From Draconibacterium orientale (lineage in GTDB: Bacteria; Bacteroidota; Bacteroidia; Bacteroidales; Prolixibacteraceae): a stretch of DNA of 64,000 bases. A program made the position numbers and the translations under genes. The DNA is taken from assembly GCF_000626635.1 (NCBI RefSeq), contig NZ_CP007451.1:4198501-4262500 (forward strand), given 5' to 3'. The notes under the pieces are model-generated. The model had not been told where the DNA came from. It did not search any database and saw only the letters and a program-made list of their open reading frames with translations. Below, one piece after another: positions 1-64,000 of the stretch (within the stretch, counting starts at the first letter, position 1; every line of letters begins with the position of its first letter).

Positions 1-57
1 GCTGACTTCGGGTGTACAATCATTTTTCAATCAACAAAAACAACAACCATTTTCATA

Positions 58-1347
58 ATGAAAAAATATTTATCACTAACGGCTATTTTGTGTCTGATTG
101 CCATTTTTGTCACGGCACAGGACAACAACAAAGTTTCGGCAAAAAAATCATCGATCGAACTTTACGGTTTTATCCGAAGCGAGTTTTATTACGATTCGTA
201 CAAAGGAATTAACGCCGCGCAGGACAATTTTTATCTTTTCCCGAGTTACAAGGGACTGGATGCTGAAGGGAAGCACATCAATCAGCAAGGAATTGGTGGT
301 TTTACCGCTATGGCAACCCGTTTTGGTTTTAACATCACCGGCCCTGAAATTTTAGGGGCGAAAACATCAGCCAATTTCGAAACCGATTTTTCCGGAATTG
401 TAAGCGAGTACCCGGAGGTGTTGCGTTTGCGAAAGGCATATGTAAAACTCGATTGGGAAAAATCATCGTTACTCATCGGACAAACCTGGCATCCCTTATG
501 GAATGGCAGCGGTGCCTTTTTTCCGCAGGTTGGTGGGTTGAATACCGGTAGTCCTTACAATCCGTTTAACCGTTCGCCACAAATCGATTTCGATTATAAA
601 TTGGGTGCTAAAACCTCGCTCTCGTTAACAGCGCTTTACGAGCAACAATATTGTTCGGCCGGATTTTACGATGTGCCGAATACCAACAGCAAGAACCTGG
701 CAAAACGAAATGCCGGAATTCCGGAGTTGGTGGCCGGTTTATATTTCAACGATAATGGTATGAGTTTGGGAATTGCTGGTCAGTTTAATGCTATAAAACC
801 CATCGATGTTACTGAAGGAGCCGCCGGAAAATTTCAGAGCGATGAGCTGAATACCAGTTATGCAGTAATGAGTTACGCAGGTTACAAAAAAGATAAGTGG
901 TTCTTTTTGGTAAAAGAAATGGTGGGCCAGAACCTGTCGAATATGCTGATGATCGGTGGTTACGGTGTAAAAACATACGATGAAAGAACAGGTGGAATGA
1001 CCTACTCCAATTATACCACGTCATCAACTTTTGTGAATGTGGTTTACGGAACCCAAAATCAACTAGGCCTGTTTGCCGGGTTAACAACTAATTTCGGTAC
1101 AAAAGATGCCTTATACAATTTCGATGGGGCAGCAAAAACAAAAGGATTAATGCCTACCATGAAACAGGCCTGGCGTATTGCGCCGCATTATGCGTATAAC
1201 TACAAAAACCTTCGTTTTGTGGCGGAATACGAAATCGATTCGGCCGATTACGGAACCGGAACTTTCGATTTCTCAGACGGACTTTACGATGATACTGTAA
1301 ACGCCACCAATCATCGGATTCTGTTCATGCTGACCTATAATTTTTAG
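58..1347 (+). CDS. Outer-membrane porin-like beta-barrel protein
   Basis: A 429-residue protein with a clear signal peptide (basic MKK start, hydrophobic core, cleavage likely after VTAQ near residue 21). After it come alternating hydrophobic/polar segments and a terminal aromatic (ends LTYNF), as expected of an outer-membrane beta-barrel. The N-terminal ELYGFIRSEFYYD segment resembles DcaP-type porins of Bacteroidota. It lies 3 bp upstream of a phenylacetate-CoA ligase, so it is probably the first gene of that operon seen here and may be the entry or exit pore for aryl acids. That substrate is inference from position. The start at 58 is the only one giving a complete signal peptide; the first 57 bases hold no recognisable gene. 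Confidence 0.75.
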   Translation: MKKYLSLTAILCLIAIFVTAQDNNKVSAKKSSIELYGFIRSEFYYDSYKGINAAQDNFYLFPSYKGLDAEGKHINQQGIGGFTAMATRFGFNITGPEILGAKTSANFETDFSGIVSEYPEVLRLRKAYVKLDWEKSSLLIGQTWHPLWNGSGAFFPQVGGLNTGSPYNPFNRSPQIDFDYKLGAKTSLSLTALYEQQYCSAGFYDVPNTNSKNLAKRNAGIPELVAGLYFNDNGMSLGIAGQFNAIKPIDVTEGAAGKFQSDELNTSYAVMSYAGYKKDKWFFLVKEMVGQNLSNMLMIGGYGVKTYDERTGGMTYSNYTTSSTFVNVVYGTQNQLGLFAGLTTNFGTKDALYNFDGAAKTKGLMPTMKQAWRIAPHYAYNYKNLRFVAEYEIDSADYGTGTFDFSDGLYDDTVNATNHRILFMLTYNF

Positions 1348-1350
1348 CGT

Positions 1351-2670
1351 ATGGCAATAGAATTCTGGCAGGAGGAGTTTGAGACTCTGGGGAAGAAAGA
1401 TTTGCAGAAACTGCAGGTCGATCGATTGAATAAAACAATAGAGAGTGCTTGCAGGTCGCCTTTTTATGGCAATTTGTATAGCAAAAAAAATATAAAACCG
1501 GGAGCAATAAAGGCGATATCGCAGATTGCGGAATTGCCGTTTACCACCAAGCAGGATTTACGCGAAAATTTTCCGTACGGCTTTTTAAGTTTGCCGAAAA
1601 AGGATATCATCCGTTTGCACAGTTCGAGTGGTACCACCGGAAATCCAACCGTAATTTTTCATAACCGCCACGACCTGAAATCGTGGGCAAACCTGATGGC
1701 ACGCTCGCTGTTTTGTGCGGGCATTCGCGATACCGATGTTTTTCAGAATATATGCGGTTACGGATTGTTTACCGGCGGATTGGGTTTTCAGTACGGCATT
1801 GAAACATTAGGTGCACTAAGTATTCCTGCCGGTGCTGGCAACAGCCTGCGCCAAATAAAACTGATGCGCGATTACGGAACAACAGCAGCACATGCCATTC
1901 CCAGTTATTTGGGGCGTTTGTACGAAGTTTTCGAAGCTGAAGGTTTGGATCCGAAAAGAGATACACAGCTAAAAACGCTGGTAATTGGTGCCGAGCCACA
2001 TACCGATGCGCAACGCAAACGCATTGAAGAAATGTATGGCGTGCGGGCATTTAATTCCTTTGGACTTTCGGAAATGAACGGCCCGGGAGTAGCTTTTGAA
2101 TGTACACACCAAAATGGCCTGCACATTTGGGAGGATTCATACGTGGTGGAAATCATTGACCCGGAAACACTGCAACCCGTTCCGGACGGTGAATATGGCG
2201 AGTTGGTAATGACCACGCTCGACCGCGAAGCCATGCCGCTGATCCGCTACCGTACCCGCGATATCACACGAATTATTCCGGGAGAATGCGAATGTGGACG
2301 CACACATCGCCGTATCGATAGGATTACCGGCCGTTCCGACGATATGTTCATCATTAAAGGCTGTAACGTATTCCCGATGCAAATTGAAGGTGTGCTGATG
2401 AAAATTCCGGAAGTGGGATCGGATTATATGATCCATTTGGAAACCATGAACGGAGCCGATGAAATGGTGGTGGAAGTAGAAGTGAAATCCGATTGGTTTC
2501 AGGGAGATATTAAACGTCTGAATAGTTTGAGCAATACGATCACCCGTCAAATTCGTGATGAAGTATTGGCGAAACCGATTGTAAAACTCGTGGAAGCCGG
2601 TTCTATTCCAAAATCAGAAGGAAAAGCAATTCGCGTTACTGATAACCGCAAAAACGGACTTTTAAATTAG
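1351..2670 (+). CDS. paaK: Phenylacetate-CoA ligase (PaaK family), copy 1
   Basis: AMP-forming aryl-acid:CoA ligase of 439 residues, the usual length of the family. The adenylate-forming P-loop SSGTTGNPT is at residues 92-100, FGLSEMNGPG lies mid-protein, the hinge region carries YRTRD, and a CECGR cysteine motif typical of PaaK precedes the C-terminal domain. The family activates phenylacetate and related aryl acetates with ATP and CoA in the cytoplasm. It follows the porin by 3 bp and precedes an ACT-domain gene, an arrangement often found where PaaK works with indolepyruvate/2-oxoacid:ferredoxin oxidoreductases. No oxidoreductase is present in the window. It is paralogous to the ligase at 5594-6892. 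The exact substrate (phenyl-, hydroxyphenyl- or indoleacetate) cannot be read from the sequence. Confidence 0.93.
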   Translation: MAIEFWQEEFETLGKKDLQKLQVDRLNKTIESACRSPFYGNLYSKKNIKPGAIKAISQIAELPFTTKQDLRENFPYGFLSLPKKDIIRLHSSSGTTGNPTVIFHNRHDLKSWANLMARSLFCAGIRDTDVFQNICGYGLFTGGLGFQYGIETLGALSIPAGAGNSLRQIKLMRDYGTTAAHAIPSYLGRLYEVFEAEGLDPKRDTQLKTLVIGAEPHTDAQRKRIEEMYGVRAFNSFGLSEMNGPGVAFECTHQNGLHIWEDSYVVEIIDPETLQPVPDGEYGELVMTTLDREAMPLIRYRTRDITRIIPGECECGRTHRRIDRITGRSDDMFIIKGCNVFPMQIEGVLMKIPEVGSDYMIHLETMNGADEMVVEVEVKSDWFQGDIKRLNSLSNTITRQIRDEVLAKPIVKLVEAGSIPKSEGKAIRVTDNRKNGLLN

Positions 2671-2745
2671 TTGACAGTTGCAGTTAGCAGCGAACTGAGT
2701 TAGCACGAACTTGAAACTTGAATCTAAAAACTTGAAACTAAAACT

Positions 2746-3180
2746 ATGGCTTACGAAGTATCAATATTTCTGGAAAATAAGATCGGTCATTTCGAACGGA
2801 TAACCAAAGTGCTGAAAGAAGCTGAAATCAACATCCGGTCGATGGCCATAAACGATACCGCAAACGGTTGGGGAATTCTGAACCTGATTGTAAACGATCC
2901 TATAAAGGCAAAAGAAGCGCTTGCCGAAAAGGGTGTGTCGGTGGCGCTGCGCAAAGTAATTGCACTTGAAATGCGCGATGAAGCCGGTGGCCTCGACGAT
3001 CTGCTAATGGAAGTGGCAAAGGCCGAAGTGAATTTCGATAATGCCATTGGCCGTGTGATTACCGAAAAACAAAAAGCTATTCTGATATTAAATGTTGATG
3101 ATTATGCCGAATCGATAAAAAAACTGGAACAACAAGGCGTAAAAATCATCGATGACCAAACCGTTTACGGAACCAGTTAA
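2746..3180 (+). CDS. ACT-domain protein, PaaK-associated, copy 1
   Basis: A 144-residue protein made of two ACT-like halves, beginning MAYEVSIFLENKIGHFERIT. This is the hallmark start of the small ACT proteins encoded beside phenylacetate-CoA ligases. ACT domains bind small ligands, usually amino acids or related acids, and act as regulatory subunits. The natural inference is a ligand sensor for the neighbouring ligase or symporter. Two paralogues are in this cluster (5097-5528, closely similar with the same FLENKI and ALEMKDEAGGLD blocks, and 6897-7325, more divergent). The intergenic 75 bp before it contains short direct repeats (cttgaaactt-like) and no terminator, so it is probably cotranscribed with the ligase. 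Confidence 0.88.
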   Translation: MAYEVSIFLENKIGHFERITKVLKEAEINIRSMAINDTANGWGILNLIVNDPIKAKEALAEKGVSVALRKVIALEMRDEAGGLDDLLMEVAKAEVNFDNAIGRVITEKQKAILILNVDDYAESIKKLEQQGVKIIDDQTVYGTS

Positions 3181-3212
3181 CAAAAAATACTCAACCAAAA
3201 ACTAAAAAACTT

Positions 3213-3392
3213 ATGCTTGGAATCAATGATCCCGGGGTAATTCTCGGTTACCTTTTAGCTGTGGTAGGTTTAATTGCCTGTGTGGTTTACGGGGCATTAA
3301 ACTGGAATAAAGGAATGGAAACCAGTACCGAAGAAATTCAGCGCGACCTGGATTGGGAAGAAAAAGACGAACATTTAAAAGAAGAAATTTAA
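3213..3392 (+). CDS. Small single-span accessory protein of symporter
   Basis: A 59-residue ORF starting MLGINDPGVILGYLLAVVGL. It has one strong transmembrane helix (about residues 8-30) and a highly charged C-terminal tail rich in Glu, Asp and Lys (DWEEKDEHLKEEI). It ends 9 bp before the start of the sodium:solute symporter at 3402. Small one-helix proteins of this form, with the sequence NDPG then a hydrophobic span, are known immediately upstream of some SSS-family symporters and are annotated as symporter small accessory proteins. The assignment rests on position and composition. It may stabilise or gate the transporter. A frame-shifted ORF covering the same DNA from 3353 is not real. Confidence 0.72.
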   Translation: MLGINDPGVILGYLLAVVGLIACVVYGALNWNKGMETSTEEIQRDLDWEEKDEHLKEEI

Positions 3393-3401
3393 ACAACTGC
3401 T

Positions 3402-4988
3402 ATGAACACATTTACGCTGGGCCTGGTAGTTGTTATCTACCTGTTAGTAATTGCTTACCTCGGATACCGGGGCTACAGCCAAACAAAATCGGCAAAAGAT
3501 TATTTGCTTGCCGGACGCGATATTCACCCTTTTGTGATGGCCATGTCGTATGGCGCAACATTTATTTCAACCTCGGCCATTATTGGTTTTGGCGGAATTG
3601 CTGGAGTTTACGGAATGGGCCTGATCTGGCTGACTGCACTGAACATTATTATAGGTGTGTTTATCGCTTTTCTGTTTTTTGGGCGTGTTACCCGAAAAAT
3701 GGGGCATAACCTCGATGCACATACTTTCCCCGAATTTCTGGGCAACCGCTTTCAATCGAAAAAGATACAGGTTATCAGTGGTGCGGTAATTTTTATTTCC
3801 ATGCCGCTTTATGCTGCCGTGGTATTAATTGGTGGCGCACGTTTTATCGAAAGTATTTTTGAAATCGATTTCTCGCTCGCTTTAACCTTTTTCTCCATAA
3901 TTATTGCGGCCTACGTAATTGCCGGAGGTTTAAAAGGGGTAATGTACACCGACGCACTGCAGGGAAGTATCATGTTTCTGAGTTTGTTTTTCCTGTTGAT
4001 TGTTACTTACCAGAAATTGGGAGGAGTTAGTGCAGCTCATCAAGCACTTACCAATATGGTCGATTTGGTGCCCGAAAACCTAAAAGCTGCCGGCCATGAA
4101 GGTTGGACTGCTTTCCCGAAAATGAATTCGGCCTGGTGGTGGACCATAACCACCAATATTATTCTTGGTGTTGGTGTTGGCGTTTTGGCACAACCACAAC
4201 TTATTGTGCGTTTTATGACCGTAAAAAGTAACCGCGAACTAAACCGTGCCGTGCTTATTGGTGGAATATTTATTTTTGTGGCAACCGGCTTTATTTACAC
4301 TGTTGGTGCGCTTAGCAATGTTTATTTTTATAAGGAAACAAGCCAGTTGGCAATTCAGTTTGCGCAGGGAAATGTCGATCTGATAATCCCGGAATACATT
4401 AGTGCAGCTATGCCCGAGTGGTTTGTCTACCTTTTTATGCTGGCACTGCTGTCGGCCGGAATGTCAACCTTAAGTTCGCAGTTTCATGCCATGGGAACAT
4501 CGTTGGGGCGCGATTTTATCGAAAATATCTTTCCAAAAAAGCAATTCAATTCCATGCTACTGTCGAAAATTTCCATCATCGTAGCTATTATAATCAGTAT
4601 TATAATTGGCTATAAATTGCCCGGAAGTATTATTGCCCGCGGAACGGCTATTTTCTTTGGTATTTGCGCTGCTGCTTTTCTTCCGGTGTATTTTGCCGCT
4701 TTATACTGGAAACGGGTAACAAAAACAGCTGCTTTATGGAGTATTTTGTCGGGATTGGCAGCCAGTGTTTTTGCCCTGGCGTTCATGCACGCAAAAGAAT
4801 CGGAACCGCTGGGAATTTGTCAGGCACTGTTTGGCAAACCAACGCTGGCAACCGAGTTCCCATGGATGATCATCGACCCGATAGTAATTGCCTTGCCGGT
4901 ATCGATTGCGGTTCTTATTGCCGTTTCTTTGTTTACGCAAAAAACATCCGACGAGCACCTGGCCGCCTGTTATCATGAAATAAAATAG
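3402..4988 (+). CDS. Sodium:solute symporter (SSS family)
   Basis: A 528-residue polytopic membrane protein with about 13 predicted helices, the usual size of SSS transporters. The N-terminal part has the family pattern YRGYSQTKSAKDYLLAGRD followed by a serine/threonine- and glycine-rich helix (SYGATFISTSAIIGFGG) typical of the sodium-coupled core. GAxGVLAQPQLIVRF-like and LSAGMSTLSSQ segments are also characteristic. It imports an organic solute with sodium. The placement between two phenylacetate-CoA ligase/ACT modules suggests an aryl acid, acetate or related carboxylate, but the substrate is inferred. It probably works with the 59-residue protein just upstream. Confidence 0.9.
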   Translation: MNTFTLGLVVVIYLLVIAYLGYRGYSQTKSAKDYLLAGRDIHPFVMAMSYGATFISTSAIIGFGGIAGVYGMGLIWLTALNIIIGVFIAFLFFGRVTRKMGHNLDAHTFPEFLGNRFQSKKIQVISGAVIFISMPLYAAVVLIGGARFIESIFEIDFSLALTFFSIIIAAYVIAGGLKGVMYTDALQGSIMFLSLFFLLIVTYQKLGGVSAAHQALTNMVDLVPENLKAAGHEGWTAFPKMNSAWWWTITTNIILGVGVGVLAQPQLIVRFMTVKSNRELNRAVLIGGIFIFVATGFIYTVGALSNVYFYKETSQLAIQFAQGNVDLIIPEYISAAMPEWFVYLFMLALLSAGMSTLSSQFHAMGTSLGRDFIENIFPKKQFNSMLLSKISIIVAIIISIIIGYKLPGSIIARGTAIFFGICAAAFLPVYFAALYWKRVTKTAALWSILSGLAASVFALAFMHAKESEPLGICQALFGKPTLATEFPWMIIDPIVIALPVSIAVLIAVSLFTQKTSDEHLAACYHEIK

Positions 4989-5096
4989 TGGTACAGGTTT
5001 TGAACGAATTGAAAATATAGTTTTCGTTGGCGTATGTTTACCCAAGAAACTTTAATTTTACGAAAACCATGTTGAATAAACTAAAAAACTACAATT

Positions 5097-5528
5097 ATGG
5101 CATTTGAAATATCTGTTTTTCTCGAGAACAAAATCACCCATTTTGAGGCGATTACCGCACTGTTGAACAAAAATGGAATCAACATTCGTACGCTTACTTT
5201 AAACGATATGTCACACGGGTGGGGCGTATTAAGTATGTTGGTCGATCGGCCCGAAGAGGCGTATAAAATTCTTTCCGACAATGGAAATTCCGTGTCGATG
5301 AAAGAGGTGATTGCGCTTGAAATGAAAGACGAAGCCGGTGGGCTTGATGAAATTCTGGTGAAAATAGCACGTACCGGAATTCATATAGAAAGTGCCTATA
5401 CACGCCTTATTGCCGAGAAGAATCTTGCTGTGCTGCTGCTTGAAGTGCCCGATGTTTTGGAGGCCGTTCGCCGTTTGGAAATCAACCATGTAAAAATTTT
5501 GGATGACAAAGTGGTTTACGGTAAATAA
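5097..5528 (+). CDS. ACT-domain protein, PaaK-associated, copy 2
   Basis: A 143-residue tandem ACT-domain protein clearly paralogous to 2746-3180. Both share the MAxEISVFLENKI start, the NGxxIRxLxxND block, a GWGxLxxLVxxP block and the ALEMxDEAGGLDxxL block at mid-protein. It precedes the second phenylacetate-CoA ligase by 65 bp and follows the symporter by 108 bp. As for copy 1, a regulatory ligand-binding role is known for the fold and inferred for this protein. Having one near-identical ACT partner for each ligase suggests duplication of a ligase-ACT unit, with order inverted here (ACT before ligase). Confidence 0.87.
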   Translation: MAFEISVFLENKITHFEAITALLNKNGINIRTLTLNDMSHGWGVLSMLVDRPEEAYKILSDNGNSVSMKEVIALEMKDEAGGLDEILVKIARTGIHIESAYTRLIAEKNLAVLLLEVPDVLEAVRRLEINHVKILDDKVVYGK

Positions 5529-5593
5529 CAGTTGCAGAAATGCCCGATTGTAGTTCTAAAAACAACATGTAAAACCAAAGATCAACAAATTTT

Positions 5594-6892
5594 ATGATTT
5601 GGAATGAAAAGATAGAATGCGCCTCTCGCGATGAGATGGCTGCAGTTCAAAGCGAACGATTAAAGCAAACCGTTCAGCGCATTTACCACAATATACCCAG
5701 CTACCGGGCAAAAATGCAGGAAATTGGCATGCTGCCCGACGATGTGCGCTCGGTTGAGGATTTAAAAAAACTGCCCTTTACCAATAAAACCGATTTACGC
5801 GATAATTACCCCTTCGGTATGTTTACCGTGCCCATGAGCGAAATTGTACGCGTTCATGCCAGTTCGGGTACCACCGGAAAACCAACAGTTGTTGGCTATA
5901 CCCGCAACGACCTGAATATGTGGGCCGAAGTTGTTACCCGATCGTTGTGCATGGCCGGCGTAACACGTAACGACATTGTACAGGTGGCTTACGGTTACGG
6001 ACTGTTTACCGGCGGTTTGGGCTTGCACTACGGAACCGAAAACCTTGGTGCAACAGTAATTCCTATTTCGGGTGGAAACACCAAAAAGCAAATTCAACTG
6101 ATGCAGGATTTTGGCTCGTCGGTTATTGCCTGTACGCCATCGTATGCATTGTTTTTAGCCGAGGTAATGGCCGAAATGGGTATCGCGCCGGAAGCGTTGA
6201 AACTGCGCGTGGGAATTTTTGGTGCCGAGCCATGGAGCGAAAGCATGCGCAAAGAAATTGAAGCCAAACTGAAACTAAGAGCTATCGATATTTACGGATT
6301 AAGCGAAGTGATCGGTCCAGGCGTATCATGCGAGTGCGAACACCAGTCGGGAATGCACGTAAACGAAGATCATTTTATTCCAGAAATTCTTGATCCCGAA
6401 ACACTGCAACCTGTTGCACCGGGCGAAGTGGGAGAGTTGGTGTTTTCAACCATAACAAAAGAAGGTATTCCAATTTTGCGCTACCGTACGCGCGACCTAA
6501 CCCGGTTGATCTACGATAAATGCGAGTGCGGACGTACATTGGTGCGCATGGAAAAATGCAAGGGCCGGTCGGATGATATGCTGATCATTCGCGGGGTGAA
6601 CGTATTCCCGTCGCAAATTGAAAGTGTGCTGCTTGAAATGAGCGAAACCGAACCACACTACTTACTGATTGTGGAGCGCGAAGGAACACTCGATGTGCTG
6701 AAACTAATGGTTGAAGTGCAGGAGCAGTTCTTCTCCGACGAAATTCGCGAACTGGAGAAACTGAAAAAGAAAATTACCCATAATATTCAGAGTACCTTAG
6801 GAATTTCGGTTGATGTAAAACTGGTGGAACCTAAGACTATTGAACGTACTGCAGGAAAAGCAAAACGTGTAATCGATAACCGTAAAATCTAA
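5594..6892 (+). CDS. paaK: Phenylacetate-CoA ligase (PaaK family), copy 2
   Basis: A 432-residue adenylate-forming aryl-CoA ligase. The P-loop SSGTTGKPT is at residues 90-98, [11 protein letters not shown] at mid-protein, YRTRDLTRL in the hinge region and CECGR before the C-terminal domain. It has the same architecture as 1351-2670 but is diverged throughout, so the two enzymes may take different aryl acids. It is followed after 4 bp by an ACT-domain gene, so the two are almost certainly cotranscribed. The reaction (aryl acetate + ATP + CoA to aryl-acetyl-CoA + AMP + PPi) is established for the family; in fermenters the reverse direction with ATP gain has also been proposed. Direction and substrate here are not visible. 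Confidence 0.93.
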
Positions 6893-6896
6893 AGTC

Positions 6897-7325
6897 ATGA
6901 TTATTAAACAAGTATCTGTTTTTTTAGAGAATAAGTCAGGGCGATTGAACGAAGTAACAAAAATACTGGCGGATGCCGAAATAAACCTGTCGGCGTTTAC
7001 CATTGCCGATACGTCTGATTTTGGAATTCTGCGGATGATTGTTTCCGATCCGGATAAGGCATGTACAGTATTAAAAGAGAATGAGTTTTCGGTAAAAACC
7101 ACCGATGTTGTTTTGGCCAAAACACCAAACAAGCCGGGTAGTTTGAGCAAGCTGCTCGATATTTTGCAACAGGAGGAAGTGTTTATCGAATACATGTACG
7201 CTTTTTCGATGCAGGATGAAGGAGCGGTTACAGTAATTCGCCCAACGCGTGTTGAGCGCTGTGTAGAAATGCTGCAGAAACATAAAACCGAATTGATTCG
7301 GGCTGACGAACTTTACCAATTCTAA
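6897..7325 (+). CDS. ACT-domain protein, PaaK-associated, copy 3
   Basis: A 142-residue two-ACT protein starting MIIKQVSVFLENKSGRLNEVT, 4 bp after the ligase stop. It is more diverged from the other two ACT proteins and belongs to the subtype normally found directly downstream of PaaK (FLENKxGRLxEVT, then NKPGSLSKLL for the second ACT). It probably binds an amino acid or aryl acid and modulates the ligase. The 3' part of this gene (about 7066-7143) was copied downstream in a decayed tandem duplication starting near 7511. Confidence 0.9.
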   Translation: MIIKQVSVFLENKSGRLNEVTKILADAEINLSAFTIADTSDFGILRMIVSDPDKACTVLKENEFSVKTTDVVLAKTPNKPGSLSKLLDILQQEEVFIEYMYAFSMQDEGAVTVIRPTRVERCVEMLQKHKTELIRADELYQF

Positions 7326-7748
7326 TCGCAACCCGATAAGAAAATATAAAAGCGGATTTCCGAAAGGGAATCTCCTTTTCTTGTGTTTAGCAGTTTTAAA
7401 ACCCAAAGATGTTATTTCACGCTGATGACGCTGATGACGCTGATTTTCGTTCAGCTACTTGGGGTTTAAGTTTTTTCTGCGTAAATCTGCGAGATCTGCG
7501 TGATACATTTCAGTGTTAAAAGAAAACGAGTTTTCGGTAAAATCCACTAATGGTGTTTGGCAAAAACAACAAACAAACCTGGTAGTTCGGAAGGGGATTC
7601 GTTCTTTTGTGTTTTGCTTTTTTATAACCTAAAAATTGCACGGTTTTGTTATTTCACGCTGATGACGCAGATTCACGCTGATTTTGTTCAGCCATTTGGG
7701 GCTTAAGTTTTTTTCTGCGTAAATCTGCGAGATCTGCGTGACATATTA
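7066..7748. repeat. Tandem duplication with internal deletion
   Basis: Copy A spans about 7066-7507 and copy B about 7511-7748. Matching blocks: A 7071-7143 with B 7515-7587 (shared GAGTTTTCGGTAAAA and GGTAGTT), and A 7361-7507 with B 7588-7747 (shared TTATTTCACGCTGATGACGC and AAATCTGCGAGATCTGCGTG). The roughly 217 bp of copy A between the blocks (7144-7360) are missing from copy B. Copy B therefore carries a fragment of ACT gene 3 with no ability to encode a protein. This was seen directly by comparing the two stretches; boundaries are accurate to a few bases. Confidence 0.75.
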
Positions 7749-7848
7749 TTTTCTTGCGGAAATAAGGTCTGATTCAAGCTAAATTAATAATCATTGCAAC
7801 TGAACGAAATCATTATTGTAAATTAGAGGATCAAAAAAACAATAAAAA
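7326..7848. other. Intergenic region with decayed duplication
   Basis: This 523-bp gap has no intact gene. It contains two copies of an element of about 100 bp (7409-7507 and 7651-7747) built from GCTGATGACGC-like and GATCTGCGTGA-like units. The two halves of each copy form an imperfect inverted repeat. It also holds a stretch (7511-7587) that is a mutated copy of the end of the upstream ACT gene. The simplest reading is a tandem duplication followed by internal deletion. The last 100 bp before ppgK are AT-rich and should hold its promoter, but no clear -7 element was found. Confidence 0.7.
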
Positions 7849-8583
7849 ATGGAAGTACTTGGAATTGATTTTGGTGGGTCGGGGATTAAAGGAGCAATTG
7901 TAGAGACCAAAACCGGCGAGCTGGTTACTGAACGGCACCGCATAGAAACCCCGCAACCTGCAACTCCTGATGCTGTGGCGGAAGTAATGGCCCAGCTTAC
8001 CGAGCATTTTAACTGGAAAGGCAAGGTTGGTGTTGGTGTTCCTGCCGTGGTAAAAAACGGTGTGATGTTAACCGCTGCAAATATCGATAATAGTTGGATT
8101 GGGCAGCACGTGAACAAACAACTATCGGACAAAACAGGCTGCGAAGTGGAGTGCGTGAATGATGCCGATGCTGCCGGAATTGCCGAGATTCATTTTGGCG
8201 CCGGAGCCAAAGAAAAGGGAACGGTGTTTTTACTTACAGTTGGCACGGGTATCGGAACAGTAATTTTTATCAATAAGCACCTGGTTCCGAACCTTGAATT
8301 GGGGCACCTCGAATTTAAAGGCAAAACTATTGAACGCTATTCGGCCGATTCGGTGCGCAAAAGAAAAGACCTGTCGTGGGAAGAATGGGGCAAACGTTTT
8401 AACAAAGCCCTGGATTATTACGATAAAATGTTTAATCCAAACCTGTTTATTATTGGTGGGGGAGTAAGCAAAAAAATGGACAAGTTTGAAGAATACATTA
8501 AGCTGGATACCCCTGTAGTACCGGCCGAAATGGAAAACAACGCCGGAATTATCGGTGCGGCTTTAAATATGGTTTATAAGTAA
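7849..8583 (+). CDS. ppgK: Polyphosphate glucokinase (ROK family)
   Basis: A 244-residue ROK-family sugar kinase. The N-terminal phosphate-binding loop [13 protein letters not shown] (residues 4-16), the VNDADAAG active-site segment with catalytic Asp, the second phosphate loop TVGTGIGT, and the ELGH motif are all present. The short length and DFGGSGIKG loop match polyphosphate/ATP-glucomannokinases (PPGK) rather than longer NagK/NanK-type ROK kinases. It phosphorylates glucose to glucose-6-phosphate in the cytoplasm using polyphosphate and/or ATP. It appears to be a single-gene unit, convergent with the DUF6090 gene downstream. Confidence 0.9.
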
Positions 8584-8644
8584 TTGCCGTTTTGTTATTC
8601 GGAGTGAACAGTTCTTTTACGGGAGCAACATACTTCACCGAAAA

Positions 8645-9445
8645 TTATTCACCGGTAATTGCATCTATTTCTTTAATTACTGCGTTGCCTGCATCTTTTA
8701 ATTGATCGTACTGATCAACCATGGCCTCAAACTGGAAAGCGGCCAGTCCAATAACATTTCGAAATGGGGCCGAGGATGTATATTCTGCAAAATCCTCGTA
8801 ATATTCCGACATGGGTGTGGCACGGTTAATTAGCGAATCCTGGGGCAAGAAAGCAGAAGCCAGAATTAAAGATCTGTCGAACTTGGTAGAGATGTGGGCC
8901 TCCTGAAACACCACATAATTGTTATAACTTTTTTCATTTTCAGCAATGTCGTTAACCAAGCCATGATACCGGGTTAAAAGCGAATCGAGAGCTGTGTTAT
9001 TTATTTTGCCAAAAAAGCGCGAATTTTTTAATGCCTCATATCCGCCGGTGCTGGGTTTAAAATAATAATCGGCAAATGCTACCCCGCATGCCATAAAGAG
9101 GATAAGGTCCTCATCTTCGGTTTTGTCTAAAACACGCGTACGGGCTTTTTTGCATAAATCAGCTAATTGTGTTCTGTAAACCGTTACTGTATCCAGTTTA
9201 CGAAGATCTTCCAGGGTGTGCGACTTAATTTTTACCAGGTATTCATTCAAAATCTGGTCATCTTTTCTATTCTGGTTCCAGTTATTGATTTGCACAGCAA
9301 TTAAAATACCAATCACCACCAACACAATTTCGCCAATGGCATATTTAATGTATTGTCCGAATTTGTTTTCGCGGACTAGTTTTAAGCGTATTTTCCGAAA
9401 AAATCTAATCTTTTCTAACGATTTTAACAACCCGCCTATATACAA
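8645..9445 (-). CDS. DUF6090 family membrane protein
   Basis: A 266-residue protein of a Bacteroidota-specific family. The N-terminal signature is a basic FFRKIRLKLVRENK segment followed by KYAIGEIVLVVIGILIAVQINNWNQNRK, a single transmembrane helix (about residues 35-54) that ends in the near-invariant QINNWN. The remaining 210 residues are soluble and mostly helical. Function is not known for the family. Its start at 9445 overlaps the end of the serine hydrolase gene by 41 bp. No internal ATG lies before the conserved FFRKIR segment, so the overlap seems real and suggests translational coupling. Confidence 0.85.
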   Translation of the reverse strand: MYIGGLLKSLEKIRFFRKIRLKLVRENKFGQYIKYAIGEIVLVVIGILIAVQINNWNQNRKDDQILNEYLVKIKSHTLEDLRKLDTVTVYRTQLADLCKKARTRVLDKTEDEDLILFMACGVAFADYYFKPSTGGYEALKNSRFFGKINNTALDSLLTRYHGLVNDIAENEKSYNNYVVFQEAHISTKFDRSLILASAFLPQDSLINRATPMSEYYEDFAEYTSSAPFRNVIGLAAFQFEAMVDQYDQLKDAGNAVIKEIDAITGE

Positions 9446-10454
9446 TTTCCATTATACTCCAGTGCAGCCCCTGGAAATCGGTTGTATTCACAAATTGAAC
9501 AACCACCGTATCAATGTCTTTATGGTATTTGGCAATGCTCATATAGCCCGGCATCAGGCCCGTGTGGTTGTAAACGTAAATGGAGGAGTAAATTTCCTGT
9601 TCACCTTCGTTAAACACCGAGCCATAGTTTAGTGCACGCAGGAAAATGCCAACATCTTCAGCACTGGCAACCATCGATGTGAGTTTGGTGCCGTAATCTC
9701 CGGCTTTAATGTCTTCTTCAATGCCAACGTAATATCCGCTCATTACATCGTCGATATTTTCTTCGCTTATCGAAGCAAAAGTATTTGTAAGGCCAAGCGG
9801 ATCGAGAATTTCTTTTTTAATGGTTTGAAAAATATCTTCTCCGGTTACTTTTTCAATCAGCATCGAAATCAATAAATAGTTGGTGTTCGAATACCTGTAC
9901 TTTTGGTCGGGCTCAAAATCGGCGGGTAAATCCAGCACGCGTTCAAGCGCTTCCTCGCTGCTTGCCGGTGGTTCTGCCCAAAAGTTAGGCGTGTCGGTTA
10001 AATTTGGTATTCCGCTTCGGTGCTGCACCATCATTCTGAGGGTAATTTTGTCGGCATTTTCAATTCTTCCCACTAATTCCGGGAAGTAATCGGCCAGTGT
10101 TTTATCCAGCGACAAACGTCCGTCGCTTACCAGTTTGGTAATGGCAACTGCGTCGTACAATTTACTGATGCTGGCAATTTTGAACAGCGAATGAGGATCG
10201 GCGGGTATTTTGTTCTCCCTGTTTTTGTATCCTGCAGCATAAAAAGCTGGTTCTTTACCGGCTTCGTCAACATATACAATTATACCATCAAATCCGTATT
10301 TAATACTTTTATCGAGCTGAGCCTGCACAGTATCGGGGAGTGGGGCAAGCATAATTTTTAGCAATAACCAGGGTACAAAAAAAAGCGATATGGCGGTTCC
10401 GGTAAATAACATTATTCTGATTATTAGTGTTGTTTGTTTCTTTTTCATTATCAC
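9405..10454 (-). CDS. Serine hydrolase, beta-lactamase/PBP4* family
   Basis: A 349-residue class C beta-lactamase-fold hydrolase. It has an N-terminal hydrophobic anchor (about residues 9-34), the nucleophile motif SISK at residues 95-98, the YSN triad motif at 188-190, and a C-terminal HTGLMPGY segment where the HxG motif is expected. Members include D-aminopeptidases, esterases and cell-wall amidases, so the substrate cannot be assigned. It is membrane-anchored or periplasmic. It sits 22 bp downstream of an acyltransferase gene and overlaps the DUF6090 gene, so all three are probably one transcript. The second methionine (residue 3) is an equally likely start. Confidence 0.87.
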   Translation of the reverse strand: MIMKKKQTTLIIRIMLFTGTAISLFFVPWLLLKIMLAPLPDTVQAQLDKSIKYGFDGIIVYVDEAGKEPAFYAAGYKNRENKIPADPHSLFKIASISKLYDAVAITKLVSDGRLSLDKTLADYFPELVGRIENADKITLRMMVQHRSGIPNLTDTPNFWAEPPASSEEALERVLDLPADFEPDQKYRYSNTNYLLISMLIEKVTGEDIFQTIKKEILDPLGLTNTFASISEENIDDVMSGYYVGIEEDIKAGDYGTKLTSMVASAEDVGIFLRALNYGSVFNEGEQEIYSSIYVYNHTGLMPGYMSIAKYHKDIDTVVVQFVNTTDFQGLHWSIMEIVYRRVVKIVRKD

Positions 10455-10476
10455 AATTTTATTCTGAACGGAGAAT

Positions 10477-11565
10477 TTATGCCGCTTTCTGTAACAGTTT
10501 CTTCTCTAATTTGTTGATTTTGGGTTTTAATCCAAACAGCGGACGTAAAACGCCAACCCTTCTTATTATAAGTTCATAAACAACATAGCAAGTGGCAAAA
10601 GTAAATGCTGTAACAGCAACGAATTTTGCCATTGGTGGCAGTTGCGTTGGCAAAATGATTAGTGCACCTGCATATAAGGCAAACATATGAATTATATAAA
10701 CCGGATAAGCAGCCTGGCTTAAGTAGCTTAGTGTTGCACTTGGTTTGTTAAGGTATTGGTAACCCAGACCAAAAACGGCAAATATCCAACAGTTTGATTC
10801 GATGGCCATTAAGTATCCCGGAGAATTTGTTTCGTATACTAACAAGCGAATGATGTATAAAAACAACGCTAAACCAAGGTACAACCATTTCCATTTCGAT
10901 ATTGTTTGCCAAAATTGCTGTCCGCTGTAAATAAACAGAAAGCCAAAAAAGAAGGCAAGCAGACCAAGAAAAAAGCCGTGCCATGTTTCGGCGTAAACCG
11001 AAAAAATCTGAGGTTTTACCAACAGCGCTTCGGCGATAAAAAATACCGATAGTGACAGCGGCCCCAGCGGGTTTTTCATTAAAGCAGACAGTCCTTTTTT
11101 GAATTTACCCTCTTCGTTTTTCAACAAGTAAAAGAACAGCGGAGTGAATACCAGCACATAAATAAATATGTTGCCAAGGAACCACAAATGGCCCATGTGT
11201 GGGTAATACCCCAAAGGCAAATGGTAAAATTTCTGAAAAATGATGAAATGTAGCGGGGCAATAGCCAGTGCCCCAAAAATTAGTGGAACCAGAATCCGAC
11301 GTGTACGTTCGGTAAGCAACTGCTTGTAGTTGCGTTTTCGCATGGCAAAATACACACCCATTCCTGAAACGTAAAATAATAGCGGAATCCGCCAAACGTT
11401 TAACAGTGTCATGGGTTTCCATAAACTTTCCAGGCTTTCGTTGCTTTTAATAAAGCCAACAAACATAGCCCACGGTTGAAAAACAATGGCAATGTGGTAA
11501 ATCAGTAATAGGCCTATTGCCAGCACGCGTAACCAATCAATATCGTATCTTCTTTCTGTTTTCAT
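10477..11565 (-). CDS. Acyltransferase family 3 integral membrane protein
   Basis: A 362-residue polytopic membrane protein with about ten helices. The N-terminal RRYDIDWLRVLAIGLLLIYH holds the conserved DWLR and the histidine at the end of helix 1 that are hallmarks of the acyltransferase 3 (OafA/OafB-like) family. These enzymes move acetyl or other acyl groups across the inner membrane onto surface sugars. The target is unknown. It heads a likely three-gene unit with the serine hydrolase and the DUF6090 protein. Confidence 0.87.
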   Translation of the reverse strand: MKTERRYDIDWLRVLAIGLLLIYHIAIVFQPWAMFVGFIKSNESLESLWKPMTLLNVWRIPLLFYVSGMGVYFAMRKRNYKQLLTERTRRILVPLIFGALAIAPLHFIIFQKFYHLPLGYYPHMGHLWFLGNIFIYVLVFTPLFFYLLKNEEGKFKKGLSALMKNPLGPLSLSVFFIAEALLVKPQIFSVYAETWHGFFLGLLAFFFGFLFIYSGQQFWQTISKWKWLYLGLALFLYIIRLLVYETNSPGYLMAIESNCWIFAVFGLGYQYLNKPSATLSYLSQAAYPVYIIHMFALYAGALIILPTQLPPMAKFVAVTAFTFATCYVVYELIIRRVGVLRPLFGLKPKINKLEKKLLQKAA

Positions 11566-11588
11566 TTTCTTTTTGTTTTAATTTTTCA

Positions 11589-11732
11589 CTTTACCCCTCT
11601 GTCTTTCGACATCTCCCCTCACGAGGGGAGAACATCTTAAGCGAATATTTCAAGCGTTATTATTCTGCTTAATGCCGGTTTGAAACTGCTTCCCCTTTGT
11701 AAGGGGAAGTGCCGAAAGGCGAAGGGGTAAAG
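11589..11732. repeat. Inverted pair of palindromic intergenic repeats
   Basis: The left unit at 11589-11630 (CTTTACCCCTCTGTCTTTCG, then a CCCCT...AGGGG hairpin) and the right unit at 11689-11732 (CTTCCCC...GGGGAAG hairpin, then CCGAAAGGCGAAGGGGTAAAG) are inverted, imperfect copies of each other. Each contains its own small hairpin. Elements of this style are scattered between genes in many Bacteroidota. Position in the gap between two minus-strand genes suggests transcription-terminating or mRNA-stabilising roles, but that is inference. Confidence 0.6.
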
Positions 11733-11766
11733 TTTTGAACACTTTCACATTATTACGTTATCTTGG

Positions 11767-12366
11767 CTACTGCAACATCATGGCAACAACAGGGCGGTTT
11801 TTTTCCACTTCCTCTAAATCGATTGTTATACCGAGCGGCTCTAATTGTTGCTGCATCATTTGGTAAATGGGTTTCATGTCGGCAAATGGAGCCAGAACTG
11901 ATTCGCGGGCAGTTGCACCATAATTGTTTTTTAAAGTTTTGTCGGCTTTTGCATCAATAAGCATCTGCACAATTTCCAGGTGGCAGAAAAAGGCGGCAGC
12001 ATGTAATGCGGTCGATCCCTCGTTGTTTTTCAGGTTCAGATCGGCACCGGCATCAATCAGAGCTTTGGCAATTGCTGTTTTATTAAACGATATGGCTGCA
12101 ATTAGCGGCGTTGAACCACTCATCTGGTCTTTTTTGTTAATATCGGTTCCGGCTTCAATGTGTTGTTTTACGGCTTCGAGGTTGCCCGACATAATTGCGG
12201 TATGCAAGTCAACTTTTGGTTTTTCAACGCCTGACTTCACTTCGGTATCATTTCCCGAGTGTACTTTGTTATTACTTCCCGAATTTGCACAAGCAGATAA
12301 TAATACCAGGAGAATAAGTGAAAAATTTACTACTGCTTTAACTGAATTTCTTTTTAGTGTTTTCAT
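11767..12366 (-). CDS. Ankyrin-repeat lipoprotein
   Basis: A 199-residue protein with a lipoprotein signal (MKTLKRN..., hydrophobic core, lipobox LLSAC with Cys near 26). It is followed by about four ankyrin repeats (DLHTAIMSGNLEAVKQHIEAGTDIN; GSTPLIAAISFNKTAIAKALIDAGADLN; GSTALHAAAFFCHLEIVQMLIDAKAD). It is probably exported and anchored to the outer or inner membrane as a protein-binding module. The partner is unknown. It is transcribed divergently from the AraC/TPR regulator at 12578, with 211 bp between them. A near-consensus minus-strand -7 element (CATCTTTG, 12405-12412) lies in that gap. Confidence 0.85.
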   Translation of the reverse strand: MKTLKRNSVKAVVNFSLILLVLLSACANSGSNNKVHSGNDTEVKSGVEKPKVDLHTAIMSGNLEAVKQHIEAGTDINKKDQMSGSTPLIAAISFNKTAIAKALIDAGADLNLKNNEGSTALHAAAFFCHLEIVQMLIDAKADKTLKNNYGATARESVLAPFADMKPIYQMMQQQLEPLGITIDLEEVEKNRPVVAMMLQ

Positions 12367-12577
12367 TTTTTAAAATTTTAATGTTTTTGATTTTGAAAAT
12401 TGTTTGTACAAAGATGAGGGTTTCGTAAACGACTGATTTAAACCATATGCGGCGATAAGTGTTACGTTTGAATCGGGCATGAAAATTATGATGCAGAAAT
12501 GCAAAATTTGAAGCAAACGGCGTTTTTTCATCTGCATTTTCATAAATTTTTCTACTTTCGGGTTAATAAGAAACAGC

Positions 12578-14632
12578 ATGTCGAACACATCAATTTTGGG
12601 AGCAGATTTTATCGAACAAGTGGAAGCGATTATTCTGGAGAATATCGCCAATGAGCAATTTGGCGTTTCCGAGTTGGCCGATCTTATGAATATGAGCCGT
12701 TCCAGTTTACTCCGAAAAATTAAAACCCATACACAGCTTTCGGCGAGTCAGTTTATTCGGCAGGTTCGCGTTACAAAAGGTATGGAGATGTTGAAGCAAA
12801 CCTCGCTAACAGTAGCTGAAATTTCCTACGAGGTTGGTTTTGGAAACACTTCTTATTTCATTAAATGTTTTCGCGAACAATACGGTTATTCGCCCGGTGA
12901 GGTGCGAAAAGGAGCTGTACCTGAAGAAAACGGAAATGCTCAGGAAAGTGTTCCCGAAAATTACAAATGGTATGCGATTGGGGCGATGGCTGTGGTTGTA
13001 ATTGTTGGGTTCGTTTTATTTTTCAGTAGAAAAAGCGAATCTCGTGTTGAGTTGGAGAAATCGATTGCCGTGTTACCTTTTGTAAACGAAAGCAGCGATT
13101 CGCTGAACCTGTATTTTGTGAACGGGCTCATGGAATCGACTTTAAACAACCTGCAGAAAATTGGCGACCTGCGCGTTGTTAGCCGAACTTCGGTGGCCAG
13201 GTATCGCGGTACAGAAAAAAGTATTCCGGAAATTGCTGAAGAGTTGAATGTGAATTACCTGGTGGAGGGAAGTGGACAGCGTTTTGGCAACCAGGTTTTA
13301 CTCAATATTCAGTTGGTTGAAGCCGCTACCGACCGACCAATATGGGGAGAACAATACAGCCGTGAAGTAGATGATGTATTTGCGCTTCAGAATGAAGTAG
13401 CCCGAAAAATAGCACAGGCCATTAAAGCCGTTGTTACGCCTGCCGAATTACAACAAATTGAGAAAATCCCTACGGAGAATTTAGAGGCTTACGACTATTA
13501 TTTGCAGGCACTTAACTTGTATTATAATCGCACACCGGAGAACCTGGAGAAAGCAATTTCCTTGTTTGAGAAAGCGATAGAAGAGGACGATCAGTTTGCG
13601 CTGGCTTATGCCAACGTGGCTATTTCGTATTATTTTCTCGATGTTAATCAGAAAGAAAAACAATATACGGAGCAAATCAACAATTTTGCTGATAAGGCAT
13701 TGCTTTACGATTCTCGTTCGGCTGAAAGCCTGATTGCCAAAGCCCTTTACTACATGCAAATTGAGGAGTACAACCTGGCTTTGCCACACCTTGAAAAAGC
13801 GCTGGAGTACAATCCCAACTCCCTGGCGGTGGTACAAATGCTGGCCGATTTGTATGCGCGCGTAATTCCGAATACCGCAAAATACCTGGAGTATGCACTA
13901 AAAGGTATTCAGTTGGATGTTGCAGCCAACGATTCTATTGGTAAAAGTTACATTTATCTGGCACTGAGTAATGCGCTTGTTCAGAATGGTTTTGTTGATG
14001 AGGCAGCGACTTATATCGAAAAATCGCTCGATTTTAATCCTGAAAATTATTATGCGCCGCTGATGAAAGCTTATATTTTGTATGCACAAGATGGCGATGG
14101 TGAGCGGACCAAAAGACTGTTGCTTCAGGAGTGGCGCAAGGACACTACCCGTCTGGATCTTTTGCAGGAAGTGGCAAAAGTTTATTATTACCAGGAGGAT
14201 TATGACAGCGCCTTTTATTATTTCGAAAAATTTGTTGCTGCCCGCGATAAAGGCGGACTGGATATTTATCCGCAGGAGGATGTGAAAATTGCCCGGGTTT
14301 ATGAAAAGATGGGTTTGAAGGAGCAGGCCGCTAATTTTTTTGATAATTATGTGGAGTATTGCGAGAAAGATCAATCGATTTATAAAAGTGCCAGCATGGC
14401 CGTAATGTATGCCTATAAAGGAGAATACGAAAAAGCTGTAGAGCAACTCAAGATTTTTTCAACTCAGGATAATTACCAGTACTGGATTTTACTTTTTCAG
14501 GATATGGATCCGATTTTGAAACCGCTGGAAGCTAACCCGGAGTACCGGAAAACGATTCAGAAAATAAACGATCGGTTTTGGAAAAAACATGCGACCATAG
14601 AAAAGGTATTGGCGGAGAAGGGATTGCTATAG
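12578..14632 (+). CDS. AraC HTH-transmembrane-TolB/TPR regulator
   Basis: A 684-residue chimeric regulator. Residues about 16-110 form an AraC-type double helix-turn-helix (SVxEISYEVGFGNTSYFIKCFREQYGYSPG is diagnostic). A single transmembrane helix (about 131-149) follows, then a FlgO/TolB-like domain (about 160-270, starting KSIAVLPFVNES) and about ten TPR repeats to the C-terminus. DNA binding would be cytoplasmic and the TolB/TPR part periplasmic, giving a one-component transmembrane sensor comparable in layout to CadC/ToxR-type proteins but with an AraC output. It is divergent from the ankyrin lipoprotein, a plausible target. A near-consensus -7 element (TACTTTCG, 12553-12560) lies just upstream. 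Confidence 0.87.
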   Translation: MSNTSILGADFIEQVEAIILENIANEQFGVSELADLMNMSRSSLLRKIKTHTQLSASQFIRQVRVTKGMEMLKQTSLTVAEISYEVGFGNTSYFIKCFREQYGYSPGEVRKGAVPEENGNAQESVPENYKWYAIGAMAVVVIVGFVLFFSRKSESRVELEKSIAVLPFVNESSDSLNLYFVNGLMESTLNNLQKIGDLRVVSRTSVARYRGTEKSIPEIAEELNVNYLVEGSGQRFGNQVLLNIQLVEAATDRPIWGEQYSREVDDVFALQNEVARKIAQAIKAVVTPAELQQIEKIPTENLEAYDYYLQALNLYYNRTPENLEKAISLFEKAIEEDDQFALAYANVAISYYFLDVNQKEKQYTEQINNFADKALLYDSRSAESLIAKALYYMQIEEYNLALPHLEKALEYNPNSLAVVQMLADLYARVIPNTAKYLEYALKGIQLDVAANDSIGKSYIYLALSNALVQNGFVDEAATYIEKSLDFNPENYYAPLMKAYILYAQDGDGERTKRLLLQEWRKDTTRLDLLQEVAKVYYYQEDYDSAFYYFEKFVAARDKGGLDIYPQEDVKIARVYEKMGLKEQAANFFDNYVEYCEKDQSIYKSASMAVMYAYKGEYEKAVEQLKIFSTQDNYQYWILLFQDMDPILKPLEANPEYRKTIQKINDRFWKKHATIEKVLAEKGLL

Positions 14633-14741
14633 GGATTTGATCTGATTTTGGCAAAATTCCAATCGCGGAACTTGCTAAAGATCTGTTATGTACAAAATCA
14701 TCCTCCACGGATTCTTTCAACAAAATAAATCTGTTACCAAT

Positions 14742-14771
14742 AAAAAACGACCACATTACGCGGCCGTTTTT
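14742..14771. terminator. Bidirectional hairpin terminator
   Basis: AAAAAACGACC (14742-14752) pairs with GGCCGTTTTT (14762-14771) across a 9-nt loop with one mismatch. The arms themselves supply T-runs on both strands. It lies between the convergent genes ending at 14632 (plus) and 14809 (minus) and can serve both. Confidence 0.6.
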
Positions 14772-14808
14772 GTTGGATTATTTTGTAGCTCTTTTGAAAA
14801 AAATGCTG

Positions 14809-16668
14809 TCAATATTGTAAACACACAACTTTGCCATCGAGTAATGAAACGATGATACGGTCATTGTTAACCGGCAGAATATGGTTTACCAGCGCATTTG
14901 ATAATTTGTACCTCCAGGCCACCTGGTGCGATGTTTTGTTAATGGCGCATACAATTCCTTCGGTTGTTGGCACAAAGATCAGGTTTCCGCTTTCGGTAAT
15001 CGGCGAAGGAGCAATTTCGTACCCCAGCTCTGCCTTACATTCCCATGCCAGCTTTTGTTCGTCGGCAGAAGTATAAAAAGCGTCAACATTTCCTTCGGTC
15101 ATGTTTTTAATGTAAACCAGTTCGCCATCGTTCGAAATGCCAATTGATTCGCGGCAGGAGTATTCTTTCGAATGCCAGATTTCTTCTCCGGTTTTAGCAT
15201 CAAGCGCTGTCATGTACCGATCAGGTGCAACAATAAATATTTTACCGTTGGCAGCTACCGGCCAAACTGCTGCCGGCGATAACATGCGGTTGCTGTATTT
15301 CTCGCGTTTCCACTCCAGCTTGCCGGTTTTGGCGTTGAGGGCATAAAAAGTATTTCCCCACGAGCCAAAATAAACTGTGCCCTGGTAAACCAGTGGTTTA
15401 CTTTCCACAAAGTTTTTCACATCGCTGAAGGCCCAGTTCAGCTGGCCCGAATTTAAATTGATGGAACGAAAAATCCCTTCAGACGACCCGATGTAAACCG
15501 AATTTTTATAAATTCCAGGAGAGGCCACAATGGATTTATCGGTAGAGAAACTCCATTCTTTCTCGCCGGTTTTCAGGTTCAGGCAGTAGATATTATTATC
15601 GGTTGAAGCACAAACTACCTTGTTTTTTGCGATGGCTGGCGTTGAATAGATTTTCCCGTTTGTTTGAAATTGCCAAATGTATTCACCTGTGTTCTCATTA
15701 AGTGCAACAATGGCTCCGGCAGCATTTCCGTAAACGGTAATCCCGTTTTTGCTGGCTAATCCTGTTCCTATATCGCTAACATCCTGCACCTCCCAAACCT
15801 TTGTAATTTCTGGATAATTCTGGTTTACCGAATAATCGGGGCGCGGGTAGTCGTTTTCTTTTTCAGTAAAATGGTGATTTTGCAGTGGTATTTTGCACCA
15901 TTCTTCGTGTGTTTTTACCCCGGTAGTGCGCTCGGCATAGTACATTGTATCTTGCTTGATGGTAACAATATTGTACCCGCCAATTTCCTCTTTTGCTCTC
16001 AGGTTCGATCGTCCCATTACACCCGGAATACCTTCAAAATCGAACAATATGTTGCGGTGCCCGTGGCCCAGCAAATCCGCCTGGATATTGCGTGTTTTTA
16101 ACAGGTCGATGATCTTGTACCAGTTCGACAGTGAATTGTCGAGCGGATAATGATTAACAAAAATAATGGGCTGTTCAGGATCTTTCATATTGTGCAAAAC
16201 CGAATCGAGATAAACGATCTGCTCGTGTGGAACCAGTCCGGGAGCCATTCGCATATTGGGGCCACTGGCCGTTCCTATAAACAGGTAACCACCGGCTTCG
16301 AACGAAAATTCCTCGCACCCGAAAACACGAACAAAACTGTTATTGCCGCTTTCCGACCATTTTGAATCGTGATTGCCGGGAACAACATACCAGGGTTTAT
16401 TTAATTCTGACAGGATTGATTTTGCTTCCCTTAGTTCTTCGTCGGAGCCAAATTCGGTAACATCGCCCGACAGAATGACAAAGTTGATGTTGGCCTGGCT
16501 GTTAATATCTTTCACTGTTCGCACCAAGTCTTCTGCTCCTGTACTTCCGCCAACATGGGTGTCGGTAATATGGGCAAAACATACTTGTTGAGCACGTGCA
16601 AAAGGCACTAAAAAAAGAAATAAACTTGCCAGAAAGAGTGTTTTCTTCATCATAAAATTGTTTTTCAT
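14809..16668 (-). CDS. Metallophosphoesterase fused to PQQ-like beta-propeller
   Basis: A 619-residue secreted protein. A signal peptide ends near ARAQ (residue 26). The calcineurin-like phosphoesterase domain has its motifs in order: DTHVGG, LSGDVTE, PGNHDSKW, NHYP and GHGHRN (about residues 33-205). From about residue 300 a PQQ/BamB-type propeller follows, with repeated blades (ALNxxTGxxxWxF, CLNLKTGEKEWSF, ALNAKTGKLEW, ALDAKTGEEIWH). The substrate is unknown. Its start is 3 bp after the namZ stop, so it is surely cotranscribed with that gene. A role in cell-wall or phosphorylated-sugar processing is inferred from context. Methionines at residues 6 and 7 are possible alternative starts. Confidence 0.88.
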   Translation of the reverse strand: MKNNFMMKKTLFLASLFLFLVPFARAQQVCFAHITDTHVGGSTGAEDLVRTVKDINSQANINFVILSGDVTEFGSDEELREAKSILSELNKPWYVVPGNHDSKWSESGNNSFVRVFGCEEFSFEAGGYLFIGTASGPNMRMAPGLVPHEQIVYLDSVLHNMKDPEQPIIFVNHYPLDNSLSNWYKIIDLLKTRNIQADLLGHGHRNILFDFEGIPGVMGRSNLRAKEEIGGYNIVTIKQDTMYYAERTTGVKTHEEWCKIPLQNHHFTEKENDYPRPDYSVNQNYPEITKVWEVQDVSDIGTGLASKNGITVYGNAAGAIVALNENTGEYIWQFQTNGKIYSTPAIAKNKVVCASTDNNIYCLNLKTGEKEWSFSTDKSIVASPGIYKNSVYIGSSEGIFRSINLNSGQLNWAFSDVKNFVESKPLVYQGTVYFGSWGNTFYALNAKTGKLEWKREKYSNRMLSPAAVWPVAANGKIFIVAPDRYMTALDAKTGEEIWHSKEYSCRESIGISNDGELVYIKNMTEGNVDAFYTSADEQKLAWECKAELGYEIAPSPITESGNLIFVPTTEGIVCAINKTSHQVAWRYKLSNALVNHILPVNNDRIIVSLLDGKVVCLQY

Positions 16669-16671
16669 CTT

Positions 16672-17856
16672 TTAATACAATAAGTATTTTTTACGCATTT
16701 GTTTGAAGTTGTCGAGATCCGCTTGCCACGACTTGCGAATTTCATCTTCGCTAAGTCCGGCAATAATTTGTTCCCGTAATTGGTCTGTGCCAGCCAGCTT
16801 ATCGAAAAATGGCGTGAAAAAATTCTCCTTGTCATCCGATTTATTGTAAAAATCGATGACGTATTTTATTTCCAGCTGTTTAATATTTTGAAGTTCGGCC
16901 AATGGCGTTTCCGAAAGGTCGTAACCGTAGCAGGTTTCGCCTTCAAACTTCGGATGCAGTGCCAACACCGGTATCGATTTCGGTACGTATGAAACATCTT
17001 TTGGAGTGTAATAGGGCGCTCCAAATACCTGAAAAGGTTTATCAGTTCCTCGTCCTTCGTTTACATCGGCGCCTTCAAACAAACAGATGGAAGGGTAGAG
17101 GTAAATCGATTTCATATCGGCCAGGTTGGGCGAGGGAAGTACCGGAAGCTGGTATTTGGTTTCGTGGGTGTAATTTTTCATTTTAACCACTTCCAAATCA
17201 CACTGAATACCATCTTTCAGCCAGCCTTCGCTATTCACCATTTGGGCATATTCGCCAACAGTCATTCCGTGAATAACCGGAATTGGAAATAAGCCTACAC
17301 CGCTTTCGAAACCCGGTTTTAACACTGGGCCATCAACGTAATATCCAAGAGGATTAGGTCGATCGAGAACGATAACTTTTATACCATTTTCGGCCGACGC
17401 TTCCATTACTCTGGTCATTGTGTTGATATAAGTAAAGAAGCGAACGCCAACATCCTGCATATCAAAAATCATTACGTTGATGCCTTCCAGCATTTCCGGC
17501 GTGGGTTTACGGTATTGTCCATACAACGAATGCACCGGAATTCCGGTGTCAGGATCAGTTGTCCCGTCAACGTGCTCACCGCGTTCTACATTGCCTTTAT
17601 AGCCGTGTTCAGGCGCATAAATTCCTTTTATGGAAACACCTTTATTAAAGAGATAATCGATAAGGTGAACAGAATCGATAACCGAAGTTTGATTGACAAC
17701 CAACCCAACATTTTTGTTTTCGAGAAAGGGGAGATACGAATCTGTGAGTTCGGCTCCAACAATTACCTGTTGTGGCGGAGTTTTAGTTGTAGTTTTGCAA
17801 CCAGAGAAAAGAATGTATGACAGAAGAATTATGACTGATATTGTAACCTGTTTCAT
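16672..17856 (-). CDS. namZ: DUF1343 lipoprotein, exo-beta-N-acetylmuramidase NamZ-like
   Basis: A 394-residue lipoprotein (lipobox ILFSGC, Cys near residue 20) whose whole length matches DUF1343. Conserved stretches include GLVVNQTSVI, YAPEHGYKGNVERGEHVDG, DxxTGIPVHSLYG, FDMQDVGVRFFTYI, LDRPNPLG, PSPNLADMKSIYLYPS and EGRGTDKPFQVFGAP. The Bacillus subtilis member of this family, NamZ (YbbC), is an exo-acting N-acetylmuramidase that removes MurNAc from peptidoglycan fragments and works with NagZ. A NagZ-type enzyme lies upstream here on the same strand, supporting a cell-wall salvage role. The gene begins 21 bp after a strong terminator, so its expression may depend on read-through or a separate promoter. 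Confidence 0.88.
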   Translation of the reverse strand: MKQVTISVIILLSYILFSGCKTTTKTPPQQVIVGAELTDSYLPFLENKNVGLVVNQTSVIDSVHLIDYLFNKGVSIKGIYAPEHGYKGNVERGEHVDGTTDPDTGIPVHSLYGQYRKPTPEMLEGINVMIFDMQDVGVRFFTYINTMTRVMEASAENGIKVIVLDRPNPLGYYVDGPVLKPGFESGVGLFPIPVIHGMTVGEYAQMVNSEGWLKDGIQCDLEVVKMKNYTHETKYQLPVLPSPNLADMKSIYLYPSICLFEGADVNEGRGTDKPFQVFGAPYYTPKDVSYVPKSIPVLALHPKFEGETCYGYDLSETPLAELQNIKQLEIKYVIDFYNKSDDKENFFTPFFDKLAGTDQLREQIIAGLSEDEIRKSWQADLDNFKQMRKKYLLY

Positions 17857-17877
17857 TCCTGATTATTTAATTGATTT

Positions 17878-17915
17878 AAAAAAAAGAGGCTGCGATAACA
17901 AGTAAGGCAGCCTCT
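17878..17915 (-). terminator. Rho-independent terminator between susD and namZ
   Basis: On the minus strand, AGAGGCTGC (17907-17915) pairs perfectly with GCAGCCTCT (17885-17893) across a 13-nt loop, followed by eight T residues (17878-17885). It lies downstream of the SusD gene but ends only 21 bp before the namZ start codon. It would end most susCD transcripts and act as an attenuator for namZ unless namZ has its own promoter inside the remaining 21 bp, which is too short. Confidence 0.8.
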
Positions 17916-17920
17916 AAGGT

Positions 17921-18192
17921 ATTAACCTGAGTTCTGCTTTAAAATAACTCACAGCTTTAGCTATTTTTAGTCAGAAACTTTCACCGGTTTTCGCAGTACT
18001 ATCGGGATAATACAAGAAAATTGGGGGAAGTTTATGGCAAAAAGAGCAAAGCCTGAAAGGAAAGTCCTTCTCACGCCATCTTCACATTTAAAATTCTTTG
18101 AAATAACTCGTTATTCCTTCAGAATTTTAAATGCAAATCTGACGCAATTATGACTTTCTGTGAAATATTTTAAAATTGAACTCAGGTTATTA
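17921..18192. repeat. 270-bp fold-back (MITE-like or structured RNA) element
   Basis: Terminal inverted repeats: TAACCTGAGTTC (17923-17934) and GAACTCAGGTTA (18178-18189) are perfect. The match extends inward over about 32 bp with roughly 26 identities (TTTAAAATA...CACAG against CTGTG...TATTTTAAA). Inside is a second perfect 13-bp pair, CATTTAAAATTCT (18085-18097) and AGAATTTTAAATG (18121-18133), enclosing AATAAC-TC-GTTATT. The whole stretch would fold into one long stem. It could be a non-autonomous transposon remnant or an RNA element in the susD-namZ leader. No convincing target duplication was found. Confidence 0.6.
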
Positions 18193-18208
18193 ATTCCAGG
18201 CTATATTT

Positions 18209-20041
18209 TTAGTTCCATCCTGGTGTTTGAGTCAAAGTGTAGCCTTTGTCAGCGTATTCACTGATTTGTGCATTTCCTACCGGAGCAAGATATACACGGT
18301 CGGTAAATTCGTCGCGTTCGGCAATACTTTCAGGAACAAAATAGCCCACCATTTCAGCGGCGTTTGTACCATCGTAGGTAACAATTGTTCCGTTTTCATT
18401 TTCCACTCTTAACACGCCTTCTTTTTCTTCAACCAGCCATTCAGGGAATTCTGCCTGGAAATCAATCCATAATCCACGCATGATATCCGGATTTTCAGAA
18501 GCCCGCATGTAGTCGATTTTATTCCAGCGTTTGATGTCGAGCAGACGAGAGTGTTCGTAAACAAATTCCATACGGCGTTCGCGTCGGATTTCCCAAATTA
18601 AGGCAGGTACATCTGAATCGCGGGCAGGATCGTCAGGCAATGCATTTAGCAACAGCGGAGCTGTTTGTGTAATACCTTTTTCAATCGCTACGTCATCCAA
18701 CGGGCGCTGGCGAATGGCATTTATAGAAGCATCAATGTCGGCCTGAGTAACCGCTGCGCCGCCCATAGTTGCCAGTTCGGCTTTTGCTTCAACCCAGTTC
18801 AATACCACCTCAGCCAAACGCATTACCGGAGCATCGTTGGTATTGGTGTTTGAACCGTAGATTGAAGGATAACCAGAACCATAGTAAGTTGGACCAACTC
18901 TGTCGATAAATTTATCGGCATACAACAAGGTAGCTGATTCTTTCATTGGTGCATCCCAGAAAGTGGCTTCAAAACGTGGGTCGCGGGTGGCAGCCATGTT
19001 TTGAATATCCAGTTTGTCGGCATTTTCAACCGACGAAAGTTGGTAGGGTTTTGCATCGGTACAAATAAATGCTTTTGCCAATGAAAGGTTAGGTGCAGTA
19101 GCTTGTCCTTCTGTTAAGTTGGAATAAGAAGCAACATGGTGTGTTACATTCAATGCAGCATCGTAGTGACGGTACATAATAACTTCGGCATTTCCTGCCA
19201 AATCCTGAGAACCGAAAAGCGAACGGAAATCACTGGTAAAAGAGTATTTACCCGATTCCATCACGATAGCCGCTGCATCAACAGCCATTTGTAAATATTT
19301 GCTTGCTTTTTCCGTGTTATTCAGATGGTATTTTTGCCAGGTTCCTTCAAACAACATAAAGCGCGAAATAAATCCGGCAGCAGTATAGCGGTTAAGGTAC
19401 TGTGCATCGCCGTCCGATAATCTCATGTTGGCCAAAACATACTCAAAGTCTTCGTACACCTTGTCCATTACCTCGGTACGGTCGTCGCGATCTTTATACA
19501 AAACATCCAGTTCAGTGTCTGCAACAACGCTTCCGTAGTAAGGAACATCACCAAACACACTTACAAGTCGGCTGTACTCGTAACCTCTGAAAAAACGGGC
19601 AACTGCAGTCCAGTGATTTTGTGCTTCTTCGGTAAGAATTCCGGCTTCCATATTTTCAATTCTATCTAAAAACAGGTTCGATTTTCTTACCCACGAAAAG
19701 TTCCAGCTTGGTCCGGCATAAGTTGTCATCATGCTTGGCGTAGAGCTTGTACTGGCTCTCGACGATGGAGCTTGTGTTTCAAAACCACCCTGTTTTCCAC
19801 GAGAAGTAAAATCATCGGAGAAATAGTAACTACGAAGTGGGGTGTACGACGAACTCCACGACGAGTTATATCCAACAAAGTAATTTTCGTAAAAACCGTT
19901 GGCAAACAAACGAAGGTTGTTTTCCGAGGTCCAGTAGGTCTCGTCGTTCATTTCGGTAAGCGAAGGTCTGTCAAGAAAATCGTCGCAGCTGGTAAATGCC
20001 AGTAAGACCAGTGTTATTAATATTAAACTATATTTTTTCAT
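18209..20041 (-). CDS. SusD/RagB family nutrient-binding lipoprotein
   Basis: A 610-residue lipoprotein (MKKYSLILITLVLLAFTSC, lipidated Cys near 19) beginning with the family's DDFLDRPS...ETYWTSENNLRLFANGFYEN. It ends with the SusD C-terminal pattern RRERRMEFVYEHSRLLDIKRWNK. SusD proteins sit on the outer surface and hand glycans or other oligomers to their partner SusC channel. It starts 13 bp after the SusC gene and is cotranscribed with it. Neighbouring NagZ- and NamZ-type enzymes suggest a peptidoglycan fragment or amino sugar as ligand, which is inference. Confidence 0.95.
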   Translation of the reverse strand: MKKYSLILITLVLLAFTSCDDFLDRPSLTEMNDETYWTSENNLRLFANGFYENYFVGYNSSWSSSYTPLRSYYFSDDFTSRGKQGGFETQAPSSRASTSSTPSMMTTYAGPSWNFSWVRKSNLFLDRIENMEAGILTEEAQNHWTAVARFFRGYEYSRLVSVFGDVPYYGSVVADTELDVLYKDRDDRTEVMDKVYEDFEYVLANMRLSDGDAQYLNRYTAAGFISRFMLFEGTWQKYHLNNTEKASKYLQMAVDAAAIVMESGKYSFTSDFRSLFGSQDLAGNAEVIMYRHYDAALNVTHHVASYSNLTEGQATAPNLSLAKAFICTDAKPYQLSSVENADKLDIQNMAATRDPRFEATFWDAPMKESATLLYADKFIDRVGPTYYGSGYPSIYGSNTNTNDAPVMRLAEVVLNWVEAKAELATMGGAAVTQADIDASINAIRQRPLDDVAIEKGITQTAPLLLNALPDDPARDSDVPALIWEIRRERRMEFVYEHSRLLDIKRWNKIDYMRASENPDIMRGLWIDFQAEFPEWLVEEKEGVLRVENENGTIVTYDGTNAAEMVGYFVPESIAERDEFTDRVYLAPVGNAQISEYADKGYTLTQTPGWN

Positions 20042-20054
20042 GATTGTGTCGATT

Positions 20055-23000
20055 TTAGAAATTTAACTGAAGACCAATTGACGCACTTTTAAAGGTTGGT
20101 GTTCCAATACCTGTACGACTTAAGTTGTAGTTGCTGCTGTTCCACATTGAGTAACCTGAAATTTCTTCCGGATCGATTGGCAGGTCGCGCAAATTATCGA
20201 AAGTGAAGAAGTTTTCGAGTGATACATAAACACGCAGGCTGCTTAGGCTGGCTTTTTCAACAAGCTGAGCCGGTAATGTATAACCAAAAGTGATGTTTTT
20301 AATTCTCAGGTACGACATGTCGAGCAAATAGCGTGATTGTCTGGCCAAATTTAATCCGTTATTACCATTGGCCATGTTGTATGGGCGAGGATAGAAAGCG
20401 TCAGTGCGGTCTTCTCTCCAGAAATCAGTGGCCATTGCTTCTGGCATTGCACCGTCGGAAGCGTTAAATCCGGGAATAGCAAAAAATCCGTTACCCCAAA
20501 CATCGCGTTTTCCTACACCTTGAAGGAACACAGATAAGTCGAAACCTTTATAGTCGGTATTGATTCTGAAACTGTATTCGTAGCGAGGAGTACTGTTACC
20601 GATTTTTTTCAAATCGCCATGGTCGTCCAACAAACGGCTGCCATCGTTAATAACTCCGTCGCCATTCAGGTCTTTGTATTTAACATCGCCGGGGCCAAAC
20701 ATAAAGTTACCCGATTGCAGGTAGCCTTGTGTTGCTGCATCTGGATCAGAAAGCTGATAAACGTTTCTGTCGTCAGATGATGTTACGGTTACCAATTCGC
20801 CATCACTGTATACAAAGTCGTCGGCCTGGTACAACCGATCTGTTTCATACCCCCAAATTTCGCCATAAGTTTTTCCTACATACCAGCTGTCAACAACTTG
20901 TGTCGATCCGTATTTGGTAATCTTTGTTTTTGCATCGGCTACTGTTGCCACAATATTTAACCCTAAACCATTGCGGAAACGGTGGTTGTAGTCTAACTGC
21001 AATTCAAATCCGTTGGTACGCAACGAACCAAAGTTGCCTTTTGGTGCCGATGTTCCATAAGTGGTTGGAAGACCTTCCTGAGGAACAATCATGTTTTCGG
21101 TATCACGCTGGTACCAGTCAAATGAAAGTCCCAGTTTGTTATCGATAAAACGTGCGTCGAAACCTAAGTCGAGTGTAGTAATATCTTGCCAGGTAATGGC
21201 AGCTGCTACCGAAGCAGGAGTGCCGAAATCATAAAGTTTTGAACCGCCAATAATCCAGTTGTTGTATCCACCTGACATGGTTGGGATATATAATGAATTT
21301 CTTACGGTTTGGTCGCCAATTGTACCCCACGATCCGCGCAGTTTTAGCGAGCTAAGCACGGGTTGCAAAGCTTGCATCCAATCTTCTTCGCTAACACGCC
21401 ATCCGGCAGAGAACGAAGGGAACCAACGCCACTGAAGATCGGACGGGAATTTAGAAGTACCATCGTAACGCAGGTTGGCTTCCAAAAGGTACTTGTCTTT
21501 CAGACTGTAGTTGATACGGCCAAAAAATCCAAGTTGTGATTCCCAGGCTTCGCTTCCGCCAGCAGTTTGAGTACCGGTAGCCAAATCGAACTGAGGATTG
21601 TTATAGTCAATCAGTGCCGTTTTTTGCGACCAGTTTGAAGCAACGTCGTAAGCTACCCGGTTCATACCGGCCATAAAATTGAACTTGTGAATTTCGTCTA
21701 ACGTAAGAGCGTAAGTGGTATTCAGGTTAATTGTTGACCACTTTTTGTTTTGAGCAATACGATAAACACGGTCGGGGTTGGCACCAACTCCGGTGTAGGT
21801 TAGCAGGTTCAGTTCGTAAGCTTCCATAGCACCATTGGCCGTTGAAGCCACTTGCTCACCCGCATTGTTTACATAGATACGGCTGCCGCTTTCGTCGTAT
21901 TTTGGCAATGCCGAACTCCAGCTGTTACGTGCAGTGTAACGTGTTCCGGGGTTTTTGTTAATGTATTCCTGGTTGGCATAAGTATAATCGAAGTTAATAT
22001 TCCAGTCGTCAACCGGAGTAATAACAAAACCACCGTTCATACTGGTGTAGTTGGTTTCCTGAAATGCTGTGTTAGCCTGTGCAACTTCTGAAACGGGGCT
22101 CCTGATCGGGTCTCCCTCTTCTGTTGTTAACGGATAAATCGGGCTCCAGCGGTAAAGGTACAACCACGGGTCGGCAGTCGTAGATGCTGTTGCAAAAGGA
22201 TATCTTTTTACGCGTTTCGAGAAAATCGATCCTCCGTGAACTTTCAACCAGCTGTTCACTTGCGTTCCAACTTTTATCGAACCGTTGTATCGTTTAAAGT
22301 CATCTTCTTTGGCGGTTTTCATCATACCATTTTGGTCGAGGTAACCAAAGCCAATATTAAAGTCGGTATTGCCGGTTTTTCCGTTAACCGAAAGGTTATG
22401 TTGCTGACTTGGTGTCCATTCTTCGATCATATAATCGTAAGGGTCATAAGTACGCAAACCCAATTTATATCCGTTGGCATCAACATACCAGTCGCGTCCG
22501 TAAAGCATTGGGTCGTTTGGTTTTACAACATCGCCATATTGTTGTTCCCACTGCACTGCTTTTTCGTAGCTGTCGCGGGTAACCTTCCAGAAAGCACCGG
22601 TAGCAGTTGCACCAACTCTTTCGGCGGCCAAAATTGAATACTCCAAGGCTTCAACTCCACCCATTTCAATTTTTTTCGAGATGTTTTGGAACGAAAGGTT
22701 AGCAGAGTAAGAGATATTTACGCTTTCGGTTGAAGCTCCTTTTTTAGTGGTAATAAGAATTACACCAAAAGCTCCTTTTGCTCCGTAAATCGATGCTGAC
22801 GCAGCATCTTTCAGTACGGAGATAGAAGCAATATCGTCAGGATTAACCAGCTGGATAGAAGGAATTTCAACGTTGTCGAGCAAAATAAGAGGAGCAGTAC
22901 CTCCTTCGAAAGATGCCAGCTGACCACGAATTTTCAGAATTGGGTCGGAGCCAACTTCTCCACTCGGAACAACAACGTTCAAACCCGGAGTAAGGCCTTG

Positions 23001-23420
23001 TAAACCACGACCTACGTCGGGAATTGGTCTTGCTTCCAGTTCTTTGGTATCCACCGATGCAACGGCACCGGTTAAGTTGGTTTTTTTCTGGATTCCGTAA
23101 CCCACAACAACAACCTCGTCCAGTTCTTCCGACGAAGGTTTTAGCGCGAAATTGTAGGTAGTTGCGTCACCAACAACAACTTCCTGCGATTCCATACCAA
23201 TAAAACTAACTTTTATGGTGGCGTTAGCACTCACGGTAAGTTGGTACTGTCCGTCAATGTTTGTAACAACACCATTGGTGGTTCCTTTTTCAAGGATCGA
23301 CACACCAGGTAGCGGTTCATTTGTCGACTCTTCCCGTATTACACCGGAAATCTGACGTTTCTGCGCAAAAACCATAATGCCCATGCACAGAAATAGAATT
23401 AGTAATAAGCCTTTCTTCAT
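20055..23420 (-). CDS. SusC/RagA TonB-linked outer-membrane channel
   Basis: A 1121-residue TonB-dependent receptor. Signal peptide at the N-terminus (cleaved near MVFAQ); carboxypeptidase-regulatory-like domain (about 22-100; GVIREESTNEPLPGVSILEKG); plug domain starting VVGYGIQKKTNLTGAVASV; then a 22-strand barrel ending in an aromatic residue (LQLNF). The family imports oligomeric nutrients with energy from TonB-ExbBD and pairs with SusD, encoded directly downstream. It lies 132 bp downstream of the GH3 gene. No strong -7 element was found in that gap, so it may be transcribed from the promoter near 27770. Confidence 0.95.
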   Translation of the reverse strand: MKKGLLLILFLCMGIMVFAQKRQISGVIREESTNEPLPGVSILEKGTTNGVVTNIDGQYQLTVSANATIKVSFIGMESQEVVVGDATTYNFALKPSSEELDEVVVVGYGIQKKTNLTGAVASVDTKELEARPIPDVGRGLQGLTPGLNVVVPSGEVGSDPILKIRGQLASFEGGTAPLILLDNVEIPSIQLVNPDDIASISVLKDAASASIYGAKGAFGVILITTKKGASTESVNISYSANLSFQNISKKIEMGGVEALEYSILAAERVGATATGAFWKVTRDSYEKAVQWEQQYGDVVKPNDPMLYGRDWYVDANGYKLGLRTYDPYDYMIEEWTPSQQHNLSVNGKTGNTDFNIGFGYLDQNGMMKTAKEDDFKRYNGSIKVGTQVNSWLKVHGGSIFSKRVKRYPFATASTTADPWLYLYRWSPIYPLTTEEGDPIRSPVSEVAQANTAFQETNYTSMNGGFVITPVDDWNINFDYTYANQEYINKNPGTRYTARNSWSSALPKYDESGSRIYVNNAGEQVASTANGAMEAYELNLLTYTGVGANPDRVYRIAQNKKWSTINLNTTYALTLDEIHKFNFMAGMNRVAYDVASNWSQKTALIDYNNPQFDLATGTQTAGGSEAWESQLGFFGRINYSLKDKYLLEANLRYDGTSKFPSDLQWRWFPSFSAGWRVSEEDWMQALQPVLSSLKLRGSWGTIGDQTVRNSLYIPTMSGGYNNWIIGGSKLYDFGTPASVAAAITWQDITTLDLGFDARFIDNKLGLSFDWYQRDTENMIVPQEGLPTTYGTSAPKGNFGSLRTNGFELQLDYNHRFRNGLGLNIVATVADAKTKITKYGSTQVVDSWYVGKTYGEIWGYETDRLYQADDFVYSDGELVTVTSSDDRNVYQLSDPDAATQGYLQSGNFMFGPGDVKYKDLNGDGVINDGSRLLDDHGDLKKIGNSTPRYEYSFRINTDYKGFDLSVFLQGVGKRDVWGNGFFAIPGFNASDGAMPEAMATDFWREDRTDAFYPRPYNMANGNNGLNLARQSRYLLDMSYLRIKNITFGYTLPAQLVEKASLSSLRVYVSLENFFTFDNLRDLPIDPEEISGYSMWNSSNYNLSRTGIGTPTFKSASIGLQLNF

Positions 23421-23552
23421 GATAGATAAGGATTTAAATTAAATTAATGTTTGTTTTCATAATGTTCAAATTCATTACGTGTAACTCAAGATTATGTAAA
23501 TAAGTAAATTAGTCTTTGCGTGATCAAATAATATCATGGATATGATTTTTTA

Positions 23553-26500
23553 TCACTTACTTTCCATTTCATCGTAAAATGCCTGTAAAATGTTGGTTCT
23601 AACATTTAGTTTACCAAGCATGTTTCCCTCTCGCGTTGGGTAAACACGGTTGCTCAGGAAGATGTAAACCAGGTTATAAGTAGGGTCGGCCCAAACAAAT
23701 GTTCCGGTAAATCCGGAATGCCCGAAACTTTCGGGGCTCGCTCCCGGACATGGATAACTCTGTTCCGGGCTAAGTTCGTTGTTGTTCAGCAGCGGTTTGT
23801 CAAAGCCCAATCCCCGGCGGTTGTTATTTTCCGGAAACTGAACACGCGTAAATTCTTTCATGGTCGATTGGCTTACATACTGCTCTCCGCCGTAAGTGCC
23901 CATTTGCAGATACATTTGAATTAGTTTTGCCAGGTCGTTGGCATTGGCAAAAAGACCGGCATTACCTGCCACACCGCCAAAAACGGCAGCAGCTTCGTCG
24001 TGTACCGTGCCCTGAACCTGCTGTTTGCGGTAGTACGAATCGTATTCTGTAGGGACGATGCGGCTTTTCGGAAATTTATTTAGCGGGTTGTAGGTAATAT
24101 TGTATGCTCCGAGCGAGTGGTAATAATTGGCATCTAAAAAATCGGTGTAAGCTTGCCCCGACAGGTTTTCGGTGATTTCAGGGATAAGCAGAAATGATAA
24201 GCCGCTATAGACATATTTGCCCGGAGGATTCAACTCCGATTTTCGTATATCCTTGTAGATCTTTTTTGTGAAATCGTTTTTTAGAAACAGGTTTGGAGCC
24301 ACTTCCAACTGATAATCGTGTGTTTTTTGAACGGAATACCAGCGGTTTTTTAGCTGCCCGTTTTTTGTTGTTTCCGACCAGTAATTGATGTAGGGAATCA
24401 GCCCGGCCTGATGTGCCAGAATTTCGCGCCAGCCCAAATCTTCTTTGTCCGACGAATGAAATAAACGTTTTTTCCAATCGGGCCAGTAAGCTGAGAATTT
24501 ATCGTTGATATTGATTTTTCCTTCGTCGCTGAGTTTAAGCACTGCTGCCAGTGCTCCCGATACTTTTGTAACCGAAGCCAGATCGTACAAATCGTTTTCC
24601 GAAACCGGAATTCGTTCTTCGTAAGTATGATAACCATAGGTTTTCCGGAATACTATTTTCCCATCTTTTGTCGCTAAAACGCTACAGCCCGGTGTTGCCC
24701 GTTTGGCAATGGCATCGCTAACAAGTGAATCGATACGGTGATTCAAACGTGTGCTGTTCATTCCAACTTCTTCAGGAATGGTGTATTTCAAACGAACCGG
24801 CTTGCTGATGTTTAGCCCGTTGCCCATTTTGTAGTAGTTGCCAAGCGTAACCGGAAGTTTACCCAAGGCACCAATGCCGCCAAAAATTTGCTGAGCAGCT
24901 AACTCCTGTACCAGCGAGTCTTTTTGATAAGCCATAATCAGACCGGCCGGTGGAGTAAAGTCGCGAACTTCGGTTATTGCATACGGACTGGAAAAGAATA
25001 CAACGATCGACTTTTTATTATTCGATAAATAGTCCAATAAATTTTCGGTTTCGTTGCTTAACCCGTAAGGCCTTTCGGGCTTTGCCTTTTGCAGGCTGCC
25101 TACCTGCATCGATCGCCTCGTTTTGCTTTCGTACAAATGCAGGCCGGCAATTACCAGGTTGTAATCCTGAAGTTTTGCTTTAACCGCAATTAATTCCTTT
25201 TCCGAAAACTGTTCAGGAAGGAAAAAGTTATCGGTTTTTGTGTACTTCGAAAGCATCTCCTGGAAAGGAGTTACTGTTGACTCTCCAACAGTAAGGCAGG
25301 CGATTTTTAAAGTGTCGAGGCGTTTTAGCGGAATGATATCGTTTTGGTTTTCCAGAAGCGTTAACGAGGCCTCAATTAATTTCCTTTTTACCAGTTCGGC
25401 TTCAGCACTGTTTAAGTCTTCCATCAGGTTGATACGCGAAACAGGAGCCAGTTTATTTAAACCAGCATCGTATTTTGCAGCCAGTACTTTCCGGCATTTA
25501 AAATCTATTTCGTCTTGTGTTAACAGGCCCGACTCAATCGCCTTTTTTATTCCGGCAATTGTTTGTTCTACATCTTTCGGAAATTCCACCACATCGTTAC
25601 CGGCTTTTAGCGCCAACGCTTCAATTTCGCCGGGTTCACCATAACTTTTGGCACCGGCCATATTCATGGCATCGGTAATTACCAGCCCCTGGTAATTCCA
25701 TTCATCGCGAAGAATTCCGTTGAGTATTTTCGTTGACAGGCTGGATGGAATGCCTTTTATGCTGTCCAGTTGAGGAACATTTAAGTGGGCGCTCATTACA
25801 CCGGCAACGCCGTTTTTGGCCAGTTCTTTAAACGGATAGAGCTCAACTGAATCCAGTCGCTCGCGCGTGTAAGGAACCAGCGGAAGGGTAAGGTGCGAAT
25901 CGGTTTGTGTGTCGCCATGTCCGGGGAAATGTTTGGCAATGGCCAGAATATTATTTTCCTGCAAGCCCTGCATATAAGCAATACCACATGCTGTAACTTG
26001 TTTGGGCGATTCGCCAAACGAACGCATCCCGATAATTGGGTTTAGTGGTTGGGTATTTATATCGACAACCGGACCGAGGCTAACCTGTACGCCCAAACGT
26101 TTCATTTGTTTGGCCATTTGGGTGGTGGCCTGTTTTATTAATTCCGGACTGTGCGAGGCCCCCATCATCATATTGTAAGGGAAGGGCATTACTCCGGGAA
26201 GTCGCATTGCGGCTCCCCATTCGGCGTCCATAGCAACAAAAAGCGGCGTTTGTGCCGATGCCTGATAGAAATTGGTAAGTTCTGCCTGTTTTACCGGATC
26301 GCCGGTAAAGAAAATCACGCCTCCCAGGTTGTATTTTTTTATCAGCCCGGCTACTTTTAGCTGGCTGGCAATGTTCTTATCGGCTGCTGTATTAATCCAT
26401 ACCAATTGTGCTATGCGCTGCTCGGCCGTCAGCGATTGAAATACAGAATCTACCCAGTGATTTTTGTCGGTTTCAGCAGGCTGTGTTTGTGCCATGGCAG

Positions 26501-26561
26501 TTGCTCCGATTACAAAAAACAGAAGTAGTAGTAAGGCCGTTTGTTTCATGTTCCAGATCAT
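23553..26561 (-). CDS. NagZ-type GH3 glycosidase fused to serine hydrolase
   Basis: A 1002-residue secreted two-enzyme fusion. After a signal peptide (the methionine at residue 5 is the likelier start; cleavage near TAMAQ) comes a GH3 domain with the NagZ signature KHFPGHGDT (residues 210-218, His of the acid/base dyad) and nucleophile Asp in VITDAMNM (about 297). From about 600 a class C beta-lactamase-fold domain follows, with SVTK at 663-666 and YSG near 785. In B. subtilis muropeptide rescue, NagZ and the beta-lactamase-fold amidase AmiE are separate neighbours of NamZ. Here the two activities appear joined. It would release GlcNAc and possibly peptide from cell-wall fragments in the periplasm. 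Confidence 0.92.
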   Translation of the reverse strand: MIWNMKQTALLLLLFFVIGATAMAQTQPAETDKNHWVDSVFQSLTAEQRIAQLVWINTAADKNIASQLKVAGLIKKYNLGGVIFFTGDPVKQAELTNFYQASAQTPLFVAMDAEWGAAMRLPGVMPFPYNMMMGASHSPELIKQATTQMAKQMKRLGVQVSLGPVVDINTQPLNPIIGMRSFGESPKQVTACGIAYMQGLQENNILAIAKHFPGHGDTQTDSHLTLPLVPYTRERLDSVELYPFKELAKNGVAGVMSAHLNVPQLDSIKGIPSSLSTKILNGILRDEWNYQGLVITDAMNMAGAKSYGEPGEIEALALKAGNDVVEFPKDVEQTIAGIKKAIESGLLTQDEIDFKCRKVLAAKYDAGLNKLAPVSRINLMEDLNSAEAELVKRKLIEASLTLLENQNDIIPLKRLDTLKIACLTVGESTVTPFQEMLSKYTKTDNFFLPEQFSEKELIAVKAKLQDYNLVIAGLHLYESKTRRSMQVGSLQKAKPERPYGLSNETENLLDYLSNNKKSIVVFFSSPYAITEVRDFTPPAGLIMAYQKDSLVQELAAQQIFGGIGALGKLPVTLGNYYKMGNGLNISKPVRLKYTIPEEVGMNSTRLNHRIDSLVSDAIAKRATPGCSVLATKDGKIVFRKTYGYHTYEERIPVSENDLYDLASVTKVSGALAAVLKLSDEGKININDKFSAYWPDWKKRLFHSSDKEDLGWREILAHQAGLIPYINYWSETTKNGQLKNRWYSVQKTHDYQLEVAPNLFLKNDFTKKIYKDIRKSELNPPGKYVYSGLSFLLIPEITENLSGQAYTDFLDANYYHSLGAYNITYNPLNKFPKSRIVPTEYDSYYRKQQVQGTVHDEAAAVFGGVAGNAGLFANANDLAKLIQMYLQMGTYGGEQYVSQSTMKEFTRVQFPENNNRRGLGFDKPLLNNNELSPEQSYPCPGASPESFGHSGFTGTFVWADPTYNLVYIFLSNRVYPTREGNMLGKLNVRTNILQAFYDEMESK

Positions 26562-26596
26562 TTCTGAATGCTGTTAAAGGATTGAATTGTTAGGGT

Positions 26597-27706
26597 TTAA
26601 ACTTTAATGAATATCTTTTTTTGGTAAAGTATTCGGGCAATTATCCAGAAGAAGGCAACATGTGCCAACGCAAAAAGCAGCGAGCCGTTTAGTGGTCCTG
26701 CCAGTGGTACAAAAACCTGGTGATAAAGCCAGCTGTTTCCGCTGGTTAATTGACCTTCGTTGTTCGTGAATTTAATGATACGCGAAAGGGTATTGGCCCA
26801 TAATCCGGAAAGTGCAAATATGAATAGGGGATTCATTCCGAAAGCCACAAAAAAGGATGTCCATTTTTTGTAGGATTTTATATCGATAATCCAAATGAGT
26901 CCTGCCAAAACAACAGAAGCCCAGCCTGCAGCATACAACACGTATGAGCTTGTCCATAGCGGTTTGTTGATAGGGAAAATCAATCCCCAGATTAATCCGG
27001 CCGCAATACCTGTCAGGCCTGCAACAAAAAGCTGCTTTATTATTTTTGTTTCTTCCGATTTGTGAATAAGCGCACCAGCCATATGACCCAACAATGCAGT
27101 AACAATTGCCGGAATGGTACTCAACAGCCCCTCGGGATCGAACGGAATGCCAAAGCCATGATACATATGGTTTTCGCCAAGAATTGCCCGGTCGAAAAGT
27201 AGCGTTGCATTGCCTTCCAAACTAAAGGGAGCTTCGTTGCCAAAGTAGTAGAGGATGCCCCAATACAATAAAAGTATGGTTGCAGAAATATACGGTAACC
27301 ACGATTTTCTGGCCGAGAGCACGATTAAGGATGTTATTCCGTAAACAATTGCTATTCGCTGAAGGACGCCAAGGATGCGCAGTTTTGAAAAATCTCTGGC
27401 CCATTGTGGAAATGAATTAAGAAACAGGCCGATAGCAAAAATTAAAATGGTTCGTTTTGCCAGCCGTTTAAACGATTCCTTATTTAAGGTATTTCCATAT
27501 TTTGAAAATGAAAAGTACATGGAAACTCCCACAATAAACAGGAAAAAAGGAAAAACGAGGTCGGTAGGTGAACACCCGTTCCATACCGAGTGTTTAAGTG
27601 GTTGATAGATATGTGACCAACTGCCGGGATTGTTAACAGTAATCATTGCTACTATCGTTAAACCGCGCAGAACATCAAGAGCCAGATACCGTTTTGCTGT
27701 TTTCAT
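26597..27706 (-). CDS. DUF5009/heparan-alpha-glucosaminide acetyltransferase-like (NagX-type)
   Basis: A 369-residue membrane protein with about ten helices. The N-terminal signature RYLALDVLRGLTIVAMITVNN followed by W, NGCSPTDLVFPFFLFIVG and later DPEGLLSTIPAIV matches DUF5009 and the related lysosomal glucosaminide N-acetyltransferase family. In several bacteria the same family (NagX) is found in GlcNAc catabolic operons. It is first in a minus-strand operon with the NagZ fusion (35 bp gap), consistent with uptake or modification of amino sugars at the inner membrane. The activity itself is inferred. Confidence 0.88.
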   Translation of the reverse strand: MKTAKRYLALDVLRGLTIVAMITVNNPGSWSHIYQPLKHSVWNGCSPTDLVFPFFLFIVGVSMYFSFSKYGNTLNKESFKRLAKRTILIFAIGLFLNSFPQWARDFSKLRILGVLQRIAIVYGITSLIVLSARKSWLPYISATILLLYWGILYYFGNEAPFSLEGNATLLFDRAILGENHMYHGFGIPFDPEGLLSTIPAIVTALLGHMAGALIHKSEETKIIKQLFVAGLTGIAAGLIWGLIFPINKPLWTSSYVLYAAGWASVVLAGLIWIIDIKSYKKWTSFFVAFGMNPLFIFALSGLWANTLSRIIKFTNNEGQLTSGNSWLYHQVFVPLAGPLNGSLLFALAHVAFFWIIARILYQKKIFIKV

Positions 27707-27768
27707 TAATCGTTTTTTAGGTCATCAGGTTTGCTAACTTTCTTCTGTTCTTCTTAAAAGAAGGTGTT

Positions 27769-27776
27769 CAAATATA
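27769..27776 (-). promoter_or_regulatory. -7 promoter element of the cell-wall salvage operon
   Basis: On the minus strand TATATTTG matches the Bacteroidetes -7 consensus TAnnTTTG exactly and lies 63 bp upstream of the DUF5009 start. A TTTTTG motif about 23 bp further upstream, inside the palindrome at 27781-27806, could be the -33 element. It probably drives the DUF5009-GH3-SusCD transcript. Confidence 0.55.
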
Positions 27777-27780
27777 AGGT

Positions 27781-27806
27781 ATTTTTGTAATATGTATTAC
27801 AAAAAT
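27781..27806. promoter_or_regulatory. 26-bp palindromic operator
   Basis: ATTTTTGTAAT (27781-27791) and ATTACAAAAAT (27796-27806) are perfect 11-bp inverted arms around ATGT. The palindrome covers the interval between the -33 and -7 elements of the promoter at 27769, the classic place for a repressor site. A related half-site TGTAATACAAATA occurs further upstream near 27983-27995. The regulator is not in the window or not identifiable. Confidence 0.6.
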
Positions 27807-28423
27807 GCAAAAAATCACAATGTCGCATTAGTTTGCAAAAAGATTTAATTGGTTCCTTAATGGTGTCATTGTGTGTTGAAATTGCTTTGTATTTTGTTGA
27901 AATGCCTGTTTTTATGAAGTGTCGAGTGGTAGTGTTTTATTTTTAGCCCGGAGTTTACGACTTGTTTAATGTGCCATATAACATGTAATACAAATATTTT
28001 GAATGTGTTTGTGCAAATCGTATCACGGTTGTCTGGTTAAAATAACGACAGGTATATAAATGGTGTCAATGCGTTCGCAATTTAATCTTTTGTCCGTGCT
28101 CTATGGTAACAATAATTTGTTCAATAAGTCTGCTAACTGTTTTTCTGCGGGTTTCAAATACGCCAAATAATGCTCGACCTGTTTGGCTATACGACTTTTA
28201 TACTGATTTGTGATAAAAGGAAGTGATAAACAGGATTAAGCTCGGGTGAAAACCGGGGACAGAGCGAAAATAAATCAAAGGCGCATTCAAAAAGCTGTTT
28301 AACGCACAATCGTTTTATGCGCCTGGTAATCCGGCTATTTTTATGAAGTGCTGCCGACAGGCTCCACTTGCACATTGTTGCTACTTCCCATAAATCATGA
28401 AGTTTTTTTGTGAAAATGAATTG

Positions 28424-28461
28424 CAAAAAAAAATGGCTGCAAGATTTATCCCGCAGCCATT
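28424..28461 (-). terminator. Rho-independent terminator after GH2 remnant
   Basis: On the minus strand AATGGCTGC (28453-28461) pairs with GCAGCCATT (28432-28440) over a 12-nt loop and is followed by a run of nine or more T residues (28424-28432). It follows the stop of the GH2 fragment by 18 bp. Confidence 0.75.
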
Positions 28462-28478
28462 TTCTATTGATTGATACA

Positions 28479-28973
28479 CTATTGCTCAGCTCTAAAATCG
28501 AACCACAGTTTTATTGAGTAACTATCGTCGCCCCAACGTTCGAAAAACATGCCTTTTTTTGCAGTTGGCCCCAATCTGTCGGTTTGGAAAAACTTGGTTC
28601 CAATGGCCGGAATCTCGTATAAGAACGAAATATCGCCTTCAGGAAATGCCGGAAAAGTGCCGCCTGCCACGTGTTGTGGTTTTGCCGGTTTAAACAGTGG
28701 GAGATACAGGTTTGGCGTTTCCGAGATAATGGTTATCGGGCTTTCGGTTGTTTCCAGTGTTGCCCAGAATAAGTTGCGATGGTAGCCTTTAAACTCCGGG
28801 TAAACCATATTTTCAAAGCTTTCGCCGGTTATGGTGTTGTTGTAATCTTTCTCCCAAACACCAATTTCGCTGCCTTTTAAACTTTTTACAATGGCAACCG
28901 GCTGCACCTGCACCGGCGACCATATTTCTTTAATGGTGTAAAATCTGGCTTCTTTGTTGAGGAAGAAACAATG
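28479..28973 (-). pseudogene. C-terminal remnant of a GH2 glycosidase
   Basis: An open frame of 165 codons that matches only the last part of Bacteroidota GH2 enzymes (beta-galactosidase/beta-glucuronidase type): FYTIKEIWSPVQVQPV, NLFWATLETTESPITIISE, FPEGDISFLYEIPAIGTKF, LGP and the final LWFDF are characteristic. The frame is closed upstream by a TAG at 28974-28976 and nothing resembling the catalytic or N-terminal domains lies beyond it. The gene is therefore 5'-truncated and has lost its active site. A GTG at 28911-28913 could start a 144-residue product, but the conserved sequence extends upstream of it. The intact terminator downstream fits a recent loss. The neighbouring hybrid two-component regulator may once have controlled this gene. 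Confidence 0.75.
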
Positions 28974-29159
28974 CTATCATACGTTTTTAGCCATGAAATA
29001 TGCAAGAGTAAAGAACGGCCCGCTCCTTAAATAACAAATTTCAACATGAGAATTGCCAGTTTTCTGTATAACGACACTATAAAATGAAATGTTTTTGATG
29101 CCCATGTGACAATGCCCGGTTAAAATGTGTTTTGTACTACCAGCGATGTGCTGAGCACA

Positions 29160-29327
29160 TGAAAAAATACGTTTTGTATCTACTCTGTTTATCTGGCGGC
29201 GTGCGAAAATCCGTTTGAAACCCTCTTCAGTCACCTGGTGGAGCAAAGAAACGCGTTTGAAACCGTTTTCTGTTAGCTGGGGGCGTAAAAAAACGCGTTT
29301 GAAACTAACTTCTGGTACCTGAGGGAG
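29160..29327. repeat. Four tandem 42-bp repeats
   Basis: Units at 29160-29201, 29202-29243, 29244-29285 and 29286-29327 share a CGTTTGAAAC core and a CTGG-type end; the outer unit (29160) is the most degenerate. Because 42 is a multiple of three, the minus strand stays open through it and would encode 14-residue repeats of the form FKRVFLRPQxTExG within a 137-residue ORF (28977-29390). That ORF has no signal peptide, recognisable domain or good start context, so the signal is treated as a DNA repeat rather than a gene. Confidence 0.7.
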
Positions 29328-29542
29328 GTTTAAAATCAGTTGTTTACGTTGGTTACTGTTTTTCAGCTTTCGGCAATCCGTTCTCAGCAAGGCTTACAAA
29401 TAAAGGCCCTGAAGCTATATCGATGTATCGGATGCCAGGCTAAAGCCTGAGGGAGAAATAAACAAACGATGAGATTACTGTTTTTTTGAAAGTATCTTTT
29501 TTCCTATCATTGCAATGGTTACAATAATTTCGGAGGGTAATA

Positions 29543-32500
29543 ATGAGGATGAAAAGATACATACTATCAGGCCTGCTTAGCTTGCTGATTACGGGTTTTT
29601 CTATAGCACAAAACAAGAACAATGTTCATTTTTATAACCTCAACGACAAATTCGGGATTTCCTTACGCGAAACCAATTCGGTGTGTGGCGACGATGATGG
29701 CTTTATCTGGGTGTCATCAAAAATGGGCATCATTCGCTATACTCAGGACGATATCAGAATTTATCAGCTTCCGTATGAAAGCACCAATGTGGTAACTGCT
29801 GAGTTAACCTATAGTCAGAATGAACTTTACGTTTATACCAATGCCGGACAAATATTCAAATACAATACTATAAGAGATCGTTTTGAATTGTTGATTAATT
29901 TATCGCGGGTGCTTCGAAATCCCTATTTGGGTGTTTCTGCAATGCTTGTCGATCAGGGAAAACGTTTATGGATTTCCTCAACAGCAGGGCTGTTTCATTT
30001 TAGCGAAGAAAATGGGCTTAAGGCAACCACGGCGGTAAATAATGTTCTGGCAATGACATGGTATGATAACGAAAACATTATTTATGCTGAACAGGAGGAG
30101 TTGAGACTATTCAATATTCAGGAACTGGTTTACAAGCCCTTTTATAAATTTCCAACAGACGATGGGTATAATATTTCAACGTTGGTACACGACGAACAGC
30201 AGGATTTTTGGTGGATAGGGACTATGGGCAGCGGGCTTTTTGTGTTTGATAGTAAAGCGGAACCGAAACTTTATCCAATCGAAAATATTCCCGGTCAGCC
30301 AATATTGGCAATCGAGAATTTTACAGCATCATCGGTGTTAATTGGTATCGACGGGCAGGGTGTTTGGGAGTTGGATAAAAACAGCCACGATGTTCTTGCC
30401 GTTATGAAAGAGAACGCCGACAACATGGGCTCGTTAAAAGGCAATGGCGTTTATGATATTTACCGCGACACGAATAAACGTGTTTGGGTATGTACCTATA
30501 GCGGCGGAGTTTCCTATATGGATATGGCCAACCCGGTTATTACTCAAATTAACCATATTGCAAACAACCAAAACTCGCTTGTAAATAACGATGTTAACGC
30601 AGTGCTGGAAGACAGTAACGGAAATTATTGGTTTGCCACCAATAACGGAATCAGTTTCAGGAATAACGCTACCGGACAATGGAAATCGTTTTATTACAAT
30701 AACGAAAAGGATGCACAGGTATTTTTAACCCTAAAAGAAGATAGCCGGGGGCGTATCTGGGCCGGCACGTATTCATCGGGTGTGTATTTGCTTGACAACA
30801 AAACGGGGGCAGAATTAAAACACCTGAGCCTTGAAACAACCGGCGGGAAGTTTGGTAATAATTATGTATTCGAAATAATTGACGATCAAAATGGCCAATT
30901 CTGGATTGGTGGCGTTCGTGGAGATTTAATCTGTTATGATATTAAAACCGATACTTACAGGTCGTTGTTGAATGTAACGGTGGGCAAGTTGCTGAATTAT
31001 AAGGAAAACAAATTGTTGATTGGGAACACCAACGGTTTGATTCTGTTCGACAAAAATTCAGGGCGAACCGAAACCATTGTGGAAGGATACATTGTAAACG
31101 ATATTTTTCTGAAAGATAATGTGGCCTGGCTTTGTACTGTGGGGAGTGGTGTAATTCGATACGATTTTATTACCCGCGAACAGGAGAATTTTACTGTAGA
31201 TAATGGTTTGCCATCGAACTTTGTGTCGAGTATTCAGTACATGAGCGGTTATTTCTGGATTGGAACCGAGCAAGGGCTTTGTCGTTTAAAGCCAAGCGAC
31301 CGGTCGGTTTTAACCTTTAACGCCTTGCCGGCAGTAAGCAATGTGTCGTACAATCTGAGGGCCATTCAGGTGCTTGGTGGCGAAAGATTAATGATGGGAA
31401 CCAACAACGGTGCATTAATTTTTGATCCGAACGAAATTAAACCCGTTCAGAACAGAGGAAGTATTTTCTTGCAGGAACTCAGCGTTTCGGGGCGTTCCAT
31501 TCGCGAACTCGAATCTCCGTCGCTTACGAAACCTTTAAACGATTTGGAAAAACTATCGTTAAAATATGCGCAAAATACCATAAGCCTCGAAATGTTGCCA
31601 ATTGGGGTAACATCTCCGGGAGCCCGTTTCTCGTGGAAAATGGAAGATCTTGATGCCGAGTGGACAAAACCCGCCAACAACAAAATTTTGTCGTACTCCA
31701 ATATTCCAAGCGGAAATTATACGTTGCGGATAAAAATGTACGATAGTTCGAATACCCAGCTTCTTGCCGAGCGCGATATAAAACTTTATGTAATTCCGCC
31801 GTATTGGGCCACCTGGTGGTTCCGGATACTGATAATTTTATTTGTTTTTGGCCTGGTAGTTTTCATAATGGTTTATTATATCGAAAACCTTAAAAAAGTA
31901 CATTCCGAAGAGAAAATTCGCTTTTTTGCCAATACGGCACACGATATCCGTACCTCGTTAACGCTGTTAAAAGGGCCGGTTGAAGAGTTGAACAAAGAGC
32001 CCGTGCTAACATCCAAAGGGCACCATTATTTGCATTTGGCTACCGAACAAACACAGCGGCTGTTAAATGTGGTAACACAGCTGATGGATTTTCAGAAATC
32101 AGACATTGGTAAAGAACGTATTTCGCTACAAATGGTTGATGTGGTGAAGGCCATTAAAAACCGTGTTATGATGTTTGAATCGTATGGCCAAAGTAAAAAT
32201 ATTGAGATTCATTTTAAATCAAATCTATCGAAGTTTGTTACGGCTATCGACGAAACGCTGATTGATAAGGTGGTTGATAACCTTATTTCGAATGCCATAA
32301 AATATTCGAATCCCGATAGCCATGTAAATGTAAGTTTAAATTGTACGGAACACCGATGGGTGCTGGAGGTACAGGATTTCGGAATTGGAATAAGCAAAAA
32401 AGCGCAGCGGCAGCTTTTTAAAGAATATTACCGCGCCGAAAATGTTGTGAACTCCAAAATTGTTGGCTCAGGGATTGGCTTGTTGCTGGTGAAAAATTAT

Positions 32501-33451
32501 GTGAATTTGCATGGCGGAAGAATCAATTGTTTCAGCCAGCTGAACGAAGGATCAACATTTCAGGTGCTTATTCCAACCAAAGCGCTCAACGAAGAGCCGG
32601 TTGTAAGAGCGAACACTCAGCAAAAAGGTTTGCAGGTGCCGGTAACAAAACAAGAGTTTAGTCCGGTTGTGCCGAATGAAGATGAAGAACCTGAGGCACT
32701 AAAAATGAAAGTACTTATTGTGGAGGATAATGAGTATTTGCGCGAGTTTTTGAAAACGGCAATGGAACCGCAGTTTCAGGTTTACCTGGCCAAAAATGGC
32801 GTGCAGGCCTGGGAACTGATACAGAAACAAACGCCCGACCTGGTTGTGTCGGATATAATGATGCCGGAAATGGATGGTTTTGAGTTATGCCGGAAAATTA
32901 AATCGACTTACGAAACATCGCATCTGCCGGTAATATTGTTAACCGCACTGGCCGGAAAAGCTGAGCAGTTAAAAGGTTTGGGATTAGGCGCTGATGATTA
33001 TCTCACCAAACCTTTTGATGTTTCTATTTTGCAGCAGCGAATTCGCTCGTTGGTTGGTAACCGGAAGCTCATCAGAGAGAAAGCCATAAAAATTATCAAT
33101 GGTGGCGATGATTCTGTAATTGTAGAGAACGAACTCAACGATAAGTTTCTGAAACGAATGGTAGAAGTTATTCATGAAAATATGGCCAATGCGCAATTCT
33201 CTAAAAAAGATTTTGCTTCGGCTATGCATGTTAGTCCGTCGTTACTGTACAAAAAAGTAAAATCGCTCACCGATCAGTCGCCTACTGATTTTATCAAGAT
33301 GGTTCGTTTAAATCATTCGCTCGAGTTGTTGCGTACCAAACAATATAACATTACGGAGGTAAGCGAACTTTGTGGTTTTGCCAGTGTGGGGTATTTCAGC
33401 ACTGTTTTCAGGAAACATTTTGGCAAATCGCCCACGCAAATGATCGGATAA
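29543..33451 (+). CDS. Hybrid two-component system sensor/regulator (HTCS)
   Basis: A 1302-residue one-piece signalling protein. In order: signal peptide (to about residue 22), fourteen or so propeller repeats of the two-component-regulator type (DDGFIWVSSKMGIIRY, QDFWWIGTMGSGLFVFD and similar), a Y_Y_Y domain before a transmembrane helix (about 755-780), a histidine kinase with AHDIRTSLT (His near 799), N-box DNLISNAIKYS and G-boxes FGIGI and GSGIGLLL, a receiver domain from about 1055 (phospho-Asp in VVSDIMMPEMDG), and a C-terminal AraC HTH. HTCS proteins sense glycan breakdown products in the periplasm and activate adjacent polysaccharide loci. No SusCD pair lies next to it; the only neighbour is a truncated GH2. 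A GGAGGG sequence precedes the start at good spacing. Confidence 0.95.
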   Translation: MRMKRYILSGLLSLLITGFSIAQNKNNVHFYNLNDKFGISLRETNSVCGDDDGFIWVSSKMGIIRYTQDDIRIYQLPYESTNVVTAELTYSQNELYVYTNAGQIFKYNTIRDRFELLINLSRVLRNPYLGVSAMLVDQGKRLWISSTAGLFHFSEENGLKATTAVNNVLAMTWYDNENIIYAEQEELRLFNIQELVYKPFYKFPTDDGYNISTLVHDEQQDFWWIGTMGSGLFVFDSKAEPKLYPIENIPGQPILAIENFTASSVLIGIDGQGVWELDKNSHDVLAVMKENADNMGSLKGNGVYDIYRDTNKRVWVCTYSGGVSYMDMANPVITQINHIANNQNSLVNNDVNAVLEDSNGNYWFATNNGISFRNNATGQWKSFYYNNEKDAQVFLTLKEDSRGRIWAGTYSSGVYLLDNKTGAELKHLSLETTGGKFGNNYVFEIIDDQNGQFWIGGVRGDLICYDIKTDTYRSLLNVTVGKLLNYKENKLLIGNTNGLILFDKNSGRTETIVEGYIVNDIFLKDNVAWLCTVGSGVIRYDFITREQENFTVDNGLPSNFVSSIQYMSGYFWIGTEQGLCRLKPSDRSVLTFNALPAVSNVSYNLRAIQVLGGERLMMGTNNGALIFDPNEIKPVQNRGSIFLQELSVSGRSIRELESPSLTKPLNDLEKLSLKYAQNTISLEMLPIGVTSPGARFSWKMEDLDAEWTKPANNKILSYSNIPSGNYTLRIKMYDSSNTQLLAERDIKLYVIPPYWATWWFRILIILFVFGLVVFIMVYYIENLKKVHSEEKIRFFANTAHDIRTSLTLLKGPVEELNKEPVLTSKGHHYLHLATEQTQRLLNVVTQLMDFQKSDIGKERISLQMVDVVKAIKNRVMMFESYGQSKNIEIHFKSNLSKFVTAIDETLIDKVVDNLISNAIKYSNPDSHVNVSLNCTEHRWVLEVQDFGIGISKKAQRQLFKEYYRAENVVNSKIVGSGIGLLLVKNYVNLHGGRINCFSQLNEGSTFQVLIPTKALNEEPVVRANTQQKGLQVPVTKQEFSPVVPNEDEEPEALKMKVLIVEDNEYLREFLKTAMEPQFQVYLAKNGVQAWELIQKQTPDLVVSDIMMPEMDGFELCRKIKSTYETSHLPVILLTALAGKAEQLKGLGLGADDYLTKPFDVSILQQRIRSLVGNRKLIREKAIKIINGGDDSVIVENELNDKFLKRMVEVIHENMANAQFSKKDFASAMHVSPSLLYKKVKSLTDQSPTDFIKMVRLNHSLELLRTKQYNITEVSELCGFASVGYFSTVFRKHFGKSPTQMIG

Positions 33452-33926
33452 ATATTTTTGTACGTGCTGCTACGTACATTTTTCTTGTTATACTATTAAA
33501 ATTGTTTGTTTCAAGCGGTCCGTCAGCTGACGGATAGAACTCGCACCTATTTTAATATTCCTCTTTGATGTAATATTTTACATGCTTGTTTCATATTTTC
33601 TCTGCCGCCGGAGTTGAAAAATCTGTTCTCTGTAGGACAAAGTGTAAAAAGGCTTAATGAGTGAATGAAAGGCTCATCAGGTTATGTGTGATTGCATAAT
33701 ACGCTTTGCTCGTCCTTCTGCGTGGCTGAAATTTTCAGGAATAAAATAGTTTGTTTTTAAGGTTGATTGGAGGGAAAAATGAAGCCATCTGGCTGAAAAC
33801 TGTATTTCGGGTTGGCTTCCGGTTTCCCTTATTTTATTGAATTTGTTAAAAATGTAACATTTGGTACAAAATTTATGTACGATTCTAAAGAAATTTACTG
33901 CATAAAAGATCGATTAACCAATTGCT
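33452..33926. other. Intergenic region upstream of nrfH
   Basis: A 475-bp gap without a supportable gene. It holds a perfect 16-bp palindrome TCCGTCAGCTGACGGA (33519-33534) and, 46 bp before nrfH, a dyad GTACA (33864-33868)/TGTAC (33876-33880) around an AT-rich centre that could be a regulator site. No terminator for the HTCS gene was recognised. Confidence 0.45.
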
Positions 33927-34502
33927 ATGTTAAAACAACTACTTCCGCCAAAAAAATGGCAGCTTCCGGTAATTTTCATTTTAAGCATATTTGCGGGTCT
34001 GGTTTTGTTTCTGCTTTATGTTTCAAAAGCACATTCATATCTCAGCGACCGACCTGAAACCTGTACCAATTGCCACATAATGGCGCCGCAATACGCTACC
34101 TGGACACACAGCTCGCATCGTGAGGTTGCCCACTGCAACGACTGTCATGTTCCGCATAACAACGTATTTAACAAATATTATTTTAAAGCAAAGGATGGTT
34201 TGCGCCACGCTACAATTTTTACCTTGAGGAAAGAGCCTCAGGTAATTTATATACATGAAGAAGGTGCTGAAGTGGTGCAAAATAATTGTATCCGCTGTCA
34301 TCAGAAATTGTTGGAAGATCCCAAACTGGTTGGGAATGTAAAAGCACACAAAGCACATCGCGAAGACCGGCGTTGCGTTGAATGCCATCGCGAAGTTCCG
34401 CACGGCCGGGTTAACAGCATTTCGAGTGTGCCTAATGCACGTGTTCCACTACCCGCGAGTCCTGTACCGAATTGGATAAAACAATACATAAAAAATAACT
34501 AA
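33927..34502 (+). CDS. nrfH: Cytochrome c nitrite reductase small subunit NrfH
   Basis: A 191-residue NapC/NirT-type tetrahaem cytochrome with one N-terminal membrane helix (about residues 12-33) and four CxxCH haem sites: CTNCH (46-50), CNDCH (70-74), CIRCH (121-125) and CVECH (150-154). It takes electrons from menaquinol and passes them to NrfA on the periplasmic face. It is 9 bp upstream of nrfA, the standard arrangement. Length and haem spacing are normal. Confidence 0.96.
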   Translation: MLKQLLPPKKWQLPVIFILSIFAGLVLFLLYVSKAHSYLSDRPETCTNCHIMAPQYATWTHSSHREVAHCNDCHVPHNNVFNKYYFKAKDGLRHATIFTLRKEPQVIYIHEEGAEVVQNNCIRCHQKLLEDPKLVGNVKAHKAHREDRRCVECHREVPHGRVNSISSVPNARVPLPASPVPNWIKQYIKNN

Positions 34503-34511
34503 AACAGAATC

Positions 34512-36035
34512 ATGAGTACAAAACAAAAACTAACCGAGAAACGCCCCTGGTTGGCGTGGATATTTTTTCTGGCAACTGTTGTTGTGGTTTTCTTTCTTGG
34601 CCTGCTGGCCTCTTCAATTGTTGAAAGAAGAACGGAAGCTGCTTACGTTAATGTTCCAAAAGCTGAAATTGGCAAGTTCGAACCACGAAACGAAGTGTGG
34701 GGACAGAATTATCCCCGCGAGTATCAATCGTATTACGGAACGGCTGACACCAGCTACCGGAGTAAATACAACGGTAATACCATGATCGACATGCTTGAAG
34801 TTGATCCAAGACTGGTTGTTCTGTGGGCCGGTTATGGCTTCTCGAAGGATTACAATCAGGGACGAGGCCATTATTATGCAATAACCGATATTCAAAATAC
34901 CTTGCGCACCGGAGCGCCAAAAACGCCAACTGACGGGCCGATGCCTGCAACCTGTATGACTTGTAAAAGCCCGGATGTTCCGCGGCTGATGAACGACAGG
35001 GGTGTGGCTGCATTCTACACCGGAGCCTGGGCCGAACTGGGAGCCGAAGTGGTAAATCCGATCGGTTGTGCCGATTGTCACGACAACGAAACGATGAACC
35101 TTACCATTACACGTCCGGCTTTGGTAGAAGCTTTTGAACGCATGGGTAAAGATGTTACAAAAGCCAGCCATCAGGAAATGCGTAGTTTGGTATGTGCTCA
35201 ATGCCATGTTGAATATTATTTCGACAAGAAAAAAGTGGAGGGCGCACAATACCTTACTTTTCCCTGGGATAACGGCTTTAGTGTTGAAGCCATGGAGGAA
35301 TACTACGACAATTTGGAATTCAGCGACTGGACACACGCCTTGAGTAAAGCGCCAATGCTGAAAGCACAACATCCGGGCTATGAAATACATTCAACCGGAA
35401 TTCATGCTCAACGCGGAGTGTCGTGTGCCGATTGCCACATGCCATACAAAAGCGAAGGGGGGCAGAAATTTACCGATCACCACATGCAATCGCCGTTAAA
35501 TAATATAGCCAACTCGTGCCAGGTTTGTCACCGCGAAGAAGCCGGAACTTTGCTGGCAAATGTTTACGAACGCCAGGATAAGATTATTGAAAACCGCGAT
35601 AAGTTGGAAGAGCTGCTGGTTCGTGCTCATGTTGAAGCTAAAAAGGCCTGGGATTTAGGTGCCGGCGAAACACAAATGCAGGACATTTTGATGGGAATTC
35701 GTCATGCGCAGTGGCGCTGGGATTATGCCGCAGCCAGTCACGGAGGATCATTCCATTCGCCTGTAGAAGTAGGACGCGTAATTTCAACAGGTATTACCAT
35801 TGCCCAGGAAACACGAATTGAATTAGCACGTTTACTCGCAGACCTTGGGCATAACCACGCAATTCCATATCCTGATATTACAAGCAAAGCTAAAGCCCAG
35901 GAGTTTATTGGCCTGGATATGGAAAAATTGAACGAAGAAAAACAGGATTTCCTAAAAACCATCGTACCCAAATGGATGAAGGAAGCCGAAGAACGTGAGA
36001 AAACTTACGACGCTGTTGTAGAGTTGCAGGAGTAA
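34512..36035 (+). CDS. nrfA: Ammonia-forming cytochrome c nitrite reductase NrfA
   Basis: A 507-residue pentahaem nitrite reductase. An N-terminal anchor/signal (about 12-36) is followed by the distinctive active-site haem motif CMTCK (148-152, Lys as proximal ligand) and four CxxCH sites at 186-190, 228-232, 305-309 and 336-340. It reduces nitrite to ammonium with six electrons in the periplasm, for respiration or detoxification (DNRA). It is cotranscribed with nrfH and a porin. All haem motifs are intact. Confidence 0.97.
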   Translation: MSTKQKLTEKRPWLAWIFFLATVVVVFFLGLLASSIVERRTEAAYVNVPKAEIGKFEPRNEVWGQNYPREYQSYYGTADTSYRSKYNGNTMIDMLEVDPRLVVLWAGYGFSKDYNQGRGHYYAITDIQNTLRTGAPKTPTDGPMPATCMTCKSPDVPRLMNDRGVAAFYTGAWAELGAEVVNPIGCADCHDNETMNLTITRPALVEAFERMGKDVTKASHQEMRSLVCAQCHVEYYFDKKKVEGAQYLTFPWDNGFSVEAMEEYYDNLEFSDWTHALSKAPMLKAQHPGYEIHSTGIHAQRGVSCADCHMPYKSEGGQKFTDHHMQSPLNNIANSCQVCHREEAGTLLANVYERQDKIIENRDKLEELLVRAHVEAKKAWDLGAGETQMQDILMGIRHAQWRWDYAAASHGGSFHSPVEVGRVISTGITIAQETRIELARLLADLGHNHAIPYPDITSKAKAQEFIGLDMEKLNEEKQDFLKTIVPKWMKEAEEREKTYDAVVELQE

Positions 36036-36056
36036 TAAAACTTAAATCCGGAAATC

Positions 36057-37274
36057 ATGAATAATTCCAGAATTACCATATTGGTAATAGTAATTATGTG
36101 CGTTTCTTATGCTGCAAAAGCACAGTTTTCGCTATCGGGAGAATACAGGCCGCGAACCGAATTGAGCCGGGGCTACAAGTCGCTTGCCATTGAAGACCAA
36201 AAAGCATCGCTGATTACCTCGCAACGTACAAGGTTAAATGCCATGTTTAAAAACGAACACATTGTTACCAGTCTGGTTTTACAAGATGTGAGGCAGTGGG
36301 GGAGTCAGCTGCAATTGGTGGGCAACGAAGACTTTGCACTTTCGGTTCACGAGGCATGGGCCGAGGTGTTGTTTACTCCTCAGTTTTCGTTAAAAGCAGG
36401 CCGGCAGGAAGTGGTTTACGACGACCACCGCATTTTTGGAAATGTGGGCTGGGCACAGCAGGCACGCTCGCACGATATGGCTATTCTTAAATACGAAGAC
36501 GATATTAAGCTCCACCTGGGAATTGCGCATAACGAAAACAGCGATATCACCGATAATATTTACAATGGGCCCGATGCCTACAAAGACCTTCAGTTTCTGT
36601 GGTTCAATAAGAGCTGGGAGAGCAGCGCATTGAGTTTGATGCTTTTAAACAATGGAGTTCCGTATATGCAAGCGGATGAACAGAAAAACCGATACAGCCA
36701 GACCATTGGCGGAAGATATACCACCCTTGTTGAAGAGGTGAAACTGGCCGGTAACCTTTATGTGCAAACCGGGAAACACGTTTCAGGGGCCAAAATAAGT
36801 GCATTAAACTTATTGTTTGAAGCGGCATATAAAAACTTTGTTGCAGGCTATGAACGTCTTTCAGGAACCGATTACAACGAAACGGAAAAATATGAATCGT
36901 TTACGCCACTTTACGGAACCAACCATAAATTCAATGGTTTTATGGATTATTTTTATGTTGGCAGTCACATTGGTTCGGTGGGATTAAACGATATTTATTT
37001 GAAATACAAGTACACGAAAGATCAGTTTGTGTTTGATGCCCATTTGCATTATTTTGGAGCCGCAGCTGCAGTTGCTCCTGACGCATCCAATTATTTGGGC
37101 ACCGAGCTCGACCTTTCCGGAAAATGGATCGTAAATCCGTTCACCTCAATTACGCTTGGATATTCAACGATGTTTGCAGGCGATTCGATGGAAATTCTGA
37201 AAGGTGGCGATAGTTCGGTGGGTCAGCACTGGGCTTACCTGATGTTATCTGTTACACCGTCGTTTATAAAGTAG
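36057..37274 (+). CDS. Alginate-export-like outer-membrane beta-barrel protein
   Basis: A 405-residue outer-membrane protein. A signal peptide is cleaved near AKAQ (residue 22), followed by FSLSGEYRPRTELSRGYKSL and LKAGRQEVVYDDHRIFGNVGW, the pattern of the alginate-export/porin family (GRQ...DQRxxG). It ends in a barrel strand. It lies 21 bp after nrfA, ahead of a terminator, so it is the last gene of the nrf operon. It may let nitrite, nitrate or another small anion across the outer membrane; that substrate is inferred from the operon. Confidence 0.82.
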   Translation: MNNSRITILVIVIMCVSYAAKAQFSLSGEYRPRTELSRGYKSLAIEDQKASLITSQRTRLNAMFKNEHIVTSLVLQDVRQWGSQLQLVGNEDFALSVHEAWAEVLFTPQFSLKAGRQEVVYDDHRIFGNVGWAQQARSHDMAILKYEDDIKLHLGIAHNENSDITDNIYNGPDAYKDLQFLWFNKSWESSALSLMLLNNGVPYMQADEQKNRYSQTIGGRYTTLVEEVKLAGNLYVQTGKHVSGAKISALNLLFEAAYKNFVAGYERLSGTDYNETEKYESFTPLYGTNHKFNGFMDYFYVGSHIGSVGLNDIYLKYKYTKDQFVFDAHLHYFGAAAAVAPDASNYLGTELDLSGKWIVNPFTSITLGYSTMFAGDSMEILKGGDSSVGQHWAYLMLSVTPSFIK

Positions 37275-37364
37275 CTTGGAGAGAACGGAAGTTTATTGTA
37301 TTTCAAATTTTTATTAATGAAATAGCGAAGCTTTAATTTTTCGTTTATTTACTTAGGTATTACT

Positions 37365-37395
37365 AAAGCACTAACATTCTTCATGTTAGTGCTTT
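37365..37395 (+). terminator. Terminator of the nrf operon
   Basis: AAAGCACTAACAT (37365-37377) pairs perfectly with ATGTTAGTGCTTT (37383-37395) across a 5-nt loop, followed by ATTGTTTTTTG. It lies 90 bp after the porin stop. The arms also give a T-run on the minus strand. Confidence 0.75.
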
Positions 37396-37428
37396 ATTGT
37401 TTTTTGATCAAAAATTGTATGTAAAATA

Positions 37429-37449
37429 GTGGAGCTGGCGGGAGTCGAA
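37429..37449 (-). other. tmRNA/tRNA 3'-end fragment, candidate att site
   Basis: On the minus strand the stretch reads TTCGACTCCCGCCAGCTCCAC, i.e. a T-loop, the 3' half of a T-stem, an acceptor strand and the discriminator. It closely matches the 3' end of tmRNA (ssrA). No T-stem 5' half or rest of the RNA adjoins it. Such 21-bp duplicates are left where integrative elements insert at the 3' end of ssrA or a tRNA. It lies at the edge of a region carrying Fic and mobilisation genes. The partner att site and the integrase are not in the window. Confidence 0.5.
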
Positions 37450-37555
37450 TAATATGGGTATTGGACACTAAATCAGTTATTTATGGAAGGGCGAATTTGA
37501 GTGTTAACCGAATTGTTCACCAGCGTTGTTTTTACATTTATTTTGGTACTAATTA

Positions 37556-39121
37556 TTACGTTTTGAATATTTCATTATACCTCATTTCAATTTGATGAAC
37601 TTCGGTTTCTGATAAAGCTTCAAACTCTTTTTCTCTTGCGCGTTTAGAAAGTTCTCCATTGTTCTGTTCTAAAAATCGAACCAATAATGCTACCATTTTA
37701 TCCGGCATTTCAAATTCATCATCTACAAAACGTTTGAACTCATCGTAATGTCCTAGATAGGATACCTCCGAAGGTATAATATTTTCAATGGTATCGATTA
37801 CACAATCGTAAAGAAATTCCGCTTGAGGAGTTATATCGAAGTAACGGTAATAGTCAATAGTATCATTTAATACCTCAATATTATGGTCTTCAGTTTCTCT
37901 CCATTCGATATAATCTAAAAGAGGATGAGAATATTTCTCCAGTATTATTCGGTAATCATCAATATGGTCCAGTATTGAAGCTGAAACCGGAAATATTATA
38001 CCTTGTTGTGAGAAATTCTTCTTAGCCAGGGTATGATGAATTAAGTACCGGTGAATCCTGCCATTCCCGTCTTCAAATGGATGAATAAAAACAAAGCCAA
38101 AAGCTATCATCGAAGCAGCTAGAACTGCATCAAATTCATCTTCTGTTAATAGTTTGTTTGTAGTAATCAGACCAGCCATTAAGGTTTCAATATCTTGCCA
38201 TCTTGCTGAAATATGCTCTGGTATAGGCTCTCCTGTGGTTCTATCATGTTCACCAACAAAACCTCCCTTTTTTCGAAAACCCATTTCAACGAAGCGGTCG
38301 TTTTCAATAACGATTTGTTGTAGTCTGGCCAGTTCTTCAAAACTTAAATCTTTACTGCCTGCTTGCCCTATGGCTTGTCCCCAGCGGGCAGCACGTTTCG
38401 CCTTCGGACTTTCTCCTTCAATTGTAAATGATGCTTTGGAATCTTTCAGTAATAGAAATGAAGAAGCTCTTTGTAAGATATCTTTATGTATATCGTTTAA
38501 ATATAGCCTGTTTTTTTCAGAAAATTGGGTTTGGATATAATTTTCAAGTTTTGGTGTTTTTCTGACTAGTGGGCAAAACTCCGGAGTTCCGGGTAGATTG
38601 TTAATTACTAAGTGTCGGGTAGATTTTTCACCCAATACAGCAAATTGAAGTTTTTCATCAACCAAAGGAACATAACTTTTCCGGGTAAGGTCTTCTTTCC
38701 CCTCTAACTGCTTCCCTGTAATCCATTCGATTAAAAACCATATTCTCCTGCTGTATTGACCGGTTGGTTCAATATTAACCAGGTTTTTTAATTGTTCTGC
38801 TGAATAATGCTGAGTAATCTTTCTATATACCAGGAGGTTGATACCTTCATATTTCAGTGCAAAAACCAATTGTTTGTACAAGGATTCAATTTCTGTCATT
38901 TCAGAATTATCCTCAGGTAGATATGATTTGGGAAGTACTCTCCAATTATCGGTTTCGTAGTTTTTATTCTGGTTACATACCAAAGTAATTTGATAGGGAA
39001 TTGGAATTGGTAGTCTTAATTTTTCGATGATTGCAGCGTAGCCAACTATATAGCCTTTTTCAGGACACTGTTTCCCATGAAAAATAGGTGCGATCTGAGA
39101 AAAATGGGTGCTATTATTCAT
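37556..39121 (-). CDS. Fic family protein (predicted AMPylase)
   Basis: A 521-residue Fic-domain protein. The complete catalytic motif HPFEDGNGRIHR is at residues 347-358, with the active His and both ATP-phosphate-binding positions. An upstream SFTIEGE (231-237) fits the inhibitory helix motif (S/T)xxxE(G/N), making it a self-inhibited (class II) Fic enzyme. The N-terminal 200 residues are a less-characterised domain, and the last 90 residues resemble a winged-helix tail. Fic proteins transfer AMP or other nucleotides to target proteins. It sits alone on the minus strand inside the mobile region and is probably cargo. The target is unknown. Confidence 0.88.
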   Translation of the reverse strand: MNNSTHFSQIAPIFHGKQCPEKGYIVGYAAIIEKLRLPIPIPYQITLVCNQNKNYETDNWRVLPKSYLPEDNSEMTEIESLYKQLVFALKYEGINLLVYRKITQHYSAEQLKNLVNIEPTGQYSRRIWFLIEWITGKQLEGKEDLTRKSYVPLVDEKLQFAVLGEKSTRHLVINNLPGTPEFCPLVRKTPKLENYIQTQFSEKNRLYLNDIHKDILQRASSFLLLKDSKASFTIEGESPKAKRAARWGQAIGQAGSKDLSFEELARLQQIVIENDRFVEMGFRKKGGFVGEHDRTTGEPIPEHISARWQDIETLMAGLITTNKLLTEDEFDAVLAASMIAFGFVFIHPFEDGNGRIHRYLIHHTLAKKNFSQQGIIFPVSASILDHIDDYRIILEKYSHPLLDYIEWRETEDHNIEVLNDTIDYYRYFDITPQAEFLYDCVIDTIENIIPSEVSYLGHYDEFKRFVDDEFEMPDKMVALLVRFLEQNNGELSKRAREKEFEALSETEVHQIEMRYNEIFKT

Positions 39122-39257
39122 TTTTGTATAATTTCAAGTGCAATATATAAATAAAATAAGTGCAATGCAATAATTATGGGTGTAAATAATGGTGTTTGGA
39201 TAAAAATAGGTGCTAATTTTGATTGGGTGTGCTTATCCAACTCTATTAAAATAAAGT

Positions 39258-39283
39258 TACCTGTATCAGATCTGATACAGGTA
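39258..39283. promoter_or_regulatory. 26-bp perfect palindrome
   Basis: A perfect, spacer-free palindrome of 26 bp, with left half TACCTGTATCAGA and right half its exact reverse complement (AGATCT at the centre). It lies in the gap between the Fic gene and the element's backbone. The half-site end ACAGGT recurs nearby at 39564-39569, 39582-39587 and 39707-39712. It could be a recombination, replication or repressor site; nothing in the sequence decides. Confidence 0.55.
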
Positions 39284-39906
39284 GTGCGACAGGAAGAGGG
39301 ACAGCTACTGATACCGGAAGTAATACTGGAAAAATTGTAGTAAATGAATTAGCATTACAAATTATCTGTTTCTTCCCGTGCCGCAGCCATTTCCACTGAC
39401 CGGCTCCAACGCTCCCTGATCCCGTTCGCTTACTCACGGAGAACGGTCGCTTTTTCCGCCGTTACAGTGAAAAACGCCTTCAGGCACCACACGTAAAAGA
39501 GCCATCCTTTCGTTTCACTGCAGTCTTGCACTTTTCTTTAGCCCGCCCACAAATAACGATTTTACAGGTTTTAAAGCTTTTACAGGTGGAAAAACAAAAA
39601 AGAAACCCAAGATAGCCGGCCTCCCCACAAAGCCCACGCTTGGAAAAATGCAAGATCAAGGTGAATGCCCCGGATTAGTAATATTGCAGGTAAGTCTAAT
39701 TTGTTTACAGGTATCCGTGGCAATCCTGCATTTTATCCACGGCCGTCAACACTCCGGCTTTCTTTTCTTTTTTTTCCTTTTTTCGTTTCTTTTGAGGAAT
39801 GTTTTATTTGTTCAAATAAAATCAATTCAGATTCTTTATTTCCCAAAATATTTATAGGATTGAATAACAACACTCAAAAAGCAGACACTTTTTATTACAA
39901 TCAATT

Positions 39907-39914
39907 TACATTTG
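39907..39914 (+). promoter_or_regulatory. -7 promoter element upstream of mobile-element gene
   Basis: TACATTTG matches the Bacteroidetes -7 consensus TAnnTTTG and is followed at once by a near-match TACCTTGC (39916-39923). It lies about 100 bp before the gene at 40017, which has no other candidate. Confidence 0.4.
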
Positions 39915-40016
39915 TTACCTTGCAATAGTAAGAAACACATATCATTAATTAGATTCAATAAAAACCACGGAATTACAGAAGTTTTAGTTCCATTTATAGT
40001 CAGCTGATAAAAAGAG

Positions 40017-40694
40017 ATGCACTCCAAATATTTTGAAAATATCGTAATTTATTTATCCGTTTTACTGGGGTGTCTCATATTGGGCATTCTTGCAAGAATG
40101 TTTGCCATAAGTGTTGGAGCAGATGAGTTTACTGCGAACATTGTTTTTGTCGCCGTTACTTTGTTAGGAATCCTGGTTTATGGTTTGCTTTCAATTTTCA
40201 TAAAAGACCTGTTCACTCTTATTAAGCAATGGTTTTTCCCAAAGGAGAAACTAGTAAAAGAGCCTATCGAAAAATCTAATGATTCGGCCAGGATCGATAA
40301 GATCAGGACCGAGCAAAAACAGCTGGTCGCAGATCAGGAAAATAATAAGAAAGCAATCACACTTAAATACACACAAACCGCTTTTGCACCCTATACCTCC
40401 GATAAAGATTTAGTCCTACTTTCCCGAAATATAACATCTTATGCCGAGAAGAAGCCGATCAGTGAAATTCAATCGGTAGAAGTCAAAAAATTAACCAGCC
40501 TTGACCTGTATCATTTCGGCTGGAATATCTGGAACCATTTCAGGATTGGCAATCAGCTGCAAATGGCAGCCTTTCTTAAAAAAGTCTTTCCTTCAATTCT
40601 TGATGGGGTGGAAACAGAAACTATCAAACGGCATTTAAAAGATGACGAGCAGAGAGGTATTATTCAAATCAGGAAAGATCTTTCCGAAGAATAA
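40017..40694 (+). CDS. Two-helix membrane protein of mobile element, unknown
   Basis: A 225-residue protein that I do not assign to a functional family. Two hydrophobic helices (about residues 9-30 and 40-65) are followed by a charged linker, a coiled-coil-prone stretch (DKIRTEQKQLVADQENNKKAI) and a soluble C-terminal domain with alternating aromatic and basic residues (LYHFGWNIWNHFRIGNQLQMAAFLKKVFP). Proteins of this shape occur next to excisionase-like and mobilisation genes in Bacteroidota elements, and here it opens the plus-strand backbone of the element. A role in membrane attachment, maintenance or transfer is only inferred. Confidence 0.6.
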   Translation: MHSKYFENIVIYLSVLLGCLILGILARMFAISVGADEFTANIVFVAVTLLGILVYGLLSIFIKDLFTLIKQWFFPKEKLVKEPIEKSNDSARIDKIRTEQKQLVADQENNKKAITLKYTQTAFAPYTSDKDLVLLSRNITSYAEKKPISEIQSVEVKKLTSLDLYHFGWNIWNHFRIGNQLQMAAFLKKVFPSILDGVETETIKRHLKDDEQRGIIQIRKDLSEE

Positions 40695-40805
40695 GCACAA
40701 ATAAGAATCATCATCCCCTGTGTTTTTGAAGTGTTTCTTCTGTGTTTTTACGACACAGGAAAAACACTGGCTTTATTTGCTCCATAACGATTAAAAAACA
40801 TAGTT

Positions 40806-41156
40806 ATGGATGTCAATGAAATTTCTTTTGAAAATTTACCAAAAGCAGTAGCCCACCTGGTTACCGAAGTGGCGGAATTAAAAGTGCTGGTTGAAAAAGG
40901 TCAGACACCGGTCGAAAATAAAAAACGTATTCCGATCGGGATTGACCAGGCATGTAAGATCATCAAAAAAGCCAAACCAACCGTTTACACGCTTGTGCGC
41001 AAACGTATGCTTCCCTGTTACAAAAACGGAAAACAACTCTACTTTTTCGAAGACGAATTACTCGAATGGATCACCAGTGGCAAAAAGAAAACACTGCAGG
41101 AGATTGAAAACGAAGCAAAAGCCGGATTCAGAAAGCGTTCGCAAGTGAAAGGATAA
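40806..41156 (+). CDS. Helix-turn-helix (excisionase-like) DNA-binding protein
   Basis: A 116-residue protein whose C-terminal half is a MerR/excisionase-type HTH: IPIGIDQACKIIKKAKPTVYTLVRKRMLPCYKNGKQLYFFEDELLEWI. The N-terminal 40 residues form an acidic helix. These HTH_17 proteins are common in Bacteroidota mobile elements, where they act as excision factors or regulators of replication and mobilisation genes. It starts 111 bp after the membrane protein gene and precedes a broken gene. Confidence 0.82.
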   Translation: MDVNEISFENLPKAVAHLVTEVAELKVLVEKGQTPVENKKRIPIGIDQACKIIKKAKPTVYTLVRKRMLPCYKNGKQLYFFEDELLEWITSGKKKTLQEIENEAKAGFRKRSQVKG

Positions 41157-41161
41157 TGAAT

Positions 41162-41559
41162 ATGTTTGAGTTGATTAACAACTTCTGGTGACTGGATGAA
41201 CAGCTAAATTTTACCGGAAATGAAACCCGGTTGTATTTTTTTTGCTTCATGTGGCCAACCGTTCACGATGGCCGGAATGGATCGAATATGCCGACAAACG
41301 ACTGGCAGCCAATGCCAATATTTCTTTGCAGGTACTGAAATCGTCCCGGGGACAGTTAAAGGAAGCGGGATTGCTAGATTATGTTCCCGGGGGTGGATTT
41401 AGGATTAAAACTAAGTATCAGATTCTGACACCTAGGTCTACACTTAGGTCTGACCTTAGACTCTCACCCTATTATATAAAGACTAAAGACAATAATACAA
41501 AGACAAAGACGAATGGAAAAGGGAAAGGATTTGTCCACACAGGAAGTGATTTCGACTAA
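41162..41559 (+). pseudogene. Broken helix-turn-helix/replication-type protein gene
   Basis: The frame from ATG 41162 reads MFELINNFW, a TGA stop at 41189-41191, then LDEQLNFTGNETRLYFF up to a run of eight T residues (41236-41243). There the coding continues in another frame as LLHVANRSRWPEWIEYADKR and AGLLDYVPGGGFRIKTKYQILTPR to a stop at 41557-41559. Joined, this is a conserved winged-helix protein of Bacteroidota mobile elements, thought to take part in replication. One nonsense codon plus one single-base deletion make it a pseudogene unless both are sequencing errors. Its end overlaps the next gene by 47 bp. Confidence 0.72.
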
Positions 41560-42238
41560 GCAGAAATTTTGTGATGTATTGCTCAACGATGCCCAAAATA
41601 TAATTGCCGGTGAAAAAGAAAAAATGCGCCGCCGCCGATTAATTTTTCCTTTTGAATATGCTGAATTTCAAAATCTGATAAAAGCATTCGGGAACACGTG
41701 CCTGGCTCAACGAAATCAGGACCGGAATTTTGTTATCGATAAATTCAACGAGCCGGTGATAAAACAACTTTACTTGTACGTTACCGGTAATTCTTCTTTC
41801 ACCGGAGATCTCGCAAAGGGATTGTTATTGCAGGGAAAATACGGATGTGGCAAAACAGTTTTGCTCGAAACCTATTCCATGCTTCACAACCATATCGTCA
41901 GAAAATTGAGTTTGAATTATCCGGTGCTTCGGTTTGTCAAATCCGTTCAACTCCAGGAGCAGATTAAAGAGCAGTCCATGGAAATGTTTGTCAAAAGGCC
42001 TTTGATCATTGATGAATTCGGAAGGGAATCTAAAACGGTCATGGATTACGGAAATATCAGCCGTCCAATTTCTGAATTATTAAGCCTCAGAAGTGATGTC
42101 GGGACGATCACCCATGCCACTTCAAATTTTACATTCAAGACCCTTTCTTCCGATGAATTCTACGGAGGAATGATTGGCGACCGGCTAAAAACCATGTTCA
42201 ATTTTATCACGCTGCAGGGAGAAAGCAGAAGAAAATGA
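41513..42238 (+). CDS. AAA ATPase, DnaC/IstB-like, of mobile element
   Basis: A 241-residue P-loop ATPase. Walker A is GKYGCGKT (residues 108-115), Walker B LIIDEFG (164-170), and a sensor-like THATSNF follows. The arrangement and size resemble helicase-loader/IstB-type ATPases encoded in small Bacteroidota mobilisable elements. It probably loads a host helicase during element replication or transfer; this is inference. The start overlaps the end of the broken upstream gene, an arrangement that suggests translational coupling in the intact ancestor. Confidence 0.82.
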   Translation: MEKGKDLSTQEVISTKQKFCDVLLNDAQNIIAGEKEKMRRRRLIFPFEYAEFQNLIKAFGNTCLAQRNQDRNFVIDKFNEPVIKQLYLYVTGNSSFTGDLAKGLLLQGKYGCGKTVLLETYSMLHNHIVRKLSLNYPVLRFVKSVQLQEQIKEQSMEMFVKRPLIIDEFGRESKTVMDYGNISRPISELLSLRSDVGTITHATSNFTFKTLSSDEFYGGMIGDRLKTMFNFITLQGESRRK

Positions 42239-42325
42239 TTCAATAAAAATTGACTTTTAAGGTAGGCAGTTTGGAAGTTCTCCGACCAAAGAAGACCTCT
42301 AAAAATCACTAAGAAATAACTACGG

Positions 42326-42429
42326 GGGGAGGGGACTGCAAGATGTGTTTTTATTACCATAAAAACCTTCGGTATCTTGTCTGGCAGGAGCCCCTGGTTT
42401 TGACCACACCAACATGCAGTCCCCTCCCC
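42326..42429. other. Candidate origin of transfer (oriT)
   Basis: GGGGAGGGGACTGCA (42326-42340) is repeated exactly in inverted orientation as TGCAGTCCCCTCCCC (42415-42429), with 74 bp between. The interval contains a GC-rich CTGGCAGGAGCCCCTGG stretch. It lies just upstream of mobC and the relaxase gene, the usual site of oriT in mobilisable elements of this phylum. The nick site cannot be named from sequence. Confidence 0.5.
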
Positions 42430-42452
42430 AAAAAAGCAAAACAAAAGTAAAT

Positions 42453-42821
42453 ATGCGACCAAAATTACCGGAGCACGAAAAACGAACCGAGATTATCCGG
42501 CTGCTTCTCACGAAAGAGGAAAAGCAGCGACTGGATAGTTTGGTGCGTACCGGGAAGTTTGGCTGCCGGAGTGATTATATACGCTTTGCCATATTTCGGA
42601 GATCAGTGAAGAAAGAAGTTCGCTTAGATTCGGAGACAAAAGAACGGTTGACTAATTTGGACTATGAATTGAATAGGATTGGTGTGAACCTGAACCAACT
42701 CTCAAAGAAGATGAATTCCTTTTCAGCATACAATGTTGGAGATAATGACCGGCAACTACTCAAACAGGCTTTTCAGATGATGATGCAATGCCTGGCTTTT
42801 TTACAAAAACACCTGCGCTAA
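42453..42821 (+). CDS. MobC-like relaxosome accessory protein
   Basis: A DNA-binding protein of 122 residues from the preferred start (an ATG at 42414 would give 135 but begins inside the inverted repeat of the candidate oriT). The N-terminal half has a ribbon-helix-helix-like pattern (RTEIIRLLLTKEEKQRLDSLVRTGKFGCRSDYIRFAIF). The second half has the helical LNRIGVNLNQLSKKMN signature typical of bacterial mobilisation (MobC) proteins. It would bind oriT and help the relaxase, whose gene starts 10 bp downstream. Confidence 0.87.
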   Translation: MRPKLPEHEKRTEIIRLLLTKEEKQRLDSLVRTGKFGCRSDYIRFAIFRRSVKKEVRLDSETKERLTNLDYELNRIGVNLNQLSKKMNSFSAYNVGDNDRQLLKQAFQMMMQCLAFLQKHLR

Positions 42822-42831
42822 ATTTTTTACT

Positions 42832-43734
42832 ATGGTAATTGTAATCCATCAATCCGGCAATACGCAGAATGCTTTATTTTACAACGAAAAGAAGGTAGAA
42901 CAGAAAAAGGCACATTTCTATAAAAGTGGGAATACGCCAACCATAAATCCTTTTGCCGGAACAAAACACGACCGGCTGAATACCCTGAAAGAGATTGAGG
43001 AAAGGAATACCCGGGTGAAAAAGAAAGGTTTGCATATTTCTGTAGATCCAACGGTAACGGATTTGGTGAAACTGGGAGATAAGGGAATCCGTACCGAAAT
43101 CGGAAACTTTATGGAACACATGGGTTATGGAAATCAGCCTTACTTTGTGTATAAGCATTCAGACCTTGACCGGACACACTTTCATATAGTTTCTACACGA
43201 ATTGATTGCGAAACAGGGAAGAAGATCAAAGACAATTATGAGAAGGCGAAAACGCAACGTTTTATCAAATCCCTGGAGCAAAAGTATGATCTCTCCAAAG
43301 AACAAAACCAGGTACAATCGAATTTAAGATTTTCTGCAGTTAGTAGAAACCTGAAACAAAACCTGGAAAGTTTGTTTTACCAGTTAAATCAAATGGAATC
43401 CATAACCACCAAGCAGCTTTACGATAAATCGCTTGAGCTTTTTAATGTGGAGGTTAGGAGATCAGGAAGGGGGCACGTTGTTTTTGTCACGGATGGAGAC
43501 GGGAATTCGATTCGGTACCCGATTAGGCTTTCCAAGTTTCAGGAACGGCCTCGATTTTATTTATCGGCAAAGGCTGAGCAGGAACTACAAATGCAGCCAC
43601 AGGTGATTGATCAATTTCAGTTGGCGCAATGGGCGAGAGATATGAATCGGTTGGTGGAGAAAAGTAAAGGGCGTAAAAAGGACCCACATATGAAACATAA
43701 GGTTAAGAATAGAGATAGGGGTATGAGCCGTTAA
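42832..43734 (+). CDS. Relaxase/mobilisation nuclease (MobA/VirD2-type)
   Basis: A 300-residue relaxase. The metal-binding histidine motif is visible as YKHSDLDRTHFHIVSTRID (His 109, 116 and 118). An N-terminal tyrosine (FYNEKK region, Tyr 17) is the probable nicking residue, as in the Bacteroides Mbp/VirD2 group. The C-terminal third is basic. It nicks oriT and pilots single-stranded DNA through a conjugation channel supplied by another element, since no transfer genes are present. It forms an operon with mobC and marks the element as mobilisable rather than self-transmissible. Confidence 0.9.
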   Translation: MVIVIHQSGNTQNALFYNEKKVEQKKAHFYKSGNTPTINPFAGTKHDRLNTLKEIEERNTRVKKKGLHISVDPTVTDLVKLGDKGIRTEIGNFMEHMGYGNQPYFVYKHSDLDRTHFHIVSTRIDCETGKKIKDNYEKAKTQRFIKSLEQKYDLSKEQNQVQSNLRFSAVSRNLKQNLESLFYQLNQMESITTKQLYDKSLELFNVEVRRSGRGHVVFVTDGDGNSIRYPIRLSKFQERPRFYLSAKAEQELQMQPQVIDQFQLAQWARDMNRLVEKSKGRKKDPHMKHKVKNRDRGMSR

Positions 43735-43809
43735 TATTTTAAGTTTATGTGATTTTTTTATATCTGGGCTAACAGCTAATATTCCTGAAAATAGATCTTG
43801 ACTAACTTA

Positions 43810-44145
43810 TCAACCAACAATCTCATCAAAATGCTCCAAAGCCCAGTTTACCATCATATCAACAGCAGGCATAAATTCTTTTCCGGTTTTGGTAAGCGAA
43901 TACTCAACACGTGGAGGAATCTCTGCATACATTTTCCTGTTGATTAATTTATCCTCTTCCAGCCTTTTCAGTGTACTCGAAAGCATTTTTTGCGAAATAT
44001 CCGGAATGGCTGCATTTAACTCCTTGTAGCGCATAATACCGTTCTGATTCAGCGTGCCTAAAATTAAAAGCGACCATTTATCGCTCATCCGGTTTATAAT
44101 ATTTCGGATGGGACAGGTGGGGTAAAGCGGATCTAATGTGTGCAT
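43810..44145 (-). CDS. HxlR-family transcriptional regulator
   Basis: A 111-residue winged-helix regulator with the family pattern CPIRNIINRMSDKWSLLILGTL...MRYKELNAAIPDISQKMLSSTLKRLEEDKLI and PPRVEYSLTKTGKEFMP. The N-terminal Cys that often senses aldehydes, quinones or oxidants in this family is present (TCPIR, Cys near 11). It is divergent from a cupin gene with 232 bp between and is likely to control it. Confidence 0.9.
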   Translation of the reverse strand: MHTLDPLYPTCPIRNIINRMSDKWSLLILGTLNQNGIMRYKELNAAIPDISQKMLSSTLKRLEEDKLINRKMYAEIPPRVEYSLTKTGKEFMPAVDMMVNWALEHFDEIVG

Positions 44146-44296
44146 AATTACTGTTTTTAATTCATCACAAAACTAATCAATAATCTCTTTTAGAGAGTAA
44201 GGAAACCATGATAATGTTACCATTTGCAAGAAGATTAACTTTTCTGAAAATATTTTCAGGTTTTAAATGTCTGGTAATCTGTAATTCTAACCTCCC

Positions 44297-44331
44297 GGTT
44301 AGGTAACGAACCTGTTTGCACAGGTGTAACC
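44297..44331. promoter_or_regulatory. Alternating dyad repeats, candidate HxlR operator
   Basis: Within the divergent HxlR-cupin promoter, AGGT (44301-44304), ACCT (44310-44313) and AGGT (44322-44325) alternate to give overlapping inverted repeats, framed by GGTTA (44297-44301) and TAACC (44327-44331). The site lies 47 bp before the cupin start. Assignment to HxlR is positional. Confidence 0.35.
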
Positions 44332-44377
44332 CGATACCGAAATTTGAAGTATTCAAACAATAAAAAATAACGATGTT

Positions 44378-44812
44378 ATGAAAAATCTAATAGTTAAAAA
44401 TGTAGAAACTTTGGAAGGTCAGCTAATCGACCGCGAAGGAAATCAGTTTACTCAAAAAACCATTATTCCCGACGAAGAGACTTCAAAGTGCAGAGCCAAT
44501 TTTGTGGAAGTGGAACCTGGAAATTACGCTTACGGTTACCATTACCACGAAGCCAACGAAGAGGTATTTTACTTTATTAGTGGAACAGGAGTGGTTCGCA
44601 CAATCGATGGCGAAATAGATGTAAAAGCCGGTGATGTAATCGGATTCCCAACCGGCGAAAAAGGAGTACATGTTGTGCTGAATAAATCGGAAAACGAAAA
44701 ACTCGTTTATATCGATTTTGGAACAACCAGTCTTCCGGAAGTGGTTCATCTTCCCGATTTTAATAAAATAATGGTGATTAGTGAAGAAGTAAATGGTATT
44801 TACGATAAGTAG
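44378..44812 (+). CDS. Cupin-domain protein
   Basis: A 144-residue single-cupin protein. The metal-binding motif YHYHEANEEVFYFISGTG (two His and Glu) and the second cupin motif GDVIGFPTGEKGVHVV with a further His are intact. No signal peptide is present, so it is cytoplasmic. Cupins of this type are metal-dependent isomerases, dioxygenases or ligand sensors; the activity is not specified by sequence. It is probably controlled by the divergent HxlR regulator, and is followed by a large hairpin. Confidence 0.85.
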   Translation: MKNLIVKNVETLEGQLIDREGNQFTQKTIIPDEETSKCRANFVEVEPGNYAYGYHYHEANEEVFYFISGTGVVRTIDGEIDVKAGDVIGFPTGEKGVHVVLNKSENEKLVYIDFGTTSLPEVVHLPDFNKIMVISEEVNGIYDK

Positions 44813-44820
44813 TTTTTAAC

Positions 44821-44855
44821 AAGCTTTTCCAAAGTTTCAAACTTTGGAAAAGCTT
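44821..44855. terminator. Long perfect hairpin after cupin gene
   Basis: AAGCTTTTCCAAAGTTT (44821-44837) pairs with its exact complement at 44839-44855 around a single C. It starts 9 bp after the cupin stop. The following sequence has only a weak T-stretch, so it may end transcription or protect the 3' end. Confidence 0.55.
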
Positions 44856-44905
44856 ATTGCCTGAGTTTTGTAAAAGCTGTTTTAAATTCTGATAAACTTA
44901 TAAAT

Positions 44906-45409
44906 ATGAAAAAAGGATGGTTCATTTTCGTCGTATCAATATTAGTGGCTACTGTTCTGAACACACAAAAAGCCGCCGCTTTTGATAAAACTCAAAAGGA
45001 TATTGAGGCTGTAAAGAATGTAATTGAAGCGTACAAAAAATCCATTAACCTGGCCGACACTACACTGGCGGCCACATTTTGGCTGACGACTTCAGAAGCC
45101 AGTTTTATTCACCCCAAAGGGCACGAAAAAGGCTGGGAAGAAATAAAATCAGGTATCTACGGAATGTTTGGAAGCCGTTTTTCCAAACGGGATTTAAAAA
45201 GTTATAATGAAACCATTCAGTTATATGGTGACATGGCAGTTGTTGAATTTTACTGGATTTATGATGCTGTCTTTAATGGAGAGAATCCGGAATCAATGCA
45301 AAGTAAAGGTCGCGAAACACAGGTATTGAAAAAGATTGGAGAAGAATGGAGAATTGTTCATGTACATTATTCCGGCATGCCAAAAAACGGAGAAAGGGAA
45401 GGGTTTTAA
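44906..45409 (+). CDS. Secreted NTF2-like/SnoaL (DUF4440-type) protein
   Basis: A 167-residue protein with a signal peptide (hydrophobic stretch residues 5-25, ending near KAAAF). It is followed by an NTF2-like cone-fold domain: DIEAVKNVIEAYKKSINLADTTLAATFW, HPKGHEKGWEEI, and a C-terminal GEEWRIVHVHYSGMP. The family ranges from ketosteroid-isomerase-like enzymes to ligand-binding proteins. Two related but clearly different NTF2 proteins are encoded further on (49293 and 53944). The function is unknown. Confidence 0.83.
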   Translation: MKKGWFIFVVSILVATVLNTQKAAAFDKTQKDIEAVKNVIEAYKKSINLADTTLAATFWLTTSEASFIHPKGHEKGWEEIKSGIYGMFGSRFSKRDLKSYNETIQLYGDMAVVEFYWIYDAVFNGENPESMQSKGRETQVLKKIGEEWRIVHVHYSGMPKNGEREGF

Positions 45410-45507
45410 TTGACTATTGTAAATAAATAAAAAGAACTGCTATGAAACGAGCATGTAAAAAAATTACACCCATGAGTATAATTAAAATTCATGCGAGTTC
45501 CATGCTA

Positions 45508-45515
45508 TACCTTTG
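45508..45515 (+). promoter_or_regulatory. -7 promoter element of DUF1080-like gene
   Basis: TACCTTTG matches the Bacteroidetes -7 consensus exactly, 21 bp before the ATG at 45537. It overlaps a TTG at 45513 that would otherwise extend the gene, so it supports the ATG as start. Confidence 0.5.
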
Positions 45516-45536
45516 AAAACAAACAAGTTTAATAGT

Positions 45537-46289
45537 ATGAAAAAATATCAAATTATTTTCGTCTTGATTTTAATCGTTGGCTATAGTTATGGCCAGGGAT
45601 TTAAACAACTCGATTTTAAGAAGCAAACTTTTGAGCTACATAATGTAACGGGAGAAGTTATCAAATTTCAAGGTAAAAAAGTATTAAAACTCGAGCGCGA
45701 TTTAGAAGCATTGCCTTTTGATGAACATAACCTGGAAGCCACAGTGGATGACCGTCATTATGCTCGTCTGATAGATATCGATGATTTTGAAAATGGTACC
45801 ATTGAGGTAAAAATGTATAGCCAATTACAAGATCCGGCTTCTTATCCGGGTATTGCCGGTTTTATTGGAGTTTATTTTAGAATTGCGGAAGACGATTCGG
45901 GATGGGAATCCATTTATGTGCGTCCCAAAGTTGGCAGAGCAACTAATCAACGATTAAGAAATCACACGGTTCAATATTTTTCTTACCCTGATTTTAAATT
46001 TGACACTTTACGTAAAATAGCTCCTTTTGAGTATGAAGGTTCTGCTCCTGTGGCTTTAAACGAGTGGATTACAATGCGAATTGAAGTTAATGGTGAATCT
46101 GCAGAAATGTTTGTTAATGATTTAAAATATTCCTCGTTTGTAGTGGACAAAATGTTGGGTAAAACTAAAAAAGGGTATGTTGGGCTTTATGTGGATGTAG
46201 GTACAATCGGCTATTTTAAAGATTTGAAAGTAACTCAAAAAGCCTGCAAAGAAGTCGAGGATAATAGTGAAAAGATAAATGATATTTAA
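45537..46289 (+). CDS. Secreted concanavalin-like (DUF1080-type) protein
   Basis: A 250-residue secreted protein (signal peptide MKKYQIIFVLILIVGYSYGQ). The body is a jelly-roll laminin-G/DUF1080-like domain: ARLIDIDDFENGTIEVKMYSQL, GFIGVYFRIAEDDSGWESIYVRP, NEWITMRIEVNGESAEMFVND and KKGYVGLYVDVGTIGYFKDLKV. This pattern resembles the 3-keto-disaccharide hydrolase/sugar-binding fold. No catalytic residues can be assigned. The start at 45537 is chosen over an in-frame TTG at 45513 because it gives a proper signal peptide and leaves room for the promoter. Confidence 0.8.
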   Translation: MKKYQIIFVLILIVGYSYGQGFKQLDFKKQTFELHNVTGEVIKFQGKKVLKLERDLEALPFDEHNLEATVDDRHYARLIDIDDFENGTIEVKMYSQLQDPASYPGIAGFIGVYFRIAEDDSGWESIYVRPKVGRATNQRLRNHTVQYFSYPDFKFDTLRKIAPFEYEGSAPVALNEWITMRIEVNGESAEMFVNDLKYSSFVVDKMLGKTKKGYVGLYVDVGTIGYFKDLKVTQKACKEVEDNSEKINDI

Positions 46290-46420
46290 ATGAAAAATAC
46301 TGTCAGGGGAATGAACCTGGCGTGGGGGTAATACTGAAGTAAAAGTTTAAATCTAATGGAATAATTATGCTGTCAAGAAACACACGCTACATTTTCACAA
46401 AAACCACACGTCCTTTTTTA

Positions 46421-46460
46421 AAAACCACACTACGTTTCTACAAAAACGTAGTGTGGTTTT
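46421..46460. terminator. Bidirectional terminator between convergent genes
   Basis: AAAACCACACTACGTTT (46421-46437) pairs perfectly with AAACGTAGTGTGGTTTT (46444-46460) over a 6-nt loop. T-runs lie at both outer ends. It separates the plus gene ending at 46289 from the minus gene ending at 46518. Confidence 0.8.
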
Positions 46461-46517
46461 TATATACTTCCGAAAAGCCCTGTTATCAAGCATTTTCGTA
46501 CTTCAGGTTTTTAAACT

Positions 46518-48758
46518 TTAAGAATCTTCTTTATTAAATGGCTGATGATAGTAGCGATCGCCGGTTAATTTATACAAAGCGTTTCCGAGTGCGGCAAAAA
46601 TGGGAGGAAACGGAGGTTCGCCCAAACCTGTTGGAGCGATCTCATTTTGCACAAAATGAACATCAATTTTTTTAGGCGCCTCGTTGTACCTGATCATTCG
46701 GTACGAATCAAAATTATCCATATCCGGTGCTCCATCTGTAAATGTTATTTCGCCATACATCGCACATCCAATTCCGTCCACAACAGCTCCTTCTACCATA
46801 TTTACAGCGGCATCGGGATTTACAACAATGCCACAATCCATGGCACTGACCACATTTTCCACCCGGGGCTTACCATTTTCCATTACCACATCAACCACGT
46901 GTGCTGCATAGCTGTTGTGACAGAAATACGCTGCTACGCCGCGCTTACGACCCGAGTCATTTTGTCCCCAACCGGATTTCTCACGAACCAGTTCGAGCAC
47001 TCCTGCATAACGGGCTGCATCGTAATCGTTACGTTCGCCCACCGGGTTTTCCTGTGCCTTTTTAAATAAATCGAGACGGAACTGAATGGGATCCTTGCCT
47101 GCAGCTTCGGCCACTTCGTCCAGAAACAGCTGTTCTGCTGGTCCTATAAAATTAGATCCTGGCGCACGAAATGCACCAATTGTAATATTCGAGTCAACGG
47201 TCCAGGCTTCAGCCAGGTAATTATCTACTGCACCGGCCGGAAATCGATTGGCATGCAAAGGGCTTTCAGGAACTCCGCCGGCTTTTACATGAAAAGCAAT
47301 CATATTATTATTGGCATCTAATCCGGCACGGAAAGTAACGTAGTAAGCCGGGCGAAACACACCAAAGCGGGTCGTGTCTTCGCGCGAATAAACCAGTTTT
47401 ACCGGCGCTTTTACTTGTTGTGAAATTACAGCCGCCTCGGTTGCATAGTGATTATATGCACGACGTCCGAAACCACCACCCATTCGAGTTATTTGAACAT
47501 CAATTTTTTCGCGTGGGATGCCCAGTCTTGCTGATATCGTACCTTCAACAAACTCGGGTGCCTGCGAAGGGCCGATCACTGTTACCATATCCTCTGTAAC
47601 ATCAGCATAAAAGTTTATGGGTTCCATCATAAAGTGGCCCAAAAATGGAGCAGTATAGGTGCTTTCGATGACTTTAGCCGCATTTTTAAATGCTTCATCC
47701 GGATTACCATCTTTGCGGACTATATTCCCCGGTTTGGCAGCTGCTTCTTTCATTTTAACCATGTGATCGGCAGTGCTTTCAAGACCCGCAGGAACAGTTA
47801 CCTCTTGAGATCCTCTGAAACCTCCGGCGGTGTATTGATAGTCTGAGAATGGTTCCCATTCCACATTCAACATCAGCTTGGCATTCATCACTTCCCAGGT
47901 TGAATTTCCAACAATGGCTACTAATTCCGTGAAAGCATTGGTATCAAACATATTTTGTTCGTAATCGTCGTTGTATGATTTAAACGAAAAAATATCCTTA
48001 ATCCCAGGCATTGTTTTGGCTTCAGTGGCATCGAATGATTTTAATTTCATGCCAAATGCCGGAGGAATAGCAACCGTTGCTATCAGCATTCCTTCCTTCT
48101 CCACATCCAGACCAAACAATGGTTTTCCGGTTACAATGTCTTTACCATTTACATTTTTCTTGGATTTACCAACGATTGTAAAATCTTTTGGCTCTTTCAA
48201 TTCTACTTCTGTTGGAACAGGTATCTGTGCGGCCGCCGAAGCAAATTCGCCATAACCCGCCTTTTTACCACTACCGGTATGTTGAAGCATTCCGGCAGCA
48301 GTGGTAATTTCAGCCACAGGAACATCCCAGGCTTTAGCAGCAGCTTCGCGAAGCATCTGGCGTGCAGCAGCACCTGTGGTACGGAGCATTTGCCACGAAC
48401 TTCTCAATGCCTGACTTCCTCCGGTAAACTGACGTTCGAATCGTGCAGCATCGAAAGGAGCCTGTTCAACCATCACGTTTTTCCAATCTACATCCAGTTC
48501 TTCGGCAATTACCATGGGCATTGATGTCATTACACCTTGTCCAAACTCCGGATTTTTCGACATGATAGAGACTACACCATTTTCGCCAATTTTAAGGTAG
48601 GCATTGATTTCGAACCATTCGTCGGGTATTTCCAGTTCGTTTGCAGAACCGGGTTTACACGACGCCAAAAGATTAAAGCCCAGCATTAAACCTCCACCTG
48701 CCAGAACAGTACTTTTTATAAATGATCGTCTTCCGAACTGTATTTTTGCTGTTGTCAT
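46518..48758 (-). CDS. Molybdenum hydroxylase large subunit (isoquinoline 1-oxidoreductase beta type)
   Basis: A 746-residue molybdopterin-binding subunit of the xanthine dehydrogenase superfamily. A Tat signal (RRSFIK, twin Arg at 10-11) and lipobox-like LASC give export. Family blocks include NPEFGQGVMTSMPMVIAEELD, FTGGSQALRSSW, GPSQAPEFVEGTISARLGIPREKI, RMGGGFGRRAYNHY and GAFRAPGSNF; a late GLGEPPFPPIFAALGNAL carries the Glu position used in catalysis. Related enzymes hydroxylate N-heterocycles or oxidise aldehydes. It pairs with the [2Fe-2S] subunit encoded 20 bp upstream. No XdhC-like maturation factor or FAD subunit is present, as is normal for this two-subunit type. Confidence 0.92.
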   Translation of the reverse strand: MTTAKIQFGRRSFIKSTVLAGGGLMLGFNLLASCKPGSANELEIPDEWFEINAYLKIGENGVVSIMSKNPEFGQGVMTSMPMVIAEELDVDWKNVMVEQAPFDAARFERQFTGGSQALRSSWQMLRTTGAAARQMLREAAAKAWDVPVAEITTAAGMLQHTGSGKKAGYGEFASAAAQIPVPTEVELKEPKDFTIVGKSKKNVNGKDIVTGKPLFGLDVEKEGMLIATVAIPPAFGMKLKSFDATEAKTMPGIKDIFSFKSYNDDYEQNMFDTNAFTELVAIVGNSTWEVMNAKLMLNVEWEPFSDYQYTAGGFRGSQEVTVPAGLESTADHMVKMKEAAAKPGNIVRKDGNPDEAFKNAAKVIESTYTAPFLGHFMMEPINFYADVTEDMVTVIGPSQAPEFVEGTISARLGIPREKIDVQITRMGGGFGRRAYNHYATEAAVISQQVKAPVKLVYSREDTTRFGVFRPAYYVTFRAGLDANNNMIAFHVKAGGVPESPLHANRFPAGAVDNYLAEAWTVDSNITIGAFRAPGSNFIGPAEQLFLDEVAEAAGKDPIQFRLDLFKKAQENPVGERNDYDAARYAGVLELVREKSGWGQNDSGRKRGVAAYFCHNSYAAHVVDVVMENGKPRVENVVSAMDCGIVVNPDAAVNMVEGAVVDGIGCAMYGEITFTDGAPDMDNFDSYRMIRYNEAPKKIDVHFVQNEIAPTGLGEPPFPPIFAALGNALYKLTGDRYYHQPFNKEDS

Positions 48759-48778
48759 TTCTTTGTTTTTAGGTTAAA

Positions 48779-49234
48779 TTATGAATTGGAAGCTGTTTTT
48801 ATGGCTTGCTTAATTCGGGTGTAAGTTCCACAGCGACAAATATTTCCACTCATCGCTTCTTCAATTTCCTCATCGCTCGGATGCGGATTTTCTTTGAGAA
48901 GTGCAGCAGCCTGCATAATTTGTCCGGGTTGACAATAACCGCATTGAGCTACATCATGTTCGAGCCAGGCTTGCTGAACCGGGTGATCTCCATTTTCAGA
49001 AAGCCCTTCGATGGTTGTTATTTCTTTATCTCCAACCGAATCGACAAACGTTATACATGACCGTACTGCCTGCCCGTCGAGATGAATCGTACATGATCCG
49101 CATTGTGCCACTCCGCAACCATACTTGGTGCCTTTCATTTTTAAATGATCTCTGAGTACCCACAACAGGGGCGTTGATGGATCAACATCTACCTGATGTT
49201 GTTTCCCATTAATTCTCAAATTGAATTGTGCCAT
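48779..49234 (-). CDS. [2Fe-2S] subunit of molybdenum hydroxylase (isoquinoline 1-oxidoreductase alpha type)
   Basis: A 151-residue iron-sulfur subunit. The plant-type [2Fe-2S] cysteines are at 40, 45, 48 and 60 ([11 protein letters not shown]), and the second cluster cysteines at 98, 101, 133 and 135 (CGYCQPG and CRC). It transfers electrons from the molybdenum centre to an external acceptor. It lacks its own signal and would be exported bound to its Tat-targeted partner. It is translated immediately before the large subunit. Confidence 0.94.
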
Positions 49235-49292
49235 AAGAATTCAGATTATATAAGTTATCATCAGCAGTTGCATAAATCTAACTGATTATTTA

Positions 49293-49745
49293 TTAATGTT
49301 CAAGAACATGCGTATCTCGCACACTGCTAAATGTTAGAGCAAGGAGTTTCCAGCCTGTACCTTGTTTTTGAAAGACTTCAGTTACAGTAAACTCAACTTC
49401 TACATCATTTCCCCGAACATTGGAGGCAAGGGTAATACGGCTCCATATAATTGCCGTTTCCCCGGAAACTTCCACCGCCACATCATGAACAGTAGCTTTT
49501 CGATACCAGATACTTCCGGTTTTTATGATTTCAAGCTCTCTTTCTTTTCCCCATGTTCCGCTCATGTGGACAAATTTCGACTTGTCGTCAAAGAGACTGG
49601 CAAGATTGTCCACATCTTTGTCAGACATCCACTGCCATTTTTGTTTGGAAAGATTAATAATTTCCTGTTCAACTTCAGAAGTCTGTGCGAATGACAATTG
49701 CACACTCATAATAATTAGTGATAATCCCAAAAAAAGTGTTTTCAT
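49293..49745 (-). CDS. Secreted NTF2-like (DUF4440) protein, paralogue A
   Basis: A 150-residue exported protein (signal peptide to about residue 20, ending SFAQ) with an NTF2-like fold: LSKQKWQWMSDKDVDNLASLFDDKSKFVHMSGTWGK and a C-terminal FTVTEVFQKQGTGWKLLALTFSSV. It is clearly paralogous to 53944-54390 (shared LSKxKWQWMSDK, FVHM, WG, TEV). It lies 58 bp upstream of the molybdenum hydroxylase genes on the same strand. The known fold could be a small isomerase or dehydratase, or a binding protein. Which is not decidable. Confidence 0.83.
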   Translation of the reverse strand: MKTLFLGLSLIIMSVQLSFAQTSEVEQEIINLSKQKWQWMSDKDVDNLASLFDDKSKFVHMSGTWGKERELEIIKTGSIWYRKATVHDVAVEVSGETAIIWSRITLASNVRGNDVEVEFTVTEVFQKQGTGWKLLALTFSSVRDTHVLEH

Positions 49746-49929
49746 TTTAATAATTGTCTTATTAGTTATTACAGTAGATTGGACACTTAAAACCTTCTTG
49801 TTATTAATGCTTAATTGATTTATGTGTAAATCATAACTATTTGTATAACAAATGCTTATGCATATTGTTCGTCCGTTTTGAATTTCAACGATTTACAGAT
49901 TTTTATATCCTTTATTAATTTCTAAAAAT

Positions 49930-49964
49930 AGCCATGGAGTGCCGGCTGAAAGCACCTCATGGCT
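49930..49964. terminator. Terminator after PQQ-propeller gene
   Basis: AGCCATG (49930-49936) pairs with CATGGCT (49958-49964), with an inner GTGC/GCAC pairing. A T-run follows on each strand (GTACTTTTTT on plus; ATTTTTAG on minus). It lies 9 bp past the stop of the minus-strand gene at 49973. Confidence 0.6.
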
Positions 49965-49972
49965 GTACTTTT

Positions 49973-51253
49973 TTACTCAGCTACTTTTACGCACAACATT
50001 CGTTTCTGGTCACGAATCAACAGTTTCCCATCGACCAGCGCAATCGGAGCCCAGTTTTGCCCTGTTTCAAGCATCTCGGCAGAAGCCAATGGCTTAAATC
50101 CTGAAGGATCAGGCTGAATGAGATACAGCATTTTACTGCCATCCGTAGCCAGAATCAGTCCGTCAGCCAGTATCATACTGCCTTTATCAAAAGAAGGTGC
50201 ACGCATTGTTTTCCAAAGAACTTTACCGTCCATATCCATACAGCAAAGGCCTTCGCGACGGTTGTTTGTCGAGAATTGTCCATAGAAATAACCATCACAT
50301 AACAGGGGTGGTTTTGTGTGATCACCAAAATCATTATTCATGAAAAGCTCTTGTACCGCATAGTTATTATCCGTTGTTTTTTCAACTTTTATCATTACCA
50401 CACCATGTTCATAACCACCAACAACAATAATTCTTCCATCGCCTGCATCAAGTGCTGGCGCTGTCTGGATCATATTCTGCCAGTCATTGTATTCCCAAAG
50501 CATTTCGCCTGTTTGTGGTTTTAAGCCGAATATCCTGCCCGAGGTCTTTTCAACATCTCTGTGCATAAAAGTATTGGTTGATGAATACACCATTACTAAT
50601 TGATCTTCGCCTGCAATCTTTATAATAGTTGGGCTGGCATACGTTTCATTTCCGTTAGCGTCGGTTTTCCATACGATATCGCCTGTTTGTTTGTTATACG
50701 CAACCAGTCCGGCATAAGGATCCTTCGAGTAGGATACGATTAGCAGGTCGCCATAAATAAGCGGGCATTGCGATATTGCCCATACAGGTATTTGAGTTCC
50801 ACCAAAATCTGTCATTATATTCTTGTTCCACACCGGCTTATGTGTATCAACATCGATGCAGTACAGGTCTCCGTAAGGTCCGCAGGAATAGACCTTGTTG
50901 CCGTCAACGGTAGGAATACTTCTTGAACCCGAATACGAAACCGTGCCAGGTGCATCATACGCAAAGCTCCATAATTCATTTCCACTGTTAAAATCAAAAC
51001 ACCTCATAATGTCACCAGTTGCATCATCCCTGTCGAGCAAATAGACTTTCCCATCTTTAATTACCGGCCCACCATAACCCTTTTTTACTTCCACACTCCA
51101 AAGCACTTCCGGTCCGGTTTCTGGCCACTCCCGAAGCAGATTTTTTTGAGGTGAGGTACTGTTTCTTTCAGGACCAAGAAATTGGGGCCAGTCCTGGGCG
51201 TGAATAGTGGACGCAAAAAAAATGGTGAACAAAAGGGCGAAAAGCTTTTTCAT
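49973..51253 (-). CDS. Secreted PQQ-like beta-propeller protein
   Basis: A 426-residue secreted protein. A signal peptide (cleaved near IHAQ) is followed by DWPQFLGPERNSTSPQ, the characteristic N-terminus of PQQ-like/BamB-type seven- or eight-bladed propellers, and blade repeats such as CFDFNSGNELWSF, CIDVDTHKPVWNKN, AYNKQTGDIVWKTD and GLKPQTGEMLWEY. No enzyme active site is visible. It may be an electron-transfer or scaffolding partner of the exported molybdenum hydroxylase; this is only positional inference. It has its own -7 element. Confidence 0.85.
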   Translation of the reverse strand: MKKLFALLFTIFFASTIHAQDWPQFLGPERNSTSPQKNLLREWPETGPEVLWSVEVKKGYGGPVIKDGKVYLLDRDDATGDIMRCFDFNSGNELWSFAYDAPGTVSYSGSRSIPTVDGNKVYSCGPYGDLYCIDVDTHKPVWNKNIMTDFGGTQIPVWAISQCPLIYGDLLIVSYSKDPYAGLVAYNKQTGDIVWKTDANGNETYASPTIIKIAGEDQLVMVYSSTNTFMHRDVEKTSGRIFGLKPQTGEMLWEYNDWQNMIQTAPALDAGDGRIIVVGGYEHGVVMIKVEKTTDNNYAVQELFMNNDFGDHTKPPLLCDGYFYGQFSTNNRREGLCCMDMDGKVLWKTMRAPSFDKGSMILADGLILATDGSKMLYLIQPDPSGFKPLASAEMLETGQNWAPIALVDGKLLIRDQKRMLCVKVAE

Positions 51254-51293
51254 AATCTGTAGTTTTTTGGTTTTAATTCTAGTCTGATTATAT

Positions 51294-51301
51294 CAAAAAT
51301 A
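51294..51301 (-). promoter_or_regulatory. -7 promoter element of PQQ-propeller gene
   Basis: On the minus strand TATTTTTG matches TAnnTTTG exactly, 41 bp upstream of the start at 51253. No AraC direct repeat like those at 59791 or 62703 is found at the matching distance upstream. Confidence 0.42.
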
Positions 51302-51509
51302 TTATCTCAACGCAATTCTTCGAGACCAATACCAGTTTAACGAAGATGAATAACAGGCAACCTAAAATTCACACTCTGAAAATTAAGCGGAGTAGGCTGG
51401 GAGAGAGGTAGTTCATTTGAACCGGATATGATGTTTCATTTACCCATCTAAGCTTCGAGCATTTCTACATAATCCGAACTTTACCTTCCTGTACCTACCG
51501 CCGAGTTAT

Positions 51510-52250
51510 TCATCTGTTTTTTAACACCTCATTTAATACGACTTGCGCTGCTTTGGCTTCATCTTTTCCTACGGTTGCCTGAATAATTGAAACGAATTCC
51601 TGTAACTGATCAGGCGTATAACCCACATTCAAACAAATTGATAAATGACTGCGCAACATCGGTTCTGCACTGCCAATTGCACTAATAACCGATACCGTTA
51701 CCAATTCCCGTTCTGCGTATGTTAAAACATCACGATCAAAAATATCGGCAAACAGGTGCTCCTTCAGGAAGATCTCTATTATTGGGGCAAAAGCCGCATA
51801 ACCACTTTGAGGTCCGTCTAAAGGCCTTCCGATCAATGTTTCCAGGTTTGCTTTCCCACGGTCGTATTTACTGCGTTCGTCGTTTAACAGTGAGGCTTCA
51901 ACACCTGTTTCATCAGTAATCCCTTTAGCTTTACGTTCATCCATTACTTCCATAAAGGTTTGTAATCCGCGAATACTGCGTGGAAAACCGCAATAGGCGT
52001 ATAGATGAACCATAATTTCTTTAATCTCATTAACCGTGAGCCCCGCCTCTAATCCAGCATTCAATGCAGGTTTCAATTGTTCTAACTCGCCCTGAGCTGT
52101 AAATGCAGCAATTGGAATTATGCTTTGTTGTTTTTCGGTTAAAGTCGTACTCTGATCACTTTTATACTCTGCTAATACGCTCACTTGAAGGCCTACTAAA
52201 GCCATAAATATGAGTATTACGAGTTTACTTATTTTCCTCATTTTCGTCAT
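51510..52250 (-). CDS. Secreted carboxymuconolactone decarboxylase family protein
   Basis: A 246-residue protein with a signal peptide (hydrophobic stretch ending near VLAEY) and two carboxymuconolactone decarboxylase/AhpD-like modules. The first is IPIAAFTAQGELEQLKPALNAGLEAGLTVNEIKEIMVHLYAYCGFPRSI; the second is FDRDVLTYAERELVTVSVISAIGSAEPMLRSHLSICLNVGYTPDQLQE. The AhpD CxxC pair is absent; only a single Cys occurs in each module, so peroxidase activity of the AhpD type is unlikely. Its gene begins 11 bp after the carboxylesterase gene. Confidence 0.87.
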   Translation of the reverse strand: MTKMRKISKLVILIFMALVGLQVSVLAEYKSDQSTTLTEKQQSIIPIAAFTAQGELEQLKPALNAGLEAGLTVNEIKEIMVHLYAYCGFPRSIRGLQTFMEVMDERKAKGITDETGVEASLLNDERSKYDRGKANLETLIGRPLDGPQSGYAAFAPIIEIFLKEHLFADIFDRDVLTYAERELVTVSVISAIGSAEPMLRSHLSICLNVGYTPDQLQEFVSIIQATVGKDEAKAAQVVLNEVLKNR

Positions 52251-52260
52251 GTCTTAATTT

Positions 52261-53907
52261 TTAAATACCACCTCGTGTCTGGATTCTAGCCCTGTTTTTA
52301 AATGCTTTTTCAATAACATCCAGTCGGGCTTTCGTAGGATCAGTCTCGCCAACAACTTTGCCATCACGCTGAAATTCGAGGATCTGGTTCGTTTCGGGTT
52401 TATTTAACGGCCAATTCGGCAATCCCTCACCATTCGGATCACCTGTTTTTGCAAAGTTAACCCAGTAAGCATTCATTGTCCGGGCTACATCCTGGTCTTC
52501 TGCTGTCGGAGTTGGTGGTGGCCCGAAACCTCCTCCTTCCCCAAGAATATCGAATGCAAAAGAAATATCGGTTCCATGTCCGGGACCATAGGGCGCTCTT
52601 TCTTTCATGTAAGAAGGCACATAATCAAACAGGAAAATGTAGGCTGGTTCACCAATGGCTGTAAAGGCTCTTGCGGAAAACCGGGCCGGTTCAGCCCAAA
52701 CCCAGTCGGTATTAAATCGTGCCTGCACCTCTGCGAATTCTTTGGTTCCATCCGGATCGTAAGCTGCTTTTGCCTCATTCTCCAAATCACCGAACAGAGC
52801 GAAAAGTTCTTCTTTTGTTGTGCTTGAATTAACGAAACCTCCGCCAATTTCGGCACTGTTGTTTCCGATCATCAGCGGAACTTTTGCCTGTCTGCCTGCA
52901 TTGTATGCACTTTCGGCAGTTTCTACTACAAACTTCCCGTCCAGAATCGGGCCTGGATAAATACGCGGACCTCCCTGTCCATCAGTCTCTCCACCCCCAA
53001 CAATTTTGACAACAGGAAGGGCACGAAGTTTAGCCAGTGCTTCTGCATCAGTTCCTTCAATACCATGCATTTTAGCAAAATTTATCCCAATCGTTTCGGC
53101 TGAAACCGGGTAAAGTGCATCAGCATTTTCCTTATTCATTGGTCTGCCGGTAAGAACTCCGTCGCGTCCACCGCTTGAATGACCGATTGCCTTATGGAAA
53201 AGACCGCTAGCTGTTGGGATCGTAAGAAGTGAGTGTACAGAAACACCGCCTGCAGAGAAGCCAAAAATGGTTACATTATTTGGATCGCCTCCAAAAGCAG
53301 AAATATTTTCCTGTACCCATTTCAATGCAGCAATCTGGTCCATAAAAGCATAACTGCCTTTAGCTTCTTCAGGACGCTCTGCACTCAATGCAGGGAAAGC
53401 AAAATGACCAAGGCGTCCAAGACGATAATTCATTGAAACCAGGATCACGCCTTGTTTGGCAAATCCTGCTCCGTTTGTATTACCGCTGCCTCCTGTAAAA
53501 CCACCACCATGAATCCAAACCATAACAGGCAATTTTGCTCCCTCTTTGGCAGTGGCAGGAGTCCATACATTGAGGTAAAGGCAATCTTCTGATGAACCTT
53601 GCTGGATGGTTCCCGCAGCAGCACCCCAGCCTACTGCGGCACAAGTAGGACCAAATTCTGAAGCATCGCGAACTCCTTCCCAGGCTTCTACCGGTTGTGG
53701 CGGACGCCAGCGAAATTCGCCAACGGGAGGTGCTGCAAAAGGAATTCCCTTGAAACTGGAGACATCGCCTTCAGTAACACCTCTAACAACACCTGATTTT
53801 GTTTTTATTTCTGGCCCGGAAGTCTGTTTTGTATTTCCAGATGCCGATTGCACATCTATTGATATTGCCAATAGAAAAGAAAGAAATCCGACTAGTAAGT
53901 TTTTCAT
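52261..53907 (-). CDS. Secreted type-B carboxylesterase
   Basis: A 548-residue alpha/beta hydrolase of the carboxylesterase/cholinesterase family. Signal peptide at the N-terminus, oxyanion-hole motif HGGGF (133-137), EDCLYLNVWTP, nucleophile GFSAG (Ser 218), and later GHGTDISFAF with the probable catalytic His. It hydrolyses carboxylic esters in the periplasm; the natural substrate is unknown. It is transcribed with the neighbouring NTF2-like gene (36 bp upstream) and decarboxylase-like gene (11 bp downstream). Confidence 0.92.
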   Translation of the reverse strand: MKNLLVGFLSFLLAISIDVQSASGNTKQTSGPEIKTKSGVVRGVTEGDVSSFKGIPFAAPPVGEFRWRPPQPVEAWEGVRDASEFGPTCAAVGWGAAAGTIQQGSSEDCLYLNVWTPATAKEGAKLPVMVWIHGGGFTGGSGNTNGAGFAKQGVILVSMNYRLGRLGHFAFPALSAERPEEAKGSYAFMDQIAALKWVQENISAFGGDPNNVTIFGFSAGGVSVHSLLTIPTASGLFHKAIGHSSGGRDGVLTGRPMNKENADALYPVSAETIGINFAKMHGIEGTDAEALAKLRALPVVKIVGGGETDGQGGPRIYPGPILDGKFVVETAESAYNAGRQAKVPLMIGNNSAEIGGGFVNSSTTKEELFALFGDLENEAKAAYDPDGTKEFAEVQARFNTDWVWAEPARFSARAFTAIGEPAYIFLFDYVPSYMKERAPYGPGHGTDISFAFDILGEGGGFGPPPTPTAEDQDVARTMNAYWVNFAKTGDPNGEGLPNWPLNKPETNQILEFQRDGKVVGETDPTKARLDVIEKAFKNRARIQTRGGI

Positions 53908-53943
53908 TTTGTTCGATTTGCTTTAGTTTTTTGATTGATTTTG

Positions 53944-54390
53944 TTAATGATCTCCGGGAGTCATTAATCGAGTGAATGAAAGTGCCCCAAGCATCCATTT
54001 ACCGTCTTGTTTTATATAAACTTCGGTAACTTCAAATGGATTGGTAACTTCATTTCTGCCAACCACAGCAAGCAGATCAATTCGGTTTAAAAGAATGGCA
54101 GTATTATCGATAATATTAACCGATACTTCGTGTATGTCAGCCTTTTTGTACCAAATTCCACCACTTTTAATGATGGCAAGTTCCTGTTCTGTTCCCCAGT
54201 GCCCACCCATGTGAACAAACTCGGCTTTTTGGTGAAAGAGTTTACTTAACTCATCGACATTTTTATCTGACATCCATTGCCATTTGTCTTTTGAAAGCTG
54301 AATGATTTCACGTTTCGCATCTGTATCTTGAGCGAATGAGTACTGTCCCCATGAAAGTAGTACAATTAGTCCGATAAGTTTGAATCTCAT
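53944..54390 (-). CDS. Secreted NTF2-like (DUF4440) protein, paralogue B
   Basis: A 148-residue exported NTF2-fold protein (signal peptide ending near SFAQ). It is similar along its length to 49293-49745: LSKDKWQWMSDKNVDELSKLFHQKAEFVHMGGHWG against the corresponding stretch there, and a matching TEVYIKQDGKWMLGALSFT end. Two paralogues in one cluster suggest related substrates or a duplicated step. It lies 27 bp downstream of an alpha/beta hydrolase gene on the same strand. Confidence 0.83.
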   Translation of the reverse strand: MRFKLIGLIVLLSWGQYSFAQDTDAKREIIQLSKDKWQWMSDKNVDELSKLFHQKAEFVHMGGHWGTEQELAIIKSGGIWYKKADIHEVSVNIIDNTAILLNRIDLLAVVGRNEVTNPFEVTEVYIKQDGKWMLGALSFTRLMTPGDH

Positions 54391-54417
54391 AATATCTGTT
54401 TTTATTAGTTACGCTTT

Positions 54418-55470
54418 TTATAAATTTTCCCCAAAAAATTCTTTCAATTTATTCATTGCCTGCTCGACATATTCAGGAACATAATAGGTTTGAATATGCG
54501 TGGCTCCCGGTATCAGGAATAATTCCTTTTCTGTAGTTCCGGTAGCTTTTTTAAAAGCATCCTCAGTCATATAGTAGGTGTCTGCTTTGCTTCCGGCCAT
54601 CATTAACAAAGGCTGATTGATTAAGTCCATATTTGAAGTTGCATCAAATGCCATCAAATCGAGCAAACTGCTCATTGTGTATCGAAAAGTAGAGTTTGGA
54701 TGAGCATGGGTTCTGTTGTAATAATAATGTCCTTCACGATAAAGATCAAAGGGCATTTTATCAGCAACTTTATCGCTTGCTACCGTGTTGGCGGCATAGA
54801 GCACTTCTCCTCCTGCAGCTTCCTGTGCACGGGCATCAGAGGCTTGTTTTAACCGCTCCTGAATCGTTTCTAACTGAGAATCCCTGAATCCGTTTTTTCT
54901 TACAATACCTGAATTAAACATACTTAGTGTTGCCACTGCCTTAAATCGCTTATCGGTTTGTGCTGCAGCCAGTGTATAACCACCGCCGCCACAAACTCCC
55001 AATACACCAAGTTGTTCAGCATTTACACCAGCATATTGAGTAAGATAATCTGCCATTCCGCGAATGTCATTAATACGGTTGGCGGGTTTATCCACGTTAC
55101 GGGGTTCACCACCACTGGCTCCCTGGTACGATGCATCAGCAGCAATGGTAATGTAACCCGATTCTGCCAAACGCTGTGCATACAATCCGGCAACCTGCTC
55201 CTTTACTCCTCCGTTAGGGTGTGCAACAACTATAGCAGGGTAACTTTTTGAAGGATCATAATTCGCAGGTGTATAAACATTGGCCGCGATTTCAATACCG
55301 CTTAGGTCATAGCTAATCGGATGAATATTTACTTCGCCTGATTTATTCTCAGTTATGGCATCTTTATATACAAGACCGAACGGATTTTCAATCTTGTTTT
55401 GACCAACTGCAATAAGGCTTGTTGTCATTACCATGATTATTAAAACTTGATTCTTTATTATTTTTTTCAT
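54418..55470 (-). CDS. Alpha/beta hydrolase with Cys nucleophile (dienelactone-hydrolase-like)
   Basis: A 350-residue secreted alpha/beta hydrolase (signal peptide to about residue 23). The nucleophile elbow is GVCGGGG with Cys 160 in place of serine, as in dienelactone hydrolase and YcjY-type enzymes. VVAHPNGGVKEQ carries the oxyanion region and a late GATHIQTYY the probable catalytic His. It would open lactones or cleave activated esters. In a cluster that also holds a carboxymuconolactone-decarboxylase-like protein, a role in ring-cleavage or lactone chemistry is attractive but unproven. Confidence 0.87.
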   Translation of the reverse strand: MKKIIKNQVLIIMVMTTSLIAVGQNKIENPFGLVYKDAITENKSGEVNIHPISYDLSGIEIAANVYTPANYDPSKSYPAIVVAHPNGGVKEQVAGLYAQRLAESGYITIAADASYQGASGGEPRNVDKPANRINDIRGMADYLTQYAGVNAEQLGVLGVCGGGGYTLAAAQTDKRFKAVATLSMFNSGIVRKNGFRDSQLETIQERLKQASDARAQEAAGGEVLYAANTVASDKVADKMPFDLYREGHYYYNRTHAHPNSTFRYTMSSLLDLMAFDATSNMDLINQPLLMMAGSKADTYYMTEDAFKKATGTTEKELFLIPGATHIQTYYVPEYVEQAMNKLKEFFGENL

Positions 55471-55538
55471 TTTTAACTCCTTCTTATTACTTTTAAATTA
55501 TCAGCTAAATCTTTCCTAAATGTATTAATGATAGAAAT

Positions 55539-56597
55539 CTATTCATCAATATGTTGTTGCCAAAACTTAACGGCAAGATCAACCCAGCCGTCAGCATCCG
55601 TTCCGGTCCCCAACCCAAATCCGTGACCGGCGTTTTCGTATCTTTGATATTCAACTTCAACACCTGCGTTTCTAAGATTTTGAACCCGTCTTTCTACTGT
55701 ATTTACATTGGCAATCCAGTCGTTAGCGGCCACCGTTATAAAGGCCGGAGAAAAATCACTGGAATAGCTTGATTGTCCGGTGTAGGCAATAACTGCTGTG
55801 ACCGGTTTTGCAATACTGTCGCCACCAAAAGCTTCTACTCCTCTTAAAGCTATGTTTCCAGCCATTCTTGCTCCGGCCGATCCTCCCCAAACTGAATAAT
55901 ATTTTGTATCTACACCCAACGATTCAGCGTTGCGAAAAGTATATGATATGGCTGCAGCCAGATCTTCAGTTGCCATTTGTCCACTCCCGATACGGTATCG
56001 AATAACGAAGGCATTCAGCCCTGATTCGCTAATTCTATTTGCTATTGGGAAGCCTTCATGCAGCGACCCGACATAGGAAAAACCGCCACCAGGGCAAATA
56101 ATCGCAAACGGAGCTCCCGGATTTCCTCGTAAAAAGAATAAGCCGGTATTTTCCTTACCCGTATCATGTTGCTTTTGATCTTCTGTGTAGAATTCGTAAA
56201 AGATTGTCTTGCCTTCATTCACATCGTCAATCATGCGATTCAGGGCATCAACCACATCTCCAGAATTCACGTCCCCGTGATAGGGCATCAGTGAGCCCAC
56301 ATTTGAAAGTGGAGTGTTGTAAACACCGGAATTGTTATCCCGGGGTAACAGTAATTCTCCAAATCCTTTAAATGCCTTATGATTTACAATATCACTAACA
56401 TTATTACTGGTTGTCAAATGCTTGTCCATTTCATCGGATTCTTTAGAAAATTTTGTTTCATAGCTATCATTTTCTGCCTGGATTGGATCGCTGTTCGTAC
56501 AACTTAAAAAGATGACCATTAAAAGGGATATTATTGATCTGTGGGCGAATCCTACATCCTTCCTTATTATCCTATATGTATCCCAATGTGTTGTCAT
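55539..56597 (-). CDS. Alpha/beta hydrolase lipoprotein (esterase)
   Basis: A 352-residue esterase of the BD-FAE/acetylxylan-esterase-like group. An N-terminal lipobox IFLSC (Cys 33) follows an unusually long 20-residue n-region. An oxyanion-hole stretch CPGGGFSYVG comes next, then the nucleophile GGSAGA (Ser 240) and a late ENAGHGFG with the catalytic His. It acts on esters at the membrane surface. The start is uncertain because no methionine lies nearer to the hydrophobic segment. Confidence 0.83.
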   Translation of the reverse strand: MTTHWDTYRIIRKDVGFAHRSIISLLMVIFLSCTNSDPIQAENDSYETKFSKESDEMDKHLTTSNNVSDIVNHKAFKGFGELLLPRDNNSGVYNTPLSNVGSLMPYHGDVNSGDVVDALNRMIDDVNEGKTIFYEFYTEDQKQHDTGKENTGLFFLRGNPGAPFAIICPGGGFSYVGSLHEGFPIANRISESGLNAFVIRYRIGSGQMATEDLAAAISYTFRNAESLGVDTKYYSVWGGSAGARMAGNIALRGVEAFGGDSIAKPVTAVIAYTGQSSYSSDFSPAFITVAANDWIANVNTVERRVQNLRNAGVEVEYQRYENAGHGFGLGTGTDADGWVDLAVKFWQQHIDE

Positions 56598-56713
56598 TCT
56601 TTTTATTTGCGGAAATATTGCCTGCTGTTTTCTTCGTATAACCGTTTATTAATAATTCCTTTTTGATTTTGAATTATTCAATTAACATGCTTATTTACTT
56701 ACTGTACCAATCA

Positions 56714-57712
<999 letters not shown>

Positions 57713-57719
57713 TCACAAA

Positions 57720-59731
<2,012 letters not shown>

Positions 59732-59758
59732 TTTCTATGCGTTATAATTTTTATAAAT

Positions 59759-59766
59759 CAAAGGTA
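59759..59766 (-). promoter_or_regulatory. -7 promoter element of esterase/AKR operon
   Basis: On the minus strand TACCTTTG matches TAnnTTTG exactly, 28 bp upstream of the start at 59731. The nearer ATTACGG half-site of the direct repeat begins 31 bp away, placing it over the -33 region as expected for AraC-type activation. Confidence 0.6.
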
Positions 59767-59790
59767 AGGTACTGTTATTAAACGGTTTTT

Positions 59791-59826
59791 ATACAAATTA
59801 CGGAATTGAGTGCCATAATTACGGAT
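59791..59826. promoter_or_regulatory. AraC-type direct-repeat operator, site B
   Basis: Two ATTACGG half-sites at 59797-59803 and 59818-59824 (21-bp period), preceded by ATACAA and followed by AT. The layout and most bases match site A at 62703-62738. Direct repeats two helical turns apart are typical for AraC-family dimers. The site sits upstream of the esterase operon. Confidence 0.65.
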
Positions 59827-59845
59827 GTTGGAATTTTGATGAGTT

Positions 59846-62077
59846 TTATATATTCAACCAGTATGTCAATTTCAAATTAATTGACCGGAATCGAGGTCTG
59901 AAATTATCTGTATTGTAATTGTCGTTATATACAAGGTGCAAATCCGACAAAGGAGCAAAACGCCACTGAAGACGTGAATTAATACCTAGATTGCTTCTTT
60001 GGTTGCTGTATTGAACCAGCGTCGACCAGAATAAAGATTTACTAAAAGTTATATCCGCTTTTGGTGAAAGCAGCCAAATATCAGCATCTGCATGTGAATC
60101 GGGCAAGCGAATGCCATCGTAGTTAAAGGCCACGCTAAATGTTGCCCATGGTTGCACACGATAGGCTACTTCGCCACCAACAGAATAAATACTACCCTTG
60201 TAAAACTCGCCAAGAGTAGTTTCAAAATTGTAGGTAAACAAATTAGCCAGATTCGATTGATAAGTACCCTGGAATTGATTAAAAGTATAGCTCCGGTTCC
60301 CCGGAAGAGGTACTGCTCCCGGCGTTCGGGTTGGATCGAAATCGTTAAACAGATAAATGTAATTATTTACAAGGCTTAATTCCATTTCTGCCGAGTTTTT
60401 AAATAAGGCAGTCCAGCTAAAGGTATTTTCGTAGTCAGTTTGTTTTAAATCCAGACTTGGCCGTAACCACCGTAACGAAAGCAAACGAAAAGCATTTGAA
60501 TTGATAATCCCGTTTGAGGGGTAGAAAGTGCGGGTTACAGAATTCCCAATCTTAAAAATATCTCTTCTCGGTATAAATCCAAGGTCAGATGTAAAATCCT
60601 CATTCACATATACAAAATCACTGGACAACCGCCATTTACGTGTGTTAAAAACGAGATAAGCCTGCGATGCCAGATTGCCCTTTGAATCATTAGGTTGAAA
60701 TGATTTATGAAGAAAGAATTTCCCAGTCCATTTATCGTTGGCGGAGGCAAGGTTATAATCCAATCCAACAACACGGTTATATTCTTTACTACTATCCAGA
60801 AAGTCGTAATCTTTAAAGGCTTGACGGTTAATTGCGAAGAATCCGATATTTGAACGTGCAAACATTTTCTTTTGAACTGCCAGCATCATATTGTTATTTG
60901 ATGCAATCCCGTTGTCAATATCTTCATCGGTCTGCACATTCAGAAATCCTAAACGCCAGTCTTCATTCAGCTTTCCGCTTAAACGTACACCACCTACAAT
61001 CCTGTTTTCAATGGTGTTGCCGGCATTGTTACGAGCCAAACCAATTCTTCGCGAAAAAAACGGATTGGCATCACGACTGCTACCGAAGCTTCCGAACAGG
61101 TCGCTGTTATCGATAAAAAACTGCCTTTTTTCGGGTAAGAAAACTTCAAAACGGGTAAGGTTGGTAAAAATGGCATCCACTTCAGTGTTCGAAAAATCCG
61201 GATTGATTGTAATATCCAGGTTCATACTGTTTCCGATAGGAATTTTTGCATCGCCTCCAAACTTCAGTTTACTATCGGTGGTTCCCAGCTCAAAGTCTTT
61301 TGATGCCAGTGCATTTATGTATGGAATAACCGAAAAGGGAGTACGCGATTTTCCAAGAGGCTTTTCAAATTCCATGGTATTCATAAAAGCCAGACTTGAA
61401 AGCAATTGATTTTGCGGAACGTGTGCCCATGCACTTTGTTCGTTGGCTCCAATATCCCAGCGATAACACTGCATCCGCCATTCGGTGTCACCCTCCCTGA
61501 ACTTTATTGAGGAAAATGGTATGGCTGCTTCAAGAATAAAATAGCCATCATTTATTTTGCTTTCCAGTTGCCATTTCTGGTCCCAGTTGGCATTAAATCC
61601 GGCTGCAGCTCCACCCTGAGAAATAAAGGCTTCACGTTGAACTCCATAAGGAGTCATACCGAAAAGAAAGGCGGTATTTCCATCCTTAAATGTATCAAAC
61701 ATCAGGCTTACATTATCACTGGTTGTTCCTCTGAAATCGCGACGCAAGGAAGAAACTACATATTTCTCTGAAGATGCTTCGCCCCGTACTCCTATGTATA
61801 GAAAATGATCATTGTACACTAACATAAATTCAGTAGGATACTTTGCTCGTGCTGTATCGGTTGGGAAAAATTGCCAGAAATCTCCTTCTTTATCAGCTTG
61901 TTGCCATGCTGCTTCATCTAAAATTCCATCCAATTTTATCGGTTCGGTGATGTAATTTACGCGTATCGCTCTTCCGTAATCCTGAGCAAATAGAGAAAAT
62001 GTAAGAAAAAGTAGTGCCAGTAAAGAAATACTGGTTTTTATGATTTGTTTTATGATCACAATCGTCCTTCGATTCAT
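59846..62077 (-). CDS. DUF5916 outer-membrane protein with CBM9-like domain
   Basis: A 743-residue outer-membrane protein. After a signal peptide (ending near LFAQ) comes a carbohydrate-binding family-9-like domain (AIRVNYITEPIKLDGILDEAAWQQADKEGDFWQFFPTD). The DUF5916 beta-barrel then starts with YINALASKDF and FGGDAKIPIGNSMNLDITINPDFSNTEVDA and ends in a barrel strand (LKLTYWLNI). The family is widespread in Bacteroidota and is of unknown transport or binding role. It is encoded 49 bp downstream of a cupin gene and appears to share its promoter. Confidence 0.88.
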   Translation of the reverse strand: MNRRTIVIIKQIIKTSISLLALLFLTFSLFAQDYGRAIRVNYITEPIKLDGILDEAAWQQADKEGDFWQFFPTDTARAKYPTEFMLVYNDHFLYIGVRGEASSEKYVVSSLRRDFRGTTSDNVSLMFDTFKDGNTAFLFGMTPYGVQREAFISQGGAAAGFNANWDQKWQLESKINDGYFILEAAIPFSSIKFREGDTEWRMQCYRWDIGANEQSAWAHVPQNQLLSSLAFMNTMEFEKPLGKSRTPFSVIPYINALASKDFELGTTDSKLKFGGDAKIPIGNSMNLDITINPDFSNTEVDAIFTNLTRFEVFLPEKRQFFIDNSDLFGSFGSSRDANPFFSRRIGLARNNAGNTIENRIVGGVRLSGKLNEDWRLGFLNVQTDEDIDNGIASNNNMMLAVQKKMFARSNIGFFAINRQAFKDYDFLDSSKEYNRVVGLDYNLASANDKWTGKFFLHKSFQPNDSKGNLASQAYLVFNTRKWRLSSDFVYVNEDFTSDLGFIPRRDIFKIGNSVTRTFYPSNGIINSNAFRLLSLRWLRPSLDLKQTDYENTFSWTALFKNSAEMELSLVNNYIYLFNDFDPTRTPGAVPLPGNRSYTFNQFQGTYQSNLANLFTYNFETTLGEFYKGSIYSVGGEVAYRVQPWATFSVAFNYDGIRLPDSHADADIWLLSPKADITFSKSLFWSTLVQYSNQRSNLGINSRLQWRFAPLSDLHLVYNDNYNTDNFRPRFRSINLKLTYWLNI

Positions 62078-62126
62078 AGTAAAGATTATAAGTAATATTG
62101 ATATTGGTTTTATTCTTACTTTATAG

Positions 62127-62621
62127 TCACTGTTTCAGCGACAGGTAATCTTCATCGCTAACCGGGCCGGACCATTCCGTCGCACCTTTCAAGCGGCTGG
62201 TAATAGCCAACTGAACAAACTCAGTGTCGACACTTGCACCATGCCAATGCAGGATATTAGGTCTGATATTAACCACTTCACCTTTATTTACCACCCTGAT
62301 CGGACTACCTTTTTCCTGATAATAACCTACGCCATCAAGGCAAATCAGAATCTGGCCATCAGGATGCGTGTGCCAGTTTGACCTTGCTCCGGGTTCAAAA
62401 ACTACGTTGCCTACTGCTATGTGGTTTAAACTATCGGCAGCCAACAATCCTTCCAGCCAGGCTGTTCCTACAAAATTATTGTTCGTTATTTTCTCTCCTT
62501 TTGGAAAAATTGGTTCGGTCTGAGTTTCGGAAATTTTACCCTGACTGGAATTATCTGTATTTTGGCAGGAGCTAAATGCAAAAACACAAACTACGATGCA
62601 AACTGTCAAAATCTTTTTCAT
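62127..62621 (-). CDS. Cupin-domain lipoprotein
   Basis: A 164-residue exported cupin (lipobox FSSC, Cys near 19). The metal-binding motif is RSNWHTHPDGQILICLDGVGYYQEKG with both His residues, and a second motif with His follows (NILHWHGASVD). It resembles the mandelonitrile-lyase/carboxymuconolactone-decarboxylase-associated cupins, which often occur with AKRs and carboxymuconolactone decarboxylases. It begins the cupin-DUF5916 operon and is divergent from the broken AraC gene. Confidence 0.87.
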   Translation of the reverse strand: MKKILTVCIVVCVFAFSSCQNTDNSSQGKISETQTEPIFPKGEKITNNNFVGTAWLEGLLAADSLNHIAVGNVVFEPGARSNWHTHPDGQILICLDGVGYYQEKGSPIRVVNKGEVVNIRPNILHWHGASVDTEFVQLAITSRLKGATEWSGPVSDEDYLSLKQ

Positions 62622-62670
62622 TTTATTGCTCTTTTAATTGATTATAATAATCTGTAAACTAATCACTTTA

Positions 62671-62678
62671 CAAATATC
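62671..62678 (-). promoter_or_regulatory. -7-like element of cupin/DUF5916 operon
   Basis: On the minus strand GATATTTG matches seven of eight positions of TAnnTTTG, counting n as free, 50 bp upstream of the cupin start. It is exactly 31 bp from the nearer ATTACGG half-site of site A, the same distance as at the esterase promoter. Confidence 0.5.
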
Positions 62679-62702
62679 GCTGATGTAATGTTCAATGTTT
62701 GT

Positions 62703-62738
62703 ATACATATTACGGCAGTTATAACCAAGATTACGGAT
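62703..62738. promoter_or_regulatory. AraC-type direct-repeat operator, site A
   Basis: Two ATTACGG half-sites at 62709-62715 and 62730-62736 (21-bp period), preceded by ATACAT and followed by AT. It shares the ATACAnATTACGG and CCA-NN-ATTACGGAT pattern with site B at 59791-59826. It lies between the cupin operon and the divergent AraC gene and could control both. Confidence 0.65.
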
Positions 62739-62775
62739 TTGCCTTGTTCGGGTTTAATTATGAATAAATTAAGAG

Positions 62776-62783
62776 TAAATTTG
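62776..62783 (+). promoter_or_regulatory. -7 promoter element of AraC gene
   Basis: TAAATTTG matches TAnnTTTG exactly, 25 bp upstream of the AraC start at 62809. Site A lies 38 bp further upstream, so self-regulation is possible. Confidence 0.5.
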
Positions 62784-62808
62784 TGTAGCGAAATTTGAAT
62801 TTATTGCG

Positions 62809-63703
62809 ATGGAAGAGATCCTAAAATTTGACACGATCAAAGAATATAATTTGTTTAATAACAATGAAACCATGCATCCTTTGGTAGGCATTGTAGATTT
62901 ATCAAAAGCAGATCCACGGAAAGCCAGGCGGCTCAGCTATGGCTTTTATACCATCTTTTTTTAAAGAGATAAACTGTGGTGATCTTCGTTATGGATGTAA
63001 TTATTACGATTATGACGAGGGCACACTTATATTCCTGGCTCCAAACCAGGTTATCGGAGAAAATAAGGATTATCAATATCAGCCACAAGGAAAGGCATTA
63101 GTATTCCATCCTGATTTTATTTTAGGTACTTCGTTGGGCAAGAAAATCCACGATTACGCATTTTTTTCATACGATGTGAACGAAGCCTTACATCTTTCAA
63201 TTAAGGAAAGGGAGATCATTTTAGATTGCTTCAACAAAATTGATTATGAGTTACATCAAAATATGGATAAACACACAGCAAACCTGGTGATTTCAAATAT
63301 TGAACTATTCCTGAATTACTGCATCCGATTTTACGACAGGCAGTTTATTACCCGTATAAATGTAAATCAGAGTATATTAACCCGTTTCGATACCTTGCTT
63401 AACGATTATCTTCACTCATATAAAACCAAAGAATCTGGTTTGCCTACGGTTGCCTATTTTGCCAACTTGCTCCATCTATCAGCGAACTATTTAGGCGATA
63501 CCTTAAAAAAGGAAACCGGTAAATCAGCCCAGGAACACATACAATTAAAATTAATCAGTGTAGCAAAAGAACGCATCTTCGATACAGGAAAAAGTATTTC
63601 AGAAATTGCTTATGAACTGGGATATAAATCGCCTCAGCATTTTAACAGGATGTTTAAAAAAGCTACGGGACAAACGCCGAATGCTTACCGCAATTTGAAT
63701 TAA
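62809..63703 (+). pseudogene. AraC-family regulator gene, frameshifted
   Basis: From ATG 62809 the frame reads MEEILKFDTIKEYNLFNNNE, HPLVGIVDLSKADPRKARRLSYGFYTIFF and stops. This is the standard N-terminus of a Bacteroidota AraC regulator. After one surplus T in a run of seven (62956-62962), the protein continues as KEINCGDLRYGCNYYDYDEGTLIFLAPNQVI and ends with a normal AraC HTH (KSISEIAYELGYKSPQHFNRMFKKATGQTPNAYR). With six T residues the gene would encode one protein of 297 residues, the family's usual length. As given, only a shortened product of up to 254 residues from ATG 62939 is possible. It may be a true mutation, slippage-prone, or a sequencing error. Confidence 0.8.
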
Positions 63704-63895
63704 AGAACGGAGGTTCATGTTTTAACATGAGAGCACTGTTTTTGAATACTTAAAATTACGTTACAACTTTTTAAATAAAAGCCCTTAAATCTGAAGTTCA
63801 TAATTAATAAGGTTTCTTATTTCATAATAGCCTTGCTTAAAATGGTTAATTTACATTTGTTTTTTTGAATGTCCGTAATTAGTCACAACCAGACC

Positions 63896-63978
63896 GTCAC
63901 CCTGGACTTATTTCAGGGTCTTTTTTGCAAATAGCTGATTATTAGTGGCGAAAGATGCTGAAACAAGTTCAGCATGAC
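63896..63978. repeat. Inverted pair of intergenic hairpin repeats
   Basis: The unit at 63896-63920 (GTCACCCTGGACTTATTTCA and on) and the unit at 63954-63978 (GATGCTGAAACAAGTTCAGC and on) are inverted imperfect copies. Each is itself a hairpin (CCCTG...CAGGG and GCTGAA...TTCAGC). They lie downstream of the AraC gene in a region with no other feature and resemble dispersed intergenic repeats of this phylum. A TTTTTT run follows the first unit, so it may act as terminator for the AraC gene. Confidence 0.55.
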
Positions 63979-64000
63979 GTGCTAAATATTAATTATGACA

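Follow-up and report, generated by a model that had tools for sequence, protein, structure and literature searches.

A predicted AraC-type regulon of aldehyde- and ester-handling enzymes in Draconibacterium orientale, and its operator across Bacteroidota

Gene content of the locus

The window analysed here is a 64,000-nucleotide stretch of the Draconibacterium orientale genome (assembly GCF_000626635.1, contig NZ_CP007451.1, forward-strand positions 4,198,501–4,262,500). It carries an AraC-type regulator gene on the plus strand (62809–63703) and a series of genes that runs, all on the minus strand, from 62621 down to 51510. The series opens with a small cupin that has, by eye, a lipoprotein-like start (62127–62621; Cupin_2; mandelonitrile lyase model 124 bits, cut-off 140) and a DUF5916 protein (59846–62077; PF19313). 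Next comes a 380-residue protein, hydrolase-like by eye (58589–59731), for which no Pfam or NCBIfam family was found at E 0.001. It is followed by a DkgA-like aldo/keto reductase (57720–58571; PF00248; DkgA model 264 bits, under the cut-off of 425), a second aldo/keto reductase (56714–57697; PF00248), an alpha/beta hydrolase (55539–56597; PF07859), a dienelactone-hydrolase-like alpha/beta hydrolase (54418–55470; PF02129, PF01738), a DUF4440/SnoaL-like protein (53944–54390; PF14534), a carboxylesterase/lipase-like protein (52261–53907; lipase matches far under cut-off) and a carboxymuconolactone decarboxylase (CMD) family protein (51510–52250; PF02627).

The start of the regulator gene is placed from relatives: in the D. 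orientale genome the frame is interrupted early, leaving an open part of 254 codons (62939–63703), and intact copies are present in relatives, two close ones encoding 297 residues. Because the frame is broken, the system could be inactive or changed in this strain. The protein has a C-terminal double helix-turn-helix (HTH_18, PF12833; E 1.1e-20, above cut-off; 9.8e-20 in an intact orthologue). Its N-terminal part belongs to no Pfam family, and Foldseek matches it to the regulatory domains of RhaR and AraC (target TM-score 0.52–0.62). An AlphaFold model of one orthologue resembles AraC-type regulators; the best full-length Foldseek matches have a query TM-score of 0.29–0.31 and an r.m.s.d. near 21 Å, and so lend no support to the domain arrangement.

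Two matched operators

The initial annotation had described ATTACGG-N14-ATTACGG, with a 21-bp period and flanks ATACA and AT, at two sites, and the sequence bears this out: the repeats are exact at 62709–62736 (site A) and 59797–59824 (site B), and the period, the 5′ flank ATACA and the 3′ flank AT are common to both. Read on the strand of its target genes, operator A (62702–62736, minus strand) comprises a distal half-site of CCGTAAT (62730–62736) and TGGTT (62723–62727) and a proximal half-site of CCGTAAT (62709–62715) and GTATA (62702–62706). Operator B (59790–59824, minus strand) comprises CCGTAAT (59818–59824) and TGGCA (59811–59815), then CCGTAAT (59797–59803) and GTATA (59790–59794). 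The consensus of 127 distinct promoters, identical ones being counted once, gives each half-site as two boxes, CMGTAAT and, after a short gap, GGTA/GTATA, repeated with a period of 21 bp. A tandem direct-repeat operator beside the promoter is a trait of the AraC/XylS family.

The pair had been judged hard to explain by chance, and the genome-wide scan that had been proposed agrees: the exact pattern occurs twice in the 5.13-Mb genome, at A and B, and a longer motif likewise has two perfect matches, A and B only. Allowing up to two mismatches gives 90 matches, and the reversed pattern then gives 86, so that within the genome the exact pair alone is distinctive. A third candidate at 63873–63900 (two mismatches) was rejected; the genome contains this sequence three times, a terminator-like hairpin follows the candidate, and it resembles a dispersed intergenic element. 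Having just two genomic copies, 2.9 kb apart, is also what a chance match or the recent duplication of one promoter would give. However, the spacer and downstream sequence of A are unlike those of B, and each site is separately kept in the two closest relatives found (operator B in L167 and L168); in L168, the flanks upstream of operator A have diverged and the operator and its -7 element are retained. Conservation across species, with many matches to the full motif against none or one for control patterns (below), contradicts this explanation further, and we regard it as exceedingly improbable.

Operator A fronts the cupin and DUF5916 genes and operator B the hydrolase and aldo/keto reductase genes, as had been proposed; the division into two separate operons is less settled. 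All these genes lie on one strand, site B falls within the 114 bp that separate the stop of the DUF5916 gene from the start of the hydrolase gene, and a terminator scan covering the region found no terminator-like site in that gap. B may therefore act both as a second promoter inside a longer unit and as the start of a separate operon. That the genes are transcribed together as a single unit, with an internal promoter at B, and not as two operons has a probability that we put somewhat short of even; nothing decisive speaks against it, and it is compatible with the regulon proposed below.

Promoter architecture

The initial annotation placed a minus-strand -7 element 31 bp from each site, which is correct for both. 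Its assignment of the form TAnnTTTG holds for the hydrolase–aldo/keto reductase promoter (TACCTTTG, 59759–59766, minus strand) and not for the cupin–DUF5916 promoter (GATATTTG, 62671–62678, minus strand), which is one base off this consensus. In the set of 127 promoters, TTTG stands at the equivalent spacing (offset 33 or 34) in 109, against a mean of 0.76 at other offsets. The strict TAnnTTTG form is found in just 31 of the 127, and was discarded as the defining -7 of target promoters. Among the 116 promoters with TTT(G) at the correct spacing, the 8-mer starts with GA in 56, TA in 35 and CA in 22; GA, the most frequent form in relatives, is that of GATATTTG. The target promoters thus have a degenerate -7 (nAnnTTTG) at a fixed distance 3′ of the operator, whose proximal half-site ends where a -33 element is expected. 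A -33 TTG is not conserved: at any single offset 4–15 past the proximal CMGTAAT, it occurs in at most 5 of the 127 promoters.

On its other side, operator A faces the promoter of the regulator gene itself (TAAATTTG, 62776–62783, plus strand), and TAnnTTTG is found at offset 39 or 40 on the araC side of 57 of 74 primary sites. This placement of the operator upstream of a promoter with a better -7 could point to a regulator whose main action at the operators is repression or autorepression, lifted by a ligand. Against this, the whole operator is located upstream of the target -7, no -33 TTG is conserved in the target promoters and most of them have a degenerate -7, and secondary sites with equal spacing front genes that do not adjoin the regulator. 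These features all fit an activator, and repression seems unlikely; activation rather than repression is something that we infer from operator position only.

Conservation with the regulator

The loci compared comprise the best 80 of at least 590 matching records plus a second set (two genomes are present in both, as L035/L169 and L038/L170); protein matches covering fewer than 181 query residues were excluded. Of these best 80 records, 79 are assigned to Bacteroidota and one is unassigned, and the regulator group is present in at least six orders of the phylum. Identical proteins were counted once for orthologue counts; locus counts (137 and 136) were not merged.

With an operator called at four or fewer mismatches in 20 (shuffled upstream sequences average about nine), it is present upstream of araC in 128 of 135 distinct orthologues (at least 55% identity) and, among 32 more distant relatives, in one. 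The 135 leave out L059, which has 39 bases upstream, and L095, dropped for its short upstream DNA. The orthologues are split from the distant relatives at a branch support of 99, in a tree made with FastTree only, which includes L059 and in which long branches were flagged. Six orthologues lack a recognisable site in the 500 bases upstream of araC: L044 and L093 carry sites elsewhere in the locus, and in L046, L053, L064 and L066 no operator was found in the locus. The orthologue L197 has a five-mismatch site and the distant relative L210 a three-mismatch site. The 136 orthologue loci hold 177 operators, against one match for each of two control patterns. Spaced-word counts in 31 distant relatives revealed no shared operator (top count 9, shuffled 8); the same method on 56 orthologues gave 53 against a shuffled 11.

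A scan independent of the protein, made in 140 genomes of the family with the fuller motif, returned 23 matches in 20 genomes and none for the control. The motif is present in 19 of 48 genomes with an orthologue and 1 of 92 without (Fisher p = 1.3e-9), a split counted by eye and with three partial matches taken as orthologue present. The bare ATTACGG-N14-ATTACGG was rejected as a family-wide marker, since it has 27 matches and its control 29 (16 of these in one genome). Across Bacteroidota, the operator keeps a nearly fixed distance upstream of the araC orthologue. The conservation in orthologous promoters that the initial annotation had called for is thus found, spacing included, and the motif follows the orthologue group and not the paralogues, in support of the single AraC-linked regulon that it had proposed.

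Secondary sites heading other genes number 38, in 29 of 137 loci, leaving out those upstream of second regulator copies (L056 and L109); 32 of the 38 have the same operator-to-promoter spacing, and one (L072) is an inverted upstream site. Behind primary operators, 44 of 117 first genes encode aldo/keto reductases and 6 of 117 iron alcohol dehydrogenases, the family of YqhD. Since the fronted genes vary, the inducer is unsure. By cluster, the 380-residue hydrolase-like protein lies behind an operator in 49 of 137 loci, the carboxylesterase/lipase-like protein in 24 of 137 and the DUF5916 protein in 6 of 137, the window included. In the single-linkage clustering, cupins and other small proteins fell together into cluster 0, and Pfam tallies were therefore used for these.

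Within the protein, G186, Q202, K204, K218, K230 and H234 (numbering of the 254-residue open reading frame) discriminate orthologues from paralogues. C56 is present in 91% and C140 in 82% of the 135 orthologues, against 14% and 17% of 29 paralogues.

Comparison with known systems

E. coli AraC is a two-domain regulator that binds a direct half-site repeat of 21-bp period at araI1–I2, where the half-site nearer the promoter adjoins the -35/-33 region. The system described here is alike in its AraC-type regulator, its 21-bp direct repeat and a proximal half-site at the -33 region, and differs in its box sequences, its Bacteroidota -7 promoter and its non-sugar target enzymes.

By target enzymes it resembles the E. 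coli YqhC system, in which YqhC is reported to activate the genes of an aldehyde reductase and a DkgA reductase, yqhD-dkgA (PMC8262776). The likeness lies in the aldo/keto reductase behind operator B, DkgA-like at a score below the model's cut-off, and in the iron alcohol dehydrogenases behind primary operators in relatives; none of the latter was found among the scanned window genes. Unlike the YqhC regulon, that proposed here has hydrolases, a cupin, a CMD protein and a DUF5916 protein.

Within the phylum, AraC-type hybrid two-component system (HTCS) motifs of Bacteroides are described as direct repeats with an average spacing of 21 bp (PMC3878776). Common to those systems and the present one are an AraC-type DNA-binding domain and direct repeats spaced by about 21 bp. 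HTCSs are hybrid proteins serving polysaccharide genes, whereas here a one-component protein about 297 residues long, in which HTH domains alone were found and no histidine kinase or receiver domain, accompanies small carbonyl- and ester-handling enzymes. This likeness, together with the broken frame of the adjacent AraC and the 22 other matches that the AraC query has in the D. orientale genome, could suggest that the operators are really bound by another AraC-type protein, such as an HTCS, and that the AraC gene beside them is incidental. The motif, however, tracks the orthologue group of the adjacent regulator, at a nearly constant distance upstream of it, which makes another binder very unlikely. 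Bacteroides RhaR, studied by comparative genomics (PMC3870299), is also a one-component AraC-family regulator of Bacteroidetes. RhaR, unlike the regulator here, serves rhamnose catabolism.

A model for the regulon

Taken on sequence evidence, the adjacent one-component regulator of AraC type has, with high likelihood, A and B as its operators, and it would activate both operons. A and B are copies of an operator found beside this type of regulator in many Bacteroidota, which makes it very probable that the two adjoining operons belong to a single small regulon whose enzymes handle aldehydes and esters. Two AraC DNA-binding domains would sit in tandem on one helix face of the direct repeat, and the bound regulator would recruit RNA polymerase, substituting for the -33 element in a class II-like activation. 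A and B would jointly turn on cupin–DUF5916 and the hydrolase/aldo-keto reductase/CMD operon, and operator A, which also faces the regulator's own, better -7, may serve autoregulation. The trigger could be a carbonyl compound, another electrophile or a precursor, probably bound by the N-terminal domain.

We also put forward, as a conjecture that we hold to be less probable than not, that one ancestral AraC-type regulator kept one operator and a -33-less promoter across Bacteroidota as enzymes were swapped behind it (aldo/keto reductases, iron and zinc alcohol dehydrogenases, CMDs, cupins, hydrolases, flavodoxins and DUF5916). It might then serve the whole phylum as a general carbonyl/electrophile response, with the orthologue-specific C56 and C140 possibly involved in sensing.

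A literature search of titles and abstract openings found no account of this operator or regulator group. For a regulator group present across Bacteroidota there are now predictions of the operator, the promoter architecture and the regulon, so that these unnamed 'AraC family regulators' can be put to the test as a family. Its promoters, which combine a fixed activator spacing with no conserved -33 TTG, would also serve as a clean model of class II-like activation that uses a Bacteroidota -7.

The operator pair in the window and genome

The two repeats ATTACGG-N14-ATTACGG described in the initial annotation are present where it placed them, at 62709–62736 within operator A (62702–62736, minus strand) and at 59797–59824 within operator B (59790–59824, minus strand), with flanks common to both. 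The genome, a single contig of 5,132,075 bases, has two exact matches to this pattern, both in the window. Four more places match with one mismatch and 84 with two, and the total of 90 at up to two mismatches is hardly different from that of a reversed-pattern control (86). A fuller motif, which extends the repeat pattern by the ATAC flank and the spacer's CC, matches perfectly at A and B and next only at two places with three mismatches each (four in total versus six for the control). Thus, as far as the motif shows, the regulon here consists of those two sites. Operator A heads genes for a small cupin and a DUF5916 protein; operator B heads genes for a hydrolase-like protein, two aldo/keto reductases (AKRs), two alpha/beta hydrolases, a DUF4440 protein, an esterase-like protein and a carboxymuconolactone decarboxylase (CMD)-family protein. 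One of these AKRs is DkgA-like, scoring under the NCBIfam cut-off. Much of the operator (two mismatches) also occurs in a sequence at 63873–63980, which looks like a dispersed intergenic element because it has three copies in the genome and adjoins a terminator-like hairpin (63899–63919) and a further palindrome-like stretch.

Conservation of the operator with the regulator

Relatives of the AraC-type regulator encoded beside operator A were collected from a GTDB-based genome collection. Among the best 80 of 590 (79 Bacteroidota from at least six orders and one without assignment), most carry the operator at a nearly constant distance upstream. Of the orthologues (at least 55% identity) examined among the 140 genomes of the window's own family, all 56 carry the operator within 500 bases at no more than 3 mismatches of 18; the 31 examined distant relatives include none with a same-strand operator at up to 5 of 18. 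After identical proteins had been collapsed and both strands searched, an operator with at most 4 of 20 mismatches precedes 128 of 135 orthologues versus 1 of 32 distant relatives; shuffled upstream sequences average about 9 mismatches of 20. A branch with support 99 sets the 32 distant relatives apart in a FastTree tree, which flags long branches among them. The sole distant case, L210 (49.6% identity, three mismatches), lies at a locus holding three AraC copies.

In a scan that did not use the protein, the fuller motif at up to one mismatch has 23 matches in 20 of the 140 family genomes (control, 0), and 19 of these 20 encode the regulator. It is found in 19 of 48 genomes with the regulator versus 1 of 92 without (split counted by eye; Fisher p 1.3e-9), the exception being a genome that is 76% complete (G023). 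Across 136 orthologue loci other than the window (3.8 Mb, both strands together), the full motif at up to four mismatches has 177 sites versus 1 for each of two controls. The bare ATTACGG-N14-ATTACGG was rejected as a family-wide marker, with 27 exact matches versus 29 for its control (16 of them in one genome).

Operator and promoter anatomy

The target-strand consensus of 127 distinct promoters is CMGTAA(T/A)-N2-TGGTA-N7-CMGTAAT-N2-GTATA, followed after about 23 bases by nAnnTTTG. The operator period is 21 bp, and the ATACA initially read as a flank forms the proximal half-site's second box. TTTG stands at offset 34 in 89 promoters and at offset 33 in 20 (together 109 of 127; mean at other offsets, 0.76). 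The strict TAnnTTTG, found in 31 of the 127, had been proposed as the −7 element of both sites; this stands only in part, as the element at A is GATATTTG. At the expected place of a −33 TTG, any single offset from 4 to 15 has a TTG in at most 5 of 127 promoters. Of 74 primary sites, 57 have a TAnnTTTG on the araC side at offset 39 or 40; the window's copy is at 62776–62783. One orthologue, L102, has two tandem operators in which TATAC replaces TACC as the second box, possibly a specificity variant.

Loci with more than one operator recur. Secondary intergenic sites heading a gene number 38, spread over 29 of 137 loci (window included, upstream sites of second regulator copies left out; the one in L072 is an upstream site in inverted orientation). 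In 32 of the 38, TTTG stands at offset 33 or 34. In L167 and L168, the two closest relatives found, both A and B are kept; at A in L168, the upstream flank has diverged and the operator and −7 element are retained. At the secondary sites of L197, L230, L237, L240, L241 and L242, a GGT-like second box replaces GTATA and TTTG is one base nearer (offset 33); several of these head a gene set of DUF3737 (Pfam) and, by eye, an aminotransferase and a MATE-like transporter. The 117 distinct first genes behind primary operators include 44 AKRs, 10 cupins, 7 CMDs, 7 DUF4440 proteins and 6 iron alcohol dehydrogenases, and those behind secondary sites (n = 40) include 6 CMDs and 5 AKRs. The DUF5916 cluster is present in 6 of the 137 loci; in one of them, it directly follows a secondary site.

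The regulator protein

In the window, the araC frame (62809–63703, plus strand) is broken early in the gene, within a T-rich tract. Intact frames of 297 residues are found in the nearest relative (98% identical) and in one 85% identical; the break may be a sequencing or assembly error, may come from a switchable tract or may mark a fresh pseudogene. Orthologues share recognition-domain residues G186, Q202, K204, K218, K230 and H234 (numbering of the 254-residue open part), mostly absent from paralogues, and cysteines C56 and C140, mostly missing there too. The Galbibacter orthologue as modelled by AlphaFold (mean pLDDT 82.9, pTM 0.65) has a strand-rich N-terminal domain, followed by a helical middle part and a DNA-binding end that is also helical. 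Foldseek matched it to AraC-type regulators, its N-terminal part to the regulatory domains of RhaR and AraC; over the full length it superposed poorly.

Proposed working

A literature search (titles and abstract starts) found no description of this regulator–operator pair. Its kind is already known, that of one-component AraC activators with direct-repeat operators, and AraC-type HTCS motifs in Bacteroides are described with an average spacing of 21 bp (PMC3878776). What is directly established here is sequence conservation, geometry and co-occurrence. We propose that two AraC domains would bind the operator in tandem and contact RNA polymerase at a promoter that has no −33 TTG. The weakest step concerns the signal, which may be a carbonyl or electrophile, given the target families and the analogy to YqhC, described as activating yqhD and dkgA (PMC8262776). 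The regulator would activate both operons, those behind A and B, and would autoregulate.
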